Origin: Bacteriovorax sp. | GTDB taxonomy: Bacteria > Bdellovibrionota > Bacteriovoracia > Bacteriovoracales > Bacteriovoracaceae | Assembly: GCA_014377485.1 (NCBI GenBank) | Contig: JACMPM010000020.1 | Location: 1 to 64,000, forward strand | DNA length: 64,000 bases | Direction: 5' to 3' | Shown here: piece after piece, positions 1 to 64,000 of the stretch | Layout of the letters: each line of letters starts with the position of its first letter | How positions within the stretch are numbered: position 1 is the stretch's first letter | The notes under the pieces: generated by a model | Told to the model about the DNA's origin: nothing | What the model saw: the letters and a program-made list of their open reading frames with translations, nothing else | Database searches by the model: none | Program-made: the position numbers and the translations under genes

Positions 1-98
1 AGTGCTGCAGACGTCAGTAATCTAGCGGCCACAGGCTCGAGCTCTCCTCCTTCAGATAGAGGAGTAGGAATTAGGGTAAGGGTTCCACTGTTTTTCAT
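1..98 (-). CDS. RsmI-like SAM-dependent methyltransferase, N-terminal fragment
   Basis: Only the first 32 codons lie inside the window; the gene continues beyond position 1 on the minus strand. The visible peptide starts MKNSGTLTLIPTPLSEGGEL, which matches the first strand and loop (LxLIPTPL) of the tetrapyrrole-methylase fold used by RsmI (16S rRNA C1402 ribose methylation) and its COG0313 paralogues. The 'LSEGG' following IPTP looks more like the paralogue branch than canonical RsmI, which usually has a GN(L)xD loop. The fold assignment is reasonable; the substrate cannot be told from this fragment. Confidence 0.5.
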   Translation of the reverse strand, partial: MKNSGTLTLIPTPLSEGGELEPVAARLLTSAA

Positions 99-192
99 GG
101 GTTGAACCTACCAAAAAGTAGCTGGAACATATAGTGGTTTCAGGAGACTGTGAAAAAAACATCCCTATATATTGCCTATACGTTAGAGGCAA

Positions 193-969
193 TTGCCGGT
201 AAAATCTAAAATGGAAAAAATTAGCACTTTTAAATATCCATTTCTCAATTTATTAAAATTAATTCTTTTTATACCTCTACTATATAATTGCAGCCTATCA
301 GCTAAAGAGTTAAATATTGAGACTATTGATATTTTTCCATTCGGACATATGGGGCCAGATGATAAAGTATCTGGGCTCATATATGAAATTAGCAATAAAA
401 TTGCTCAAGAAGCAGGCTTCACCTATAAAAATACTCTCACGCCTTATGCAAGAACAATTATTGATTTAAAAAATGGCTACTGTGATTTTGTCATCAGGTA
501 CTCGAATCCTGAGCTTGAAAAAATTGCCATACCTGTTGCAAATATTATTGGATTTGATTCAATTATAATTGCTAATAAGGGGAATCAATTTAAATCCCAA
601 AAAGACCTTCACGGAAAAACAATAGGTAAAATAAGAGGTGGATTATTCGACAATAAAATCTATAAAGATAAAGAAATACACAAGTATGAAGCCAACGATT
701 ATGACCAATTATTTAAAATGCTTTTAGCAAACAGGTTTGATGCCATTATTGGATCGACCATTGGTATATATTCGAATGCAAAAAAAATGAATATACCAAT
801 AAATCAACTGTCCTCTCCACTTATTTTACAGAAAAAATATTTCATTCTTCATTTTTCAAAGAAAAACGCAGACCCAAAAATCATCAAAACATTAAAAGAT
901 GCTATTAATAAACTTCAATCGAACGGTGAATTTTTAAAAATAGAAAAATCTTACGAATTAAGTATGTAG
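193..969 (+). CDS. Periplasmic solute-binding protein, SBP_bac_3 type
   Basis: Encodes about 258 residues with an N-terminal hydrophobic segment ending near residue 37 (LLYNCSLSAKE), then a type II periplasmic-binding fold: an opening beta strand (ELNIETIDIFPF), a YEISNKIAQEAGF helix, the 'RTIIDLKNGYCDFVIR' segment and the 'DLHGKTIGKIRGG' hinge typical of family 3 solute-binding proteins. Without a neighbouring permease or ATPase it may be a stand-alone sensor or binding protein, as is common for this family in deltaproteobacteria-like genomes. The start is uncertain: TTG at 193 sits only three bases after AGAGG, while ATG at 211 has only a weak ribosome site but gives a cleaner signal peptide. 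The ligand is unknown. Confidence 0.7.
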   Translation: MPVKSKMEKISTFKYPFLNLLKLILFIPLLYNCSLSAKELNIETIDIFPFGHMGPDDKVSGLIYEISNKIAQEAGFTYKNTLTPYARTIIDLKNGYCDFVIRYSNPELEKIAIPVANIIGFDSIIIANKGNQFKSQKDLHGKTIGKIRGGLFDNKIYKDKEIHKYEANDYDQLFKMLLANRFDAIIGSTIGIYSNAKKMNIPINQLSSPLILQKKYFILHFSKKNADPKIIKTLKDAINKLQSNGEFLKIEKSYELSM

Positions 970-976
970 GGTGTTA

Positions 977-1002
977 TTTATGATTGCCTTATCAATCATA
1001 AA
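977..1002 (+). terminator. AT-rich inverted repeat between two forward genes
   Basis: A perfect 10-bp stem (TTTATGATTG / CAATCATAAA) with a 6-base loop lies 8 bases after the solute-binding protein stop and 16 bases before the peroxiredoxin start. It is AT-rich and followed by GTTTAAAATTT rather than a clean T run, so it may be a weak terminator, an mRNA-stabilising hairpin or an operator for the next gene. Confidence 0.4.
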
Positions 1003-1017
1003 GTTTAAAATTTAAGC

Positions 1018-1539
1018 ATGAAAAAACTAAAATTAATCACATTCGCTTTTTTAATTAGCACCAATCTTTTTGCCTCAGAGGGCATAAAAATCGGCGATCC
1101 AGCAATGCCCTTCAAGCTAAAGACTCAAGAAGGAGCTGAATTTAATCTCACTACTAGAAAAGGAACATGGACTGTACTTTACTTTTTTCCCAAGGCCGAA
1201 ACTCCTGGCTGTACAAAACAGGCCTGTGCTTTTCGCGATAATATCAAAAAGATTCGTGCACTAAAAGCAGACGTGTTTGGAATCAGTATCAATACAGTTA
1301 AAGATCAGGCCGCATTTGCTAAAAATCATAATTTGAATTTTACTCTGCTTGCTGATGAAAAAGGTGAAGTAGCAAAACTCTACGGGCCAAAAATACCACT
1401 TTTAAGTTACGCTAAAAGGTGGACTTTTATTATTGATCCCGATTTAATTATTCGTGATATTTCAAAAGACGTCGATCCAATTCTTGACTCGGAAAGAGTG
1501 GCAAAAAGAATAGAAGAACTGCAGAAATCAAAAAATTAG
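1018..1539 (+). CDS. Exported PrxQ/Bcp-type peroxiredoxin
   Basis: A 173-residue thioredoxin-fold peroxidase that reduces hydrogen peroxide and organic hydroperoxides. The active-site motif TPGCTKQACAFRD gives peroxidatic Cys65 and, five residues on, Cys70 as resolving cysteine, the C-x4-C layout of the PrxQ/Bcp class. Residues 1-19 (MKKLKLITFAFLISTNLFA) form a clear Sec signal peptide, so unlike classical cytoplasmic Bcp this enzyme is expected in the periplasm. The C-terminal half has the usual LLADEKGEVAKLYG and 'TFIIDPD' strands. It probably depends on a periplasmic thiol donor not seen nearby. Confidence 0.9.
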   Translation: MKKLKLITFAFLISTNLFASEGIKIGDPAMPFKLKTQEGAEFNLTTRKGTWTVLYFFPKAETPGCTKQACAFRDNIKKIRALKADVFGISINTVKDQAAFAKNHNLNFTLLADEKGEVAKLYGPKIPLLSYAKRWTFIIDPDLIIRDISKDVDPILDSERVAKRIEELQKSKN

Positions 1540-1556
1540 TTAGGTAATCACTAAAA

Positions 1557-1586
1557 GTCCGCTATAGCCCAGGCCTTTTCGCGGAC
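1557..1586. terminator. Inverted repeat between convergent genes
   Basis: GTCCGC (1557-1562) and GCGGAC (1581-1586) can pair around an 18-base loop, flanked by AAAA on the left and ATTT on the right. It sits exactly between the converging peroxiredoxin and ZrgA-like genes, so a weak bidirectional terminator is plausible. The long loop makes this only a candidate. Confidence 0.35.
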
Positions 1587-1594
1587 ATTTATAA

Positions 1595-2146
1595 TTATAT
1601 CTTGAAAGACTGTATGGCCTTTGTGATCTCAACACTTTTAGTTTCGCCACTGATAACTTCAACAGTTAACTTTTTGATATTTTTGAAGTGTTTTTTGAGA
1701 GAAATTTCGACACTACTACCCGCTAAATCAGCAGAACAGGTAACTTTTGCTTTTGCTTCAATATCACTATGAACGCCAGCTTCTTTTTTAGCAGCATTTT
1801 TAATTTTTGCCTGAGCTTCTGCAGTTTCTTTTTCATCGATTATTTGTTTGAAGCTAGCTTCTGTTATTTTACAATTTAATTTTTTATCAAACGATATAAG
1901 TTCAAAAAGATTTTTATTCCATTGATCTTGAACGTTAGCAAATACCTTTTTTTCCTTATCTGTTTTTGGAAGGTACTCAAAACTGATAAAAGATTCTGTC
2001 GGCCCATCTAGATCGATGTCTACGATATTTTTTTCAACGGCCATTCCGAGTTTTATTGATCCGTGTTCATGAGCACCAAGAGCATGTTCGTGAGCATAAA
2101 TTTGACCTGATGTAAGTAATGCAAATGCAATAATAATCCTTTTCAT
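1595..2146 (-). CDS. Periplasmic DUF2796/ZrgA-like protein
   Basis: 183 residues from the ATG at 2146, which follows AGGAG with good spacing; an upstream ATG would add a non-signal extension. MKRIIIAFALLTSGQIYA is a signal peptide. The mature start is His-rich (HEHALGAHEHG), followed by 'IDLDGPTESFISFEYLP', which corresponds to the family motif of DUF2796 (ZrgA) where a small hydrophobic domain is followed by a variable charged stretch. Vibrio ZrgA is linked to zinc uptake, so a periplasmic zinc-handling role is the best guess. No zinc ABC transporter is adjacent. The middle (residues 100-140) is a Lys/Glu/Ala-rich helix. Confidence 0.65.
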   Translation of the reverse strand: MKRIIIAFALLTSGQIYAHEHALGAHEHGSIKLGMAVEKNIVDIDLDGPTESFISFEYLPKTDKEKKVFANVQDQWNKNLFELISFDKKLNCKITEASFKQIIDEKETAEAQAKIKNAAKKEAGVHSDIEAKAKVTCSADLAGSSVEISLKKHFKNIKKLTVEVISGETKSVEITKAIQSFKI

Positions 2147-2236
2147 AGAACTCCTGAAATAATTTTTAATGTTAATTAAAAATATTATCAAAAACATATT
2201 TTCGCAAGTCATTTGCAATTATTTTTTTAGCTTTAA

Positions 2237-3409
2237 TTAACGATTTTGACAAAGTTCTTGAGTTTCTCTGTTACAGGCTTCATGATTTCGAGGCTCAATC
2301 TGAGGAATTCGATTATGCAAATGTCTCTTTTTAGATATTTCACTATAGGCCTGCAGGCGAATCCGATTAATTGCTCCAAGTGGTCTTTGTTCAGGCAGTG
2401 TATGCCAGGGATCAAAAGATAAATTTTCACAATAATTCATTAGCTCTTCGCTATCACTTCCCGATTGGATCGGTATATGAATAGTCGCAACTTTTATAAA
2501 AGGGGATTTCACTTCACTCCATTCAACAGTTGGATTTTCAATTGGCATAGTTTCCGGAGAAGTATTTCTTTGGATAAAAAAATCAAAACAAGCTTCTGAT
2601 TTTCCAATGGACTTTACAAGATTTTCACGCAAAAAATTATGGGTTGGATTTTTTGAAACTCCTTCTGGTGTACGATTGATCAAACAAGGTTTTGCACTAA
2701 ACTTCATTGTCGTACCTCCAAGTTTGTATGGAGTTGCACTGAAATAATTGACATCAAGTGGATTGCCAACTTTCATACCACGAGCGGCAAGCAGGATCTG
2801 CCTGTCATGTGAATGGGTAAGAAAAAACCATCCAAGACTTATGGTGCTATCAATTGATTGCATAAGATCCAAATACTCTGCACTATCCTTTATAAAAAAA
2901 GTTTTACTGTTCATTAGTAAAAAATCCTGGCTTCCTGAAGCTGAATTATTCACATTCATTAATTTAATGGCCATTCCTCGAACGTCACCATCAGCATCTG
3001 CTTTTGTTGAGTCCGGGTCTCCGTTGGAAAAACGTATCCAGGCCAGGAATTCTTTTTGATTTTCTTTTGAAAAAACTCCAACTTGTTGCTCTAGTGGCAA
3101 TTGATGCGAGTCGATTTGAAAAAAAGCTTTCAAACAACCATGGTGTTTAGGATGAGCATCTCGCTTCATCAAAGTTACTCCAGCGGTTCTTTGCTCTAGA
3201 GCATTTCCAATAATTTGGGTAATTTCGTCGGAATTTGTGCGATCTTCGCTTGTCCATACTTCACCAAGTTCGACCGCAGGCTGCATGATATTACTGCTGG
3301 CAGGGAATCGATGAGATACTCTTGAATTAATTTTACGATAAGAAAAAAATCCTAAAAATAATAGGGAGAGGATTAGACTTATCAGCTTGCGTTTTTTAAA
3401 GACCTTCAT
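2237..3409 (-). CDS. Membrane-anchored catalase-family haem protein (y4iL/SrpA-like)
   Basis: 390 residues from the ATG at 3409, preceded by GGAG nine bases away; an in-frame ATG five codons earlier lacks a site. A single N-terminal hydrophobic segment (about residues 9-23) anchors or exports it. The body has features of the small 'catalase-like' family: a distal His region (DAHPKHHGC), FSNGDPDSTKADADGDVRGM, QDFLLMNSKTFF, and near the end 'DPWHTLPEQRPLGAINR' followed by R-x3-Y (RLQAY), where the Tyr would be the proximal haem ligand. Family members are peroxidases or catalases of uncertain substrate. The neighbouring peroxiredoxin suggests an oxidative-defence group. Confidence 0.75.
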   Translation of the reverse strand: MKVFKKRKLISLILSLLFLGFFSYRKINSRVSHRFPASSNIMQPAVELGEVWTSEDRTNSDEITQIIGNALEQRTAGVTLMKRDAHPKHHGCLKAFFQIDSHQLPLEQQVGVFSKENQKEFLAWIRFSNGDPDSTKADADGDVRGMAIKLMNVNNSASGSQDFLLMNSKTFFIKDSAEYLDLMQSIDSTISLGWFFLTHSHDRQILLAARGMKVGNPLDVNYFSATPYKLGGTTMKFSAKPCLINRTPEGVSKNPTHNFLRENLVKSIGKSEACFDFFIQRNTSPETMPIENPTVEWSEVKSPFIKVATIHIPIQSGSDSEELMNYCENLSFDPWHTLPEQRPLGAINRIRLQAYSEISKKRHLHNRIPQIEPRNHEACNRETQELCQNR

Positions 3410-3538
3410 TGCAAAATTCTCCATCGTTAAAAACGAATTACAGCAATAAGTATAACAGAAATTAATTTAATTTAAAAAAGGAACTAAATTGGACTACTTT
3501 TATCGTGACAAAGTAACGCCCTCGGCTGATAAAAGCTT

Positions 3539-4705
3539 ATGAACCTTATTGATCAAGCACGCTTTTTTATCGTTTATCCCGTGGACCTAGAAGACCTAGG
3601 CCTGGTGGAATTAAAAGAAAAATTCGTCCAGCACTTTAGTGCTGATTCATTAACACTGGTCAAAATTATTCCTGGCGGCATAGAAATTGAATGCCCTCTT
3701 CATATTGGTCTAAGCTTAAATAGTGTTCTTCGCACTCCTACCCGCATTCTTTTGCGCCTTGGAGAATTTAAATGCAGAGACGCTCCGAAGCTCTTTCAAA
3801 AAATTTCAAAATTTAACTGGTCTCCGTGGCTTATTGGTCAGACTCCTGAAATTGAAAGTGCAACAAGCAACTCAAGACTCTTTGATTCTAGAAAAATTGA
3901 AAAGGCCATTCAGGATGGAGTTATTCAATACTATCGTCATAAACCAGTGAAGAAAAAATACTTAGGGCATTTCGAAAAAGCAGATAAAAAAGTTCTTCCA
4001 ACAATTTATTTTCGTGCTGTTGATGATGTTTGCACTATTAGTTTAGATACAACAGGTGAGCGTTTGCATTTACGTGGTGAAAAAATACTTACTGGACTAG
4101 CACCAATTAGAGAAAGTCTTGCTGCACTTCTTTTAATAGAATTGAAGACTCATCTGGCCCCTAAAGATTATACTCTTATTGATCCGATGTGCGGTTCAGG
4201 TACTTTTTTATTAGAAGCTCTTAACGCCAATGCCGTCACCGTCGAAAGAGAATTTTCTTTTTTGCATACACCCGTGGTCCTTGACAACTTTACGGCTATG
4301 CAAAAAATTCATTCATCTGGATTGAGGGCCTTCAAGAACTTAATAGGGTTTGAAATCAATTCAGAAGTCGTATCTATGGCCAATAGAAATTGTAAAGATA
4401 CTGATATTAAAATCGAACAAGCTGATCTTTTCGACGGGAAACCAAATAAAATAGAAAATTCAGTTGTCGTGATTAATCCACCCTATGGTATTCGCGTGGG
4501 AGAAAAAGGCGAAATCAATCTTGCCTATTATTTAAAAATTATTGAGAATGTCAAAAATAAATTTGAACCTGAAATTCTAGGAATAATTATTCCCGCCGAT
4601 AATAAAATAAAATCTATACCGAATTTTACAATACATTCAATTCGTCCATTTAAAAATGGTGGCATCGAAGTTTTATTTTATGTCTTGAAAAATATAAGGC
4701 TTTGA
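3539..4705 (+). CDS. THUMP-domain RNA guanine-N2 methyltransferase, RlmL/RlmK-like
   Basis: 388 residues. The N-terminal 150 residues form the ferredoxin-like/THUMP RNA-binding part (RTPTRILLRLGEFKCRDAPKL), followed by a Rossmann-type SAM methyltransferase: 'IDPMCGSGTFLLEA' is motif I, and NPPYGIR is motif IV, the catalytic signature of N2-guanine and N6-adenine methyltransferases. The layout matches COG0116, whose best known member is the N-terminal half of E. coli RlmL (23S rRNA m2G2445). It lacks the RlmK C-terminal half (family members of about 380 residues are common). No good Shine-Dalgarno is visible before the ATG. The exact modified base cannot be told from sequence. Confidence 0.85.
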   Translation: MNLIDQARFFIVYPVDLEDLGLVELKEKFVQHFSADSLTLVKIIPGGIEIECPLHIGLSLNSVLRTPTRILLRLGEFKCRDAPKLFQKISKFNWSPWLIGQTPEIESATSNSRLFDSRKIEKAIQDGVIQYYRHKPVKKKYLGHFEKADKKVLPTIYFRAVDDVCTISLDTTGERLHLRGEKILTGLAPIRESLAALLLIELKTHLAPKDYTLIDPMCGSGTFLLEALNANAVTVEREFSFLHTPVVLDNFTAMQKIHSSGLRAFKNLIGFEINSEVVSMANRNCKDTDIKIEQADLFDGKPNKIENSVVVINPPYGIRVGEKGEINLAYYLKIIENVKNKFEPEILGIIIPADNKIKSIPNFTIHSIRPFKNGGIEVLFYVLKNIRL

Positions 4706-4772
4706 TTTTATAAATGCTTAAATTAGTAAACTTTTGTTGAACTTTTTCTAGTATCTGCTAACATTAAAGAAA

Positions 4773-4823
4773 CTGGTCGCCGTTGATCCGAAACTTTGCA
4801 GGCCGCGTTTCTTTGACGACCAG
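4773..4823. ncRNA. Candidate structured RNA element (two nested helices)
   Basis: CTGGTCG (4773-4779) pairs perfectly with CGACCAG (4817-4823), and inside it GAAAC (4790-4794) pairs with GTTTC (4807-4811), leaving an asymmetric 10/5 internal loop and a 12-base apical loop TTTGCAGGCCGC. The segment is clearly more GC-rich than its surroundings. It lies downstream of both flanking genes, so a riboswitch role is unlikely; a small RNA, a 3'-UTR element or an extragenic repeat are the options. It matches no RNA family I recognise. Confidence 0.35.
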
Positions 4824-4935
4824 AAAACTTCTCAAATTCTTGATAAGCCTTTTTGGACCATTTACCATGGCAAAATTTTCAACTCCATAAATTTTCTAAT
4901 ACACTACTTAGATTTTTCGGTTATAAATCTGGATA

Positions 4936-4960
4936 TAAAAAAGCCCAGATAAAGCTGGGC
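4936..4960 (-). terminator. Rho-independent terminator of the SoxB-like/DsrE operon
   Basis: Read on the minus strand, GCCCAG-CTTTAT-CTGGGC forms a 6-bp GC-rich stem followed directly by a run of six T. It lies 60 bases past the stop of the phosphoesterase gene. Confidence 0.8.
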
Positions 4961-5019
4961 GTATGATTTTCGAATATAGTTTTCAAACCAAAATTTGATA
5001 TTTGAGCTAGAGGTTTAGA

Positions 5020-6474
5020 CTAAATTTCAAAAACAGTCTGAACTTGAGAAGGTGTAATTTTCTCCTTGCTCTTAAATAAATTTTGAAGTGCCGTAATTGA
5101 ATCGATATCTAATTTCTTGCGATTTTTTCCAAATTTCATTGGCACTCCTTGAGCAGTTACAAATGCGACAGAGTAAATTTCATCTTGAATAATTTTTTTC
5201 TTACCAACAAATAAACGATCAATACGACAATTATTAGGATTCTCAGCCTTGAAATACATTGTGATTCCTCTCATTCTTTTTACGTATCCCCCCATTTGCT
5301 CATAAGGATTGGCCGCAAAAGTACGCTCTAGATTATCTTCAAGCATTTGCCATAATTCAGCTCCACTCATATCCACAGTCTGGACAGGAGGATTTACAGG
5401 AATAATGTTCCAAAGATTATCAATTGTCACAACTCCTGCGGGGATTGGTACCCCGTATCGCCAGCCGTTTGAAAAAGCTATTTGTGTAGAAGCGGCAGAC
5501 ATTATAGCCTCGAGCAATACATCATCCATAGGTGTACTTAACATTGAGTAGCGGTGAAGAGGCATTGTAATTTCACCTACGACTTCATTAAGTTTTTTCC
5601 TATGAGGATCTAAAGTTGAATTCACTAAACTTTTTACTACCGGATCCTCATCTAAATGATCGTCTACTGGAATTAAATCATGTTTAAACGATATAACCTT
5701 TTTATTTTGAATTTGAGCTACAAGTTTTCCAATGAAAGATCCATGGCAGCCCGATTGAAATATAATCGCATTATTAATAACTACAGCATGATCCATTCTA
5801 TTATGTGTATGACCACTAACCAGAATATCTATACCATTAACTTCTTTAGCTAACTGAATATCCTGAGGAAAGCCCAAGTGTGATAAAATGACTATAACAT
5901 CGGCCTTTTCTTTTTCTTTAACCGTTTCAATCCACCTTGGAAGCTCTTCATTCCCGATTGTAAAATAAACACCTTCAGAAAATGAAGGTGGCATAGTTTT
6001 ATCAACAATAGGGCAAGCAAGGCCTATGAGTGCGACTTTTAATCCACCTCGTTCAATCATTTGGTAAGGTTGAAAAAAAAGTTCATTTGAATCTTTATAA
6101 AAACAATTGATTCCTAACATGGGATAATTTAATTTTTTAGAAATTTCTTTTACTCCACTTGGCCCATAAGCAAATTCCCAATGAGTGGTCATTGCATCAA
6201 ACTTCATAGCATTCATTATCTCAATCATGGAGAGACCACGCTGAGTAGTGGAAATATATGTTCCATGAAAAGTATCACCATTATCTACAGTTAAAATGGC
6301 CCCTGGCGATTCATTTCTAATATTTTTAAAAAGTGAAGAAATGCGCGCCAAACCGCCTAGTTTTTTCAATGACCATTCATTAGTTTCATGCACCATCTCC
6401 CAATGGGGTTCGAGATAGCCATGTAAATCATTAAGCTGAAGAATTGTGAGAGTTTTAATTTCATTATTGCTCAT
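5020..6474 (-). CDS. SoxB/5'-nucleotidase-family metallophosphoesterase without a signal peptide
   Basis: 484 residues with the two-domain UshA/SoxB architecture. N-terminal metallophosphatase domain: QLNDLHGY (metal ligands Asp/His), 'VDNGDTFHG', THWEF, LSHLGF and SGHTHNR (His-x-His). THWEF replaces the usual GNHEF of 5'-nucleotidases and is what I recall for SoxB thiosulfohydrolases. The C-terminal 5'-nucleotidase domain starts near residue 290 and includes 'FSNGWRYGVPIPAG' and NPYEQMGGYVKR. True SoxB is exported with a Tat signal; here the protein starts MSNNEIKTLTILQLND with no signal peptide, so it looks cytoplasmic. AAGGAA precedes the ATG. It follows the DsrE gene by 15 bases and ends in a terminator. 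No soxXYZA is nearby, so the substrate is open. Confidence 0.75.
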   Translation of the reverse strand: MSNNEIKTLTILQLNDLHGYLEPHWEMVHETNEWSLKKLGGLARISSLFKNIRNESPGAILTVDNGDTFHGTYISTTQRGLSMIEIMNAMKFDAMTTHWEFAYGPSGVKEISKKLNYPMLGINCFYKDSNELFFQPYQMIERGGLKVALIGLACPIVDKTMPPSFSEGVYFTIGNEELPRWIETVKEKEKADVIVILSHLGFPQDIQLAKEVNGIDILVSGHTHNRMDHAVVINNAIIFQSGCHGSFIGKLVAQIQNKKVISFKHDLIPVDDHLDEDPVVKSLVNSTLDPHRKKLNEVVGEITMPLHRYSMLSTPMDDVLLEAIMSAASTQIAFSNGWRYGVPIPAGVVTIDNLWNIIPVNPPVQTVDMSGAELWQMLEDNLERTFAANPYEQMGGYVKRMRGITMYFKAENPNNCRIDRLFVGKKKIIQDEIYSVAFVTAQGVPMKFGKNRKKLDIDSITALQNLFKSKEKITPSQVQTVFEI

Positions 6475-6489
6475 TAGATTTTCCTTAAA

Positions 6490-6912
6490 TTAATTATGTA
6501 AATATGACCAATGTTCTTCTTCTCTTCTTACTACTTCGGCAACACCAGAATCAGTAGTATTTGAAAAATCTAATAACTGTGATTTAACTACATTCTGTCC
6601 TTTCATCGTATTTTCACAAGCTACAAAATTCACATTATGTGTTGAAGCAATTTTCATTCTGTCAGCTAACGGGTTATTGGCCTTAATTAAAAACTTGAGA
6701 CCTTCTCCGAGAGCTACTACTTCAATTTTAGTTTTATCTCCTAACGATTTTTGCAAACTCTCAATGTTATTCATGGCCCTGCCCAATTGCTTTTGATCGC
6801 CTGATGTTATTTCAACAACAACAAGATGCTCTTTAGAATCGGCCATTGCACTGGTAATTGAAAAAGATAAAAGAATCGTGAGCATTGTATAACTTAAGAA
6901 TATGCATTTCAT
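6490..6912 (-). CDS. Exported DsrE-family protein
   Basis: 140 residues. Residues 1-24 form a signal peptide ending SAMA. The mature part has the DsrE/DsrF-like layout: LVVVEITSGDQKQLGRAMNN, a second strand KIEVVALGEGLKFL, and a conserved single Cys in 'NFVACENTMKG', the position that carries sulfur in sulfur-relay DsrE proteins. Its start is preceded by AAGGAGG. It is the first gene of a two-gene operon with the SoxB-like phosphoesterase. A role in binding or passing periplasmic sulfur species is inferred from family and context only. Confidence 0.75.
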   Translation of the reverse strand: MKCIFLSYTMLTILLSFSITSAMADSKEHLVVVEITSGDQKQLGRAMNNIESLQKSLGDKTKIEVVALGEGLKFLIKANNPLADRMKIASTHNVNFVACENTMKGQNVVKSQLLDFSNTTDSGVAEVVRREEEHWSYLHN

Positions 6913-7109
6913 AAATCCTCCTTAAAGATTTTTGCAAAAGACTGTAGCAAATTATTTTGAATAAAAGATGATTTAAGTAAATACCGAGAAAAAATAACTA
7001 CAGATGATATTATAAACAAAAAAATGCCTCCGCTTTATATAGACCAGTATAATCAAAGTACATTTCAATCTAATTAGAAAAATTATAAGTCATTCGTAAT
7101 CATGTCTTA

Positions 7110-7532
7110 TCAATGCTGCTTAGTGAAAAGCATATAAGCAATCATTGCCGAACAAAGCATTACAACCATCACTGTAACAAAAATAACAAGTCCTCGATCG
7201 GCGCAAGCAGTGCCCTTTTGAATAGCTTGATTCACTAAATGATATCTCCATGCTGCGAGAATAGACAGGATTCCACCAAGTCCCATCATTGCGACACCTA
7301 TAGGCATCGATGCTCCTCCTAACCTATAGCTTTGTGCTTGTGGATTAAGATGAGAGGCTAATTCACGCAGCCATAGACTAAACTTTGCGACTACAAATCC
7401 AAGACTTATAACTGCGATGCTGGTTCTTATCCATGCCAAGAATGTTCTCTCATTTGCAAGATATTCTGACGTCTTAGATTGAGTCAGTGTAGGCGCTACT
7501 GGTGGTGTTATTGAACTATCAGAAGTACTCAT
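7110..7532 (-). CDS. DUF202 (YidH-like) membrane protein
   Basis: 140 residues with the DUF202 signature 'YLANERTFLAWIRTSIAVI' at about residues 25-43, and three predicted membrane helices (residues 38-58, 76-95, 113-135). YidH-type proteins are small inner-membrane proteins of unknown function. A weak GGA site precedes the ATG. It lies about 200 bases upstream of the DsrE gene on the same strand, but the gap suggests a separate transcript. Confidence 0.8.
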   Translation of the reverse strand: MSTSDSSITPPVAPTLTQSKTSEYLANERTFLAWIRTSIAVISLGFVVAKFSLWLRELASHLNPQAQSYRLGGASMPIGVAMMGLGGILSILAAWRYHLVNQAIQKGTACADRGLVIFVTVMVVMLCSAMIAYMLFTKQH

Positions 7533-8361
7533 TTTAATTCCATGATTGGGTATGAAAAAATTCTAATGGATAATATATTCTTTATAATTTTTAAAAAATA
7601 ACCAGTTTCACATTTAATATCTTGCAATCTCTGTGCCGGTCATCATATGCGGTCTATATTTTCTGTGCCTTCAGTCTTTCTCAGATTGCTCCTCCTTTGG
7701 AAAACAAAAGGCGTTAATTTTTATCAACAGTCGATTCAATAATAGAAAAGTAGATAACCACTCAATTCGAAAAGTTGATTGCAGATGTTTCCATACGATC
7801 GACATTTCTATATCGCTATCAGCTCTGTAGTGACATGTAGTCGTTTAAATTTTTGATAACAACTAAAATTACTAAGAAAACAAAAAGAGAACATCCATTC
7901 AAATTAATTCCAAAAGGATAAGAATCTTGCTAAGTTTTGTCATCTTAATGGTCATGTTCACTGTTTCAAGATCCAAAAAACGATAGAGTAAATCCAAACG
8001 AACGGTTCAAATAATAACAAATATCTGGAGAGCAAAGTGCAATCAAATAGCAAAACCAATAAAAGTGGGAATTTTTGGTACTTGCTTGACGGCCTGTTGC
8101 TGGTCTTGCTTGCATTACCTTTTTTAAGTCTGTTACCTTCTATCGAGCGCTATTCAATGATGCTGATTTTCAACCTTGCGATGCTGATCAGCGTCTGGAG
8201 TATGTGATTGTGTACTCAGTGACGAAACAGCGTTCATTGATGCTATTTAATTATTCAAAACAATCATCAGTCGTTTACAATTCATCATAATAGTTCATAA
8301 CCCTTCAAGCTATTTAATCTCTTCGTTTAAAAGCACAGAAACTTTGGGCGTGAGGAAAAAA
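7533..8361. other. Gene-poor 829-base gap, possibly decayed genes
   Basis: No long reading frame runs through this stretch in either direction, unlike the tightly packed rest of the window. A 56-codon membrane-protein remnant with its own ribosome site sits at 8037-8207 (separate entry). A very short hydrophobic frame near 7929-7985 has AAGGA before a TTG, and a 44-codon frame runs on the minus strand near 7800-7670; neither has recognisable similarity. The region looks like an eroded or recently acquired segment. Confidence 0.5.
8037..8207 (+). pseudogene. N-terminal remnant of an ion-channel-like membrane protein, or a small membrane protein
   Basis: A GTG start with GGAG six bases upstream opens a 56-codon frame. 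The peptide has two hydrophobic helices (NFWYLLDGLLLVLLALPFL and MMLIFNLAMLISVWSM) joined by a short SLLPSIERYS loop. The 'LLLVLLALPFL ... VWS' layout resembles the first membrane helices of bacterial two-pore-domain-style ion channel (Ion_trans_2) proteins. A +1 shift near the stop continues as VIVYSVTKQRSLMLF, which could be the former linker, but no selectivity filter follows. It may be a degraded channel gene or a genuine small membrane protein; I favour the remnant. Confidence 0.45.
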
Positions 8362-9543
8362 CTAAGAATTCTTAGAATTTAAATAAACTTGAGTCTTCAC
8401 CGTTATGCCATTGGTGTATGGAATTAAAACAAGATCATTTTTCATTGCGGAGTGCACTTCTTCACCCACAGAAGATTTTATCCAGGAAAGTTGTACAACT
8501 TTTTCTTTTCCTTCCGGAGTGATCATTCTAATTTCATGAATCAAGCTTCTATCAAACATATCGCTTTTAATCATCAAGGCCAGCTGAACGTCTCGCTCCA
8601 CATCGACAATTTCACCAATATAATTTACGTCCTGGCGTTGAGTTCTTTTGTTTTTAAGTTTTGTGAAAAGGACATCAGTCTTATTAATATTATAAAAACC
8701 TTTAATCAAAGGCCTTGGATGTATTTTCTTAAATGGTAGTTCGTTCTCACTGACTGTCCCACTGAATAAGTTCATAACGGCCTCAGAGTAATTATTAAAG
8801 GACTCATCGAAGCGAAGATCAACTCTGGTGTGCAAAATTCCCATCTCGCGAAGTTCATCAAGATGATCCAAAAGATATAGATCTTTTACGTTGAACATAA
8901 AAGTTCCATGAGTATTTTCGATCAAAGGAAATCCCGAATGCGGACTTTCTTCACTGGAGCCGTATGCCTCTAAGGACTTTACTTCAATATTCTTTTTTTC
9001 AAGCGGAGATAAAAGTTTACGAGGACTGTAAAAAAGAAGAATCCGCCCAAAAACTAAAATTTCTATCGGCGTCTTTAGAACTTTCGCGTATCCGCGAAGC
9101 ATTTCTCTTGAGAGCTCATTAGAAAGCACCAAACGCTCGCATTGCTCTCCCAAGTATTCACACCACTTGTTTAACCCAATCAGGTTATGATTTCCATTTT
9201 CCAGAATTAATTGAATTTTAAGCCATGGATATTTGTTTTTTATATATTCAACGGCCCCCGGGTCTTGAACACGAATCGCCTTGAATTCATGTAATGGAAG
9301 ACGATCGATCACATCACATGAATTTAAAAACTTTTCTTCCTGATTAAGAGCGTCCCATTCGAGCACGACATCAATATTATTTTTTTTCGCTATCCCGGTT
9401 AGTCTGAGCATTTCTTCGAGAGAAGTTTTAGAGTAACGAGTGAGAGGTGTGGCCCCTACAATAATTTCAATGGGAGTCTTACAATCAAGCGCAATTAGTT
9501 TTTCTAACTCTTCAAAATTCTCAATATAAGTTACGAGCTTCAT
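8362..9543 (-). CDS. U32-family protein, TrhP1/YrrN-like
   Basis: 393 residues with a TIM-barrel-like U32 architecture: the opening LVTYIENFEELEKLIALD, 'RVQDPGAVEYI' and LVLSNELSREML correspond to the strand-helix units that in U32 proteins align with the search for Cys-ligated iron-sulfur. The motif 'EILVFGRILLFYSPRKLL' replaces the Cys-containing core of the long partner. The start ATG (9543) overlaps the stop of the upstream U32 gene by one base (TGATG), implying translational coupling. In Bacillus, adjacent yrrN and yrrO encode TrhP1/TrhP2, needed for 5-hydroxyuridine at tRNA position 34; this pair has the same order and relative sizes. Confidence 0.7.
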   Translation of the reverse strand: MKLVTYIENFEELEKLIALDCKTPIEIIVGATPLTRYSKTSLEEMLRLTGIAKKNNIDVVLEWDALNQEEKFLNSCDVIDRLPLHEFKAIRVQDPGAVEYIKNKYPWLKIQLILENGNHNLIGLNKWCEYLGEQCERLVLSNELSREMLRGYAKVLKTPIEILVFGRILLFYSPRKLLSPLEKKNIEVKSLEAYGSSEESPHSGFPLIENTHGTFMFNVKDLYLLDHLDELREMGILHTRVDLRFDESFNNYSEAVMNLFSGTVSENELPFKKIHPRPLIKGFYNINKTDVLFTKLKNKRTQRQDVNYIGEIVDVERDVQLALMIKSDMFDRSLIHEIRMITPEGKEKVVQLSWIKSSVGEEVHSAMKNDLVLIPYTNGITVKTQVYLNSKNS

Positions 9544-10742
9544 CAAACTGCTCTCTTTCGAATGATATTAAATTTTTCGGCACCAGGGATATAGGGAATT
9601 TTAACGACACTTCCTGGTTTAGATTTTTCGAGACTCACACCCGAGAGGCTTCGAAGAAAATCCACTTTCAATTTTTCAGTCTGTCCCTTAAATGGCATAA
9701 CTTCTAAAATATCTCCGGGATGAAAAGCACTTTTTACGTCGACCAATAAATGCTTTCCAACACTCGCCTCTAAAACAATTCCTGAAACTACAAATTCATT
9801 ATCATCTTGTTCGCGGTTGTTATAAATAGAATCATCGCCTGCATAAATATCCAAACTACCTGTCGTGTAATCACGGTGAGAAACTTTTCTCAATTCTTCT
9901 TCCCATGAAATCATGTCAGATGAGAGAAAATTGCCATGACCTCTGTAGTAACGAAGTGCTTCTGAATAAACTTTAGAAATTGTCCCAGCGTAATGATGAC
10001 TTTTATTTCGTCCTTCAACTTTAAGTGAATCTATTCCTGCCTCTATAAATTCAGGCAGCATGCGAATGCCTTCCAGATCTTTTGAAGACATGAAATAAGC
10101 TTTTTTACTCTCCTTTGACTCGTTCTTAAAATCGATCGAATACTCAAATCGACAAGAATGAGCACAACCACCACGATTCGAATCGCGTCCTTGAGTATAA
10201 TTAGAAATTACACAATTTCCGGAATAAGACATACACATTGATCCGTGTACGAACATTTCAATTTCAAGGCCTGTGGCCTTCTTAATTTTGGCTGCTTCTT
10301 TAATCGTCACTTCGCGACCTAGCACAATTCGATGAGCTCCCATCTTTTGCCACAACTTTGCTGACTCAACATTTAAGCAACTTGCCTGAGTAGATAAATG
10401 TACGACTAGTTTAGAATGTTTTTGGATCGTACTGATAACTCCTAAATCAGATACAATTACGGCATCGACTTTAAGTTCTTCTAAGAGTCCTAAGAATTCT
10501 GGAAGCTCTTCCAAGTCTTTATCATGTAAAAAACTATTGAGAACGACATATACTTTGGACCCATGTGAGTGAGCAAACTCTACACCTTCAGTTAATTCTT
10601 CATAGGTAAAATTGTCGGAAGCTTGGCGTAGATCAAATTTTTGACCACCCAAATAGACTGCGTCAGCTCCGTATAAAACAGAGACTTTAAGCTTTTCTAA
10701 ACTTCCGGCCGGTGAAAGTAATTCAGGTGTCCAATGACTCAT
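9543..10742 (-). CDS. trhP: U32-family tRNA hydroxylation protein, TrhP/YrrO-like
   Basis: 399 residues from the ATG at 10742, which follows AAGGAA; the ATG 12 codons upstream has no site. Strong U32 features: ELLSPAGSLEKLKVSVLYGA, DAVYLGGQKFDLR, 'VHLSTQASCLN', the U32 signature MFVHGSMCMSYSGNCVISNY, and RGGCAHSCRFEY supplying the conserved Cys cluster. A C-terminal beta-barrel domain (about residues 315-395) includes HPGDILEVM. Family members with this layout (E. coli TrhP/YegQ, Bacillus TrhP2) act in tRNA U34 hydroxylation rather than proteolysis. It is translationally coupled to the TrhP1-like gene. RlhA is a related alternative but usually carries a longer C-terminal extension. Confidence 0.8.
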   Translation of the reverse strand: MSHWTPELLSPAGSLEKLKVSVLYGADAVYLGGQKFDLRQASDNFTYEELTEGVEFAHSHGSKVYVVLNSFLHDKDLEELPEFLGLLEELKVDAVIVSDLGVISTIQKHSKLVVHLSTQASCLNVESAKLWQKMGAHRIVLGREVTIKEAAKIKKATGLEIEMFVHGSMCMSYSGNCVISNYTQGRDSNRGGCAHSCRFEYSIDFKNESKESKKAYFMSSKDLEGIRMLPEFIEAGIDSLKVEGRNKSHHYAGTISKVYSEALRYYRGHGNFLSSDMISWEEELRKVSHRDYTTGSLDIYAGDDSIYNNREQDDNEFVVSGIVLEASVGKHLLVDVKSAFHPGDILEVMPFKGQTEKLKVDFLRSLSGVSLEKSKPGSVVKIPYIPGAEKFNIIRKRAV

Positions 10743-10800
10743 ATACGATTTCCTTTTAATTAAGCTTTTAGATACCAAAATTTATGAATACAATCAAAGA

Positions 10801-11937
10801 ATGATCAAAAAGTTTTTAATAATCCTTCTGGTATTACTCCTCTCGGCAGGTGCTTTCCTATATTTTGAGTATTCTGCCAAAAAAACCCTGATCACCCCTT
10901 ACCCCTATAACTTCAATACCAATGCTAAAATGGCCTTGGAAAAAGAGTTAGTTGAAGCGGGAAACGCTAAAATCCTTATTGTGGGCGACCGAATGGGAGA
11001 AGTTCTATCCAAATATACACCCGAATTAATCGATGAATTATCAAAAAGTTTTAAATATCCGCCTAAAATTTATAACTGGTCTAAACCTCATGAAGGACTG
11101 CATAGAACACTTTATAAATTAAAATCACTTAAGAAATTACCCTCAATTATTATTTATCACGGGGCGAGTTCAGAACTCTACGAAAAGACTTTTGAAGTTA
11201 CCGATAAAGATGCCATATTCAAAAATTTTTCACTTTATGATGACGAAAGAATTATTTCATTAATCATTACCTTTCCCTGGCTTTCTAAAATCATTTATAA
11301 AAAAATGAATTACGTTGAATTAGGACCGATTAAAGAATACCAAAACCGACTACCTAGCACCTCAAAAATAATAGAAAAAGAAGTCTCATTTAAACTTTTT
11401 GATTACGAACTTCGCGAGCTGATTGATTTAGTTAAGGATAAAAAAAGTAATTTGATCCTCATTACCACTCCAATTAATTTAGAAGTTAGACCTCATGAAA
11501 TTTGCTCTCACTCGACCACTAACGGAGTGATTGAGCTGCAACAAGAAATAGAAGAATTGGAGAAAGTTGGAAATTTCAAGAAAGCCTATCCGAAAGCTTT
11601 GGAATTGAGCAACGAGACTTTTAGCAACGCTCTCTCATTTTATCTATTAGGCAAAGCGAGCATGGGGCTCGGAGAACTCTCAATGGCCCGTGCGTCTTTT
11701 TTGAAAGCTTCTGTTTTCGATTGTGCTAATTGGAGAGGAAACGCAGTCTATAATTCCATAATGAAAGCGACAGCAAAAAAGCGGCAAATGACACTGATCG
11801 ATTTTGACCAGTATATGGCCTCTTCACTTTCAAAAGATGGATTATTTATGGATGAAATATTTCCACAGAATGTTTTTTACCAGACAATGATTGCAGAATT
11901 AAAAGAAAACCTAAAAAAAATACTAAGTGTCGACTAG
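10801..11937 (+). CDS. Membrane-anchored SGNH-like protein with C-terminal helical repeat
   Basis: 378 residues. Residues 4-24 form a signal anchor. The body has an SGNH-hydrolase-like order of elements: 'AKILIVGDRMGEVLS' (block I, with Asp-Arg where catalytic Ser would stand), a Gly in 'HEGLHRTLYKL', 'IIYHGASSELYE' (block III), LILITTPINLE, and a late 'DEIFPQNVFYQTM' where the usual Asp-x-x-His would be. Key catalytic residues are therefore missing and it may be non-enzymatic. Residues 245-315 form two TPR-like helix pairs. It is followed after 9 bases by the cyclic-nucleotide-binding gene, and the two are probably cotranscribed. Function unknown. Confidence 0.5.
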   Translation: MIKKFLIILLVLLLSAGAFLYFEYSAKKTLITPYPYNFNTNAKMALEKELVEAGNAKILIVGDRMGEVLSKYTPELIDELSKSFKYPPKIYNWSKPHEGLHRTLYKLKSLKKLPSIIIYHGASSELYEKTFEVTDKDAIFKNFSLYDDERIISLIITFPWLSKIIYKKMNYVELGPIKEYQNRLPSTSKIIEKEVSFKLFDYELRELIDLVKDKKSNLILITTPINLEVRPHEICSHSTTNGVIELQQEIEELEKVGNFKKAYPKALELSNETFSNALSFYLLGKASMGLGELSMARASFLKASVFDCANWRGNAVYNSIMKATAKKRQMTLIDFDQYMASSLSKDGLFMDEIFPQNVFYQTMIAELKENLKKILSVD

Positions 11938-11946
11938 GAGATCTTA

Positions 11947-12393
11947 ATGGAAGGAACTCAAATCATTAACTTAAATAAAGACTATATTCTTTTTCTTGCA
12001 GAGGAAGAGGAGAATGATCTTTATATTATTCAAAGTGGTAAAGTCATGGTCTTTGTCCAAAAAGGCAGTGAGATTATTCCTATCGCTTACCTGGGAAAAG
12101 ATGAATATATCGGAGAGCTTTCATTCTTTGATGATGAGCCTCGCAGTGCCAGCATTATGTGCATGGACAACACTCAGCTTAAAAAAATAAGCACCGCTGA
12201 TATGAATGAACACTTCCCTAGATGGCTTAAAACTATTGGTCTTCAATTGACTAGAAAGATACGCGAAGGTGATGAGTTAATCAGGTCAAAAGGGATCCGT
12301 AAAAAAAATCTAGAGTCCATAAAGCCACTTTCGATTGAAGAGCAAACTCGTTGTTTTAAGTTAGTTGATCAATATAAGTCCAAAGCTAAATAG
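11947..12393 (+). CDS. Cyclic-nucleotide-binding domain protein
   Basis: 148 residues that are almost entirely one cNMP-binding beta-roll: 'YIIQSGKVMVFVQKG', 'DEYIGELSFFDDEPRSASI' matching the phosphate-binding cassette (Gly-Glu-Leu ... Pro-Arg-Ser-Ala), then a C-terminal helix. The Glu and Arg that normally contact the cyclic phosphate are present. There is no helix-turn-helix, so it is not a CRP-type regulator; such stand-alone domains usually act as small effectors. The ATG follows TAGGAG. It shares a transcript with the SGNH-like gene. Confidence 0.85.
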   Translation: MEGTQIINLNKDYILFLAEEEENDLYIIQSGKVMVFVQKGSEIIPIAYLGKDEYIGELSFFDDEPRSASIMCMDNTQLKKISTADMNEHFPRWLKTIGLQLTRKIREGDELIRSKGIRKKNLESIKPLSIEEQTRCFKLVDQYKSKAK

Positions 12394-12506
12394 AATACTC
12401 GGTGAATAACTGACACTGATATAAGCGTTAAAAGTTGGCATAGAACTAGCAAATGTAAGATGTAAGCAAAGAAAAGATTTTTTTGCGTAGTTTACAGGGA
12501 GGTTTT

Positions 12507-12698
12507 ATGGGTTCGTTGTTATCAAAAGAAGTGTTCTACCTATCTCTTTGTTTGATCACTCTTTTTTCATTGGCAAGTTGTGCAAGCACTTCAAGAAGCG
12601 TTGCTGAAGAAAGTGAAGTCAAACGCGCTCCTCCGGGAGACTCTCGTTTTAATAATAATAAAATAGTTAATAGACAGTATGTGAGAGATAGAAATTAA
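12507..12698 (+). CDS. Small lipoprotein
   Basis: 63 residues from the ATG at 12507, which follows GGGAGG. Residues 9-27 form a signal peptide with lipobox LASC, Cys at residue 27, so it should be lipid-modified. The mature peptide is short, hydrophilic and Arg/Asn-rich (RFNNNKIVNRQYVRDRN). It is monocistronic, followed by a strong terminator. No recognisable family. Confidence 0.7.
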   Translation: MGSLLSKEVFYLSLCLITLFSLASCASTSRSVAEESEVKRAPPGDSRFNNNKIVNRQYVRDRN

Positions 12699-12713
12699 TT
12701 TCTTATTGAAAAC

Positions 12714-12743
12714 AATAAAGGCCTCACCTTGGAGGCCTTTATT
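12714..12743. terminator. Strong bidirectional terminator
   Basis: A perfect 12-bp stem (AATAAAGGCCTC / GAGGCCTTTATT) with a 6-base loop and T-rich exit on both strands lies between the converging lipoprotein and malate dehydrogenase genes. Confidence 0.9.
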
Positions 12744-12756
12744 TTTTCTATCGAAA

Positions 12757-13749
12757 TTAAATAAGTCCTAATTCTTTTACTGTGTCTCTTTCTGAACGAA
12801 GTTCATTCAAAGTAAGATTGAATTTTTCCATTGAAAAATCATTGAGTTTAATTCCGTCAACAACGCTCAATTTTCCATTAACCACAGTACATGGGAATGA
12901 GAAAATTAATCCTTTATCCACACCGTACTGCCCATCACTGGCCACACACATAGAAAAAGTATTTCCTGCTTTAGTGTCATGTGTAAGTGCAAAAATTCCA
13001 TCTACTACAGCATTAGCAGCTGAAGCAGCAGAAGAAAGACCGCGAGCTTTAATGATCGCCGCTCCTCTTTTTTGAACAGTTTCAATGAATGTTGTTTTTA
13101 ACCATTCATTATCTGTAATCACTTCACTTGCAGACTTACCGTTGATTTTAGCAGTGTAAAAATCTGGGTATTGAGTTGCAGAGTGATTTCCCCAAATGGC
13201 CATATTGGTGATTGCTGTAACATCTACTCCAGCCTTTTGAGCAAGTTGAGTTTTGGCACGATTTTCATCAAGCATAGTCATTGCATAAAATCTATCCGAC
13301 GAAATACCTTTAGCAGCATTCATACAAATAAGCGCATTAGTATTACATGGGTTTCCTACAACAAAAATGCGAACATCACTAGATCCATTGGCAGCAATAG
13401 CTTGTCCCTGAGTTGTGAAAATTCCACCATTGATTTTCAATAAATCTGCTCTTTCCATTCCATCTTTACGAGGAACAGATCCAACCAGAATGGCCCAGTT
13501 AACATCTTTAAATCCAACTGCGTAATCACTTGTACAAACTATTTTTTTAAGAAGAGGAAAAGCACAATCGTCCAATTCCATCGCTACACCTTTAAGAGCA
13601 GGAACGGCAGCTTCAAGTTCAATCAACTGTAGTTCAACTTCAGTTTCAGGTCCAAACATTGCTCCGGAAGCAATTCTAAACAACAAAGCATATCCAATTT
13701 GGCCTGCAGCACCAGTGACAGCAACTTTAACGCGATTTTTTGCACTCAT
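12757..13749 (-). CDS. mdh: NAD-dependent malate dehydrogenase
   Basis: 330 residues from the ATG at 13749 (GGAG upstream). Converts malate to oxaloacetate in the TCA cycle. It has the nucleotide-binding motif [19 protein letters not shown], the substrate-loop Arg region '[14 protein letters not shown]', '[12 protein letters not shown]', and catalytic His in [11 protein letters not shown]. Length and motifs place it with the longer cytosolic-type MDH group (about 327-333 residues) rather than the 312-residue E. coli type. A longer frame upstream (to 13893) has no ribosome site and is not used. The fumarase genes at the far right of the window act one step earlier in the same cycle. Confidence 0.95.
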
Positions 13750-13869
13750 AAATTCTCCAATGGGTAAAAAAATAAACAGAAATTCAACTTGAGGTAATAT
13801 TAGCGAAAAGAATATCCTTGGTAAATAAGCATAAATTGGAATTTTATGAGAGAATTTTAGATGTGCGAA

Positions 13870-13898
13870 TTGACTTAAAAAAGTTATAACCAATAATA
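13870..13898 (+). promoter_or_regulatory. Predicted sigma-70-type promoter
   Basis: TTGACT (13870-13875), 17-base spacer, ATAATA (13893-13898), 58 bases before the ATG of the disordered-protein gene. Confidence 0.4.
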
Positions 13899-13955
13899 GC
13901 TTTTTAAAAGAGCTTCAAGCAGACCATCCAGACGATAAACTAGATAGGAAAATTT

Positions 13956-14714
13956 ATGAGCGAACAACCAGATTCGGGCAATAATAACAATAATAGACCT
14001 CCGGCCAGCAGCGGCCCAAATAATAACAGTCGGCGTAATCAAAATTCACGACGACGCCCTCAAGGTGGCGGTGGTGGACCGAGACCACAACAGCAAGGAC
14101 AAGGGCAGCCTCAGGGACAAAATCCTCAAGGTGGTGGCGGACCAAGGCCACAACAACAAAATCAGAATCAAAACCATCAAGGTCAACCCCAAGGCCAAAA
14201 TGCTCAAGTTGGTGGACAGCGCAGACGCCCAAATAGAAATAATAACAATCGCCCGAGAAATCCCAATCAAGAGCCTAGGCCAAATGCTACTCAAAATAAT
14301 AATGGGCCAATGGGTATTAATATTGAACGCATTTATGAAAAGTATTTAAATCTTCTCGATCAGCACCTAATTGCCAGAAGAAAATACCACGATCTTTTCT
14401 ATAGGGCCGACCATGGTCAAAAAAATAAATTAGAACGCAATTTTTATAATACTTTGAATGATATAAGAGATTTTGAGAGTAAACTCGCTCCAGAAGCGCG
14501 CGTATTATTTGAGAAAAGAAATAATGGATTAAACCCAGATAATATCTATACTACAAATCATGAAATTTCGGTGATTGGAGACAATCCTCCACCTGAAACT
14601 GAGTGGGCAGATCCGCACTTTACTCATTCTCAACAGCAAGCAGATTATGCTGGGGACAAAGAAGAAAGTGCGGGTTCGCTAGATGACTATTTAAAATACA
14701 AAAATCTAATTTAG
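13956..14714 (+). CDS. Intrinsically disordered Gly/Gln/Asn/Arg/Pro-rich protein with a helical C-terminal domain
   Basis: 252 residues. Residues 1-120 are low complexity: runs of N, PQGGGG, RPQQQ, QGQPQGQN and RRRPNRNNNN, very basic and without hydrophobic residues. Residues 121-190 form a compact helical domain (INIERIYEKYLNLLDQHL, then KLERNFYNTLNDIRDFESKL), and the tail is acidic. No signal peptide, so cytoplasmic. The basic low-complexity arm suggests RNA or DNA binding or condensate behaviour, as in RGG/Q-rich proteins, with the helical domain mediating self-association; this is inference. Similar 'basic IDR plus small helical domain' proteins occur in deltaproteobacteria, but I cannot name a family. 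Confidence 0.65.
   Translation: MSEQPDSGNNNNNRPPASSGPNNNSRRNQNSRRRPQGGGGGPRPQQQGQGQPQGQNPQGGGGPRPQQQNQNQNHQGQPQGQNAQVGGQRRRPNRNNNNRPRNPNQEPRPNATQNNNGPMGINIERIYEKYLNLLDQHLIARRKYHDLFYRADHGQKNKLERNFYNTLNDIRDFESKLAPEARVLFEKRNNGLNPDNIYTTNHEISVIGDNPPPETEWADPHFTHSQQQADYAGDKEESAGSLDDYLKYKNLI
14059..14202 (+). repeat. Imperfect tandem duplication in the low-complexity arm
   Basis: Two copies encode PQGGGGGPRPQQQ...QGQPQGQN and PQGGGGPRPQQQ...QGQPQGQN. They differ by a Gly and a short Asn/Gln insertion, suggesting slippage or unequal recombination in the repeat. Confidence 0.65.
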
Positions 14715-14725
14715 GACTAAATAAA

Positions 14726-15040
14726 CTAAACAACTTCTACGTTTTCAAGATCTCTTGTAGGCAATTTTTTAGTAGTCGTTGCTTTGTTAAAATAATTCGT
14801 CAACGTTTCTTCGTGATCTTTTAGGATAGCTGCTTTTAGTTCATCAGGATTGATGTCTAGGACCTCAGAAATTTTCTTCATCATTTTTAAAGGTACATTA
14901 CACAAACCACGTTCAACGTTAGAGATGAACTGCCCGTTTTTGTATCCTAATAGTAGCGATAAATCTGATTGAGAGTAATTTTTTGGGTGTCCAATTCTCT
15001 TTGATCGTACTAAAGTGGCTATATTTTTAAATGATCTCAT
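14726..15040 (-). CDS. XRE-family helix-turn-helix regulator
   Basis: 104 residues. Residues 8-70 form a Cro/CI-type HTH: 'YSQSDLSLLLGYKNGQFISN' holds the two core helices, followed by VERGLCNVPLKMMKKISEVL. The C-terminal 30 residues are polar. GGAGG precedes the ATG with good spacing. It faces away from exonuclease III and converges on the disordered-protein gene. Target unknown. Confidence 0.85.
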   Translation of the reverse strand: MRSFKNIATLVRSKRIGHPKNYSQSDLSLLLGYKNGQFISNVERGLCNVPLKMMKKISEVLDINPDELKAAILKDHEETLTNYFNKATTTKKLPTRDLENVEVV

Positions 15041-15203
15041 AATATGTTCCTCCGAATTTGTTTAATGTTTTTTTCAAAAATTTTTTCGATTTCTAATCTG
15101 TTAAGAAAGAAAACTATAGACTACCTTAACATTAAATACAAAGAACTTAAACAAAGAATTAATGGAAAACAAAAATAATGATAAATATAAATGGAGTGCG
15201 TAA

Positions 15204-15980
15204 ATGATTTTTACTAGCTGGAATGTAAACGGATTACGCTCTGTGGCAACAAAAGGTTTTGAGATTTGGTTTAGGAAAAATTTACCCGACGTTATCGCTT
15301 TACAAGAAATAAAGGCCACCGAATCTGATGTTGAAGCACTAATTTTGAGCTGGAGTGATGTCTATAATGTGCACTTATTTCCTGCTGTAAAAAAAGGATA
15401 TTCCGGAACAGCATTGTTAATAAAAAAAACTTTAAATCCCATGTATATCAAACGAGGGCTAGGAATCCCTGAATATGATAATGAAGGCCGTTTAATCTAC
15501 GCTGAATTTGAAAATGTCATTTTTATAAACGGATATTTTCCAAATGGGCAACGTGATCACGGAAGAGTAGATTTTAAATTAGATTTTTCAAGACGAGTTG
15601 TGGCCCTTGCCCATGAACTCCACCAAAAAACTAAAAAAGAAATAATTATTGCTGGCGACGTCAATACGGCCCATTGTGAAATTGATCTGGCCAATCCCAA
15701 GGCCAATAGCAAAACAACCGGCTTTCTTCCTAATGAGCGCGCTTTCGTCGACGAAATGGTTGCAGGTGGACTTACAGACGTATTCCGCCATTTTCATCAG
15801 GGACTTCCCGACCAGTATACATGGTGGACTTATCGTGGAGACTGCAGAGAAAGAAATATCGGTTGGCGACTGGATTATTTTTTTGCAACTAAAGAACTTT
15901 TATCAAAAGTAAAAAAAGTTGAACATCACCATAAAGTATTGGGAAGTGACCACTGCCCTATCTTACTTGAAATAAATTAA
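15204..15980 (+). CDS. xthA: Exodeoxyribonuclease III (AP endonuclease)
   Basis: 258 residues, the usual length. Base-excision-repair AP endonuclease and 3'-exonuclease of the EEP fold. Conserved motifs run in order: SWNVNGLRS, LQEIKA (metal-binding Glu35), 'YSGTALLIKK', INGYFPNG, IAGDVNTAH (catalytic Asp/Asn), 'WRLDYFF', and GSDHCPI (catalytic Asp-His). GGAG precedes the ATG. Its last 4 bases overlap the end of the converging next gene. Confidence 0.93.
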   Translation: MIFTSWNVNGLRSVATKGFEIWFRKNLPDVIALQEIKATESDVEALILSWSDVYNVHLFPAVKKGYSGTALLIKKTLNPMYIKRGLGIPEYDNEGRLIYAEFENVIFINGYFPNGQRDHGRVDFKLDFSRRVVALAHELHQKTKKEIIIAGDVNTAHCEIDLANPKANSKTTGFLPNERAFVDEMVAGGLTDVFRHFHQGLPDQYTWWTYRGDCRERNIGWRLDYFFATKELLSKVKKVEHHHKVLGSDHCPILLEIN

Positions 15981-17326
15981 AATTTTGCACTAACTTGATA
16001 TAAAAGAGTAATTTTTTTGTCCTGGTCAACGCGGACATCAAGAACAAGGGTAATATTATTTTTTAAAGACTTCGCATGTCTAAGGGAGGCGAATTTTTTA
16101 TCTTCTTCACTTTTTCCAAACTGCATACTTAAAACTTCATCCTTCTCGATGTGAATATCCCGAGCGATGACATAGCTATCTTTATTAGTGCTGGTATTTT
16201 TTCGGTATTCACTTCGAACATATTCATATGCTTTATCAGTTAAAGACATGGTAATAACTTTAGCATTATTTTCTTGCTGAAGTTTTCCCTTCAGTGCAAA
16301 ATCAGGGGAAGAATCAAGTATGTGAATTGAATACGGAATAGTGATTCGGTGATCTGTTCTTCCATTTAATTTAGTATCAACATCAATTAAAACTAAATCA
16401 GAGTTACCATTTTTAATGGCAAGATTTGCGACGTTTCCTTTTATTGAAGTATCGGAACTGCCTTTCACGCTAATTCCACCTCCTATCTCCGTATTCATAC
16501 TGGCATCAACGAAATGAATATTATTAGGAATATATTTATTTCTTTTTTCAAGTTCAGCTTTAAAATTTAACTTGTAATTATCTGGAGTCGCCGCCAAACC
16601 AAGAACGGGGGTAGCATGAGGGTCAACGTCATGGTATTGAATCTTATCGGCCAATGTTGGTGTTCTTTCTGGTTCAGGGTAGATTTTATTCATATCCGGA
16701 AGATTGTAGGGATTTGATTCTAATGCAGTCGGTGTATAACGATAATAACGAAATTTACCACCACTAGGTGTGAGAATAGCTTGAACAACAATATTTTTTT
16801 CTGCTCCCTCGCCCCGGTAGTAGTAAACAACTTCTTTCAAGTTCGGGTTTATATATTGAATATCAGTGACCGAATTAAATTTTAAAGCGTCTTCAGCAAT
16901 TAATTTAAACTGCCCATCAAATTTGGTTGGTTTTAAATCTGGTGTGAGATCCATAAAACGCTGACACTTAATTTCGCCATTTTTTTCCCGCAATGCTTGT
17001 GTATAATAGAGAAATTTTAAGCGATTTATTTTGATAGGTAGTTCTTCGCTGATATTAGTCTTAGGGTCTTTAGCGATATTATCAATCACTTTATTTATCT
17101 GCTCTGTGAGCAAAAGATACTTTGGGCAATGTCGACACTTATTATCACGACTAATTTCTTCTTCACGAAATAACTTATAACTTATATCCAAAACCCCATT
17201 TTCATTATCTTTAGCCTTTTTCGCATACTCGAGAAACGCTTTTAACTTAGGATCATTAAGGTAATCAAAAGCATTGAGCTTAAAAGAGAGTGAGGCCATA
17301 ATAAAAAGGACAAGAAGACTTTTCAT
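15977..17326 (-). CDS. Secreted protein of unknown function
   Basis: 449 residues. Residues 1-19 are a signal peptide (MASLSFKLNAF). The mature N-terminal part is helical with a C-x2-C pair (CRHCPKYL); from about residue 130 it becomes beta-rich with 'VVYYYRGEGAEKNIV', 'GKFRYYRYTPTAL' and a repeating amphipathic strand pattern towards the C-terminus (YSIHILDSSPDFALKGKL), suggesting a barrel or sandwich, possibly at the outer surface. No family recognised. The stop overlaps exonuclease III by 4 bases, and no strong ribosome site is visible. Confidence 0.6.
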   Translation of the reverse strand: MKSLLVLFIMASLSFKLNAFDYLNDPKLKAFLEYAKKAKDNENGVLDISYKLFREEEISRDNKCRHCPKYLLLTEQINKVIDNIAKDPKTNISEELPIKINRLKFLYYTQALREKNGEIKCQRFMDLTPDLKPTKFDGQFKLIAEDALKFNSVTDIQYINPNLKEVVYYYRGEGAEKNIVVQAILTPSGGKFRYYRYTPTALESNPYNLPDMNKIYPEPERTPTLADKIQYHDVDPHATPVLGLAATPDNYKLNFKAELEKRNKYIPNNIHFVDASMNTEIGGGISVKGSSDTSIKGNVANLAIKNGNSDLVLIDVDTKLNGRTDHRITIPYSIHILDSSPDFALKGKLQQENNAKVITMSLTDKAYEYVRSEYRKNTSTNKDSYVIARDIHIEKDEVLSMQFGKSEEDKKFASLRHAKSLKNNITLVLDVRVDQDKKITLLYQVSAKF

Positions 17327-17393
17327 ACAAAACTAATCGGCAATAGACAAAAAATATAAAGTCTAATACTTGATTGAACTAAAGGCATCAAAA

Positions 17394-17933
17394 ATGGCAA
17401 AATTTTCCCTCATCCCTTTTGACCTTTTAAACGCACCCGACATCACGATTGAAACAGAATTCAATCACAATGAAGAATCGGTTTATGTAAGTTATAGGAT
17501 ACGCAGAAACCTACCCTTGCTAGACCTAGGAAATTCTACTCCCAATAAAACTCGCCTTATAAAGTTGTGGGAAAAGACCTGTTTTGAACTTTTTATAAAA
17601 AATAATCATGATCAATATATTGAATTTAATTTCTCCCCCAACTTTGAATGGAATTGTTTTTATTTTAATAAAAAAAGTGATCCTTTAGTTGAATGGGAGC
17701 AAATGCAAATGCCTGTTATTGATATTCTACTGAGCAGTGAGCATTTCTTTCTTTTTGTTGATATTAAAAAAGAATTTTTTCCCAAAGGATTTTTTGGTGT
17801 TGGTTTTGAACTTTGTGCGGGAATAACAAGTGTAATAAAAGAGAAAACAGGATCAATGAGTTATTGGGCCTTATCTCATACAGATACGAGACCCAACTTT
17901 CATCATTTTGATTCGTTTAAATATAAGTTTTGA
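17394..17933 (+). CDS. DOMON-like domain protein
   Basis: 179 residues from the ATG at 17394 (AAGG upstream; a TTG at 17370 is less likely). It has the hallmarks of the bacterial 'DOMON-like' family: RLIKLWEKTCFELFIKN, 'YIEFNFSPNFEWNCFYF', and the closing 'SYWALSHTDTRPNFHHFDSF'. DOMON folds bind haem or sugars, but this cytoplasmic subfamily has no known ligand. Its end overlaps the converging gene by 17 bases. Confidence 0.8.
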   Translation: MAKFSLIPFDLLNAPDITIETEFNHNEESVYVSYRIRRNLPLLDLGNSTPNKTRLIKLWEKTCFELFIKNNHDQYIEFNFSPNFEWNCFYFNKKSDPLVEWEQMQMPVIDILLSSEHFFLFVDIKKEFFPKGFFGVGFELCAGITSVIKEKTGSMSYWALSHTDTRPNFHHFDSFKYKF

Positions 17934-18312
17934 TGGCGATGGTGTATTCTTTCTCAGTTATTTTACTAACTAGACCAGTCACTAACAATTCTTGAAAACA
18001 AGAACTTGTTAATTTTTTCCCCATGTCGTCCATCACTACACTATAAATTTTTTCTTCAGTTTTAAAATCTAGTGAGACAACTTTTCCTTCTTTCGATCTC
18101 TCGCGAGGTTTGATCGTTCCAGATAGTTGAACTAGTTTATCTTTATAGAAATAATAGTTATCGCGATTAAATCCCGATCCCTCAGCTTTACTTTTTTTAC
18201 CTGTAGCTTTGCCTTCACCGTCTTCATCAAAGGCGAATTCATCATCCCCACCCTCAGTATCAAGATCTACTTCTTCATCACCATCTTCAAATTCGTCTTT
18301 GAATCCACCCAT
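17917..18312 (-). CDS. Small cytoplasmic protein with acidic disordered N-terminus
   Basis: 131 residues. Residues 1-35 are dominated by Asp/Glu/Gly (DEFEDGDEEVDLDTEGGDDE), followed by a Lys/Gly patch and then a globular part of about 80 residues that starts 'NRDNYYFYKDKLVQLSGTI' and ends in beta strands (EKIYSVVMDDMGKKLTSS; EYTIAIKTYI). AAGGGG lies upstream of the ATG. Not recognised; the C-terminal pattern looks like a small beta-barrel. Confidence 0.55.
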   Translation of the reverse strand: MGGFKDEFEDGDEEVDLDTEGGDDEFAFDEDGEGKATGKKSKAEGSGFNRDNYYFYKDKLVQLSGTIKPRERSKEGKVVSLDFKTEEKIYSVVMDDMGKKLTSSCFQELLVTGLVSKITEKEYTIAIKTYI

Positions 18313-18483
18313 AAACAGGTTTTCCCCTTAATAAAATTACTTCACTTTTTTCTTTCAAATCTATCTTAGACTAAAATATTCAGAATAATCACTAGAAAAT
18401 CAACAGTTTGGTGAAATTTTTAAGGTTTCTAGCAAACTCAGCAAGTGCTATACTAATATCAAGAACATGTGTAGGAGGCTTAT

Positions 18484-18705
18484 GTGCGCAAATTAAATTA
18501 TTTATCTCATTTTACCCATATCTCGTTAATCGCTTTTATTGCGGTACTGGCAGCAGTGTCACCATTAAGATTGGTTGCTCAAGACGATATGCCTAACGAC
18601 GAAGAAACGATTATGCCAGCAAGTAATAACAGTGGAACGCCACCAGTGATCATTGATGAAAGTGATTCTGGTGCAGTCAATGATGTTGAAGAATACGACG
18701 GCTAA
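18484..18705 (+). CDS. Small secreted acidic protein
   Basis: 73 residues from a GTG start with AGGAGG five bases upstream, which decides the start. Residues 1-32 form a signal peptide (ISLIAFIAVLAAVSPLRLVAQ). The mature 41 residues are acidic and proline-containing (DDMPNDEETIMPASN) with no Cys. No family recognised. A strong terminator follows, so it is monocistronic. Confidence 0.65.
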   Translation: MRKLNYLSHFTHISLIAFIAVLAAVSPLRLVAQDDMPNDEETIMPASNNSGTPPVIIDESDSGAVNDVEEYDG

Positions 18706-18721
18706 ATAAAATCTAATAAAT

Positions 18722-18753
18722 AAGGACCGGCACTTAAACAAGTACCGGTCCTT
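18722..18753. terminator. Bidirectional terminator
   Basis: A 9-bp perfect stem (AAGGACCGG / CCGGTCCTT) with an additional inner ACTT/AAGT pairing lies between two converging small genes. Confidence 0.85.
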
Positions 18754-18761
18754 TATTGGAA

Positions 18762-19031
18762 TTAAGCTTTTTTGAAAGTCCCTTTCTTTTCTTTACACTC
18801 TTTTTCAGTTGTTTTTAACCATCCTTTTGCCTTGCATGCATTATTTCCAGCACAGCTGTTTTTCTCACTGTGACAAGCTGATGTACCTTTGCAAGAATTA
18901 ATTCCATGACATTGCCCTTCAATGGTCTTTGCTTCTTTCACAGGAGCTGCTGCAATGGCCGCATCGTTTGCCGTTGCTGTTAGAGCTAATCCAGAAAGTG
19001 CTGCTGCTAGTAATAAGTTTCTTGAATCCAT
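18762..19031 (-). CDS. Cys-rich exported peptide, BufA2-like metallophore precursor
   Basis: 89 residues. Residues 1-22 form a signal peptide (LLLAAALSGLALTATA). The mature region has seven cysteines in a repeating pattern (GQCHGINSCKG, SACHSEKNSCAGNNACKAKG, then KECKEKKGTF). Spacing and the 'C-x-G-x-N-x-C-K-G' theme resemble BufA2-type bufferin precursors, periplasmic copper-chelating RiPPs. BufB/BufC maturation partners (DUF692, DUF2063) are not in the window, so it would be an orphan precursor or an unmodified Cys-rich metal-binding peptide. AGGAGG precedes the ATG. Confidence 0.5.
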   Translation of the reverse strand: MDSRNLLLAAALSGLALTATANDAAIAAAPVKEAKTIEGQCHGINSCKGTSACHSEKNSCAGNNACKAKGWLKTTEKECKEKKGTFKKA

Positions 19032-19150
19032 GGAACCTCCTATGAGTTTGTTTTTTTGCTAATATTAACTTATTTCTGGACAATCTAGCCACAAATCGCA
19101 AATATTCTATTTATTATATTTTTGTAATATTAGAACTCTAAAGGTGTCAT

Positions 19151-19789
19151 GTGTTTATTGAACCACAGATTTTAGCCGAACTTCCGCATTTTGAAATGTT
19201 TTTTAATCGTATAGGTTTTAAACGCATTGATGGATCAGTATTTGGGCTTTTGGTCCTGGCGCAAAAACCCCTGACTTCCGAAGAAATTGAAGAGGCCTTA
19301 AAACTCTCTCAGAGTGCGGTGTCCCTTTCTCTAAAAACTCTTGCCCATTTTGGTGCAATTGAAACAAAAGACTTACGGGAGAATTCAAAGGCCCACGTTC
19401 ATACTGCAAAAGAAGATTCTTTGAATATAGTTGCTTCACTTTTTAGAAAACGTGAAGAAGAGTATATTGTCGATTTCAAACTCATGTCCCAAAGAGTATT
19501 AGATAAATCTAATGGACCAGACAATATTGCCCGTAAAAAACGGATGCAATCAATCATCAGCACGTGTGAAATTGCAGAATCAGTCATGAACTTCGTTATC
19601 ACTATTGCTCAAAATAAATCCCGAGAAAATCACGATCAGTATGCCGCTCAATATGAAGCGATCGTAAAACGATTGCCAAAGGCCTTGGATTTGATTGCCT
19701 CTACTGCTGGCCCATTGGCAGATATGACAATAAGTCTAAAAGAAACCATAACGACCACGTTAAAAAATAATTTTAAAGGACTTCGCTAA
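19151..19789 (+). CDS. GbsR/MarR-type winged-helix regulator of the olefin operon
   Basis: 212 residues from a GTG start (AAGG six bases upstream; the overlapping ATG two bases earlier is in a closed frame). The N-terminal half is a winged helix-turn-helix: 'SVFGLLVLAQKPLTSEEIEE' then ALKLSQSAVSLSLKTLAHFG, where the SQSAVSLSLKTL recognition helix is typical of GbsR/MarR-like regulators. The C-terminal half is a long helical dimerisation/effector region. It is the first gene of the eight-gene operon and leaves a single base before the next gene, so it probably controls the pathway and itself, perhaps in response to acyl intermediates. Effector unknown. Confidence 0.75.
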   Translation: MFIEPQILAELPHFEMFFNRIGFKRIDGSVFGLLVLAQKPLTSEEIEEALKLSQSAVSLSLKTLAHFGAIETKDLRENSKAHVHTAKEDSLNIVASLFRKREEEYIVDFKLMSQRVLDKSNGPDNIARKKRMQSIISTCEIAESVMNFVITIAQNKSRENHDQYAAQYEAIVKRLPKALDLIASTAGPLADMTISLKETITTTLKNNFKGLR

Positions 19790-19790
19790 A

Positions 19791-21032
19791 ATGAAACAAG
19801 ACAATCAAAGAATTGTTATTACCGGTATTGGTCTAACTTCCCCAATGGGAAACAATTTAACTGAATTGAGAGACGGCCTTTTAAATAATGGCTCGGGAAT
19901 TTCACATACTGAAATTCGCCATATGGGTGTAGTCGCAGCAGGTCTTTGTAAATTTGACGAAGCTAAGTACCAACCAAAAAAAATGAGAAAACGCGGAACG
20001 CGTGCCGGTGCCATTTCAATTTATTGCACCAACGAAGCTCTCGTTGATTCAGGTATTGATTTTGCCAGTGTAGATAAAAATAGAGTCGGTGTTTATCTGG
20101 GAATTACGGAACACGGAAACGTAGAAACGGAAAATGAAATTCACGATCTATATAACTCTCATCAAATGGATGTTTCGTTATGGTCACATCATCATAACCC
20201 AAGAACGGTGGCCAATAATCCGGCCGGAGAAGTCACACTTAATTTGGGAATTACAGGACCACATTATACGATCGGAGCCGCTTGTGCTGCAGGAAATTTA
20301 GGAGTGATCCAAGGTGTTCAACAACTTTTATTAGATGAAGTTGATATCTCATTCGCCGGTGGAATTTCTGAATCAACAGCAACTTTTGGAATATTTGCGG
20401 CCTTTAAGGCCCAGGGTGCTTTGGGGCATCACGAAGATCCTGCTCTTGCGACCCGCCCTCTTGATATAAACAGAAATGGAATTGTTGTATCAGAAGGTGG
20501 AGCTGTTTATGTACTAGAGCGATTAAGTGATGCTAAAAAAAGAAAAGCAAAAATTTACGGAGAAATTATCGGGTATCACAGCAATAGTGATGCTAGTGAC
20601 TTCGTACTTCCTAATACAGAACGCCAGATTGAATGTATGAAAATGGCAATAAAAAAAGCAGGGATCGATATTAACGAAGTTGATATCGTTAATATGCATG
20701 CAACGGGAACCGTTCAAGGTGATATTCAAGAATGTCACGCCGTCATTGCTGTTTTTGGCGAATACCCAAACGTACACGTGAATGCCACTAAAGGATTTAT
20801 CGGACACGCCATGGGTGCTGCCGGAGCACTTGAATTAGCTGGAAATATTCCAAGTTTTACAGATGGCTATATTCACCCTTGTAAAAAAATAGAAAATCTC
20901 GATCCAGAGTGTGCTGTTAGAAATTTAGTCAACGGCGAAAAAGTAGCTCACGATGTGAAAATCATTTTAAATAATTCTTTCGGTATGCTTGGAATAAATT
21001 CAACGTTAATAGTTCAAAAATTTAAGGAGTAG
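19791..21032 (+). CDS. FabF-like beta-ketoacyl-ACP synthase (dedicated ketosynthase)
   Basis: 413 residues, the FabF/KAS II length. The Cys-His-His catalytic set is intact: Cys165 (GAACAAG), His303 (NMHATGT), His339 (GFIGHAMGAAG). The active-site loop that in FabF reads GFGGTN is here GMLGIN (residues 398-403), so the Phe gate is a Met and the Thr an Ile. That points to an altered acyl pocket rather than housekeeping FabF. It elongates an acyl chain on a carrier protein; the ACP gene starts two bases after its stop. Position between regulator and ACP in the Ole operon argues for a pathway-specific ketosynthase. Confidence 0.85.
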   Translation: MKQDNQRIVITGIGLTSPMGNNLTELRDGLLNNGSGISHTEIRHMGVVAAGLCKFDEAKYQPKKMRKRGTRAGAISIYCTNEALVDSGIDFASVDKNRVGVYLGITEHGNVETENEIHDLYNSHQMDVSLWSHHHNPRTVANNPAGEVTLNLGITGPHYTIGAACAAGNLGVIQGVQQLLLDEVDISFAGGISESTATFGIFAAFKAQGALGHHEDPALATRPLDINRNGIVVSEGGAVYVLERLSDAKKRKAKIYGEIIGYHSNSDASDFVLPNTERQIECMKMAIKKAGIDINEVDIVNMHATGTVQGDIQECHAVIAVFGEYPNVHVNATKGFIGHAMGAAGALELAGNIPSFTDGYIHPCKKIENLDPECAVRNLVNGEKVAHDVKIILNNSFGMLGINSTLIVQKFKE

Positions 21033-21034
21033 TT

Positions 21035-21286
21035 ATGCTGACTAATGAAGAAGTAAGATCAAAAGTTTTAGATATTATTGCAGATATCGCGCTTGATGAT
21101 GATGTGACAGGTTTAAAAGATGAAGTTGCGCTTAGAGAACAACTTGACCTTGATTCAATGGATTTTTTAGACATCGTTATGGAACTAAAAAAACGCCATA
21201 AAATTGAAGTTCCCCAAGAAGACTACACTCGTCTGGCCTCTATGCAGTCTTGTGTTGAATATCTTGCACCGAAATTCAACGCTTAA
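21035..21286 (+). CDS. Acyl carrier protein dedicated to the olefin operon
   Basis: 83 residues with the 4'-phosphopantetheine site LDLDSMDFLD (Ser41). Acidic, four-helix ACP layout. AAGGAG lies in the end of the ketosynthase gene, so the two are coupled. The site motif is DSMD rather than the DSLD of housekeeping AcpP, as is common in secondary-metabolism ACPs. It would carry the growing chain between the ketosynthase, FabG, FabZ and FabI-like enzymes encoded nearby. Confidence 0.9.
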   Translation: MLTNEEVRSKVLDIIADIALDDDVTGLKDEVALREQLDLDSMDFLDIVMELKKRHKIEVPQEDYTRLASMQSCVEYLAPKFNA

Positions 21287-21291
21287 TTTAA

Positions 21292-22692
21292 ATGTCTAAA
21301 TATGATTGCGTAATCATTGGAGCTGGTATGTCAGGCCTTGCGGCCGGTATCAGACTTGCGATGTATAACAAAAAAGTCGTGATCCTAGAAAAGCACACCA
21401 TTACCGGTGGACTCAATTCTTATTATTCTCGTGGAAAAAGAAAATTTGATGTCGGACTTCATGCTCTAACAAATTTTGTGGATCCCACTGAACGTGGAAA
21501 ACCATTTAATAAATTGATGAAGCAGCTCCGCATTCCGTATGATGAATTTAAACTTCATCCTCAAAATTATTCAGTCATTCAGTTTCCCGATAAAAAATTA
21601 AAATTTACCAATGATATTGATTTTCTAATTGAAGAAGTGAAAATGAACTTCCCTCAAGAGATTGATGGATTCATGAGTTTACTTGCTCATATTAAAAATT
21701 TCAATGAAGTGGATTTAACTAACGTTACCGTCATGGCAAAAATTGTTGTTAAAAATTTTATTAAAAATGAATCTCTTATTGAAATGATTTTCTGTCCGCT
21801 TTTAATTTATGGAAGTGCCTGGGAAAATGATATGGATTTTTCTCAATTCGTAGTTATGTTTAAAAGCATATTTATTGAAGGTTTCGGAAGGCCTGCTGGC
21901 GGAGTAAGAACTATTATAGATTTACTTTTAAAAAGATTTGAAGAATGTGGCGGAGAGCTGCGATTTAAGTCTGAAGTGACTCGGATTATTTCTGCTAGCG
22001 AAAAAGTGTCTGCAGTTGAAATTAACGGCAGTGAAATTATTGAATGTGAGAATATTCTCTCGTCGATGGGGTTGCCTGAAACTTTTTCTGTGCTCGATCG
22101 TGAATCGTCCCACTCTCCGCGAGTCGGGAATCTCTCATTTACTGAAAGCATTTTGATCACCGATAAAAAACCTAAAGACTTGGGAATAGAAGCGACTATT
22201 ATTTTTTATAATAATCGGCCCGAGTATTTATATCAAAAACCAACGACTCTTTTTGATCGCGAAAGTGCGGTAGTTTGTTTTCCCAATAATTTCACTCACG
22301 ATGAGTTTGATGAAGGTGTTTTACGAGTGACTAATATTGCGAATTTTGATTTGTGGAATGAACAGAAACAAATGTCTAGTGATGCCTATAAAGAAAGTAA
22401 AAATGAAGTCTTCAATCAGAGTCTTCAGATTTTAAAAAACTGCGGGCTCGGAACCGCTGACAAAAAATTCGAAATTCTTTTTAAAGATATTTTTACTCCT
22501 ACCACTATAAAAAGATACACAAGTCATTTCGGTGGAACGGTTTACGGATCAATTGATAAAAGCAGAAATGGTACAACACACATTCCTGGTCTTTATATTT
22601 GCGGCACTGACCAAGGGTTCTTAGGAATTGTAGGTTCAATGCTCTCTGGAATTTCTATGGCCAATCTTCATATCCTATCGAGAAATTTATGA
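21292..22692 (+). CDS. Phytoene-desaturase/isomerase-like FAD oxidoreductase
   Basis: 466 residues of the CrtI/CrtISO/RetSat superfamily: N-terminal dinucleotide fold 'VIIGAGMSGLAAGIRLAMYN', 'VVILEKHTITGGLNSYYSRG', a middle hydrophobic substrate domain, and the C-terminal FAD motif 'GLYICGTDQGFLGIVGSML'. These enzymes desaturate, saturate or isomerise long polyene substrates. No carotenoid genes (crtB, crtE) are nearby; instead it is sandwiched between the ACP gene and oleA, whose start it overlaps by 4 bases. A role in desaturating or isomerising the acyl chain before or after head-to-head condensation is inferred. Confidence 0.8.
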   Translation: MSKYDCVIIGAGMSGLAAGIRLAMYNKKVVILEKHTITGGLNSYYSRGKRKFDVGLHALTNFVDPTERGKPFNKLMKQLRIPYDEFKLHPQNYSVIQFPDKKLKFTNDIDFLIEEVKMNFPQEIDGFMSLLAHIKNFNEVDLTNVTVMAKIVVKNFIKNESLIEMIFCPLLIYGSAWENDMDFSQFVVMFKSIFIEGFGRPAGGVRTIIDLLLKRFEECGGELRFKSEVTRIISASEKVSAVEINGSEIIECENILSSMGLPETFSVLDRESSHSPRVGNLSFTESILITDKKPKDLGIEATIIFYNNRPEYLYQKPTTLFDRESAVVCFPNNFTHDEFDEGVLRVTNIANFDLWNEQKQMSSDAYKESKNEVFNQSLQILKNCGLGTADKKFEILFKDIFTPTTIKRYTSHFGGTVYGSIDKSRNGTTHIPGLYICGTDQGFLGIVGSMLSGISMANLHILSRNL

Positions 22693-23720
22693 AATTTAGT
22701 AATGTAGTTATTGAATCTTTTGCCTATTCGATATCAGATGAAATAATGACTTCTAATATGATTGAAGAGAAGCTCGCTCCGCTTTATCAAAAATTAAAAC
22801 TTCCGGAAGGAAGATTAGAGTTAATGACAGGAATTCAGTCGCGTAGAGTTTGGGCCTCTGGGACCAGGCCTTCTGATCTCTCAACTCTTGCCGCAAAGAA
22901 ATTATTTTTAAAATCAAATTTTAAAAAAGAAGATGTAGATCTTTTGATTCACGCATCTGTTTGTAGAGATTTTTTAGAGCCAGCGACCGCTTCAGTTGTT
23001 CATGCCAATCTAGGACTATCCAGAAAGGCCATGATCTTTGATTTATCCAATGCTTGCTTGGGTGTGATCAATGCAATCGTAGTTGCGGGAAACATGATAG
23101 AAAATGGTCAGATTAAATCGGCCTTGATTGTATCGGGTGAAAATGGCGGGCCACTTCTAGAGAATACTATTCGTGAATTATTAAACAATCCCAATATCGA
23201 TCGTAAAACTATTAAAAAATATATCGCCAATTTAACGATTGGATCAGCTGCCACGGCCTTGTTGATAACTCACCGAGATTTTGCACCTGAGGGTCATGCA
23301 ATATTAGGCGGAGCCGTAGAGACAGATTCTAGTGCCAATCATCTTTGTAGAGGAGATGGAAACACTCACTCCCTTGTGATGGAAACTGATTCAGAAGAAT
23401 TATTAAAATATGGTGTGATTTTAGCAAAATCTACCTGGCAGGGACTAATGACAGAACTTTCCTGGAATAATAATACTCCGGATTTAGTTCTCACTCATCA
23501 AGTCGGCACGGCCCATGAAAAATTATCGCTAGAGTCGTTAGAGTTAACTCATATTAAAACTTATAAAACTTATCCCTTTCTTGGCAATACTGGTTCAAGT
23601 GCTCTGCCAATCACTTTAATGATGGCCCATGACGATGAAAAAATAAAAAAGGGTGATAAAATAGCGCTCTTAGGAATAGGTTCTGGATTAAGTTCAATCA
23701 TGCTTGGAGTACAATGGTAA
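22689..23720 (+). CDS. oleA: OleA, head-to-head acyl-CoA condensing thiolase
   Basis: 343 residues. OleA joins two activated fatty acyl groups by non-decarboxylative Claisen condensation to a 2-alkyl-3-ketoacid. OleA-specific features are present: 'HASVCRDFLEPATASVVH' with the second catalytic residue Glu97, NACLG with nucleophile Cys123 (the Glu-Cys spacing of 26 equals that of the Xanthomonas enzyme as I recall it), His270 (LTHQVG) and Asn300 (GNTGSS). FabH lacks the Glu. Its ATG overlaps the flavoenzyme stop. The following OleB, C and D leave no doubt about the pathway. Confidence 0.95.
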   Translation: MKFSNVVIESFAYSISDEIMTSNMIEEKLAPLYQKLKLPEGRLELMTGIQSRRVWASGTRPSDLSTLAAKKLFLKSNFKKEDVDLLIHASVCRDFLEPATASVVHANLGLSRKAMIFDLSNACLGVINAIVVAGNMIENGQIKSALIVSGENGGPLLENTIRELLNNPNIDRKTIKKYIANLTIGSAATALLITHRDFAPEGHAILGGAVETDSSANHLCRGDGNTHSLVMETDSEELLKYGVILAKSTWQGLMTELSWNNNTPDLVLTHQVGTAHEKLSLESLELTHIKTYKTYPFLGNTGSSALPITLMMAHDDEKIKKGDKIALLGIGSGLSSIMLGVQW

Positions 23721-24622
23721 TGAATGTGCAAAATACGATACAAAAAACTATGCAAAAAACTATAGAGATACCTGCAGAATTAAAAGGCGAATACCCTTTT
23801 GATTCTCACTTTCTTAAAATCGAAAATAATAATTTACACTATGTAGACGAAGGCTTTGGCGATGTCATTCTTATGCTTCATGGAAATCCGACCTGGTCAT
23901 TTTTCTATCGTAATCTTGCCAAACATTTTTCAAAAGAATTTCGAGTAGTTGTTCCTGATCACATGGGTTGTGGACTCTCAAGCAGGCCACAAGATTATGA
24001 GTATACTTTGAAAACTCATATCGATAATCTTTGCTTACTGGTTGAGAAATTAAATTTATCAAATATCACTCTTATCGTACACGATTGGGGTGGGGCCATT
24101 GGCATGGGACTGGCAACGAGATATCCTCACCTTATTAAAAAAATGGTAGTCATGAATACCGCGGCTTTTAGGTCTATTGAAATTCCTGCTCGCATCAATA
24201 TTTTGAAAAATCCTATCGGGCAATGGTTTATAAGATCTTTTAATGGATTTGCCGGGCCCGCAACTTTTATGGCAACAACAAAAGGGCTTAGTCCTTTAGT
24301 TAAAAAAGGTTTCACTCTTCCTTATCATAATTTTGAATCGAGAATTGCCACTGCTAAATTTGTTCAAGATATTCCAATGAACGATAAACACCCAACCTAT
24401 CAGACGCTAAAAAATATTGAAGAAAAACTTCCAACAATCAAGGCCCCCATACTTCTTCTTTGGGGAGAAAAAGACTTTTGTTTTACAATGAGTTTTCAAA
24501 AACGCTGGTTAAATATTTTTCCAAATGCCAAAGCAATTACTTATCCTCTGGCCGGTCATTACCTGGTAGAAGATGAGAAAATTGCTGTCATCAGCGAGAT
24601 TGAAAAATTTTTAAAGGAATAA
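23714..24622 (+). CDS. oleB: OleB, beta-lactone decarboxylase (alpha/beta hydrolase)
   Basis: 302 residues, haloalkane-dehalogenase-like fold. OleB removes CO2 from the beta-lactone made by OleC, giving the cis-olefin. Visible: oxyanion region LHGNPTW (residues 55-61), nucleophile elbow VHDWGGAIG with Asp124, acid Asp254 (GEKD), and catalytic His282 (LAGHYL). Asp rather than Ser as nucleophile fits OleB and dehalogenases. It overlaps the oleA end; two in-frame ATGs (23714 and 23720) share one GGAG, with the second at better spacing. Confidence 0.93.
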   Translation: MVMNVQNTIQKTMQKTIEIPAELKGEYPFDSHFLKIENNNLHYVDEGFGDVILMLHGNPTWSFFYRNLAKHFSKEFRVVVPDHMGCGLSSRPQDYEYTLKTHIDNLCLLVEKLNLSNITLIVHDWGGAIGMGLATRYPHLIKKMVVMNTAAFRSIEIPARINILKNPIGQWFIRSFNGFAGPATFMATTKGLSPLVKKGFTLPYHNFESRIATAKFVQDIPMNDKHPTYQTLKNIEEKLPTIKAPILLLWGEKDFCFTMSFQKRWLNIFPNAKAITYPLAGHYLVEDEKIAVISEIEKFLKE

Positions 24623-24626
24623 GTTT

Positions 24627-26273
24627 GTGAATATTTCTTCTCGTTTAACAATGAATGCCAAAGCCACTCCCGATAAAAGAGCAGTGGTATTCCCACGTTT
24701 TAATAATAAGACTAAGCGCTATGATTACTCTTTTCTCACTTTTAAAGAACTTGATATTCTATCTAATAAATATGCCTTGCAACTCGAAAAGCTTGGATTA
24801 AAAAAAGGTGATAAGACTCTTCTTTTCTTAAAACCCAGTCTTGATTTTTCGGCCATGACCTTTGCTTTATTTAAGTTAGGAGTTGTTCCAGTATTTATCG
24901 ATCCAGGAATGGGAATAAAAAATCTTCTTAAATGTATTCAAGAATCAGGACCTGTAGGACTCATCGCTGAAGGTCAGATTCATTTAATAAAACTTTTTTA
25001 TCCCAATGTTTTTAAAACGGTGAATTTGAATGTTACTAACGGATCATTAACCTGGGGAAATATGATCAGCATCAAAAAGATGAAAAAAGAAAAAGTTCAA
25101 AGCTTTAATCCCGTAGAATTTGATCCCCAAGACACAGCTGCGATTCTTTTTACTTCAGGAGGAACAGGTTCTCCAAAAGGAGTGGTGTACACTCATAATA
25201 TTTTTGATCAACAAACAAGCATGCTGCAAGATCTTTATAAATTAACCAATAATGATATTGATATGCCAGGTTTTCCTCTTTTTTCTCTTTTTACTATCGC
25301 TATGGGAATGACCAGTTGTATTCCAGATATGGATCCTACGAAACCCGGAAGTTGTGATCCCAAAAAATTAGTTCAAAATATTTTTGACCAGTCTCCTACT
25401 TTTGTTGCCGGATCACCTGCAATCTGGGAGAGAGTTGCAGATTTTTGTCTGGAACGGGGGCTTACGCTTCCATCCATAAAATATGTCGTCATGTTTGGCG
25501 CTCCAGTATCAGTTAAGCTTCATCGCAAATTTAAGTCCCTACTACCCAATGGAACGACCTATACACCTTACGGTGCGACAGAAGCTCTTCCGGTCACTAA
25601 TATCTCAGGCGAGTTTGTTTTAAAAAATACTGCACCACTCACAGACGATGGATTTGGAACTTGTATAGGCAAACCAACACCTGGGATCGAAATCAAAATT
25701 ATAAAAATTACTAATGATGTGATTCCTAGATACAATTCAAATTTAGAACTTCCAATAAATGAAGTTGGAGAGATTATCATCAAAGGTCCTGTGGCCTCTA
25801 GAGAGTATTTAGATCTTCCGGATAAAACTCGAGAAGCAAAAATCTACGATGTACACGATACTTTCTGGCATCGTATGGGAGATTTAGGGTTTCTTGATGA
25901 GAGTGGTCTTTTATGGTTTTGTGGAAGAAAAGCACATATGGTGTCTACAAAAACTCAAAAACTTTATCCAATTCCATGTGAAGCTATCTTTAATAAACAT
26001 CCGGCCGTAAAAAGATCTGCACTTGTAGGCCTAGGAGAGACTGGTAATCAAATACCGGCAATCATCATTGAACGTCGTGATGGTCAATACCTCTCGGGGA
26101 AAAGCCGTTCTATTTTTGAAAGTGAACTCCTCTCTATTGCAAAAAAATATCCTCATACTAAAGATATTCAAAAAATTTATTTGAGTAAAACTTTTCCGGT
26201 TGATGTTAGACACAATATCAAAATTGACCGCTTAAAATTAAAAGAAGAAATTGAACATCATGAAATCAACTAA
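24627..26273 (+). CDS. oleC: OleC, beta-lactone synthetase (AMP-dependent)
   Basis: 548 residues from a GTG start. OleC uses ATP to convert the 2-alkyl-3-hydroxy acid to a beta-lactone. ANL-superfamily P-loop ILFTSGGTGSPKG (residues 173-185), and the OleC-type segment 'FPLFSLFTIAMGMTSCIPDM' (217-236) followed by DPTKP, which distinguishes OleC from acyl-CoA synthetases. Adenylation motif 'PYGATEALP' and the late GDLG and CGRKAHMV (hinge) are present. Four bases separate it from oleB; it overlaps oleD by 14 bases. Confidence 0.95.
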   Translation: MNISSRLTMNAKATPDKRAVVFPRFNNKTKRYDYSFLTFKELDILSNKYALQLEKLGLKKGDKTLLFLKPSLDFSAMTFALFKLGVVPVFIDPGMGIKNLLKCIQESGPVGLIAEGQIHLIKLFYPNVFKTVNLNVTNGSLTWGNMISIKKMKKEKVQSFNPVEFDPQDTAAILFTSGGTGSPKGVVYTHNIFDQQTSMLQDLYKLTNNDIDMPGFPLFSLFTIAMGMTSCIPDMDPTKPGSCDPKKLVQNIFDQSPTFVAGSPAIWERVADFCLERGLTLPSIKYVVMFGAPVSVKLHRKFKSLLPNGTTYTPYGATEALPVTNISGEFVLKNTAPLTDDGFGTCIGKPTPGIEIKIIKITNDVIPRYNSNLELPINEVGEIIIKGPVASREYLDLPDKTREAKIYDVHDTFWHRMGDLGFLDESGLLWFCGRKAHMVSTKTQKLYPIPCEAIFNKHPAVKRSALVGLGETGNQIPAIIIERRDGQYLSGKSRSIFESELLSIAKKYPHTKDIQKIYLSKTFPVDVRHNIKIDRLKLKEEIEHHEIN

Positions 26274-27267
26274 AGTTTTAATTACAGGAGCTGGCGGCTT
26301 TCTTGGAAGGTATATCGCCCGCGAATTAATTAAAAAAAATTATCAGGTTTTTAGTTTTTCAAGATCTGAGTATTCTCATTTGAGAACTCTCGGTGTCACC
26401 CAACGCCAGGGCGATTTGAAAAATTATGATGATGTTAAAAATGCCTTAGCAGGCATGGATGCCGTTATTCATACTGCTTCTTTAGTTGGTATGTGGGGGC
26501 ATTATAAGGATTTTTATACTACCAATGTGACGGGGACGGAGAATATTTTAAAGGCGATGAAAGAATTGGGAATTAAAAAATTAGTTTATACTAGTACGCC
26601 CAGTGTAGTTTTTGGAAGAGAAAGTTTATGTGGGGTGGATGAGTCGACTCCGTATCCGGGAAGGTATCTTACATATTATGCTTTGACGAAGGCCATAGCT
26701 GAGAGGATGGTTTTGAGGGCCAATGGGGACGATGGTGTCAATGGCCTGTGTGTGGTCGCTTTGCGACCGCACCTGATCTTTGGGCCGGGAGATATGAATA
26801 TAGTCCCACGAGTAATTGAAGCTCAAAAAAAGGGGCGTTTAAAGATTATTGGTGATGGTGAGAATTTAGTTGATGTTCTTTACGTGGAAAATGCAGCGGC
26901 GGCTCACGTAATGGCACTTGAAAAATTGGAATTCAATCACCCTATTGCTGGTCGTGCTTATTTCTTAGGACAGGGACCAGTTAAATTATGGGATTTTACC
27001 AATACGATTTTAAAAAAAGCAGGACTACCGATTGTAACAAAAAAAATGTCTCTTAAAAAAGCTTATGCGATTGGATTTATTATTGAGTCTATTTTAAAAA
27101 TTTTCCGCATCTATAATGTCCATCCACCCATGACAAGATTTGTGGCCTTGCAGCTGGGAAAATCACATTATTTTAGTCATCATAATCTTGAAGTCGACCT
27201 GGGATATCTCCCAATTATTTCCATTGAAGAAGGCATAGACAGATTATTTGCTTCTCACAAATCATAG
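26260..27267 (+). CDS. oleD: OleD, NADPH-dependent 2-alkyl-3-ketoacid reductase
   Basis: 335 residues from the ATG at 26260 (an upstream TTG in frame is not needed). Extended short-chain dehydrogenase: nucleotide motif TGAGGFLG (residues 9-16), TSTPSVVFG with the catalytic Ser/Thr, and YALTK (140-144) as catalytic Tyr-Lys. OleD reduces the OleA product to the 3-hydroxy acid used by OleC. Last gene of the operon; the next gene, on the opposite strand, ends 5 bases away with no obvious terminator. Confidence 0.93.
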   Translation: MKSTKVLITGAGGFLGRYIARELIKKNYQVFSFSRSEYSHLRTLGVTQRQGDLKNYDDVKNALAGMDAVIHTASLVGMWGHYKDFYTTNVTGTENILKAMKELGIKKLVYTSTPSVVFGRESLCGVDESTPYPGRYLTYYALTKAIAERMVLRANGDDGVNGLCVVALRPHLIFGPGDMNIVPRVIEAQKKGRLKIIGDGENLVDVLYVENAAAAHVMALEKLEFNHPIAGRAYFLGQGPVKLWDFTNTILKKAGLPIVTKKMSLKKAYAIGFIIESILKIFRIYNVHPPMTRFVALQLGKSHYFSHHNLEVDLGYLPIISIEEGIDRLFASHKS

Positions 27268-27271
27268 CTAA

Positions 27272-29371
27272 TTACTGATCCACAACAACCGAAGATGGAG
27301 CACGCAGGTTTTCAAGTCGCATATAATGGTCAACGGCGCCTAGGCCCTTGAATGCTCCTTCATGAAAGCTTGTAGTAAAATTGCGACCATCTGGAGTCAT
27401 CGCATCGAAGCTGCCGTAAAAGAAAACATTTTGAACACCAAACAAATTATAGTAATGAACTTTGCTGTTAGAATTGTTAACAATATTATTGGTTAAGTTC
27501 TTTAAAGGCCATAATGGTATTTCTACCCAATCGGCCTTATCTTTAAAGGTCATTTGAGAGAGACAGTCTTTTAAGAATGCACGGGACTTGGCCGCTGAGA
27601 AAATAGCCTTCTTCGCTTGAGATTCACAAGAATTGATTGTATCTGCAGTAATTTTTTCGTGTGAGAGGTCTTTGAAATATTCAATATAATCATTTTGCAA
27701 AGATCGTCGACAGTTATCAAATAGATTTCTAAAATTAAAAAACTTATTTCTTGGGTACTCGTCACATAATCCATTTATATGATCAAAGACTTCTCCCATG
27801 CTTAATGAATTTAAATAGCGAATTCCTTCGGTGTTGACCTGGTATTGCCCGGTTATATTAAAAGGAGCAACGAGATAATCATTTTGAACCATGCCTACAG
27901 CCAATGGATCTATACCAGAGTAGCGTTCAAGAATAAATACTGCGCGGTCACGGTATTTTCTTCCAAATGTACCAGTGCTTTTTTTGGTCGTAAATTCTGC
28001 AATGAAAGTCATAGAGAGTTTTTGTTCATTGTCTTTAATATTTAAATCTTCGTGGTTTTCAAGAAGATTTCTTTCACTGTCATATTCAATAGTGACTTTT
28101 TTACTGTCACTTGCCATTTTGGCAGCACTCGCTTCAGAGTTAGTGATGGCATAAATGACACTTGCAAAAAGTCTTGAGACTAAATCTTCAGTGTACTTAA
28201 CTTTTTCATAATAATGTCTGAAGAAATTTTTTACTCTTCCATCGGTCGTTACTTCTATCTGTTGAGTTTTTGAACTTTTTGATCCACCCAAAAGGAGAAA
28301 ATTGTATTTGTGTTCAATGGTCTGGGCAATTTTCTTTTCTTCTGAAATTATATAAGGACCAAGAATGTTTAAATCCCCTTCGCGGTTCTTAAGTAATTGT
28401 GCAATTTCTTCAACGACTGGATTACCAGGAACCATTTCGCGCAAATTATTTTGATTAAAATTCAAATAGATTTTATAGCTAGAGGCCAGTTCGTAGCTAA
28501 AATCATAAGAAAGAAGAGTAAGTTTTAGAATTTTTAAAAAGTCGGCCTGGATTCCAATAGAAACTCCCGCCATTACCATTTTAGATTTTTCATAAGACAT
28601 ATGAACATCGTCTCCAATCCCGGTAGTACTTGGACTTGAGACAACTTCTACGCGAGACATTTTTTCGAACTTCGCAAGAACTCCGGCCATGGCGGTGATA
28701 CCAGAATAGAGAGGAGCGGAAACCATTCCTCCGGCCTTAACTGAAAGAGAGTCTTCTTTAAAAACCATCTCGTTGGTTTGCATATTAATAATTTTATTAA
28801 ATTGAAGAGCATTAAACGGTAAAAACAATTTTTCCATATGCGTGGTCAGGCCTTCATTATAAGAGTTAGCATAATGAACCCATGTATAAGTTCTTTTAAA
28901 AACTATTCCCGCAAAAGCAGCTAGATTGTTTTGAGATATATCAATAACTTTATGATCAGATAGATTGCTCATTACTTTAGAAGCATCAATAAAAATAGAA
29001 AATGTATCTGTTACTATCCACCGTTTAGCGTCGTATAAATCTGGAGCAAGGTTTCGGTCAGCGCTGATTGAAAAGTCAATGAAGGGTTTTCTATAAGAAA
29101 ATCCAATACTATTAAGGCCTCCGGTTACGGAAGTTGTACTATTTTGAAGTACTCTTGCCGCTTCTCTCTGGCCAATATGATCATATTCCAAATTCATTTC
29201 ATCAAGGATTTGTTGATAAAGATTACTTTTGGAATCTAAGGGACTAACAACATTTAAATAGTTAAAGGCACTACTTGAAGAGTCGTTGGTAGTTTGAGCA
29301 GTAGCACTAGAAAATATTGCTAGCGTGCTTAGAGCGGCGATCGAGCAAAATTTTGTGAATTTTATTTTCAT
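27272..29371 (-). CDS. Large secreted or outer-membrane protein of unknown function between the ole and fab operons
   Basis: 699 residues from the ATG at 29371 (GAGG eight bases upstream; the ATG seven codons earlier has no site). Residues 1-25 form a signal peptide ending ATA-Q. The mature protein alternates beta-rich segments (SIGFSYRKPFIDFSIS, 'FIDASKVMSNLSDHKVIDIS', YEKSKMVMAGVSIGIQ, VKYTEDLVSRLFASVIYA) with a C-terminal Cys-containing domain (CDEYPRNKFF, CRRSLQNDY, SCESQAKK, DCLSQM) that may hold disulfides. No family recognised. It lies exactly between the two facing biosynthetic operons, so a role in placing or exporting the product is conceivable but unsupported. A sigma-28-like promoter candidate lies upstream. 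Confidence 0.55.
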   Translation of the reverse strand: MKIKFTKFCSIAALSTLAIFSSATAQTTNDSSSSAFNYLNVVSPLDSKSNLYQQILDEMNLEYDHIGQREAARVLQNSTTSVTGGLNSIGFSYRKPFIDFSISADRNLAPDLYDAKRWIVTDTFSIFIDASKVMSNLSDHKVIDISQNNLAAFAGIVFKRTYTWVHYANSYNEGLTTHMEKLFLPFNALQFNKIINMQTNEMVFKEDSLSVKAGGMVSAPLYSGITAMAGVLAKFEKMSRVEVVSSPSTTGIGDDVHMSYEKSKMVMAGVSIGIQADFLKILKLTLLSYDFSYELASSYKIYLNFNQNNLREMVPGNPVVEEIAQLLKNREGDLNILGPYIISEEKKIAQTIEHKYNFLLLGGSKSSKTQQIEVTTDGRVKNFFRHYYEKVKYTEDLVSRLFASVIYAITNSEASAAKMASDSKKVTIEYDSERNLLENHEDLNIKDNEQKLSMTFIAEFTTKKSTGTFGRKYRDRAVFILERYSGIDPLAVGMVQNDYLVAPFNITGQYQVNTEGIRYLNSLSMGEVFDHINGLCDEYPRNKFFNFRNLFDNCRRSLQNDYIEYFKDLSHEKITADTINSCESQAKKAIFSAAKSRAFLKDCLSQMTFKDKADWVEIPLWPLKNLTNNIVNNSNSKVHYYNLFGVQNVFFYGSFDAMTPDGRNFTTSFHEGAFKGLGAVDHYMRLENLRAPSSVVVDQ

Positions 29372-29402
29372 ATTGATGCCTCTGAACGCCATTATGACAG
29401 AC

Positions 29403-29430
29403 TCATCGGCTAAACAAAGGCATTACTTGA
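29403..29430 (-). promoter_or_regulatory. Possible sigma-28-like promoter
   Basis: On the minus strand, TCAA (29430-29427), 16-base gap, GCCGATGA (29410-29403), differing from the FliA -10 box GCCGATAA by one base, 32 bases before the start of the 699-residue secreted protein. Weaker than the candidates at 42.7 and 56.5 kb. Confidence 0.35.
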
Positions 29431-29512
29431 CAGTTTCAGTATCGAGAACTTAGCAATAAAACATTCAGAAAATATGCCATAAATATTCCTCACTTCCGTC
29501 CAAGCTGTTAGA

Positions 29513-30340
29513 ATGCTTATTATGAAAGGAACACGTCTTATCGTTTTAATCTTATCAATTCTGCTATTAACCATTAGTAGCGGACTTTTATTTTATAAGA
29601 ATCTTTTTCTGCTTGAATCCATCAGCTCTGGTGGAAAAGTTGATTTCGAAGAACTTCGTTACACTGATCTGCAAATTAATGCCACTGCCGCGATGTTAAG
29701 AAAAAATCTTAGTGCTGATTCAACCATGCTCGAAAATGAAGTGACTCGGCTAAAAGAATTGATGAATATTGTCACTGATGTCAACAAAAGCACACCTGAA
29801 CTAAGTAACTCAATAACTAAAATTCGATTGTATTTTGATAAAAAAATTATTGATTTAAATAATTTTCAAACGGGTTTAAAAGAATTAAAAAAAGCCGTGG
29901 ACTCACTTAACCCTGCCTATAATGAATTAAGTCGAAACAAAATTAAATTCTCGGTTGATAATAGAGATTTTTATCGAGAGTGCGTAGTTGATGCACTTTT
30001 TTACGTTTCGTTATCTAATAATGATAACGAAATTCGCTTATCTGAAGATAAAAAAATTCTTAGTCAAATCCTGGGCTTTGCCAAAGCTCCCAACCCCAAT
30101 GTTCAAAAGTTTAGTGCTTATATCGACATCGTATTAAAACGTACCAAAGAGATTGACCGCTTGACTGAAAATTTTAATAAAGACATCTCAATTAATAATG
30201 AATTGATGATCGTTGGAAAATATTACAAAGAATCTCAAGATTCTAAGGCCCATGATGGTGAAATTTTCCTATCCATGATTTTTGGCGCCATAGTTCTGTA
30301 TTTAATTTCAGTGGTAGTGATTTTGAGAAAACTTACTTAA
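29513..30340 (+). CDS. Membrane-anchored helical ectodomain protein (DAHL-like)
   Basis: 275 residues: a hydrophobic N-terminal helix (residues 8-28), about 215 residues of mostly helical extracytoplasmic region, and a C-terminal helix (FLSMIFGAIVLYLISVVVIL) followed by RKLT. This two-helix frame around an all-helical domain is the layout of DAHL-type sensory ectodomains of hybrid kinases, but here no kinase or other output follows; the protein ends right after the second membrane helix. No strong ribosome site; ATG at 29513 or 29522. It converges on, and overlaps by 4 bases, the FabI-like gene. Confidence 0.55.
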   Translation: MLIMKGTRLIVLILSILLLTISSGLLFYKNLFLLESISSGGKVDFEELRYTDLQINATAAMLRKNLSADSTMLENEVTRLKELMNIVTDVNKSTPELSNSITKIRLYFDKKIIDLNNFQTGLKELKKAVDSLNPAYNELSRNKIKFSVDNRDFYRECVVDALFYVSLSNNDNEIRLSEDKKILSQILGFAKAPNPNVQKFSAYIDIVLKRTKEIDRLTENFNKDISINNELMIVGKYYKESQDSKAHDGEIFLSMIFGAIVLYLISVVVILRKLT

Positions 30341-31134
30341 GAATTCTTAGAATAAGCAGCAACCACCTTTTCATCAAAATAATTTGCGCTCATTCCAGCG
30401 TCCACTAAAACGCCACTTGCATTTATACCGCTTGAGCGAGGACTTAAAAGGAAAACGACAGTATTGGCCACTTCCGATGTATCAAGGGCGTGTCTTCTCA
30501 TCGTAAGTTGTTCAGCGTAGAGATAATTTTCGATATAACCCGGAATTCCTGCCGAAGCAGAAGTCTTTAATGGTCCAGCGCAGACCGCATTGAATCGCAC
30601 CGAGCTAATGCTTGCAAAAGATTTAGCAAGGAATGCTACAGTAGCGTCTAGAGAGGCTTTAATCGGTCCCATATAGCCATAGTTAGTGGCGCGAGTACTT
30701 GAGATCGAAATTGTAACCACAGAAGCATTAGGGTCTAGAATATTTTTTATGGTATTTGAGAGAGCAATTAAGGAAAAAGAAGAAATAGTGCTTGCTTGAA
30801 GATAATCTTGTAATTTAGTTTCGTGAAATGGCTTCATCCCTTCTGAATAGTTGGCAAAAGCAATAGAGTGCAAAAAGCCGTGAAGCTTAACACCATCTGA
30901 TGTTAATAACTCTCCAAATTCTCTAATTTCAGTTTCGCTTTCTACATTGAGAAGATAAATCTTTTTTTCGGGAAAAAGTTTTTCAACTCTCTCTTTTATT
31001 TCTGCGTTTTGAACTGCGAATATTAAATCGGCACCATTTTCTTGCAAAATCTTCGCAGAAAAATAAGCCACTGATTTTTTATTGGCCACACCTGTTATTA
31101 AAAAAGTTTTATTTTCTAAATCGAGAAAGCTCAT
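30337..31134 (-). CDS. Divergent FabI-like enoyl-ACP reductase
   Basis: 265 residues, FabI length. FabI-type cofactor motif 'FLITGVANKKSVAYFSAK', then HSIAFA and the Tyr-x6-Lys active site NYGYMGPIKAS (Tyr152, Lys159). The second Tyr of E. coli FabI (Tyr146) lies in a stretch reading ISISSTRATNY and appears replaced by Ser, with a one-residue gap, so it is a divergent enzyme. Third gene of a fabG-fabZ-fabI operon; AAGGA precedes its ATG. It may reduce, or only partly reduce, enoyl intermediates for the Ole substrate. A housekeeping FabI presumably exists elsewhere. Confidence 0.8.
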   Translation of the reverse strand: MSFLDLENKTFLITGVANKKSVAYFSAKILQENGADLIFAVQNAEIKERVEKLFPEKKIYLLNVESETEIREFGELLTSDGVKLHGFLHSIAFANYSEGMKPFHETKLQDYLQASTISSFSLIALSNTIKNILDPNASVVTISISSTRATNYGYMGPIKASLDATVAFLAKSFASISSVRFNAVCAGPLKTSASAGIPGYIENYLYAEQLTMRRHALDTSEVANTVVFLLSPRSSGINASGVLVDAGMSANYFDEKVVAAYSKNS

Positions 31135-31153
31135 TTATCAATCCTTGAATTTT

Positions 31154-31561
31154 TTAAATACTGGCGACAGCAAATTCGATTACTAAAACAACTTTGCCAT
31201 TGACCCTTGTTGATCCTTTCATATAACTGGCATTGGAAATGCTATCAATTAATTCTACTTCCATTTCTAAAGTATCACCGGGGTGAACCATATTTTTAAA
31301 TTTGGCATTCTGTACTCTGGTGACAACTCCTAAACCTGCACCAGCTTTTCCGGCCATCAATGCAGCTCCTGATTGGAAAAGTGCTTCTTGTAAAAGCACT
31401 CCAGGCATAATGGGGTTTCCTGGAAAATGTCCCTTAAAAAAATCTTCTTCACCCGTAAGTGTCAGAGAAGTTGAAATTTTTTTTTCTTCGAGACCGGTAA
31501 TTTTATCGACAAATAAAAAAGGCGGGCGTTGAGGAATTAAGTCTTTGATGTCTGGAAACAT
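31154..31561 (-). CDS. FabZ-type 3-hydroxyacyl-ACP dehydratase
   Basis: 135 residues, single hotdog fold. Catalytic His45 in GHFPGNPIMPG and Glu59 in LLQEALFQ, the FabZ arrangement. The N-terminal IPQRPPFLFVDK is also typical. It starts two bases after the fabG stop and uses a GGAGG within fabG. In this operon it would dehydrate the FabG product. Lack of the usual long FabZ N-terminal arm and its linkage to a divergent FabI suggest a pathway-specific copy. Confidence 0.88.
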   Translation of the reverse strand: MFPDIKDLIPQRPPFLFVDKITGLEEKKISTSLTLTGEEDFFKGHFPGNPIMPGVLLQEALFQSGAALMAGKAGAGLGVVTRVQNAKFKNMVHPGDTLEMEVELIDSISNASYMKGSTRVNGKVVLVIEFAVASI

Positions 31562-31563
31562 TA

Positions 31564-32301
31564 TTAGAGGCCTCCAGATATTTCAAGACTTGCTCCAGTG
31601 ATATAGCTTGCTTCTTTGCTTGCCAAAAATAAAACAGCAGCGGCCACTTCTGAAACTTTGCCAAAACGTTTCATGGGAACGTCTTTCATATATTCTTTTC
31701 GTTGCTCTTCAGGAAGATCAGCTAAAAGCTCAGTATCGATAAATCCCGGGCAGATATTATTAACAGTGATTCCTCGTTTCGCGACTTCTTTTGATAGAGA
31801 TTTCGAAATAGCAATCTGTCCCGCTTTTGAAGCGGCGTAATTAGCTTGTCCGGGAAGACCAAGAGATCCACCTATTGATGACATATTCACAATTCTTCCA
31901 TAGCGATTTTTCATGAATTGCAAGACTGCATGTTTACTCATTAAAAAAGTCCCAGTGAGATTTGTACTAATAACGTCATTCCAATCGCCAAGTGACATCA
32001 TGGCGGTTACTTGATCTTTTCTGATGCCGGAATTATTTATTAAGATTTCAATTTTTGGATGCGTTGATTCTATTTCGGCAAAGAATTTTATAATAGCGTC
32101 TTCATCTCTGACATCACATTTTCTAATAATAAGTTTGTCACCGTAATGAAGACTCTCCTCTTTGAATTTCATTGCTGCTATATCATTGCCGGCATAAGTC
32201 GCAACAACAGTTGCACCTTCTTTTAAAAAGGCTTCTGCGATTCCTCTGCCAATTCCGCGCGTGCCACCTGTAACTATCGCTGTTTGATTTTCAAACTTCA
32301 T
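31564..32301 (-). CDS. FabG-type 3-ketoacyl-ACP reductase
   Basis: 245 residues from the ATG at 32301. Classical SDR: TGGTRGIGRG cofactor motif (residues 11-20), NNSG, 'IVNMSSIGG' and YAASK with Ser142, Tyr155, Lys159. NPG-type loop VNNICPGFIDTELL. First gene of the fabG-fabZ-fabI operon, pointing towards the Ole operon. Reduces the ketosynthase product on the carrier protein. Confidence 0.88.
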   Translation of the reverse strand: MKFENQTAIVTGGTRGIGRGIAEAFLKEGATVVATYAGNDIAAMKFKEESLHYGDKLIIRKCDVRDEDAIIKFFAEIESTHPKIEILINNSGIRKDQVTAMMSLGDWNDVISTNLTGTFLMSKHAVLQFMKNRYGRIVNMSSIGGSLGLPGQANYAASKAGQIAISKSLSKEVAKRGITVNNICPGFIDTELLADLPEEQRKEYMKDVPMKRFGKVSEVAAAVLFLASKEASYITGASLEISGGL

Positions 32302-32405
32302 AAAATTCAATCCTATCTTTTGGGTAATCAGAGGGAATTCTATAGGCAGATATGGGCTTTGAGAAGATGGAATTGAGCCTTGTATATGAGTTTGTCATGT
32401 GTCAT

Positions 32406-34211
32406 TCATGGTAATTTGACAGCTGCACCGCCTGTCGGTGGATTTATAAAGGCCAAAGAGTTCATTGCATTGACAGCATTTCCTGTTGTTGTTTTCCCCG
32501 ATAAAGAAGCTGTAGGAATACCTCCACCTTTAATTGAATTGGCAACATCAGCGTATGTGTAATTCGGATTATAAGCAAAAATCATTGCAGCCAGACCTGC
32601 TACATGGGGGGATGCCATCGAAGTACCACTAATTGTATTGTAAGTCGTATTGTTTGGAACAAGAGACGTTATTGAAAACAGTGAGAGATTTGCACCTAAA
32701 TCAGTTCTTGTTGCATCTGAAACAAAATTAAATCCGATAGTAGTGCTCGCACTTATGTAAGCACTAATATCACTGCTGTATGGATCCCTGGATCCTCCAC
32801 TTGATCCACTAAAAGCGACCAACCCGATTCCTCCAGGAATTGGATCTCCACTACTAGAGCTTGCTTTTACACTAAAAAAATCTGCTGATTCTTCGGAGTC
32901 TAACATTAAGTAATAATCTAACTTCGCGGCCGTTGCTCCAGTTAAGTTAAATGATTTCCATGCACGGTCATCAGTATTATTTAAATAATTTACCGAGGTA
33001 TGATTATAAGTTGGAGGACTAACTAAACAACTAGTCGGAACACCAAAGTTAAGAGATTTGTAACCCCAACCAGTTGCGGTAGTGCTAGAAAAATTCCATC
33101 CAGAATTCAGGCCATCTGTGGTTGTTGTATGAGTACCAGGCCATGTGCTCACGATATTTGTACCTGGAGCTCCAACATCTACGCTAGTCGTGCCGTAATT
33201 AGAAAAACTTGCCAGTGAAAAATTTTGTGTAAGAGCTGCCACGCAGAGTACGTTTGATTGTGCATAATTGCATGGGTATGAAGGAGTCGATCCGCTATCT
33301 ACATTTTCGTTACTATTTCCGGCCGCGACTACTACCAGTACACCACTTGTTTTAGCATTGGTAATCGCAGTATTAAAGGCAGGATCAAATGTCGATCCAC
33401 CAATACTCATATTAATGACTTTTGCGCCATTTGCTACGGCGAAATCTACGCCTTGAATAATGTTTGAAGTAGTCCCTGATCCGGAAGCATCCATTACTCT
33501 GACGGCCATTATATTTGCTTTCCAACAAACACCTGTAGTGCCTATTCCATTATCACCGACTGCGCCTATAGTGCCGGCAACGTGAGTTCCGTGACCATTC
33601 TTGTCCATGGGATCATTTGTTGATTCGACAAAATTATAACCATGCTTGGGAAAAGAGACGCCTCCATCCCACATATTTGCAGCTAAATCATTATGATTAT
33701 AATTTACGCCAGAATCAACAACTGCAACGATGACCGAACTGCAATCAGTAATTAAACTCCATGCTGATTCAAGTTTCATATCGCTTCCAGAAGTCCCGGG
33801 ATTATTAGTTTCAATTGCAGCATTAGGTCCACCAAGTCCATTATTGCTTACAACTTGTCCGGTATTATGAAGTCCCCACAGTCTTCCATACGCACTATCA
33901 TTAGGAACAGTATTTAAATGATAAATATAATTCGGCTGGGCAAATTCAATGTCGGGATCTTTTTTTAACTCTTCAATGGATTTCAACAAATCAACATTAT
34001 TATTTAAAGTGATATGTGAAAGTCCTTTTGAGCTCAATTTTTTTATTTTAAAGCCACCGCTTTTTGCCATTGATTGTTTTTGAGCTGAGAAAGAAATATA
34101 AGATTTATATTTTACGATAATTTCATTATGAACATATGTTTCTTTTCTAACAACAGAGAAAACTTTGGTTGAAATCGTAATTAAAATTAATCCAAATATT
34201 ATTTTATACAT
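32406..34211 (-). CDS. Secreted subtilisin-family (S8) protease with inserted beta domain
   Basis: 601 residues. Signal peptide 1-19; inhibitor_I9-like propeptide with 'NEIIVKYK' and DPDIEFAQPNYIYHLN (about 25-100). Catalytic Asp166 (VVDSGVNYNH), His207 (NGHGTHVAGT), oxyanion Asn299 (AAGNS) and Ser531 (SGTSMASPH). Between Asn299 and Ser531, about residues 355-525 are an inserted beta-rich domain ('GWNFSSTTATGWGYKSLNFG', 'LDYYLMLDSEESADFFSV') resembling jelly-roll/MAM-like domains, splitting the catalytic fold. Secreted or surface protease, consistent with a predatory or degradative lifestyle. The lipoprotein gene lies 26 bases upstream on the same strand, so cotranscription is possible. Confidence 0.9.
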   Translation of the reverse strand: MYKIIFGLILITISTKVFSVVRKETYVHNEIIVKYKSYISFSAQKQSMAKSGGFKIKKLSSKGLSHITLNNNVDLLKSIEELKKDPDIEFAQPNYIYHLNTVPNDSAYGRLWGLHNTGQVVSNNGLGGPNAAIETNNPGTSGSDMKLESAWSLITDCSSVIVAVVDSGVNYNHNDLAANMWDGGVSFPKHGYNFVESTNDPMDKNGHGTHVAGTIGAVGDNGIGTTGVCWKANIMAVRVMDASGSGTTSNIIQGVDFAVANGAKVINMSIGGSTFDPAFNTAITNAKTSGVLVVVAAGNSNENVDSGSTPSYPCNYAQSNVLCVAALTQNFSLASFSNYGTTSVDVGAPGTNIVSTWPGTHTTTTDGLNSGWNFSSTTATGWGYKSLNFGVPTSCLVSPPTYNHTSVNYLNNTDDRAWKSFNLTGATAAKLDYYLMLDSEESADFFSVKASSSSGDPIPGGIGLVAFSGSSGGSRDPYSSDISAYISASTTIGFNFVSDATRTDLGANLSLFSITSLVPNNTTYNTISGTSMASPHVAGLAAMIFAYNPNYTYADVANSIKGGGIPTASLSGKTTTGNAVNAMNSLAFINPPTGGAAVKLP

Positions 34212-34237
34212 TTACGACTCTCTATTTAAAATAGCAT

Positions 34238-35521
34238 TCATGGTAAACTCACTGAAAATTCTGATGAAGGTGAACTGTGAGAACCACTACTTCCACCTAC
34301 CGGATTAAGAGATGAGTACCCAACAATTTTAAAATAAGTGGATCCTATTAATAAATTACTAAATGCAGTTGAAATTGGAGCGCTCGGACCTGAGACATAT
34401 GGTACATTTTTATAACTGGCAACCGCAGTGTTGATATTTGAAGTTGTACTATAATATACTCGATAACCACCACCTACTTTATTAACTGCAGTTTCTCGAT
34501 TAGCTGTCCATGAGACATTTACTGGAGGAGAAGGACCAAAATAATTATAGCTCAATAACAAACCTGAACAAGAACTGCTGCCTATGATGTTGGTTGAATA
34601 GGTATAAAAATTTGTAATTCCCGACCCAAGAGCAGAGCTCGGCACTACTACACTTGTGTCCCAAGCCAGGGCACTTCCAACCTGAGTTGTACAAATTGGG
34701 TTAGTAAAAATTTTCACCGTATCACCATTAGCAACTCCTCCACTTACCGTTATTGATGGAGTAGAAACATAATTTGGAGATGATGTTGGATAGGCCAACA
34801 CCATACTAGTGCCAGAAGTAGGTGTCACTCCTAGGTATTGATAACCGACAGAAAGAGATGAACATATGCTGGTTGCAGCTGCATTAGTGCTATTGGTGTA
34901 AAAAGAATATGTTCCCGGCGCTAAAGCAGAAGATGTTACCTGCACACTAGAACCTGTTGCACTGGCACTTCCCACTAAAAGAGTACAACTAGAATTTTTA
35001 TAAACTTTTACGACTTCTCCACTAACCACTCCACTTAATAATAATGTTGGAGTTGAATCAAAATCTGGTGAAACCGAAGGTGAAAATAAAGCTATGGAGG
35101 TAGCAACTGTCGGTGCTACACCAAGGTAATTATAACTTAATAATAAAGCTGAACATGGACTAGTGCCGACTGCATTTGTAGAATTAGTATAAAAATTATG
35201 AGTTCCAACAGTAAGTGGTGATATCGCAAAAATCTTCGACGAACTAGTCGCAACAGAACTGCTTATCAATCCAGTACAATTATCATTTGAAAAAATTTGA
35301 ATCACTTCCCCGCTAATAACTCCACTTACTTGTACAGTAGGCATTGAAATAAAGTTTGGTGAAGTTCCAGGTGTCACAAGTGTAATAGAAGTTGCAACGG
35401 TAGGAAGAACTGGTTCATTACTAACTTTAGTCGTATTGATACCACCAGCAACTTTTTTAACTGCCAGCTTGCAAGAAGTAAAAAGAATTAACATGGGAAA
35501 AATAATTAAAAAGATTTTCAT
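34238..35521 (-). CDS. Lipoprotein with three Ig-like repeats and a C-terminal FnIII-like domain
   Basis: 427 residues. Signal peptide with lipobox LFTSC (Cys17). Three repeats of about 95 residues (roughly 45-140, 141-235, 236-330) share 'SP-F-S-PT', VSGVVSGEVVKVY, a Cys pair (CT...C) and YNYLGV/YQYLGV; each likely forms a disulfide-stabilised Ig-like domain. Residues 331-427 look like fibronectin III (VNVSWTANRE, 'GGYRVYYSTTSNINT', NLLIGSTYFKIVGY). Probably a surface stalk or adhesin. Weak ribosome site; a TTGACT-type promoter lies about 90 bases upstream. Confidence 0.75.
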   Translation of the reverse strand: MKIFLIIFPMLILFTSCKLAVKKVAGGINTTKVSNEPVLPTVATSITLVTPGTSPNFISMPTVQVSGVISGEVIQIFSNDNCTGLISSSVATSSSKIFAISPLTVGTHNFYTNSTNAVGTSPCSALLLSYNYLGVAPTVATSIALFSPSVSPDFDSTPTLLLSGVVSGEVVKVYKNSSCTLLVGSASATGSSVQVTSSALAPGTYSFYTNSTNAAATSICSSLSVGYQYLGVTPTSGTSMVLAYPTSSPNYVSTPSITVSGGVANGDTVKIFTNPICTTQVGSALAWDTSVVVPSSALGSGITNFYTYSTNIIGSSSCSGLLLSYNYFGPSPPVNVSWTANRETAVNKVGGGYRVYYSTTSNINTAVASYKNVPYVSGPSAPISTAFSNLLIGSTYFKIVGYSSLNPVGGSSGSHSSPSSEFSVSLP

Positions 35522-35608
35522 TCCAAACTCTTATGGAATAATTCTTGAGAATTAAAAGCGATTGAGAAATTAAATAAGATCATCAAGATCAAAATGTTAA
35601 TCATAAAT

Positions 35609-35637
35609 AATTATCGATTATCAAGCAGCACAGTCAA
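35609..35637 (-). promoter_or_regulatory. Predicted sigma-70-type promoter
   Basis: On the minus strand: TTGACT (35637-35632), 17-base spacer, ATAATT (35614-35609), about 88 bases upstream of the Ig-repeat lipoprotein start. Confidence 0.4.
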
Positions 35638-35745
35638 GATGGAATATTTGATACTTATTAATTTATAATCTTTACACTTTATTGATATAGAACTTTTTTT
35701 TTAATGAAGATCCGCTGAAATACAGGCTATTTTTTGTCAAAAAAT

Positions 35746-36354
35746 CTATTCGTTCCAGCAGTATCCATAAGTCCGAGCTTCTTCTGCTCCACCATCGCGA
35801 TGAACCATATAATAAGAAAGTAGATCACCATGTTTTCTTATGACGGCACTATTATAATAATTAAGTTGAACATAATTAGTGCTGGAATCATTATCAAATG
35901 TAGTTGAATTACCCGACGATTGCCAGTGAGCATGACTTAAAAAATCTTGCAAATTATTTGAACCTGTAGTTGCCACATCATCCGGATAAGCAGTCAGACT
36001 CATCCTATTGACGGTTTCATCAGGAGTGCCAGGAAACAGCGGGCCGTTAGGTGGAGTTCCCGGAATAACGAAAGTCTGTTGATAGAGGAATAATTTTGAA
36101 TCGGAGATTGGCACAGGAGAATGCTCAACTGCAGTCGCACAGTGATTGTAAACGATCGCAGTGGTGTTGCTATCGAGATTCATAGTATTAATATCCCCCG
36201 GGGCAGCTGCAACTCCGTCATCTCTTGAGTGGAATTCGGCGAGGATTACAAAAGGAGTTAAACCCGATTTTTGATTCAATAATTTTTGGACTTCGTTTTG
36301 GGCGAAAGATTGAGTTGAGAGAATCAGCAAAAGAAAAAATAATATAACTTTCAT
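35746..36354 (-). CDS. Small secreted protein of unknown function
   Basis: 202 residues. Signal peptide 1-18 (FFLLLILSTQSFA). The mature protein has motifs such as 'LTPFVILAEFHSRDDGVAAA', NHCATAVEHSPVPIS and a C-terminal SYYMVHRDGGAEEARTYGYC, with two cysteines (about residues 72 and 199) that could pair. AAGGAG precedes the ATG. No known family. The region upstream (36355-36508) is AT-rich and holds nothing recognisable. Confidence 0.6.
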   Translation of the reverse strand: MKVILFFLLLILSTQSFAQNEVQKLLNQKSGLTPFVILAEFHSRDDGVAAAPGDINTMNLDSNTTAIVYNHCATAVEHSPVPISDSKLFLYQQTFVIPGTPPNGPLFPGTPDETVNRMSLTAYPDDVATTGSNNLQDFLSHAHWQSSGNSTTFDNDSSTNYVQLNYYNSAVIRKHGDLLSYYMVHRDGGAEEARTYGYCWNE

Positions 36355-36508
36355 AAAATCTCCTTAAAAACTTAAATGAATGATCCTTATAAAAATGATT
36401 ATAGTTAAATTAGATCATCTTTTTCAAAATTTGCAACTTGGATCAACTACCTCCTTGAAATGGAGATATGTAATGTATGGATTGAATTTTGTGGATTCCA
36501 GACTAATT

Positions 36509-37957
36509 CTACTTCGCTGCTGATTTTTCCAACCGACTCAAGTAATTATCAACTTCATGCGCTTGAATAACACCATAATTAGCGGCCCCTAACCAGCCCG
36601 ACATAATGATTCCAACTGATCCCGCATGAAAAAGACCATCAATCTCTTTGTGTATATTCATGGAGATATCTAGGCCTTCAAATTTCGTCCCGAAGCTCGC
36701 TCCTTTTTCATGAAGAGTATAGCGCTGAACTGTGAGAGGTGTTGCCGCATCGACGTAATCAATTTTTGCCCGTACACCAGGAATGATTTTTTCAAGACCT
36801 GCGAGGGCCCGTTCAATGACGTATTGTTTTTGTTTTTGGTAATCTTCTTCATTCAAATTAATCCAATCTTCGAAGCGGGCGTTTGAAGAAGAGACAACTG
36901 CGTATTTAGGATCGAGATGAGGTCTGGTGTCTGGGTAGTAGACAGAAAAAGTTTGGCTTCCAACTTTTGGTGATAAAATAAGATCTGTAGAAAAAATTTT
37001 ATCTTCGCTGGTAAAAACTAAATCGCCAACATAGGGAATACTCTCCCCTGCTCTTATCCCCATATAGACTTGGCATGATGAGGTGTTTAAACGAACAGCA
37101 TCTGCTTTTTTAACAAATTCAGGTGAGAAAAATTCATCGCCAACCATTTTATGAACGGTAGCTTTTAAATTAGAATTTGAAACGACTGATTTAGAATGAA
37201 TGGTATGGCCTTTGACCAAGACACCGTTAACTTTATTATCGTTGACTAAAATTTTTTCTACTCTTGCTTGCATTTGAATATCGACACCATTTTTGATCAA
37301 CTCATCTCTCATCATGGTGATCATCATGTCAGTTCCACCCTGAAAGATATAAACACCTTTGCTCATGAAATTAGAAAAAACAATTCCATAAGAAATGGCA
37401 GGGTCTTCAAGATTTGATCCGTTAGCATAAACAATCGGTTCTAGTAAAAAACGAGTGATGTCGTTTCTGCCGGGAAAATATTTTTCGAACAACTCTCTAT
37501 TAGTCATTTTAGAGTTATCGTAGAAATTCATATTGGTGAGTTCATCAAAAAAAGCCTGCACTGTCTCGAGAGTCACACCGAAAATATCTGTGAGTACTTT
37601 GATGAAATGCTCTTTAGTGAAATCCGTTTCGACTTCAAACTGAGGATTAATATAGCGAACTGATTTTAATTGGTGAATGCGTTCTGCGATTTCTCGACTC
37701 CAGTATTTTCGACAAGTCTTGATCATACCGACCGGAAAGCCATGAAGAGAAACATCAAAAATGTGTTCTTCATTTGTAGAATCTATTTTTCTTTTAAACC
37801 AAGTGGCAAAGCCACCCAATTTATTGTGGGATTCTAAGAGAAGTACAGAACGTCCATCGCGTGCCATTTTATTTGCGAGAGTCATGCCGGCCAGACCTGC
37901 ACCTACCACAATGACATCATATGAATTTGAAATTTTTTCTTTAGATGAATAAAGCAT
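36509..37957 (-). CDS. Second phytoene-desaturase/isomerase-like FAD oxidoreductase
   Basis: 482 residues, CrtI/CrtISO superfamily: 'YDVIVVGAGLAGMTLANKMA', SVLLLESHNKLGGFATW, the mid-domain 'EPIVYANGSNLEDPAISYG', 'GGTDMMITMMRDELI', and C-terminal FAD motif 'GLFHAGSVGIIMSGWLGAANY'. Clearly a different subfamily from the copy at 21.3 kb. Last gene of a three-gene operon with a COG2509 flavoprotein and a secreted beta-propeller protein; spacing from the previous gene is 2 bases and no ribosome site is visible. Substrate unknown; a long-chain polyene or retinoid-like lipid is typical for the family. A link to the Ole product is possible but not shown. Confidence 0.78.
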   Translation of the reverse strand: MLYSSKEKISNSYDVIVVGAGLAGMTLANKMARDGRSVLLLESHNKLGGFATWFKRKIDSTNEEHIFDVSLHGFPVGMIKTCRKYWSREIAERIHQLKSVRYINPQFEVETDFTKEHFIKVLTDIFGVTLETVQAFFDELTNMNFYDNSKMTNRELFEKYFPGRNDITRFLLEPIVYANGSNLEDPAISYGIVFSNFMSKGVYIFQGGTDMMITMMRDELIKNGVDIQMQARVEKILVNDNKVNGVLVKGHTIHSKSVVSNSNLKATVHKMVGDEFFSPEFVKKADAVRLNTSSCQVYMGIRAGESIPYVGDLVFTSEDKIFSTDLILSPKVGSQTFSVYYPDTRPHLDPKYAVVSSSNARFEDWINLNEEDYQKQKQYVIERALAGLEKIIPGVRAKIDYVDAATPLTVQRYTLHEKGASFGTKFEGLDISMNIHKEIDGLFHAGSVGIIMSGWLGAANYGVIQAHEVDNYLSRLEKSAAK

Positions 37958-37959
37958 AA

Positions 37960-39192
37960 TTAATTTTTAGGTTTGATTTTATAAACAGCAGAGCCTAATT
38001 CTTTATCGTCTTTTGATACGATCAAACAATAAAAAACAATCTCGCCTTGATCATTCATATCAACTTCACCACCAAAACCCGGGTAGTTTGGGTTAGATAA
38101 AATACTCCCAACTCCAAGATCAGTTATAATCTCATCGCCTTCGCCTATAATTCTTTTAACAGTTGTTCCATCAGCAAGATAGAGTCCCCGTTTTCCACTA
38201 TTGTCTTTTGCGCGAAAAAGAACTACACCTTGGTCATTAATTTTGGGAGCAAACATTTCAATTTCTGAAATATCGTTTTTTCCTTCGATCGCAATATTAG
38301 TTAAGACACTGTCTTTTGAAATAACGATTGTTTTCTTAGAGTCAACAAGAACTCCCATGAATGCCACCATTCCATGTTTTGATAATGAAACTGAATTTCC
38401 GAAACTAATAAACTTAGAATGTAAATCACTGTCTTGGTCGCGGGCGATGGTAATAACTTTCATTCCTGGAACTTTTGGATCAGTTGATGGAGTTAACATT
38501 AAAATAGAATCGGGATTACTTTCATCCCATTGTCCTCTTTCGCCTATGCGCGCTTTAAAAGCAATCTGACCGATTTCATTAACTGATGGTCGAAAAAGGT
38601 AAGAAGATTTAATTCCTAAACTCTCCACTCCTTCAGCAAGTATTTTATTCAGCTTTGTTCCACTCCACTCGAAAAAAATGCGGTCGTTATTATCATCTGT
38701 GGCGCGGAAATAAATATGATTGTTATTGAGGACCTGGGGATAAGTATAATACTGAATTGGTAAATTATCCGGACTTAAAACTTGAGAAGCTTCAAGAGTT
38801 TTTGTGTCGTAAAGAAATAATCCATCCGTCACACCTTCATCAAATAAATTAAAAGCAATTTTTCCAGAGTCACTTAGAGATGGATCAGTTAAGAAGCGCT
38901 CTTCAGGAGCGGTATACACAATTTTTCCGGCCGTATCTTCTGCAGTCTTAACCCATAAGACTTGATTGTTTTCACCTTCGACTGCAACGATTTTGAAGGC
39001 CACGTCACCACGGTTATTGATTACCGGTGAAGTATTATTTAAAAAACTCATCGGAGGAATATTATAACCATCGTTAATATTAGCTCGAGCTAAAATTTCG
39101 GGTGCATTATAATCTGCAATGGACGCGTAAACAGAAGTATGAATAATTAATACAAATAAACTTAAAACACATTTCGACTTTATAAAATTCAT
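37960..39192 (-). CDS. Secreted NxxGxVxF-repeat (beta-propeller-like) protein
   Basis: 410 residues with a signal peptide (residues 1-23). The mature protein carries a recurring N-x2-G-x-[VI]-x-F motif: NNRGDVAF, SDSGKIAF, NEIGQIAF, SKHGMVAF, NDQGVVLF, NDQGEIVF, spaced 40-60 residues, each followed by a strand such as 'RAKDNSGKRGLYL'. Such repeats form beta-propellers in exported proteins of Myxococcota and Bdellovibrionota-type genomes. ATGA overlap with the flavoprotein upstream, AAGGA present. Its position between two FAD enzymes is odd for an exported protein. Confidence 0.7.
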   Translation of the reverse strand: MNFIKSKCVLSLFVLIIHTSVYASIADYNAPEILARANINDGYNIPPMSFLNNTSPVINNRGDVAFKIVAVEGENNQVLWVKTAEDTAGKIVYTAPEERFLTDPSLSDSGKIAFNLFDEGVTDGLFLYDTKTLEASQVLSPDNLPIQYYTYPQVLNNNHIYFRATDDNNDRIFFEWSGTKLNKILAEGVESLGIKSSYLFRPSVNEIGQIAFKARIGERGQWDESNPDSILMLTPSTDPKVPGMKVITIARDQDSDLHSKFISFGNSVSLSKHGMVAFMGVLVDSKKTIVISKDSVLTNIAIEGKNDISEIEMFAPKINDQGVVLFRAKDNSGKRGLYLADGTTVKRIIGEGDEIITDLGVGSILSNPNYPGFGGEVDMNDQGEIVFYCLIVSKDDKELGSAVYKIKPKN

Positions 39193-40748
39193 TGGTCAAA
39201 TCCTTTTTCTTTTTTAATAAGAGACATCGCGATTTTTACACCGTCAACGGCCGCAGAGGTAATTCCTCCAGCGTGACCGGCACCTTCACCACAAGGGTAT
39301 AATCCTTGATGGCTTGTAGACTCCAGAGTCTCTTTATCACGCAATATTGTTACAGGTGAACTTGTTCTGGTTTCGGGAGCTATCAAAAGCGCCTTATCAG
39401 AAACAAAGCCTTTTAAACTTTCGTCAAATTTTAGCAGAGCATTCTCTAAATGTTTAGTCACAAAAGAAGGTAAAATTTCTCGGATAGATGTTTTGACTAG
39501 ACCTGACGGGGTAGACGTTTTAATCACGCCGCTGTTTGGAGAAATTCTATTTTCCATAAACTCTTTTAAAGTCTGGGCCGGAAGCTCTCTTCCTGTCGCA
39601 TTTTGCTTGGAAGCCTCATAGGCTTTTTGCTCGATTCCATGTTGAAAATCAAGACCGGCCAGAAGATTGATTCCATCAAAATCACTTCCCGCTTTTACAC
39701 TAACCACCAGCGCCGCATTGGACCACCGTGAATTTCTGGCATAATTACTCATCCCATTGACCGCAATTCCCTGGGCCTCTGTTCCGGAAGACAGCACGTA
39801 TCCACCAGGGCACATACAAAAACTATAAGTTCCTTTTTTGGTTTGTTCGTCTTCATAACTTAAACGATATCTAGCAGCACCTAGTTCAAGTCCCGCAAAT
39901 TTTCCGTATTGGATTTGATCTATAAGTTCTCTAGGATGCTCGATTCGCACGCCCACCGCAAAATCTTTTTGCTTCATCTCCACACCCATGTCATGAAGGT
40001 GGTGGTAAATTTCTTTGGCCGAATGTCCGGTGGCCAAAACTATGTATTTAGAAAAAAGTTTTTCGCCGTTGTTTAATTCGACTCCAATGACCTTGCCGTT
40101 CTCAGTAATTAAGCGATCAACTCGGGTATTATAACGAACATCTGTTCCTTTTGAACGCAGATACTCCGTCATTTGATTAATGAGCCCACGAATTTTGTTA
40201 GAACCTAAATGGGGATTTGAAATATACGCTGTTTCTTTAGGTGCGCCAAAATCCACAAAACGATTCATTACATATTGAACATATGGCGATTTGATTCTAG
40301 TAATCAATTTTCCATCTGAAAATAAACCGGCACCGCCTTCACCATAACAAACATTATTTTCGGAATCGAATATTCCGTAACGCCAAAACTTTGCAATATG
40401 TAACATGCGGGTATGAGCACGATCTCCTCTTTCGATCACAATCGAGGCCACTCCGAAATCAGCTAACCGAAGGGCGCAAAATAATCCACCTGGTCCTCCT
40501 CCAATGATAATTGGGGGTTCAGAGAAAGATCCTACGTTCGTAAAAACCTCTTGAGCAGCTTCGAATTGCTCACCCTTCAGCAATATTTCAATATTATATG
40601 TGTAGCGGGGAACTTTTCCACGGTTGGCACCCCTGGCATCGAGGGCTTGATTTAAAATGCGATAGTCCGTCATCTCCGGATAATTTTTTTCCAGATGGGT
40701 GTCTACGTCATCATTGAAATCGAGTGTAAATTGAACTTTTTTTGTCAT
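39189..40748 (-). CDS. COG2509-type FAD-dependent oxidoreductase
   Basis: 519 residues. N-terminal unique domain of about 75 residues, then the dinucleotide motif 'PPIIIGGGPGGLFCALRLAD', followed by the family's long stretch 'VCYGEGGAGLFSDGKLITRI', and the C-terminal 'GLYPCGEGAGHAGGITSAAV', characteristic of COG2509 uncharacterised FAD-dependent dehydrogenases found in many bacteria. Cytoplasmic, no known substrate. First gene of the three-gene operon. Confidence 0.88.
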   Translation of the reverse strand: MTKKVQFTLDFNDDVDTHLEKNYPEMTDYRILNQALDARGANRGKVPRYTYNIEILLKGEQFEAAQEVFTNVGSFSEPPIIIGGGPGGLFCALRLADFGVASIVIERGDRAHTRMLHIAKFWRYGIFDSENNVCYGEGGAGLFSDGKLITRIKSPYVQYVMNRFVDFGAPKETAYISNPHLGSNKIRGLINQMTEYLRSKGTDVRYNTRVDRLITENGKVIGVELNNGEKLFSKYIVLATGHSAKEIYHHLHDMGVEMKQKDFAVGVRIEHPRELIDQIQYGKFAGLELGAARYRLSYEDEQTKKGTYSFCMCPGGYVLSSGTEAQGIAVNGMSNYARNSRWSNAALVVSVKAGSDFDGINLLAGLDFQHGIEQKAYEASKQNATGRELPAQTLKEFMENRISPNSGVIKTSTPSGLVKTSIREILPSFVTKHLENALLKFDESLKGFVSDKALLIAPETRTSSPVTILRDKETLESTSHQGLYPCGEGAGHAGGITSAAVDGVKIAMSLIKKEKGFDQ

Positions 40749-40787
40749 AGCTTTGTCTTAAATAATCTAAGTTTGAAGTTTAACTAA

Positions 40788-40815
40788 TTTGTGACAAAAT
40801 TCATAGCACTATACT
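40788..40815 (+). promoter_or_regulatory. Predicted sigma-70-type promoter
   Basis: TTTGTG (40788-40793), 16-base spacer, TATACT (40810-40815), 18 bases before the cinA ATG. Confidence 0.4.
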
Positions 40816-40833
40816 CTAGAAGTAGGTTTAAAA

Positions 40834-42126
40834 ATGTCTGACCAAAATGCATCTATTAGAAAAAATTTAAAAGTCTCAATGATTGTTATTGGAGATGAAA
40901 TTCTCAATGGAAGAACGACTGATTTAAACGGTAGCTGGCTCGCCAAATACCTTTTTAAAATGGGATTGGAGTTTAAAGCATTGCGCTTTATTCACGATGA
41001 TATTGATGAAATTAATCAGGCCTTAAGCGCTTCATTAGATGAAAGTGATATTGTCATAACCTCTGGTGGAATTGGCCCGACATTAGATGATAAGACTAAA
41101 AATACTCTGGCCAATTTTTTTCAGAAAAAAATAATTGAACGGCAAGATGTTGCAGACATTGTAACAAATAATTATATCCAGTTTGGAAGGTCATGGCTTC
41201 CTTCTCAAAATCATTATCATTTTTTTCCAGAAGATTTTATTGCAACTAATAACCCAAGAGGCTTGGCACCGGGAATCGTTTATTTTGAGAAATCTCGAAA
41301 TAAACTAATGATGGCCGGACCTGGAGTACCCAGAGAATTTACTGAAATAGTTGAAAAAGAATTTTTTCCACTAATTAAAAAATATTTTAGTGATCGCTTC
41401 CAGGAAAATTATCAAACAGTTCTTCGCACGATAGGAGTTGCAGAAGAAACAATATTTTTTGAACTCTGCCCGACGCTTTGGACTGAATTAGAAAAATTTG
41501 GAAAAGTTAGCTCGCTTCCTCACACTATTGGAATAGATATAGTAATCAGCTACCACGGCAATCTGAACGAACATGAAAAAACACGAGCTGATATACAAAA
41601 ATTAGTACAAAATTCTGCTCTTGCTAAACACGTATGGCAATATGGAAATAAGCCTCTTAATGAAATGGTCTTAGAGTTAGCAATTCAAAAAAAGGTGACA
41701 TTTTCACTCGCCGAATCTTGCACCGGTGGATTAGTTGCTTCAAAAATTACTGATCTCTCCGGATCATCTTCTGTCTTTATGGGGGGAGTTGTGACTTATG
41801 CAAACGAAACTAAAATTGATTTATTAGGAGTGAAACCAAAAACTATTGAGGATTTCGGTGCCGTGAGTATCGAAGTAGCAACAGAAATGGCGGCCGGTGC
41901 CATCCTTAAATTTAAAACAGACTATGCTGTTTCCATTACGGGAATAGCCGGACCGACAGGAGCAACTGCTGATAAACCGCTGGGTACTGTAATTATAGGA
42001 TTTGCAACAAAAAATAAAACTCAAGCCCGAAGATTTTTATTTCCTGGAGATCGCATTAGAAGAAAAGAACGCTTTTCTGATATGGCATTAATGACATTAT
42101 TAAAATTGATGAATGATGAAATTTAA
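40834..42126 (+). CDS. cinA: CinA, nicotinamide-nucleotide amidase/COG1058 fusion
   Basis: 430 residues, the usual full-length two-domain form. N-terminal MoCF-like domain: 'VIGDEILNGRTTDLNG' and 'ITSGGIGPTLDDKTKN'. C-terminal CinA domain with NMN deamidase residues: AESCTGGLVASKIT, GGVVTYANETKIDLLGV, 'GIAGPTGATADKPLGTV'. Salvages nicotinamide mononucleotide to nicotinate mononucleotide in the pyridine nucleotide cycle; the N-terminal domain can hydrolyse ADP-ribose in homologues. Its stop directly abuts the stop of the converging small gene. Confidence 0.95.
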   Translation: MSDQNASIRKNLKVSMIVIGDEILNGRTTDLNGSWLAKYLFKMGLEFKALRFIHDDIDEINQALSASLDESDIVITSGGIGPTLDDKTKNTLANFFQKKIIERQDVADIVTNNYIQFGRSWLPSQNHYHFFPEDFIATNNPRGLAPGIVYFEKSRNKLMMAGPGVPREFTEIVEKEFFPLIKKYFSDRFQENYQTVLRTIGVAEETIFFELCPTLWTELEKFGKVSSLPHTIGIDIVISYHGNLNEHEKTRADIQKLVQNSALAKHVWQYGNKPLNEMVLELAIQKKVTFSLAESCTGGLVASKITDLSGSSSVFMGGVVTYANETKIDLLGVKPKTIEDFGAVSIEVATEMAAGAILKFKTDYAVSITGIAGPTGATADKPLGTVIIGFATKNKTQARRFLFPGDRIRRKERFSDMALMTLLKLMNDEI

Positions 42127-42429
42127 TTAACGATCAAGTAATCTTTTACTTTTTACTTCTGCGATCGCACGAGTTTTAAGATTTTCGAGATCATTATCTT
42201 TCAAACTGGCTATTTCGCGTTTTGCTTTTGAGCCTTCCTCAGCTGTGATTCGTCCACTTACTACCATTTTATCAAGCATGCTCTCAACTTGTTTTTTCTC
42301 TAAACGAATTGATCCCATCATTTGTTCCATATTTTTGTATTCTGTCTCAACCTGGTCGTCTGCAATTGTTAGAGAGCTAAAACTAATCATTACAAGAACA
42401 GACAGAAGAGAATACAAATTTAATTTCAT
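42127..42429 (-). CDS. Small exported helical protein
   Basis: 100 residues. Signal peptide 1-23 (SVLVMISFSSLTIA). The mature 77 residues are strongly helical and charged (YKNMEQMMGSIRLEKKQVES, 'SKAKREIASLKDNDLENLKT'), with no Cys. AGGAAG precedes the ATG. No family recognised. Confidence 0.65.
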   Translation of the reverse strand: MKLNLYSLLSVLVMISFSSLTIADDQVETEYKNMEQMMGSIRLEKKQVESMLDKMVVSGRITAEEGSKAKREIASLKDNDLENLKTRAIAEVKSKRLLDR

Positions 42430-42774
42430 GGTTCTTCCTCAAAAATATTATAGCCCGAAGATCTATTCAGATTATCGGGGCTCAGTCCTATTATCTTGAG
42501 TTATTTCATCGGATAACTGTTTAAAGGTCGTATTCTCAAGGAGTTCGAAGAATATTTTAAAACCGCTTTAAAATCGCTGAAGCCTGTAAAAATGGGCAGA
42601 TGATCTCTATCACTGCCAACTCACAAACGCTCTAAGACTATGAAACCCATAAGCTAGTGATTATAAAATCTAACTAGACCCATCAAGTATTAAAATAAAA
42701 TCAATCAAAGACTTGAAATGCCGATAAATAAAAGGCCTGAAAGAATTAGGACTGCAATTTTAAAAAAGGAAGTA
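42430..42774. other. 345-base regulatory gap with hairpins upstream of the giant lipoprotein
   Basis: Holds no reading frame of note. Features: AGCCCGA...TCGGGGCT near 42453-42483 can form a bulged hairpin; a stem TTTTAAA/TTTAAAA near 42556-42574; GGCAG-A-TGAT-CTCT-ATCA-CTGCC (42595-42617), a hairpin with a single bulged A; and the sigma-28-like promoter at 42701-42727. On the minus strand, TCAA-N16-CCCGATAA near 42473-42500 could serve the small exported gene. A short untranslated RNA cannot be excluded. Confidence 0.5.
42701..42727 (+). promoter_or_regulatory. Sigma-28 (FliA)-like promoter for the giant lipoprotein gene
   Basis: TCAA (42701-42704), 15-base gap, GCCGATAA (42720-42727): the -10 box is a perfect match to the FliA consensus and the spacing matches TAAA-N15-GCCGATAA. 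It ends 47 bases before the chosen ATG. FliA promoters mark motile attack-phase genes in Bdellovibrio. Confidence 0.65.
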
Positions 42775-45700
42775 ATGAGAACTGAAAAAAAATTGAAACC
42801 AATTTTTTTGAAGTCATTATCAAAGTTGATAATGTTGAGCACTCTGGTGTTCATGCAAGCTTGTATGCCCACTCCATCAAACACTAGAAAAGCACTCTTA
42901 AGCAGTTCAAACAGCACCACAAAAACGGAAACGAAACTTCCAACATTTACGGAAGGAAATAATTTTATTCAAAATGGTGGAGTAGTCTACACTTCAGCAG
43001 TAAATTTTGATTTGAGTTTTGCAGACACTCTTCAATTGCGCGGGAAGGATGTCAATAGTTATATTAGAAATAACGGCATTCAAATTATTTCATGTCTTAC
43101 AGGTCGTTTTTCTGGCACCGTTAATCAAGTTAATATTTTAGCAGCAATTCCTCACTCCGTTTATAATTTTACAACGCTGACTCTTGAATACTACTACAGT
43201 ATCGCTCCGTCGGACGATGTAAGTAATAAAAACTTTTGTCAAAAAAGTGGTCTGATCAACAAACTGTTCGCTCTTTATCCACTTTTAACTCCAGTCTATA
43301 AAATGAGTGCGCTCTGTCCAGGTGGTGTTTGTGTTAGCAGTATTTACACCAGTCTGCCTTTGGAAATTTATAGTCAAAGTGGTTCAGCTCTAACTCAAAT
43401 TGGAACGACTCAATTAAGTTATAACATCACAAATAAACCAAATATCACAACACCTGTTGGTCAAACATGTATTGGAAAATCTGACTGTACAGCCATCGGA
43501 TATGACTGTTGCAGTTTAGGTCAATGTGTAAAAGACCTGGCCATCAAGCCTGGAGTTGACCAGATCTCTACAAATTATGTACAGGCCTTACAAGATATTT
43601 TAAATAATCCCAATCATATTTATAATTATCCTCAATATTATTATATTTGTTCAACTCCAGTAACCCAACCAGGAACGACTACTCCTGCAACAAACGCTGC
43701 CAATCAAGCGGCCACTCGTTTGAAAAATCTCACTGACCTTTATAATTGTACAACAAAGATTGAAGGTGAAATGGGAATTTGTACTGTAACTATTCCCAAT
43801 GCACATGCCGGTCTTCCCTATGTTAGTTATAGTGCTGGCGTAGACGATCGAAATTTTTCTAATACATATACAAATCAATCGAGTTCAAGCTACGTACCAA
43901 CTGCCAAAGAAGATCTTATTAGCATTCAAGAAATTTCTTATGGTGAAGTCACTCTTTTTAGTTATGATCAAATTACAAGCGAAGCAGTAGTGAGACCTGA
44001 TCCGTTTATTGTTTCCAGCTATCTAAGAGTTAACGGTCATCATAACGATGACAATGCAACTGGAGCTTCAATTTTAATAACGAATAGACCTTCCAGTGCC
44101 GTATCAAATGATTTAGTCATCAAATACCGCACAGATGCGAGTTGTTTTCAATTAAATTCAAATCTTGGAAAATGTGAAAAGTATTATATTCAAGGTCAGC
44201 AAAAAAGTGGTGATACAGTTATTCTCAATAGAAGAGGACGTGTAACAGATCACTACCCTGCCTCAAATATATTTAAACTTCCCTATTATGCCAGCACAAG
44301 TAAAACGATTGCGGTGGAAGTTGATGGAGTTACTCAACGCCAAGATGTCGACTGGCAATTAAATGCTGCTAGCCCTGCGAGCATTCAATTTTTATCGACT
44401 TCAAGCGGACTTAAAGTTTTTGATACCCAAAAAGTAAAAATTACATTTTTTGTAGATCTTACTATTAATCATGTCATGGATTCTAAGAATGCTGCCTTAT
44501 CAAAAATTAAAGATACTTGTCATTGCGCTGATTTAAATTGTGCCTTATCTCCAGTTAAAAATACGGCCGGAGCCATTACAGATTACGCTTGTGTTTATCC
44601 GGATCCATCTCCTGTCGTTCCTCCAATATCACAAAAAATATTCTTGAGTTCTAAAACGGTTCCAGTTCGCTATTACGATACGACGGGTACTTCTAAAGCA
44701 TCAGTAACTGGAGAAACACTTCCTCAGGAAGGGACAATCTTTTCTTATAGAAAAGATAATCTACTAAATCCAACTAATATGCCAGATATCATTAATCCAA
44801 TTGTTGGTGAAAATACTTATATTGGGTTTAATGAAATTTACGGATCATTGAGTTACGCCAATAACGCTGCAAAACCTGCCAAAGAAGTGGCGGTGACTAA
44901 AGGGAAAACTTATGACCTTTATGTCGATAGTGGAACTTATTCCAACTGTGTTCAGTGTGGAAATGACTATTACTCACAACTTAATAAACTTTTTCCACTC
45001 ACTCAATTTGGCGGCGGAGTTCTACCTCTTCAAGCACGTACAGATCGGGCACAGTTCAATGGAATTCGTGCCGATGATATGAGTTTTGGCCGCGCCTGTT
45101 TTGTTCCAGCAACAATGCTCCCTTTTTCTCATGCAATTGCTTCTGATCCACAAGAGCAACGACTCAATAGAATGCGTGCACAGCATTTTCTCTATGCCAA
45201 TGGTTACCAACACGACTGGTTTGGTTTTGACTACGGTGCTGTCATCGGATCGTTTGACGGTGTGAAATGGTTTGCGATTGGAACAAATAGAAGAATAAAA
45301 GCCGATAGTAATAAACTTTTTATTGCCGTGAATGGCCCATTTGGTGATCTCGCACTTGAGAGCACTTTTACTGTTACTATTAATGATGGCTCTCTAAATC
45401 CTGTTGGATCGAATATGGTTACAACTGATTTTGATTCAGATGGCGCCGAATGCCAAAAATTTCACCAATGCTCTACTGATAATGACTGTGCAACAACATT
45501 GGGTTGGGATTATGCCTGTGCAAACATTAACGAAATTACAACTTCGTGGCCGCGCTTTGATGATAATGCCAAAGAAATTCCAGACGCCCAAAGAGACGAT
45601 AATCGTTTCACTAGTATTTTAGCTAATGCTTCTTCAGGAAAACGCTGCGTATACCGCGGAAGAGGGGCTGCGTGTACTCAGAATTATCTATCGAACGCCA

Positions 45701-47895
45701 TTAACTTGAATTCAACATTCAACCAAACTCAAACTCAAACGTTTCATACATGCAGTGCTAATAATTATTGTCAGACTATCACAACGAATAACACGCTCAA
45801 TTCAAAATTCAATAATCGCATTGCCCGTTATGGGAAAGTTAGAACTGATGCAAGTTCTGACAGCTTTGGATTAGGAGTAAAAGTACCCGGCCGCCCTATG
45901 GAATTTAATGCGATCGAGCCGATGCGTTCTGAAACTGCGAGAAATCTTAATAGCAATAAAATGGCCGGTCTTTGTATTCCTGGGAGAACTCCTGAGTCAG
46001 ATACATTTGTAGGTCAAAACTCGACCACTCCTCCTGCTGAATATATGGGTGATAAAATATTAGGCATTGGAATGAGTTATAGAAAAAATACCCCAACTGC
46101 TGTTTCAACATATCTTTCATCATGCTCCATCATGGATAGCACTAATAATTACTTTTACGCAAAGGGTGATCCAAGCTCAAGCAATGCTGCGAATTCCGAA
46201 TTGAAATCAAGCTCTGGAACTCAAGCAATCTCGACTAATTCTCTAAATATTTTTAAATCTATTTTTGAAAATACAAAAAAAATAAGTTTTAGTATCTTCA
46301 CAAATAATACAACGGTATTAACGTCTCAAGTATTTACAGAAAACCGCTGTATGAGAGCTCCAGGAGCAAGTTGTTTCTCTGACCTGGATTGTGCTCCGTC
46401 AAAAATTATTGCGGACAAAATTAAAATGATTAGTGCCGTCGACACATCAATAGTTGGAGATCTTTTAAACGGCATCCCCGTCCAACTTAATAAATACGAA
46501 GTAAAATTCTGGCAGGAAGATCTGGTATGTTCTCAAACAACGGCCAAAAGCGATCCGACTTATAGCTCTTTCACCAACCGTTGTTGCCGAGAAGTTGGTA
46601 AAACCATCTCAATTGCAAACAGTGATTTAAATACTCCTATTTTAAATACTCAAGTTGCAGGTGTTGATATCGCAATTGACAACAAATACCGCTACTCTCG
46701 AGTGGCTACTGTGTATAAAGATCAAGTATCTGATCCTACCAATTTCCCTTCTCTTCACACCGCAATCAAAGATCAATGTACTGATCTGACAACTGCTGCT
46801 GGATGTGTCGATACATCTGTCTTAACCAATCAATTTAAAACTTTTTCTGCCTATGCAGAAAGAACCAGCTGTTCAGGTGATTGGATAAGAAATTTCGATA
46901 ATGGAAATCATAAATGGGACAGCACTCGCTTCCAAACTTTTAATCCTTCGATGTTTAAATGTATGAACTGGCTTCCTGGAGCTAATAACTGGTCTTGTGC
47001 TGGACTTGAAAAAGATGATCCGTCATGTTCATTAATTCAAACTTCACCTTTTTCCGGAAAAGCCAGAGGTGTTATGAATTACCTGGCAAAATTAGAGTTG
47101 ATGGGGATTCCGCAAATTGCTCTTGAGTCCCAGGATTATTTTAATACGACATCAGAAGGTGATCTCTCTTGTCGATCATTTCCAAGTGATCAAGGGGCCT
47201 GTTACCCTGGAAACCCTGATCCAGCTTGTTTGACTAGAAGTATTGGACCACAAACTAGTAATTCAAACAATTTTGCTTATCCTTCTGAGCTTTTTGCAAC
47301 GGGAAAAAGCCGCGAATATTTCGACAGTACACCTACAATCATGAAACAACTTTTTTCAGGTGCTGATGAATCAAATTTCCAAATAATGAAGAAAATATTT
47401 AAATCTGATGAAGTTGCAAGTTGCCTTCCTGCAGGGACAACCATGGCCGTTGGAGCTGATGTAAATCTTTGTTGTTCTGGATTTATCAATTCCAAAAATA
47501 ATAAATGTCAGCTGCCAGATTTCGTAGACGTGAGTATTTATACCAATCGTTATGTTTCTTCCGAAGCTAAAAAAATAAGCATCAATCTATTTGATCAAAA
47601 TGGTTATATCAAAGATCCTTCATATGTTGCTCAAATTGCTTGTGAAAAAAGTATGTGTGCTTCAGGAGTCTTGGCCTATGGTGTATTAATTTCTAAATTA
47701 AGAACACCGGGACAAGAAAATATCGACCAAAAACATTTTAGATTTATGCAGTCAACTACAGCTTCTGACGATCTCAATGGCCTCCTCACTCTTTACAATA
47801 AAGGCTTAAAACTCAATAACCATGCTTATTGTTTTCCTAGTGGTTCGAGTTCAACTAGTAATGCAGATTTAACAATTATTTCTTGTGGAAATTAA
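42775..47895 (+). CDS. Giant Cys-rich surface lipoprotein
   Basis: 1706 residues from the ATG at 42775, which follows AAGGA; the frame extends 19 codons upstream, but that part contains the promoter. N-terminal signal with Cys30 in FMQAC, a near-lipobox, implying lipid anchoring. The mature protein is beta-rich and has dozens of cysteines in clustered motifs such as CIGKSDCTAIGYDCCSLGQC, 'CSTDNDCATTLGWDYAC', CSADNYC-like spacing and CFSDLDCAPSKI, similar in spirit to small disulfide-knot (Dickkopf/WAP-like) modules. It probably forms a long extracellular fibre or receptor. No family recognised. A sigma-28-like promoter suggests expression in motile cells. Confidence 0.7.
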   Translation: MRTEKKLKPIFLKSLSKLIMLSTLVFMQACMPTPSNTRKALLSSSNSTTKTETKLPTFTEGNNFIQNGGVVYTSAVNFDLSFADTLQLRGKDVNSYIRNNGIQIISCLTGRFSGTVNQVNILAAIPHSVYNFTTLTLEYYYSIAPSDDVSNKNFCQKSGLINKLFALYPLLTPVYKMSALCPGGVCVSSIYTSLPLEIYSQSGSALTQIGTTQLSYNITNKPNITTPVGQTCIGKSDCTAIGYDCCSLGQCVKDLAIKPGVDQISTNYVQALQDILNNPNHIYNYPQYYYICSTPVTQPGTTTPATNAANQAATRLKNLTDLYNCTTKIEGEMGICTVTIPNAHAGLPYVSYSAGVDDRNFSNTYTNQSSSSYVPTAKEDLISIQEISYGEVTLFSYDQITSEAVVRPDPFIVSSYLRVNGHHNDDNATGASILITNRPSSAVSNDLVIKYRTDASCFQLNSNLGKCEKYYIQGQQKSGDTVILNRRGRVTDHYPASNIFKLPYYASTSKTIAVEVDGVTQRQDVDWQLNAASPASIQFLSTSSGLKVFDTQKVKITFFVDLTINHVMDSKNAALSKIKDTCHCADLNCALSPVKNTAGAITDYACVYPDPSPVVPPISQKIFLSSKTVPVRYYDTTGTSKASVTGETLPQEGTIFSYRKDNLLNPTNMPDIINPIVGENTYIGFNEIYGSLSYANNAAKPAKEVAVTKGKTYDLYVDSGTYSNCVQCGNDYYSQLNKLFPLTQFGGGVLPLQARTDRAQFNGIRADDMSFGRACFVPATMLPFSHAIASDPQEQRLNRMRAQHFLYANGYQHDWFGFDYGAVIGSFDGVKWFAIGTNRRIKADSNKLFIAVNGPFGDLALESTFTVTINDGSLNPVGSNMVTTDFDSDGAECQKFHQCSTDNDCATTLGWDYACANINEITTSWPRFDDNAKEIPDAQRDDNRFTSILANASSGKRCVYRGRGAACTQNYLSNAINLNSTFNQTQTQTFHTCSANNYCQTITTNNTLNSKFNNRIARYGKVRTDASSDSFGLGVKVPGRPMEFNAIEPMRSETARNLNSNKMAGLCIPGRTPESDTFVGQNSTTPPAEYMGDKILGIGMSYRKNTPTAVSTYLSSCSIMDSTNNYFYAKGDPSSSNAANSELKSSSGTQAISTNSLNIFKSIFENTKKISFSIFTNNTTVLTSQVFTENRCMRAPGASCFSDLDCAPSKIIADKIKMISAVDTSIVGDLLNGIPVQLNKYEVKFWQEDLVCSQTTAKSDPTYSSFTNRCCREVGKTISIANSDLNTPILNTQVAGVDIAIDNKYRYSRVATVYKDQVSDPTNFPSLHTAIKDQCTDLTTAAGCVDTSVLTNQFKTFSAYAERTSCSGDWIRNFDNGNHKWDSTRFQTFNPSMFKCMNWLPGANNWSCAGLEKDDPSCSLIQTSPFSGKARGVMNYLAKLELMGIPQIALESQDYFNTTSEGDLSCRSFPSDQGACYPGNPDPACLTRSIGPQTSNSNNFAYPSELFATGKSREYFDSTPTIMKQLFSGADESNFQIMKKIFKSDEVASCLPAGTTMAVGADVNLCCSGFINSKNNKCQLPDFVDVSIYTNRYVSSEAKKISINLFDQNGYIKDPSYVAQIACEKSMCASGVLAYGVLISKLRTPGQENIDQKHFRFMQSTTASDDLNGLLTLYNKGLKLNNHAYCFPSGSSSTSNADLTIISCGN

Positions 47896-47931
47896 CTCCC
47901 CAATCTTTACAAAGGTCCTCGACACTTTCAT

Positions 47932-47953
47932 AATATTTTGAAAACAAAATATT
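47932..47953 (+). repeat. Perfect AT-rich hairpin between the giant lipoprotein and uppP
   Basis: AATATTTTG (47932-47940), AAAA loop, CAAAATATT (47945-47953), then TTATG. It starts 36 bases past the lipoprotein stop and ends 16 bases before uppP. It may terminate the upstream transcript weakly or act at the uppP leader. Confidence 0.45.
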
Positions 47954-47969
47954 TTATGCAAGGACTGCA

Positions 47970-48779
47970 ATGGAAGCAATTTATACATCTGTTATTTTAG
48001 GAATCGTTGAAGGCCTTACAGAATTCCTTCCAGTTTCGTCAACTGGTCACCTTATCATGGCAACGGATCTGCTTCACCTTGACCAAGAAAAGCTTGCTTC
48101 ATTCAATATCATTATCCAACTGGGTGCCATTTTAGCTGTCGTTTTTTTATACCATAAGCGTTTTCGTAATCTTTGTGATTTAGAAAAACTAAAATCTCTC
48201 AAAGACAATCTTGATCAAAAAGGATTGAATGCAATTCATATCGCAGTAGCGATCGTCCCTACTCTTGGTATTGGTTACTTTAGCCGCAAGTTTGTTAAAA
48301 CTCATCTTTTTAATCCCTATGTTGTGGTCTGCTCACTGGTCGTTGTCGGCGTTATCATGTTGATTGTCGAAAAAATTAAACCAAAAGCCACAGTAATAAC
48401 TGTAGATGAAATTACTTATAAGGATGCTTTTATCATTGGTATCTCACAGTGTTTTGCTCTGGTACCAGGAGTCTCTCGCTCTGGAGCGACAATGTTAACG
48501 GCCATGATGAGAAAAGTGGATGTTGTAACCGCGGCCGATTTCTCATTTTTAATTTCAGTGCCTGTAATTACGATCGCTACTGTCTATGAATTTCTCAAGG
48601 CCTATTCGAGCTTTAATGCCGCCGATGCCCTTCAACTCTTGGTAGGGTTTGTCGTTTCATTTATCGTTGCTCTGGCCGCCATTAATGGCTTCTTAGCAGT
48701 GTTAAAGAAGCTCTCGCTTGCTCCTTTTGCTATCTACCGAATTTTTGCAGGTCTTCTTTATTACTACTTTAGACTTTGA
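47970..48779 (+). CDS. uppP: Undecaprenyl-diphosphatase UppP/BacA
   Basis: 269 residues, polytopic inner-membrane protein that recycles undecaprenyl pyrophosphate for cell-wall synthesis and confers bacitracin resistance. Family motifs: GIVEGLTEFLPVSSTGHL, 'FNIIIQLGAILAVV', and 'CFALVPGVSRSGATMLTAM' with the catalytic Ser/Arg region. About eight membrane helices. AAGGA precedes the ATG. It sits between two large surface-protein genes without evident functional link. Confidence 0.95.
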   Translation: MEAIYTSVILGIVEGLTEFLPVSSTGHLIMATDLLHLDQEKLASFNIIIQLGAILAVVFLYHKRFRNLCDLEKLKSLKDNLDQKGLNAIHIAVAIVPTLGIGYFSRKFVKTHLFNPYVVVCSLVVVGVIMLIVEKIKPKATVITVDEITYKDAFIIGISQCFALVPGVSRSGATMLTAMMRKVDVVTAADFSFLISVPVITIATVYEFLKAYSSFNAADALQLLVGFVVSFIVALAAINGFLAVLKKLSLAPFAIYRIFAGLLYYYFRL

Positions 48780-49012
48780 AAACTGCCACCAAAAGTAGCC
48801 AATCTCCCAAAAGATGCATCCGACTTATTCTGTTGAGTAAGTTCAATCTAAATGCTCGTTTTAAGAGTGTCTACTCATAAAGACCATTTGGTCCTGCGAT
48901 CTAAACGGTAAAAAGAGCATGATTAAAAGGTTCTAGCATTAAAATAGGGATAACTATCACAGTTTTTTAGGATCAACCGAAAAGACTGAGGAATTATCTT
49001 TAACCTAATGGA

Positions 49013-52000
49013 ATGGCCTTTATGAAAAATCTCTCAAAAATTTTAGAATTAGTGACAAAAACTTTAAAAGTTTTGATGATTAACACAATCGTCTTCTCTC
49101 TGATTCAAATTCCATTTGTTTCTGAAACATTCGCCGCTACCTCTAAAAAATCCAACGGTGGTTTTGAGGCTCAAGACATTGTTAATTTGGCCAGTGGTGC
49201 TTTGGGTGTGTATTCAAACTATTTAGGCCAGAAACAACAAATGCTTCAACAGCAAATCACTTCTGCAAATAATCAAAAATTAATTGCACAATTAAGCCCT
49301 ACTTGCCGCAAAGCTGATGGGACTGCCTGTTATACAACTCCAGCTAAATTATTTCCTGAATGTACTCTGCCTGCCTCTATGTCAAACATGCCGGCCAATG
49401 CCTGTAATAATCCAACGCCGGAAGTTAATCAAATTAGCTCTATGATTACTTATGAATCTATCTCTCAAGGATGGATGAATTATTATGATCAAATGAGTAA
49501 CGAAGCTTCGAACTCTAGTTATGCTGTTGGACTCCGTTGTTTGGGTGATAAGCAAAAAGCAATGGACTCTCAATTAACTGAGATGGTTAATAGTCTTCAA
49601 CGTCTTCAGGATCGCTTGAATCAAGACAAACAAATTTTTCGCGATAATAATAAAAAATTATTAGAAGATATGAACACTGCCAACGATGAATTATTAGGTT
49701 CGTCGGGTGGTCTTAGTAAAAACAATCTCAATATAAAAACTCAAGACTTTGCTAAGTATTTTTCTCAAAGCTGTCTGTCTGTTATCGGAAAAGATGCTAT
49801 TAAATCCGGTTCAGCTAACGGCGGTCTCAGTGGAATCTTACAAGGACTAAGCTCTACAAATAAAGCAGCTAGCGATTTTAATTTAAATAAAAATGTTATT
49901 GAAGATGATGTCCGTCGTGAAGCAAGTAAAATTGCAACCTCAATCAATGGCAGTGGAATTGATGACTTCTTAAGTAATAGCAGTACTCAAAGCAATATCA
50001 AGTCGACAAGCTATCCAACTATAGAAACAACTGTTAAGAAACAAGCTGCCGAGCTCAATACAGCGAGAGCGCGAATCAATAAAGAATTATCCGCCCTGGG
50101 ATATACTCCTCCAGCTATGGATAAAAACTTTACAGTGGACATGAATGATTTCATGGCAGGCTCAGCAGATTTTTTCAAGAAAAAATATGTCAACGATTGT
50201 GTGACTGGTGCCTCGAGCGGAATAGCTATTCCTGTCAGTGATATACTAAATTCACTAGAACAAAAAAGTACAAATAGTGAAGGGACTGCAAGAAACGATT
50301 ATCGTGCAGCCCTTAAAAAAATTCTTGATTCTGATGCCATGATGGACGAAAAAATGGTAAGTATCAAGGACCTTCAATCTCAATATCCAGACATCACTAT
50401 TACATATAAAGACAGCACTCAATCAAGAATTACTGAAAGTCCTTACAACCTTTTCATGAAAACGATTGATAAGTGTCAGCAACGCTTCACTCAAGATGAT
50501 CAGTTTTCAAGCAAAGGCTCAAGCGGTGTTTCTTACCAGAAAAAAGTTGAGCGCGGACGAGCAGCACTTCAGGAACTAAAAAATCTTAACGATAGTTTTA
50601 GCTCTAAGATCACTCAGGCAATTACTGATCAAGTTCTAAACTGTAATGGCCAGGCATCAAAAGCCGGAAGTGATTGCAGTGAAGAATCATTAAAATCAAC
50701 TAGCGATAATTTTTGTGTGGCCCATGCCAGCTCTTGTGCTAACGATATTCAGGGTTGTTATGCTGAAGCCAACAATCAAGTTCAAACTAGAAAAACAAAA
50801 ATGGCAAATTTGGCAAAAACATATAATGCCAACGTATCGGCCATGATCACTCGCTCGAACACATTGTATGAACAACAAAAAGCAGCTGTGACAAATATCA
50901 CTCAAATGATTCAATCAAAATTTCCTGGAACTAATTTTGAAATTCCAAAAGATATGTTCGTCGCAATGCCTGAATTATCAAAAGATACTTACGGCGTAGA
51001 AATGGCAGGTAACGGAGACACTAAATCTTTCCTCGAGGGCGAGAATTCAATGCCTGGGAAAATCGACAAACTAAAATTAGTCTTTCAAAAACAAAGAGAC
51101 GCTGTAAAAAAAGCAACTGATGATTATATTGGTCTTCAAAAAACGGCAATGGAAAAAGAAAGAGGTCGTTGGGAGAAATTGGCCGGTGATTGTAAAAGTG
51201 CAATCGACAAGTCTTCAAGTGAACTTGCAAAAGCAAATAACGAAGGACTAAAAAAACAGGGTGAAGAAGACCAAAAAGTTGCTAAATTTTGTAAAAAATA
51301 TAATAGTATCAGCCAAAACCCATTAGGTGCTTGCGGCAAGGCCAAAGATCTATCAGATATCGCAGATCAAGTTTCAGCTCGATTAAGTAATCAATCCCTC
51401 GCACTTTCTGAGCAATACGCTTCAGCATGTGATGGATTGAATAATCAAAACGATGATCTTCCACCTCAGTGTGATGGAGAGCAAAAAGGGGCAACTAAGG
51501 CTTATTGTGATAGTAAGATGAAAGCAGCAAGTAAAAAATCTGGAGCTGATGCAGGTTCTTCTTCTTCAGGCCCTAAGGTTAAAAGGCTAACGTTCACTTC
51601 ACTCTGTGGATCTGGATCATCACTAAAAAGTGATTCTGATTTTATTGCAGCAGCGTCTAAAAAACTTGCTTCAGATGATCAAGCGACAATTAAAGAAATT
51701 TCTTCTTTTGATGGAGTTGTAAAAAAATCAGAAGATATTAATGATTCCAATTTTTTCTCTAACATTTCATCAATGATTTCGTCAGAAACTTCTGGATCAG
51801 TGTGTGAGAAATTAAAATCAGTTGCTAAAGCTGATGAAGACTTAGACCCGGCATCTATTGAAAAATCAAGTGCGGCTAAAGAAAAAGATTTTGTTAGTAC
51901 TCAAAAAAGTGCTGAATTAAAATTGGCCAATAAAGATATATTGCCCGAAGAAAGAGCACGCCAACAGGGGATTTATGATTCTGCTGCAAGTGATATTAAA

Positions 52001-52264
52001 AGATTATCTACTGAAAAAGATAGCAAGCTTGCTTTTGCAGAAAACAACAAAAAACTAAAATCATATTTTAATGACCTGGCATCAGTCACTGCGACTCCTG
52101 ACCCTACTGCGTCCAGTACAAAACTTACTGAAATAAAAAACATCGGCGAACAGATGACTGGTCCGTGCGATATGCAAAGTAATTCTAATATAACTAAAAA
52201 TACGGGCTTCGACTTAAGCGGTTTCGACGCTGGCGTACTCGGCGCTAATTCACGGAGCAAATAG
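49013..52264 (+). CDS. Very large secreted helical protein of unknown function
   Basis: 1083 residues. Long N-terminal signal (hydrophobic core about residues 20-42, VLMINTIVFSLIQIPFVSETFAA). The mature protein is predominantly helical and coiled-coil-like (MLQQQITSANNQKL, MVNSLQRLQDRLNQDKQIFR, VAKFCKKYNSISQNPL) with paired cysteines spread through it (e.g. CRKADGTAC, CSEESLKS, CDGLNNQNDDLPPQC). Ser/Asn/Lys-rich, no domain recognised. Likely an exported structural protein. Start uncertain: ATG at 49013 or 49022, both with weak sites. Probably cotranscribed with the metalloprotease gene 13 bases downstream. Confidence 0.65.
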   Translation: MAFMKNLSKILELVTKTLKVLMINTIVFSLIQIPFVSETFAATSKKSNGGFEAQDIVNLASGALGVYSNYLGQKQQMLQQQITSANNQKLIAQLSPTCRKADGTACYTTPAKLFPECTLPASMSNMPANACNNPTPEVNQISSMITYESISQGWMNYYDQMSNEASNSSYAVGLRCLGDKQKAMDSQLTEMVNSLQRLQDRLNQDKQIFRDNNKKLLEDMNTANDELLGSSGGLSKNNLNIKTQDFAKYFSQSCLSVIGKDAIKSGSANGGLSGILQGLSSTNKAASDFNLNKNVIEDDVRREASKIATSINGSGIDDFLSNSSTQSNIKSTSYPTIETTVKKQAAELNTARARINKELSALGYTPPAMDKNFTVDMNDFMAGSADFFKKKYVNDCVTGASSGIAIPVSDILNSLEQKSTNSEGTARNDYRAALKKILDSDAMMDEKMVSIKDLQSQYPDITITYKDSTQSRITESPYNLFMKTIDKCQQRFTQDDQFSSKGSSGVSYQKKVERGRAALQELKNLNDSFSSKITQAITDQVLNCNGQASKAGSDCSEESLKSTSDNFCVAHASSCANDIQGCYAEANNQVQTRKTKMANLAKTYNANVSAMITRSNTLYEQQKAAVTNITQMIQSKFPGTNFEIPKDMFVAMPELSKDTYGVEMAGNGDTKSFLEGENSMPGKIDKLKLVFQKQRDAVKKATDDYIGLQKTAMEKERGRWEKLAGDCKSAIDKSSSELAKANNEGLKKQGEEDQKVAKFCKKYNSISQNPLGACGKAKDLSDIADQVSARLSNQSLALSEQYASACDGLNNQNDDLPPQCDGEQKGATKAYCDSKMKAASKKSGADAGSSSSGPKVKRLTFTSLCGSGSSLKSDSDFIAAASKKLASDDQATIKEISSFDGVVKKSEDINDSNFFSNISSMISSETSGSVCEKLKSVAKADEDLDPASIEKSSAAKEKDFVSTQKSAELKLANKDILPEERARQQGIYDSAASDIKRLSTEKDSKLAFAENNKKLKSYFNDLASVTATPDPTASSTKLTEIKNIGEQMTGPCDMQSNSNITKNTGFDLSGFDAGVLGANSRSK

Positions 52265-52277
52265 GTAGTGAAATGTT

Positions 52278-54659
52278 ATGAAAAAAGAAGTTAAAACTTC
52301 ATTATTCAATTTAACACTCATAGCACTAGCATCTCTAGTGCTATCGGCGTGTGTGCCTAGTATAGGAAATAATGCTCGTTCAAGAGCAGCAAGTGCGATC
52401 ACAGGAAGTGCTAATGTTGGATTGTATCAGGGACGGGTACTTGCTGATAATCCAATTATACTTTCAAAAAATGCCAATTTATCAGATTCATATGATCTCA
52501 ATAAACTTTTGAGTACCGTTCCGATTACTACAAATTCATTTTTAAAAGGAAATGCCTCTTGCCAAGGCCTGGATTATTGTTTTGAAGTTCGGGCAACTAA
52601 AGTTGATCCTTCTCCCCTGCAAACTGCAACTGGTAAGTGGAGCTACAACGCTAACTCCAGTGAATTTTTACAAGTTAATACTTTTTATCATTTAAATATG
52701 GTTTCAGATTTATTTTTTACAAATCTATCTCATAGTTTTAGCCGCGCTTATCTGGGAAATTCTGCAACAACCTTGTACGACACTTCACTACCAAAAAGTA
52801 TTCAAACAGATACAAATGTTTTTAAACTAATTACACAGCCGTTAATTATCTACGGTGATTGTAATGAACCGGATGCTGCTAATTTTAACAATACAACTCA
52901 ATCCATTTGTTTGGGATATGTAAGCAGTAATCCAACAGTGAAATGGGCACAGGATAATACTGCTATCTATCATGAGACTGGGCACTTTTTCCAAAAACTG
53001 CAACTCAACCTAAGAAACCCATTGATTGGCCCTAGGGTTAATATGGGAACACTTTTTTACGATGAAGCAGGATCAATTGGCGAAGGACTTTCTGATTATT
53101 ATAGTTATTTTGTCAATGGTAGGACCCATTTTGCTGAGTGGGCAGCTGGCAGATTTTCAAATGCATCGAGACCTATGTCGGAAAGAGACCCTGCTCATGT
53201 GGCAGGTATTTCAACTGATCCTGATCAACGTTTAAGTTATCCTCAGTTTCTTGATTACAATCCTTACGAACCAAGCTTTCCCACTGAAGACGTACATTAT
53301 TCGGGAATGATTATTTCACATTACCTAGTCGCACTCACAGAAGATCTTGAGGATAAATGTGTAATGTCCAGAAGAGATGCTTCAGATTTAGTTATTCACT
53401 TAGTAAGTGAGACCCTCGCTGAATATGGTGACTTGTCATCAACAGGAACACAAAGTGTTTCTTCAAGCTTAATTTTAAGAGATAAAATTAATTTAAATTC
53501 ATCACATTCTTCTGATTGGTATAAAATTGTCAACCCAATCACTTACCGATCTTTTATGCAAACATTTGCTAAAAATTTGATGAACAATTTATCAAACACT
53601 ATAGCAAGGCCGGCACTCAATCGTTGCAATAACGGTATTTACACCAGAGACCAAATTGAATCTCTTATAGATCAATACGGATTGCTGCTTTTTAGAACGT
53701 ATAATGAAAATCGAAATCTTTCTACGTCTGCTGGAACACGCGACAATACACCCGTTAATGCTATTAATAGAAAAAAATCAGTTCTTATTTCAAAAAATCT
53801 TTTGATACTTGATCCTACAACAAGTGCTAGCTCTGCTTTTGTAATCGACACAAGATCTGAGATCAAAAAAGCAATAACTTCAGGAAATTTAACTTTATCA
53901 GCTCAAACTCCAAGTGATTTATCATTTAATAACGACAACGGAAGAATGAGCCCCGGCGAAGTTGTCGCTGTGGCATTAAATCTTTATAACAATTCAAATA
54001 CACCAATGGGTGGTGTTCAAATTCTTGCCAACGATTGGAATCATGCTTCTCTTGATCCGGTAACAGGCTACTTAAAACCATGTCAGTTTCCTACTTCAAT
54101 GTCTAACGACCAGTGGCCTCTCATATCAGAAGGCGGAGTACCATGCACCAAAACAGCAGCAACGGCAAGCACTGACTTTGCTCCAGTTTGCTTTATTCAA
54201 TCAAATGAAACAACGTCGACTAAATGGGTTTCACAAAAAGAATTCCAAAATAAAATGGCGTTGGATTCATCTTTCTGTCTAGATCCAACAAAGCCAAACG
54301 AATGTTTTATTAGGGCGATAAAAGGTGCTGATCAAGCCATCTATTCTCGTATCAATTCAAAATCAACTTGGGGAAAAACACTGGCCAATCCAGATACAGG
54401 TAAGGCGCCTATTCTCAGCGGTGCAAATGTTATTTTATTTGAAGTTTCTAAACATGTACCTCCAGGAACACTTGTAGATTGTAGGTTAAGAGTACGCTTC
54501 ACTAACTGTGAAGACTGCTACCACGATGCAAATCCACTTTTAAGAAGTGATCATGTTACTAACCCGATTACAAGGACGGATTACGATTATACCGATACAG
54601 ATTATAACGGACCTCGTCCTTTTAAGATTATTCATTTACAGATTCCAATTATTGATTAA
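52278..54659 (+). CDS. Gluzincin metalloprotease lipoprotein (thermolysin/M36-like)
   Basis: 793 residues. Signal peptide with lipobox LSAC (Cys25). Catalytic zinc site HETGH (His232, Glu233, His236), followed after 33 residues by E269-G-L-S-D273 (GEGLSDYYS), the Glu-x3-Asp third-ligand motif of M4/M36 thermolysin-like enzymes. Later 'DVHYSGMIISHYLVALT' holds a candidate catalytic His. The C-terminal 250 residues are beta-rich with several cysteines. No propeptide (FTP/PepSY) is present between signal and catalytic domain, unusual for this clan; a PepSY-like protein follows immediately. Predicted surface-anchored protease. Confidence 0.75.
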   Translation: MKKEVKTSLFNLTLIALASLVLSACVPSIGNNARSRAASAITGSANVGLYQGRVLADNPIILSKNANLSDSYDLNKLLSTVPITTNSFLKGNASCQGLDYCFEVRATKVDPSPLQTATGKWSYNANSSEFLQVNTFYHLNMVSDLFFTNLSHSFSRAYLGNSATTLYDTSLPKSIQTDTNVFKLITQPLIIYGDCNEPDAANFNNTTQSICLGYVSSNPTVKWAQDNTAIYHETGHFFQKLQLNLRNPLIGPRVNMGTLFYDEAGSIGEGLSDYYSYFVNGRTHFAEWAAGRFSNASRPMSERDPAHVAGISTDPDQRLSYPQFLDYNPYEPSFPTEDVHYSGMIISHYLVALTEDLEDKCVMSRRDASDLVIHLVSETLAEYGDLSSTGTQSVSSSLILRDKINLNSSHSSDWYKIVNPITYRSFMQTFAKNLMNNLSNTIARPALNRCNNGIYTRDQIESLIDQYGLLLFRTYNENRNLSTSAGTRDNTPVNAINRKKSVLISKNLLILDPTTSASSAFVIDTRSEIKKAITSGNLTLSAQTPSDLSFNNDNGRMSPGEVVAVALNLYNNSNTPMGGVQILANDWNHASLDPVTGYLKPCQFPTSMSNDQWPLISEGGVPCTKTAATASTDFAPVCFIQSNETTSTKWVSQKEFQNKMALDSSFCLDPTKPNECFIRAIKGADQAIYSRINSKSTWGKTLANPDTGKAPILSGANVILFEVSKHVPPGTLVDCRLRVRFTNCEDCYHDANPLLRSDHVTNPITRTDYDYTDTDYNGPRPFKIIHLQIPIID

Positions 54660-54666
54660 TTAAATT

Positions 54667-55350
54667 ATGAAAAAAATTTTGTTATTTATATTTTCAACAT
54701 TTATAGCTTTATCAATAGCCATTTATAGTAAAAGGTCTTCTGAGGTATTCGCTAGTAAATCAAATCCAACATGGAAGACTTTTGTTAAAAATTCTAATCT
54801 TGAAGTTTCTGGGCATAAGACAACCCAAAAGGAACTTGAAGCAGCTCGCGTTCCCACTCCTAAGAGAGCAATTGCTGAAGAAAATAATCAGTTTGCAAAT
54901 GATGAACGCATTAGCTTTGAACAACAGGCAAAAATTATAAAAGACAATCATTTTCTTATCCGTGAAGAACGAGTTTTAATTGGCGATATCCAAAAAAGAA
55001 ATTATCAAGATGAAGATGTCCCCCTAGAAATGTTGAACAAAATAAATCCAAATTGGAAAGATATTTTAGGCCATGAACTCTTGCGTTTTCAGGATGATGA
55101 TACGAAAGTCATGATCAAAGAAGAATTTTCTATAATCCAAATTCAAAACGGAAAAGGCCGATATGTTGAACAAGTTATTGTGACTTATGTTTTAAAAGAT
55201 GGTGCAATAAACAGTTATCGTGCTTTAGTTGATTCTGAAACAGGTTCTGTCACGGATACTTGGGATAAAACAATTTCCGAAAATTATAAAAGAGAGAGAG
55301 CAAACCTAAGTCTGCCCTCTGAAAATAATAGTGGAATTATAACAAGGTAA
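54667..55350 (+). CDS. Exported PepSY-like protein paired with the metalloprotease
   Basis: 227 residues. N-terminal signal or anchor (residues 2-20). Residues 85-227 contain FTP/PepSY-like features: 'RFQDDDTKVMIKEEFSIIQI' and, near the end, 'YRALVDSETGSVTDTWDKT', which matches the closing strand of PepSY domains in thermolysin propeptides. It begins 8 bases after the metalloprotease stop. In M4/M36 enzymes this module folds and inhibits the protease in cis; here it may act in trans. The 3' end overlaps the converging barrel gene by 14 bases. Confidence 0.6.
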   Translation: MKKILLFIFSTFIALSIAIYSKRSSEVFASKSNPTWKTFVKNSNLEVSGHKTTQKELEAARVPTPKRAIAEENNQFANDERISFEQQAKIIKDNHFLIREERVLIGDIQKRNYQDEDVPLEMLNKINPNWKDILGHELLRFQDDDTKVMIKEEFSIIQIQNGKGRYVEQVIVTYVLKDGAINSYRALVDSETGSVTDTWDKTISENYKRERANLSLPSENNSGIITR

Positions 55351-55909
55351 ATGGCAAACTCACGCCTAAAACTATTTCATGATTAGAAATATCTCCGCCT
55401 GATACAGCAGCTGGCTTTGAAGTAAATACAACATTTCTATATATCAGGTTTAAACTCAAGAACGGAAGTGCTGTAAACCCTACCCCCAACTCTTTAGTGT
55501 TCCCTTTAAATTCTGATCCTGACGGTGTTTTTCCCGAAGAATCTTGGTCTTTTGCCGTGTTTGAAAAATAATATGCGCCCCAAAATCTCAAAAGGATTGG
55601 AAGATTATAACCAACGAATACTCCAATTTCTCCACGATCGAATTTATCATCTCCACCTGGAGTCTGAGTCCATGTGTATGTGGAGGCCGTGTAATCCAAT
55701 CCGACCATTAAACCTAAATATTGCCCACCAAATCTTAAACCTAGTTCTGGATTTGTGTATTTATACTCAACCCCTGAGGTAGTTCCGCCACCTGAAATAT
55801 TATAACCAATATGCGGCTCTATTAACAAACTGGCATTAGCAGTAATGGATGTAAGGGCCGCTATCGCCAAAACGCCTAATACGATTAAAGAATTCTTTAT
55901 ATGTTCCAT
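55337..55909 (-). CDS. Small outer-membrane beta-barrel protein
   Basis: 190 residues. Signal peptide 1-26 (LAIAALTSITANA). The mature part consists of alternating amphipathic strands with aromatic belts (LLIEPHIGYNISGG, 'PELGLRFGGQYLGLMVGLDY', GEIGVFVGYNLPILLRFWGAYYF) and ends in a hydrophobic strand HEIVLGVSLPFTLL. Size fits an eight-stranded OmpA/OmpW-like barrel. AAGGAGGAA precedes the ATG. Confidence 0.75.
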   Translation of the reverse strand: MEHIKNSLIVLGVLAIAALTSITANASLLIEPHIGYNISGGGTTSGVEYKYTNPELGLRFGGQYLGLMVGLDYTASTYTWTQTPGGDDKFDRGEIGVFVGYNLPILLRFWGAYYFSNTAKDQDSSGKTPSGSEFKGNTKELGVGFTALPFLSLNLIYRNVVFTSKPAAVSGGDISNHEIVLGVSLPFTLL

Positions 55910-55982
55910 AGTTCCTCCTTGAAATTAGTAACAACTAAGTTCATTATCTCGGCTATTAAAATAAAAGGAAAGAATAAAATTC

Positions 55983-56450
55983 ATGAAAACATTCAATACA
56001 TCGGCATCCCTAATAATAACAATTTTTGCAAGTTTTAATGCCTATGCAATTAATTACGAAGTCATCGGACCTTGTTCTGAAAAAGCTGTGCACTCAGGGA
56101 CATTCAATGTGGTCGATTTAAAAGTAAGTGTTGGTCAAACCAGCGTGGCCATTTTTGATCAGAACAAAATTCCTTACATTGGCAATGAAAGTGGATTCAA
56201 TTCTATAGTTAATACTCCAACTGGATTAGATTCAATTGAAGTCCTCTCTGACACTAAAATGCGGGCTTATGGCTGGTGTTTTTCAGTGAATGATATCCGG
56301 CCAGATGTTATAGCGGGTGAATATTTATTTACCAGCAACTCTGACAAATTAGTCTGGTTCTATGCCTATTCAACTTATGATAAAGGCGAATGGCTTGATT
56401 ATTGTGTACCTTCTTATAAGATAAAAGCGGCACAATTTTGCACAAAATAG
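55983..56450 (+). CDS. Small secreted protein, DUF4430-like
   Basis: 155 residues with a signal peptide (1-22). Three to four cysteines and a pattern 'MRAYGWCFSVNDIRPDVIAG', KLVWFYAYSTYDKGEWLDYC, which resembles the strand arrangement of DUF4430/transcobalamin-C-like domains. Assignment is by pattern only. Stands alone between an AT-rich divergent promoter region and a gene with its own promoter. Confidence 0.5.
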   Translation: MKTFNTSASLIITIFASFNAYAINYEVIGPCSEKAVHSGTFNVVDLKVSVGQTSVAIFDQNKIPYIGNESGFNSIVNTPTGLDSIEVLSDTKMRAYGWCFSVNDIRPDVIAGEYLFTSNSDKLVWFYAYSTYDKGEWLDYCVPSYKIKAAQFCTK

Positions 56451-56499
56451 TGTCTAAATTCTAGACGTATTGAGCCTCTGGAAAAATTGTAAAAAAATT

Positions 56500-56526
56500 T
56501 AAATTCCGACCTAAATACTCCGATAA
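56500..56526 (+). promoter_or_regulatory. Sigma-28 (FliA)-like promoter
   Basis: TAAA (56500-56503), exactly 15 bases, TCCGATAA (56519-56526), one base off the FliA -10 consensus. It ends 46 bases before the TTG start of the next gene. Confidence 0.7.
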
Positions 56527-56572
56527 GATAGGACTGGCCTTTGCCCATGCCTGTACTTTATTTGGAGAATTT

Positions 56573-57781
56573 TTGAATAAACCTTTTAAAATATACATTT
56601 CTTTTCTCATTCTTTTGGCAGCACTGGGCTTAATGAATGGTCAAAGTTTTAAAGGGAGCCGTATCGTTGCCAGCAGCGATTGTGCTGATATTGCGACGGC
56701 CATCATTCGATTGGATATTCCGGTAAAAAATACTTTTGGTGATAAAGAGACACTGGAATTAAAACACTATCGTTTTAAAAATTCTATCTGGAGCAAAATA
56801 TTAAGAGCTAGTGATTTTGAACATTTTGATGAAAATGAGTATTTCAGATTATTGGAAATTTATAAAGGATTCAAAACACCACAAAAGAATTTATTAGAAA
56901 TTAATCCGGTCAGCATTGAGCAAAAATTAGCCTTGATTGAGGCAATTCAAATTAAGTTCGCCCATTTTCAAAATACACCTTCTATTCAAGATGAAATTCA
57001 AAACCTAAACGCCTACAAATTAAAAAAACTTCAACGGTTAATGAAAAAATTTGATATTTCTTCAAAAATTACTAGAGCAAATCTTCAGGGTTTTTCTAGT
57101 GATTTTTTTCTAATATTAAAAGGACCTCCTATCTCAGTTCTAGACTATTTTACCAAAAATAAAACAAAGCTCATGAATCAGAGAATGATTAGAGTCCTGC
57201 AAGAAGAAATGCTGATCAAAGGACTAAAAGGATTGCTAGAAAGAATTCCTGTTGATGAAAATATCACTCAGTTTGAAAAGATGCGTTTTTTTGTTCAAAA
57301 AGTTATGAAATATAAAGTCTGGCGTTTTATGATTATCCCTTATGATTTGCCTTGGATTGACAGAGTTAATATATCCGATGAACTCTTAGAAAAAATTCTT
57401 CTGGATGGATTAGATGAACATGAGAGTGAACTCATTGCAGAGTTAAAAAGACAGAACTTAATCGATCACTATGAGCGTTTCAGAAAAGTCTATCGACCAG
57501 TGGCCTTTGGAGTCGGTTTTTACTATTACTATGAGAATTCTCAAAAAAAATTAGGTGAAGATGAAGAAAAATCTGATGAAATTGCCAAGAAAAAATTCAT
57601 GGAGGATTTTAAAAAATTATCTGATGCAATCACTTCAGGTGACACAATAGAAAAAACAGATGAAGAAATAAAAGAAATTCAATTTCAACGAGTCTTGAAA
57701 TCATTTAAAGAACGGTATCACGAAGACCCGACGTCCAGCGAGTACAAAGAATTACGCCAAAAGATTTTTAGTACTAATTAA
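56573..57781 (+). CDS. Exported helical protein under a sigma-28-like promoter
   Basis: 402 residues from a TTG start with GGAG five bases upstream. N-terminal signal or anchor (YISFLILLAALGLMNG). The rest is mainly helical: residues 85-160 with 'LIEAIQIKFAHFQNTPSIQD', and a region around 200-260 of basic amphipathic helices; the C-terminus (320-402) is a charged coiled-coil candidate. No family recognised. The near-consensus FliA promoter suggests expression with flagellar or motile-phase genes. Confidence 0.65.
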   Translation: MNKPFKIYISFLILLAALGLMNGQSFKGSRIVASSDCADIATAIIRLDIPVKNTFGDKETLELKHYRFKNSIWSKILRASDFEHFDENEYFRLLEIYKGFKTPQKNLLEINPVSIEQKLALIEAIQIKFAHFQNTPSIQDEIQNLNAYKLKKLQRLMKKFDISSKITRANLQGFSSDFFLILKGPPISVLDYFTKNKTKLMNQRMIRVLQEEMLIKGLKGLLERIPVDENITQFEKMRFFVQKVMKYKVWRFMIIPYDLPWIDRVNISDELLEKILLDGLDEHESELIAELKRQNLIDHYERFRKVYRPVAFGVGFYYYYENSQKKLGEDEEKSDEIAKKKFMEDFKKLSDAITSGDTIEKTDEEIKEIQFQRVLKSFKERYHEDPTSSEYKELRQKIFSTN

Positions 57782-57788
57782 AAATATT

Positions 57789-58331
57789 TTACCGAGTGCA
57801 TTCATCTAAAGAACCGCCATCACCTAAACATAACAAACGAATTTCTGATGCCAAGTTTCTTTTTTCTATTTTTACAAGTTTTTCAAGATCGGTAACACTC
57901 GCAGTAAGTTTAATAATTTCCTCTTTCGTAAAATGAATTGCTCGTTGTTCAAGAACACTAATTACCGCGGCAAGTGCAGAAAGTGAATAGCCACCACCCA
58001 AGATAATTTTGCTAGGATTAATTCCTTTTGATTGAAATAAAATAGTGCTGATTAATCCAACCGCGGCCGCTACAGAAGCTGCATTACGGAGAGCAATTCT
58101 CGATCCACCATTAAGGTGATCCTTGTCTTCTGCTCGCTTTAATTCAGTATGAAAAGTATTGAGTTTATCCAACGAAAGATTAAGTTCAGAAGTTAGCTGA
58201 TTAATTTTTAAGATTCGTTCTTCGCGATCGCTTTGAATAAGATCGTCTAGATTTCTTATATCATCAGCACAAGAAATTTGATTAAATATTCCTACAAAAA
58301 GAGCTAAAACGATAAATAATCTAACTACCAT
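57789..58331 (-). CDS. Exported coiled-coil protein with a central membrane-like helix
   Basis: 180 residues from the ATG at 58331, which follows GGGGGGAGG, a very strong site; an upstream in-frame ATG is not needed. Signal peptide 1-21. Residues 30-70 form a coiled-coil (ILKINQLTSELNLSLDKLNT), residues 80-120 hold two hydrophobic Ala/Gly-rich helices ('AASVAAAVGLISTILFQS', GGYSLSALAAVISVL), and the C-terminus is a second helix with a Cys pair (CLGDGGSLDEC). No family recognised. Confidence 0.6.
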   Translation of the reverse strand: MVVRLFIVLALFVGIFNQISCADDIRNLDDLIQSDREERILKINQLTSELNLSLDKLNTFHTELKRAEDKDHLNGGSRIALRNAASVAAAVGLISTILFQSKGINPSKIILGGGYSLSALAAVISVLEQRAIHFTKEEIIKLTASVTDLEKLVKIEKRNLASEIRLLCLGDGGSLDECTR

Positions 58332-58404
58332 GTGCCTCCCCCCATAACTTGATATTGCCAGAGGAAACTCCGGCATTTATCAATCTCTCAAAACAAAAAT
58401 GGAA

Positions 58405-58818
58405 TTATTTAGTAATTTCGCAATTTATTAATCTAGGAACTGCTGCAGTAGAACACTCAATTACCTTAGCAGAAGTAGTAGAAGTAGATAATTCACCAGC
58501 TCTGAAGAGTACTGCCTTTAATCCAGATTTAAGTAGTGCTGAAGAAAGAGAAGAGGCAAGTGCACCATTAACTTCTTCTAGTCGACCTGATGATTTATCC
58601 ACGAACGAACATTTCATTGGAAGTAAAACGAATCCACTTTCTTGAACACATTTAACTTTCGAGACAGAAAGAAAAGAAGCATCAGTATAAATTTTCACTT
58701 CAGCTCCAGCATTCTTTAAAGCATTATGTAAATTTAGTGCATTATTTCCATTAACAGTTAAGGCAAAAGCATTACTGCAAACTACGGTTAAAGCGGAAAT
58801 CAAAAATAAATTTTTCAT
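58405..58818 (-). CDS. Small secreted protein
   Basis: 137 residues from the ATG at 58818 (GGAG upstream; the ATG 11 codons earlier has no site). Signal peptide 1-19. The mature protein has four cysteines (about residues 57, 69, 120, 133) that may form two disulfides, and a central Ser/Ala/Leu-rich helix (ALASSLSSALLKSGLKAV). No family recognised. Confidence 0.6.
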   Translation of the reverse strand: MKNLFLISALTVVCSNAFALTVNGNNALNLHNALKNAGAEVKIYTDASFLSVSKVKCVQESGFVLLPMKCSFVDKSSGRLEEVNGALASSLSSALLKSGLKAVLFRAGELSTSTTSAKVIECSTAAVPRLINCEITK

Positions 58819-58913
58819 AAAATTCTCCAGTTGGTTTAATAAATTAAACACCTCTTAACTCAAATCAAAAAAATAAATTGAAAAAAATTGAAGCTTTGAA
58901 AAACTTACAGTCT

Positions 58914-60839
58914 TTAGAGGAATCTTTCGTATTCCTTTAAACACTCAGGATTGGCTATGGCCTCGATATTAGTAACAGCTTTTCCCGAAAGGATCCGAGC
59001 TACGGCCAGCTCTACTTTTTTCCCCGACCGAGTATAAGGTATATCTCCCACTACGTGAATTTCTCTGGGGACATGGCGTGGGGTGGTGTTTTTTTTAATT
59101 TGCTCTTTAATTAGTTTTTTTCGCTCCGCAGTTAACTCTTCACCAACTTTTAATTTAACAAATAATAAGACGTCTACATCGCCGTCTCGACTTTTCCCAA
59201 CACAAAGCGAGTCTAATATAAAAGGTAAGGTTTCAGTCTGGCGATAAATTTCGGCCGTCCCTATGCGTACTCCCCCAGGATTTAGAGTGGCATCAGAGCG
59301 ACCATAAACGATCACTCCCCCCCTAGAAGTTATTTTAATAAAATCCCCATGAGTCCAGACACCAGGATTTTGGTTAAAATAAGCGGCCTTTATTTTTTCT
59401 TTATAATCATCATTTAGAAAACTGATTGGCCGATTGGGAAAAGTCCCTCTGCAAACTAACTCTCCTTCACGATCAATCACTGCATTTCCCGCTTCATCTA
59501 GAGCAGTGACATCCAAAGCAAGTCCCAGGCATTGAATCTCTCCCCTATAAACTGGAACGACAGGGGCCCCCAACATAAAGCAGCCTACAATATCAGTCCC
59601 ACCAGAAATGCTAGAGAGTTGAACATCTTTTTTAATTTTCTCATAAACATAATCATATTGTTCAGGCAAAAGTGGTGAACCTGTAGAAAGTAGAGTTTCT
59701 AGAGATGGAAATTCAGTCTGAAAATTTGCTTCAGTATCTTGAAGTGCTTTTAGAAATTTTGGTGAAGTTCCAAAAATATTAATCCCTTCCCGGTCAATCA
59801 TTTTAAAGTAATGTTCCGGACTAGGATAAACGGGAGAGCCTTCATAAAGAATTACCTCCGCTCCAAAATAAAGTGAACTCATCAACCAGTTCCACATCAT
59901 CCATCCACAAGTAGTGAAGTAGAATATTTTTTTGTCTTTGGTTAGATCCGTTTGTAGGCCCAGTTCTTTAATATGACCTAGCAGAGTCCCTCCTTGAGAG
60001 TGAACTATACATTTAGGCTTACCAGTCGTTCCCGAAGAATACATTATATATAGCGGATGAGAAAAAGGAAGTTGCACAAAATTTAAGTCGGCACTAATTT
60101 TTAAGACATCATCAAAACGGATAGCCTTTTTAAAACCATCGAGTTCAATCCCCTTCCCTAAAAAATCAACGAGTAATATTTTTTCTAAATTTGGAAGGCG
60201 CGCTTCGATTTCCTTTAAGCGCTCAGTTAAATCAAAGTATTTTCCATTGTACTCATAACCAACGGCCGCCACTAAGACCTTAGGGTTTGATTGTGAAAAG
60301 CGATCGAGTACTCCTTCAATTCCAAAATCACAACTGGTGGATGTAAAGACTCCTCCAAGGGCCGAAGTCGAGAGCATTGCCATAACAGTCTCTGGGATAT
60401 TGGGCATGTAAGCCGCCAGGACATCACCAGGCTTGATAAAATCTTTCAAGTAATCATTAAGGGAAGCAACTGTTGATCGCAAATCTTTATAGGAAATTTT
60501 TCTACTTATTCCAGATTCATTTTGAGCATTAAGGGCAATATGATCATCGCTTCCGGCGTGTAGTAGATTTTCAGCAAAATTTAATTTAACTCCCATAAAC
60601 CATGTGTAATTGTCAAAGTCGTCTTCAAGTAAAACTGGCTCAACATTCCCACTAAACTTTACACCGTAATACTCAATCAACTCTTTCCAGAAAAGAGTTT
60701 TGTTTTTAATTGAAAAATCATGCAGACTTTTATAATCACCGGATTGCCCCAGATAGGTTTGAAATTTAGTTATCTGGGAGTTCTTCACTCTCTGAGCTGA
60801 CGGCGTCCACAAAGGTGTATCATTAGTAATCGCCGGCAT
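58914..60839 (-). CDS. Acetoacetyl-CoA synthetase
   Basis: 641 residues, ANL-superfamily ligase that activates acetoacetate (aacS type). Family-specific N-terminus (PLWTPSAQRVKNSQITKF ... WKELIEYYGVKFSG), P-loop IMYSSGTTGKPKCIVHSQGG, 'FYFTTCGWMMWNWLMSSLYF' characteristic of AacS, and late 'THGDFIKITSRGGVIVYGRS' and 'PYTRSGKKVELAVARIL' with the catalytic Lys. AAGGA precedes the ATG. Used for ketone-body or polyhydroxybutyrate turnover; could also feed acetyl units to lipid synthesis. Confidence 0.92.
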   Translation of the reverse strand: MPAITNDTPLWTPSAQRVKNSQITKFQTYLGQSGDYKSLHDFSIKNKTLFWKELIEYYGVKFSGNVEPVLLEDDFDNYTWFMGVKLNFAENLLHAGSDDHIALNAQNESGISRKISYKDLRSTVASLNDYLKDFIKPGDVLAAYMPNIPETVMAMLSTSALGGVFTSTSCDFGIEGVLDRFSQSNPKVLVAAVGYEYNGKYFDLTERLKEIEARLPNLEKILLVDFLGKGIELDGFKKAIRFDDVLKISADLNFVQLPFSHPLYIMYSSGTTGKPKCIVHSQGGTLLGHIKELGLQTDLTKDKKIFYFTTCGWMMWNWLMSSLYFGAEVILYEGSPVYPSPEHYFKMIDREGINIFGTSPKFLKALQDTEANFQTEFPSLETLLSTGSPLLPEQYDYVYEKIKKDVQLSSISGGTDIVGCFMLGAPVVPVYRGEIQCLGLALDVTALDEAGNAVIDREGELVCRGTFPNRPISFLNDDYKEKIKAAYFNQNPGVWTHGDFIKITSRGGVIVYGRSDATLNPGGVRIGTAEIYRQTETLPFILDSLCVGKSRDGDVDVLLFVKLKVGEELTAERKKLIKEQIKKNTTPRHVPREIHVVGDIPYTRSGKKVELAVARILSGKAVTNIEAIANPECLKEYERFL

Positions 60840-60962
60840 ATTTCTCTATCCTTTTCAAAAGCATCAAATTGTCATTATTCTATGAAATTAAGCGTTCATC
60901 TGAAAAGCTCTAAATTCTTAGTTATTCGCTTTTTGCTGGAATATGATTATAATAAAGGGACC

Positions 60963-61523
60963 ATGAATTACTTGATTTTATTATTTTATATTATTCAACG
61001 CCTCAGTGAAATCTGGATTAACTCCAGAAATGAAATCCAATTAAAGTTAAAATACCGGGCAGTGGTAGTGGATCCTAATGAAGTAAAGATAATGAAGCTC
61101 TTTCATGTTCTCTGGTTTTTCTCGCTTTTAACTGAGAGTGTTTATCATGGTCGCATTGCTCCAAACTACTTAGAGATACCAATAGTTATACTATTACTTT
61201 TGGCACAAGCGATTCGTTTCCATACAATAAAGACATTGGGTGAATTTTGGACAGTTCAAATTTATAGAATCGAGAATCTTCCTCTAGTTACCAATCGCGG
61301 TCTTTACCGATTTATTCGTCACCCAAATTATCTGGCCGTCCTAATTGAATTTTTCTTTTTGCCATTACTTTTAGGATGCCATTTCACAATGGTTGCGGGA
61401 TTTTTATTGAACTTATTTATTTTAAAAAGAAGAATTGAACTTGAAGAGGCGACGTTGTCATCAACCTCTTCATATCAAAATGCGTTTAAAGATAAAAAAC
61501 GATTTATTCCAAAGCTTTTTTAA
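60963..61523 (+). CDS. ICMT-family membrane methyltransferase
   Basis: 186 residues from the ATG at 60963 (GGGA upstream); a longer frame from 60882 would add a non-hydrophobic extension. Four to five membrane helices and the family core 'EFWTVQIYRIENLPLVTNRG' ... 'LYRFIRHPNYLAVLIEFFF', where RHPNY binds SAM. Bacterial members include BpsB, which O-methylates alkylpyrones made by a type III ketosynthase. No such ketosynthase is adjacent; a role in methylating a lipid is inferred only. Its end overlaps the converging fumarase beta gene by 20 bases. Confidence 0.82.
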   Translation: MNYLILLFYIIQRLSEIWINSRNEIQLKLKYRAVVVDPNEVKIMKLFHVLWFFSLLTESVYHGRIAPNYLEIPIVILLLLAQAIRFHTIKTLGEFWTVQIYRIENLPLVTNRGLYRFIRHPNYLAVLIEFFFLPLLLGCHFTMVAGFLLNLFILKRRIELEEATLSSTSSYQNAFKDKKRFIPKLF

Positions 61524-62076
61524 GTGCGACTTCTGAAGATGCCTGAACTTCTGCATGTAGAGAGTTTCCGTGAGCATCCATGGTAACGACTACTGGAAAA
61601 TCAGTCACTGAAAGCTCCCATATAGCTTCCGGAGACCCTAAATCCAACCAGTGAACAGCGTCAACAGAATCTATTCTCTCTGCTAATACTTGGGCCGCTC
61701 CACCGATTGCATGAAAATACACACAACCATAATCTTGGCAGCCTTTTAGAGTCTTTGGGCCCATTCCGCCTTTACCAATAACTCCGACAATTCCGTAGTC
61801 CTTCATGACGTCTGCCTGATAAGGCTCTTCGCGAATTGAAGTCGTAGGTCCCGCCGCAGTCACTTTATATTTTTTTGTTTTTTTATCCTGAAGAATTACA
61901 GGTCCGCAATGATAAATAATTTGATTGCTAAGATCAACTGGTGGCTTTACACCATCATGCAATCTTTTATGAACCGCATCTCTTCCGGTAAAAAGTTTCC
62001 CCGTAATGAGAACCATATCGCCGACTTTTAATTCTTTTACTTGTTCATGAGTGAATGGATAATTTAATTTTTTCAT
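61504..62076 (-). CDS. Fumarate hydratase class I, beta subunit
   Basis: 190 residues, the C-terminal half of class I fumarase as a separate subunit. Motifs: VGDMVLITGKLFTGRDAVHK, 'IYHCGPVILQDKK', AAGPTTSIREEPYQ and 'GVIGKGGMGPKTLKGCQDYG'. Works with the alpha subunit encoded 28 bases upstream. L-tartrate dehydratase is a close relative, but the TCA context favours fumarase. AAGGAC precedes the ATG. Confidence 0.9.
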   Translation of the reverse strand: MKKLNYPFTHEQVKELKVGDMVLITGKLFTGRDAVHKRLHDGVKPPVDLSNQIIYHCGPVILQDKKTKKYKVTAAGPTTSIREEPYQADVMKDYGIVGVIGKGGMGPKTLKGCQDYGCVYFHAIGGAAQVLAERIDSVDAVHWLDLGSPEAIWELSVTDFPVVVTMDAHGNSLHAEVQASSEVALKKALE

Positions 62077-62104
62077 CTTTGTCCTTTAAGTTTTGGCAAA
62101 ACTT

Positions 62105-63157
62105 TTAGTATAACCATTTTTTGATTTGATTTTTTTCACTAAGTTCAATTCCCTGGCGGCGATAGGCCCAACACATATAAGAAATTGAAACAAAGAATGA
62201 AGCAGGCAATCTATTAAGAACACCAATTTTACAACCAAGAAGAGTGGTTTTGCCACCGAAACCCATAGGCCCGATTCCTAACTTATTAGAAGTTTCAACT
62301 ATTTCTTTTTCTAGTTCAGCCAGCTCAAATACATCATTCTTGTCATCTAGACGACGAAGTAATTGCTCTTTTGATTCTATATAACCTGCACCTCGGTCTC
62401 CACCGATACAAATTCCAAGCACGCCTGGTCCACAGCCTTTTCCTTGCGCTTTATGAACGGCATCTAAGATAACTTTGCGAACGCCGTTTAAGTCTCGCCC
62501 TGCATCTAATGGTGTGTAGGGCAAAGAGTATTGAGCTCCAACGTTTTCACATCCGCCCCCTTTTAGCATCAGTTTAACTTCAACCGTTTTTTTGCCGTGT
62601 TGGTGATAATGAATTGATGGATGCCCTGGGCCCACGTTCATCCCTGAATTCTCTCCTGTTAAAGAGTCCACCGAATTTTGTCTTAGGTATCCAAGCTCCG
62701 TTGATTTCACAACTGCTTTATGAATAAGAGAAGTGAAATGATTTTGATTAAAACCCACTGGATGACTGATGTAAAAAAGTACTGTTCCTGTGTCCTGGCA
62801 AAGCGGTTGCAATTTCTTTTTTGCAAGTTCAATATTGGCCTTGATTATATTCATTGCGTATTCCGCAGTCGTATTTTTTTCTTCTCTATGAAGAGCTTCC
62901 AAAATAACTTTTTGAACATCGTCAGGAAGTACGGCAGAAGTGATTTTAATTAATTCAATTAAAGAAGCTTCCAGTGTTTTTTGGGTATTTTCAGTTTTGA
63001 CAATCTTTTTTACGATTTTTTTGGTTGTTATTTTTTTCTTAGCAACCTTTTTTATTGTTTTTTTAGCCGCTATTATTTTTTTGGGCGGAGATTTTTTTGC
63101 TGCTGTTTTTACTGGTTTTTTAACAAGTTTTTTTGCTATTTTCTTTTTTATTGCCAC
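62105..63157 (-). CDS. Fumarate hydratase class I, alpha subunit with Lys-rich N-terminal tail
   Basis: 350 residues from a GTG start with GGAG seven bases upstream. Residues 60-350 are a normal alpha subunit with the three [4Fe-4S] cysteines in PLCQDTGT, GGGCENVG and GKGCGPGVLGICIGGDRG, plus 'SVDSLTGENSGMNVGPGHPS'. Residues 1-55 are a Lys/Ala/Ile tail with PKK, AKK and TKK repeats (VKKPVKTAAKKSPPKKI), like histone H1 tails. The first internal Met is at about residue 101, past the domain start, so the tail is probably translated. Function of the tail unknown: nucleic-acid binding or a membrane/phosphate contact are possible. Confidence 0.88.
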   Translation of the reverse strand: MAIKKKIAKKLVKKPVKTAAKKSPPKKIIAAKKTIKKVAKKKITTKKIVKKIVKTENTQKTLEASLIELIKITSAVLPDDVQKVILEALHREEKNTTAEYAMNIIKANIELAKKKLQPLCQDTGTVLFYISHPVGFNQNHFTSLIHKAVVKSTELGYLRQNSVDSLTGENSGMNVGPGHPSIHYHQHGKKTVEVKLMLKGGGCENVGAQYSLPYTPLDAGRDLNGVRKVILDAVHKAQGKGCGPGVLGICIGGDRGAGYIESKEQLLRRLDDKNDVFELAELEKEIVETSNKLGIGPMGFGGKTTLLGCKIGVLNRLPASFFVSISYMCWAYRRQGIELSEKNQIKKWLY

Positions 63158-63272
63158 GATAAATCTCCAAGTAAGCTCAAAGGACAGTAAGTCTTAGTAA
63201 GCTCTCGTTATATTAATGTAAAGATAGAAAAATTATAGCAAGACTCTGCCAAGTTTAGTACTGTTTTTCCCT

Positions 63273-64000
63273 ATGATCTCTTTAAGTGGACTCAATGACA
63301 AACAGCGCGAAGCCGCCGAAACTATCGAGGGGCCCGTACTTATTTTAGCCGGTGCCGGTTCGGGTAAAACACGCACTATTACCTATCGTATTGCCCATAT
63401 GGTGGATAATTTAGGTATTAAGGGAGATTCCATTTTAGGGGTTAGTTTCACCAATAAAGCGGCCAAAGAAATGAGGGAACGAGTTCACACTCTGCTAGGT
63501 TCTAGAAAATCTAAAGGTGTTTCACTCCTCACTTTTCACTCTCTAGGCGTACGCATTTTAAAAAAAGAAATTACTAAACTAGGTTATCAGGAAAATTTTT
63601 CAATCTATGATCAATCCGATCAAATTGGAATTGTCCGAGATGCCATGAGACATTATTCTGCTGAGAAAAAGTTTGACCAAAAAGATATCTTGTCAAAAAT
63701 TTCTTTTTTAAAGAATGCTGGAATTCATGAAGATGATTTCGCCAACTCGCCTCATTTTGATCCGGAAGATGCCTATAGCCACGCTGCTGAGTATGCTTAC
63801 CGCTATTATCAGGAAAAACTTAAATTTTTTAATGCTATTGATTTTGACGATATTCTTTTTTTAACTCTTAAACTCTTTCGCGCTTTTCCCGAAGTAGCAA
63901 AAGCTTATTCTGAAAGATTTAAATTCATTATGGTTGATGAATATCAAGACACCAACACTCTTCAGTTCGAATTAATTATGCATTTAACATCAACTCATAA
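63273..64000 (+). CDS. UvrD/Rep/PcrA-type helicase, N-terminal part
   Basis: 242 codons are visible before the window ends. SF1A helicase motifs in order: Q-motif LNDKQREAAE, Walker A AGAGSGKTRTI, motif Ia SFTNKAAKEMRERV, 'LLTFHSLGVRILKKE', DFDDILFLTLKLF and Walker B MVDEYQDTN. Which of UvrD, Rep or PcrA it is cannot be told; Rep/PcrA-like length and motifs fit all three. Confidence 0.9.
   Translation, partial: MISLSGLNDKQREAAETIEGPVLILAGAGSGKTRTITYRIAHMVDNLGIKGDSILGVSFTNKAAKEMRERVHTLLGSRKSKGVSLLTFHSLGVRILKKEITKLGYQENFSIYDQSDQIGIVRDAMRHYSAEKKFDQKDILSKISFLKNAGIHEDDFANSPHFDPEDAYSHAAEYAYRYYQEKLKFFNAIDFDDILFLTLKLFRAFPEVAKAYSERFKFIMVDEYQDTNTLQFELIMHLTSTH

Follow-up and report, generated by a model that had tools for sequence, protein, structure and literature searches.

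The gene at positions 13956–14714 of the window (the whole 64,000-nucleotide stretch analysed here, from Bacteriovorax sp. contig JACMPM010000020.1) encodes a member of an undescribed core protein family of a single bacterial class, which we take to be Bacteriovoracia; the architecture itself is familiar. The best-conserved stretch of the family is a 16-residue acidic peptide at the C-terminus, not the N-terminal arm, and this peptide is absent from the original prediction, which was made from the letters of the window and described a low-complexity basic arm joined to a small helical domain. None of the titles listed by literature searches deals with this protein family, which has no name to search by.

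The open reading frame originally predicted is borne out in its coordinates, its ATG start and the AGGA sequence six bases upstream, as is the low-complexity basic arm, and the small helical domain is supported by structure prediction (Table 1). The gene is real and under purifying selection. Comparison with the orthologue L002, whose C-terminal part (C-part) is 90% identical to that of the window protein, gives dN 0.058 and dS 0.781 for the C-part, and dN 0.124 and dS 0.774 for the aligned arm in this one species pair; of the other five relatives compared, three (L003, L005 and L006) show saturation at silent sites. Beyond the arm, residues 119–190 of the window protein carry a net charge of +3 and residues 191–252 one of -9.

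Table 1. Coordinates of the gene, its segments and its neighbours in the window.
Feature	Coordinates	Strand	Description and basis
Malate dehydrogenase (Ldh_1_N, Ldh_1_C)	12757..13893	-	Divergent neighbour; Pfam and conserved synteny
Shine-Dalgarno-like AGGA	13946..13949	+	6 bases 5' of ATG; read from the sequence
Whole gene	13956..14714	+	252 aa and stop; purifying selection, orthologues
Predicted disordered, polybasic N-terminal arm	13956..14309	+	Residues 1-118, net charge +12; composition and structure prediction
Repeat unit 1	14058..14123	+	Residues 35-56; self-alignment of the arm
Repeat unit 2	14124..14201	+	Residues 57-82; self-alignment of the arm
Predicted helical hairpin	14322..14483	+	Residues 123-176 (C-part positions 5-58); structure prediction and alignment
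Conserved segment D-x-x-Y-[ST]-x-N-H	14538..14561	+	Residues 195-202; C-part D77 and Y80 nearly invariant
Segment DPH...Q	14610..14633	+	Residues 219-226; C-part Q108 invariant (66/66), exact DPH in 41/66
Acidic tail peptide	14655..14702	+	Residues 234-249; consensus D-x-E-E-S-x-G-x3-D-Y-x2-Y-K; alignment of 66 members
Helix-turn-helix (HTH_3) protein	14726..15040	-	Convergent neighbour; Pfam and conserved synteny

A search with the C-part finds the gene in 120 of 129 genomes of the class, including 72 of the 73 of good quality, and in 88 of 95 genomes of the family (61 of the 62 of good quality); the two sets overlap, and every genome in the class set falls in one family. Nearly all genomes have a single match, and the second matches in three of them (G028, G038 and G077) resemble gene fragments or chance hits. 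A profile of 66 members, these being the distinct proteins among 79 loci, matches 95 of 290 genomes of the phylum, of which 94 belong to this family and the other (G248; E 0.005, within an 818-aa frame) is taken as a chance match. The profile finds no credible relative in the ~193 of these 290 genomes that belong to other families, a division that rests on listing order, with 175 of the non-matching genomes unnamed and three genomes of the family listed without a match. A peptide scan of genome contigs returns nine loci, all in Bacteriovorax or Bacteriovoracaceae records; being built solely on peptides from the window protein, it can detect no more than close relatives. Searching plasmid records with the window C-part (tblastn) yields no relative, and none of three pattern matches in viral contigs is a relative. 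Within these searches of phylum genomes, plasmid records and viral contigs, the family appears to be restricted to the class.

The best-conserved part of the protein lies at its C-terminus. Information per column across the 66 members is 3.24 bits in the tail core, 2.34 bits in the hairpin and 1.29 bits in the linker, and the C-part residues invariant in all 66 are R23, Q108, D116, G122, D126 and Y127. Net charge over the last 60 residues is negative in 60 of the 63 complete members and neutral in three divergent ones (L045, L046 and L047). All 66 members contain the tolerant pattern D-x-[EDQ]-[EQDV]-[STVE]-x-G-x3-D-Y, which was composed after these sequences had been viewed; the exact strings EESxG and Gx3DYx3K occur in 55 and 61 members respectively, and DYxxYK[GN] lies near the C-terminus of 38. 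Across 59 genomes a DNA pattern for EE[S/T-like]xGx3DY matches 57 times, and 49 of these matches fall at this gene and eight elsewhere; the chance controls give six matches (reversed), 11 (mis-spaced, one base too short) and three (reversed and mis-spaced), and the tail motif is thus in no excess over chance in other genes of these 59 genomes.

Between the arm and the linker lies the predicted helical hairpin. The AlphaFold2 model from eight full-length sequences has helices at residues 123–147 and 153–176 with block-mean pLDDT values of 80–93. It also predicts short helices in the tail, though weakly, and its pLDDT averages 53.8 overall. When the C-part is modelled by itself from ten sequences, a similar hairpin is obtained (C-part positions 5–32 and 35–57; mean pLDDT 66.2), and both predictions rest on shallow alignments. 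In addition to the invariant R23, the hairpin contains Y12 and K25, which are nearly invariant among the 66 members.

The arm has a highly biased composition (N 22%, Q 20%, G 16%, P 15% and R 13% over residues 1–118), with an entropy of 2.91 bits as compared with 4.04 bits in the remainder of the protein. Its best 60-residue segment is 95% N/Q/G/P/R, the highest of 266 sampled ORFs of the same genome, among which the runner-up reaches 53%; the sample was drawn from 281,727 bases (the window and 20 stretches, ~7% of the genome) and consists of ORFs of 70 aa or more after greedy removal of overlapping ones. In the AlphaFold2 model nearly all of residues 1–119 have pLDDT below 50 and no secondary structure.

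Arms of the 63 complete members (L003, L009 and L027, truncated at contig ends, are excluded from these counts) are 29–160 residues long. The start was taken as the first ATG, GTG or TTG, and some arms (e.g. L057, L042, L019 and L007) may therefore be too long, the longest including doubtful upstream starts; variation in length, whose absence would have counted against the original prediction, is nonetheless seen between species. Net charge is positive in all 63 arms (+6 to +35, median +15), and 55 of them contain at least three R/K residues in a row, an architecture that would suit nucleic-acid binding and is kept throughout the family. The R fraction of the arm increases with the GC content of the locus (rho 0.42) and the K fraction decreases (rho -0.40), with no significant trend in net charge density (rho -0.21, p 0.10), as is expected if charge is what is preserved.

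The recent tandem duplication proposed for the arm stands in part. At the protein level the unit PQGGGG(G)PRPQQQ...QGQPQGQN is present twice, and in the second copy five residues are inserted and one G is missing. Self-alignment of the arm scores 89. Shuffled arms average 70.4 (sd 8.8), and 20 of 500 composition-preserving shuffles equal the arm's score, such that the repeat is only moderately significant judged on composition alone; Tandem Repeats Finder reports no array within the gene, even at a score of 30. That the copying was recent is disfavoured, because five of the ten codons in the shared GGGGPRPQQQ stretch differ silently (a count by eye in a small sample), and this silent divergence between units is at least as great as that from the sister species (pS 0.49). 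The presence of approximately three units in the 131-residue arm of L002 supports turnover of repeat units. Within the alignment, Q/G/P repeats are seen in the genus of the window, and the feature common to most arms is N plus R/K.

Comparisons with Pfam, NCBIfam and PHROGs reveal nothing above chance for the window protein or the 66 members, with neither an enzyme family nor a known RNA- or DNA-binding domain among the Pfam and NCBIfam models. The matches of the window protein to TFIIA (Pfam, E 0.58) and to the RNA helicase RhlE2 (NCBIfam, E 1.5) both fall on the arm and are judged compositional. Matches of single members (in Pfam, the best E is 0.0047, with DUF677 in 6 of 66 members, among the best 25 of 53 families; in NCBIfam, the best E is 0.013) are judged to be chance, and PHROGs gives E 0.05 to a family annotated without a function. 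The top PDB sequence match, the mitoribosomal protein mS41 (E 0.11 over 59 positions), is a weak alignment and not significant. Foldseek comparison of the C-part model with the PDB gives 205 matches at E≤10, with none at E≤0.001 among the best 50 of the 205; a helical hairpin resembles many helical proteins by chance.

Three known systems invite comparison. In the DUF4167 (PF13763) proteins of Alphaproteobacteria an R/N-rich N-terminal stretch precedes a short helical segment that begins with an E-K-Y-L-like sequence, and the window protein is alike in having such a stretch, a helical segment and an E-K-Y-L-like start. Membership, suggested by the E-K-Y-L start after an R/N-rich arm, is rejected: the window protein has no match at E≤1, none of 126 class genomes has one above the Pfam cut-off (25 bits), and the weak matches in 26 of the 126 (E≤1) include none at this gene. 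Among 14 controls, the model scores above its cut-off in Caulobacter. Bacterial SSB combines a nucleic-acid-binding part, a variable linker and a conserved acidic C-terminal docking peptide. The present family likewise has a variable linker and a conserved acidic C-terminal peptide, with a nucleic-acid-binding part that is putative here; it differs from SSB in lacking a family match, in the sequence of its tail and in the order of its parts. For the disordered region of Bacteroides thetaiotaomicron Rho, RNA-dependent complex coacervation is reported to be driven by motifs of positive charge and regulated by a short conserved motif of negative charge (PMC13269538). The likeness lies in a basic segment coupled to a conserved acidic motif and is one of how the protein may work, with no homology claimed; composition and charge, and disorder as predicted by low pLDDT, do give the family a disordered segment with conserved positive charge. 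The Rho region forms part of an RNA helicase, and the portion of it that drives coacervation is KE-rich, whereas the window protein has an N/R-rich arm on a small protein without a recognised catalytic domain.

The gene lies between two neighbours on the opposite strand and is therefore probably a lone transcription unit, in an old synteny. Malate dehydrogenase, whose listed ORF probably extends upstream of the true start, is divergent and within 300 bases in 54 of the 63 loci (of 66) with at least 800 bases of upstream sequence, the nine exceptions being L026, L045, L046, L047, L052, L054, L056, L057 and L074. The HTH_3 protein, apparently itself a conserved regulator of the lineage, is convergent within 1.1 kb in 51 of the 61 loci with at least 1090 bases downstream, and within 160 bases in 39 of the 61. 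These neighbours do not reveal the function of the gene. Rfam returns just one chance-level match between 12500 and 16000 (mir-361, scoring 22.9 bits where the cut-off is 70), and neither promoter-like sites (four found; mean of 5.1 in shuffles) nor terminator-like sites (one found; mean of 0.9) are in excess.

Elsewhere in the window several genes merit mention. A small protein whose N-terminus is strongly acidic and of low complexity is encoded at 17917–18312 (- strand; no significant Pfam match, best E 0.023), and a similar protein is found downstream of the present gene in 6 of 46 loci compared. The short Cys-rich product of 18762–19031 (-) has a signal-like start and no Pfam match at E≤0.001, and presumably resembles small metal-binding periplasmic proteins. 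Three close-set large ORFs on the + strand (42718–47895, 49013–52264 and 52278–54659; 1725, 1083 and 793 aa) are also without a Pfam match at E≤0.001. The fumarate hydratase (PF05681) encoded at 62105–63157 (-) has a Lys/Ala-rich, histone-H1-like N-terminal arm of ~60 residues, an odd feature for a central metabolic enzyme; a Lys-rich arm is present in 11 of 11 matches in the genus, the window included, and is shorter in L135 and L140.

The reading that we tentatively favour, with confidence a little short of even, is that the protein is a cytoplasmic, non-enzymatic, lineage-specific adaptor whose arm would bind nucleic acid, probably RNA, and whose tail would dock a partner and/or restrain the arm. 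The arm would act electrostatically and with little sequence specificity, most likely on RNA; the hairpin might provide a surface for self-association or docking; and the acidic tail may dock a specific conserved partner and/or compete with nucleic acid for the arm, a form of autoinhibition. Complex coacervation driven by RNA might follow from this, though not necessarily. In favour are the basic arms (63/63) and acidic tails (60/63) despite arm lengths of 29–160 residues, the concentration of conservation in the tail core, the steadiness of charge density against GC, the purifying selection and the lack of an enzyme match. Against it are the lack of a known nucleic-acid-binding domain in Pfam and NCBIfam, and neighbours (malate dehydrogenase, the helix-turn-helix protein and an endonuclease/exonuclease-family protein) that are neither co-directional and adjacent nor RNA-pointing. 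The net-neutral tails of L045, L046 and L047 on the 60-residue measure, exact tail strings that are less universal than the tolerant pattern, and a hairpin predicted from shallow alignments also count against it, and the target of a basic arm could instead be DNA, anionic lipid or an acidic protein.

A rival reading is a chromosome-associated (nucleoid) protein, with the polybasic arm binding DNA and the acidic tail bringing in a partner from replication, segregation or transcription. Its charge architecture is compatible with such a role, as is one copy in 72 of 73 good-quality class genomes, which is what a housekeeping chromosome function would lead one to expect. We nevertheless consider it unlikely, as H1-like bacterial proteins have Lys/Ala/Pro repeats and the arms here are rich in N and R/K; an H1-like arm does exist in this genome, on the fumarase, and looks different, and Pfam gives no DNA-binding domain. 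It is similarly improbable that the arm is mostly tolerated filler made by slippage, with function wholly in the hairpin and tail as a protein–protein adaptor. The more than fivefold spread in arm length and the better conservation of the C-part are what this would produce, but positive charge in every arm and R/K runs of at least three in 55 of 63 are unexpected for neutral filler, and in the one species pair compared dN of the aligned arm is well below dS.

Still less probable, and in our view very unlikely, is that the arm is a Q/N-rich prion-like domain capable of self-assembly into condensates or amyloid, the helical part being its cargo. N+Q does account for 42% of the window arm and a median of 28% over the 63 arms, but it falls to 9% in some, and a prion-like domain is by definition a Q/N-rich segment poor in both proline and charge; the window arm is 15% P and 13% R, which disfavours amyloid. 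It also contains no F, W or Y (the median aromatic content of the 63 arms is 2%), and condensation through aromatic stickers is therefore unlikely. Complex coacervation of the arm driven by RNA would be possible. The RNA-binding or condensate-forming role suggested in the original prediction is plausible.

An extension of the adaptor reading, which we put forward as speculative and judge to be rather unlikely, is that the protein is a lineage-defining RNA–protein organiser, so far seen only in this class, in which the arm would gather RNA and the tail recruit a universal machine. Candidates for this machine would include the ribosome, RNA polymerase and enzymes of RNA decay, and the tail when unbound would switch the arm off, a proposal that we view with equal doubt. 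Were it true, the class would have a lineage-specific manner of organising its RNA handling. A protein present once in almost every class genome examined, without an above-chance family model or, in these searches, a detected outside relative, marks a conserved, nameless process, and its charge layout, a fast-changing basic arm with a strongly conserved acidic tail, is directly testable. The 63 arms, varied in length and composition and constant in positive charge, form a natural series on what evolution preserves in disordered regions.
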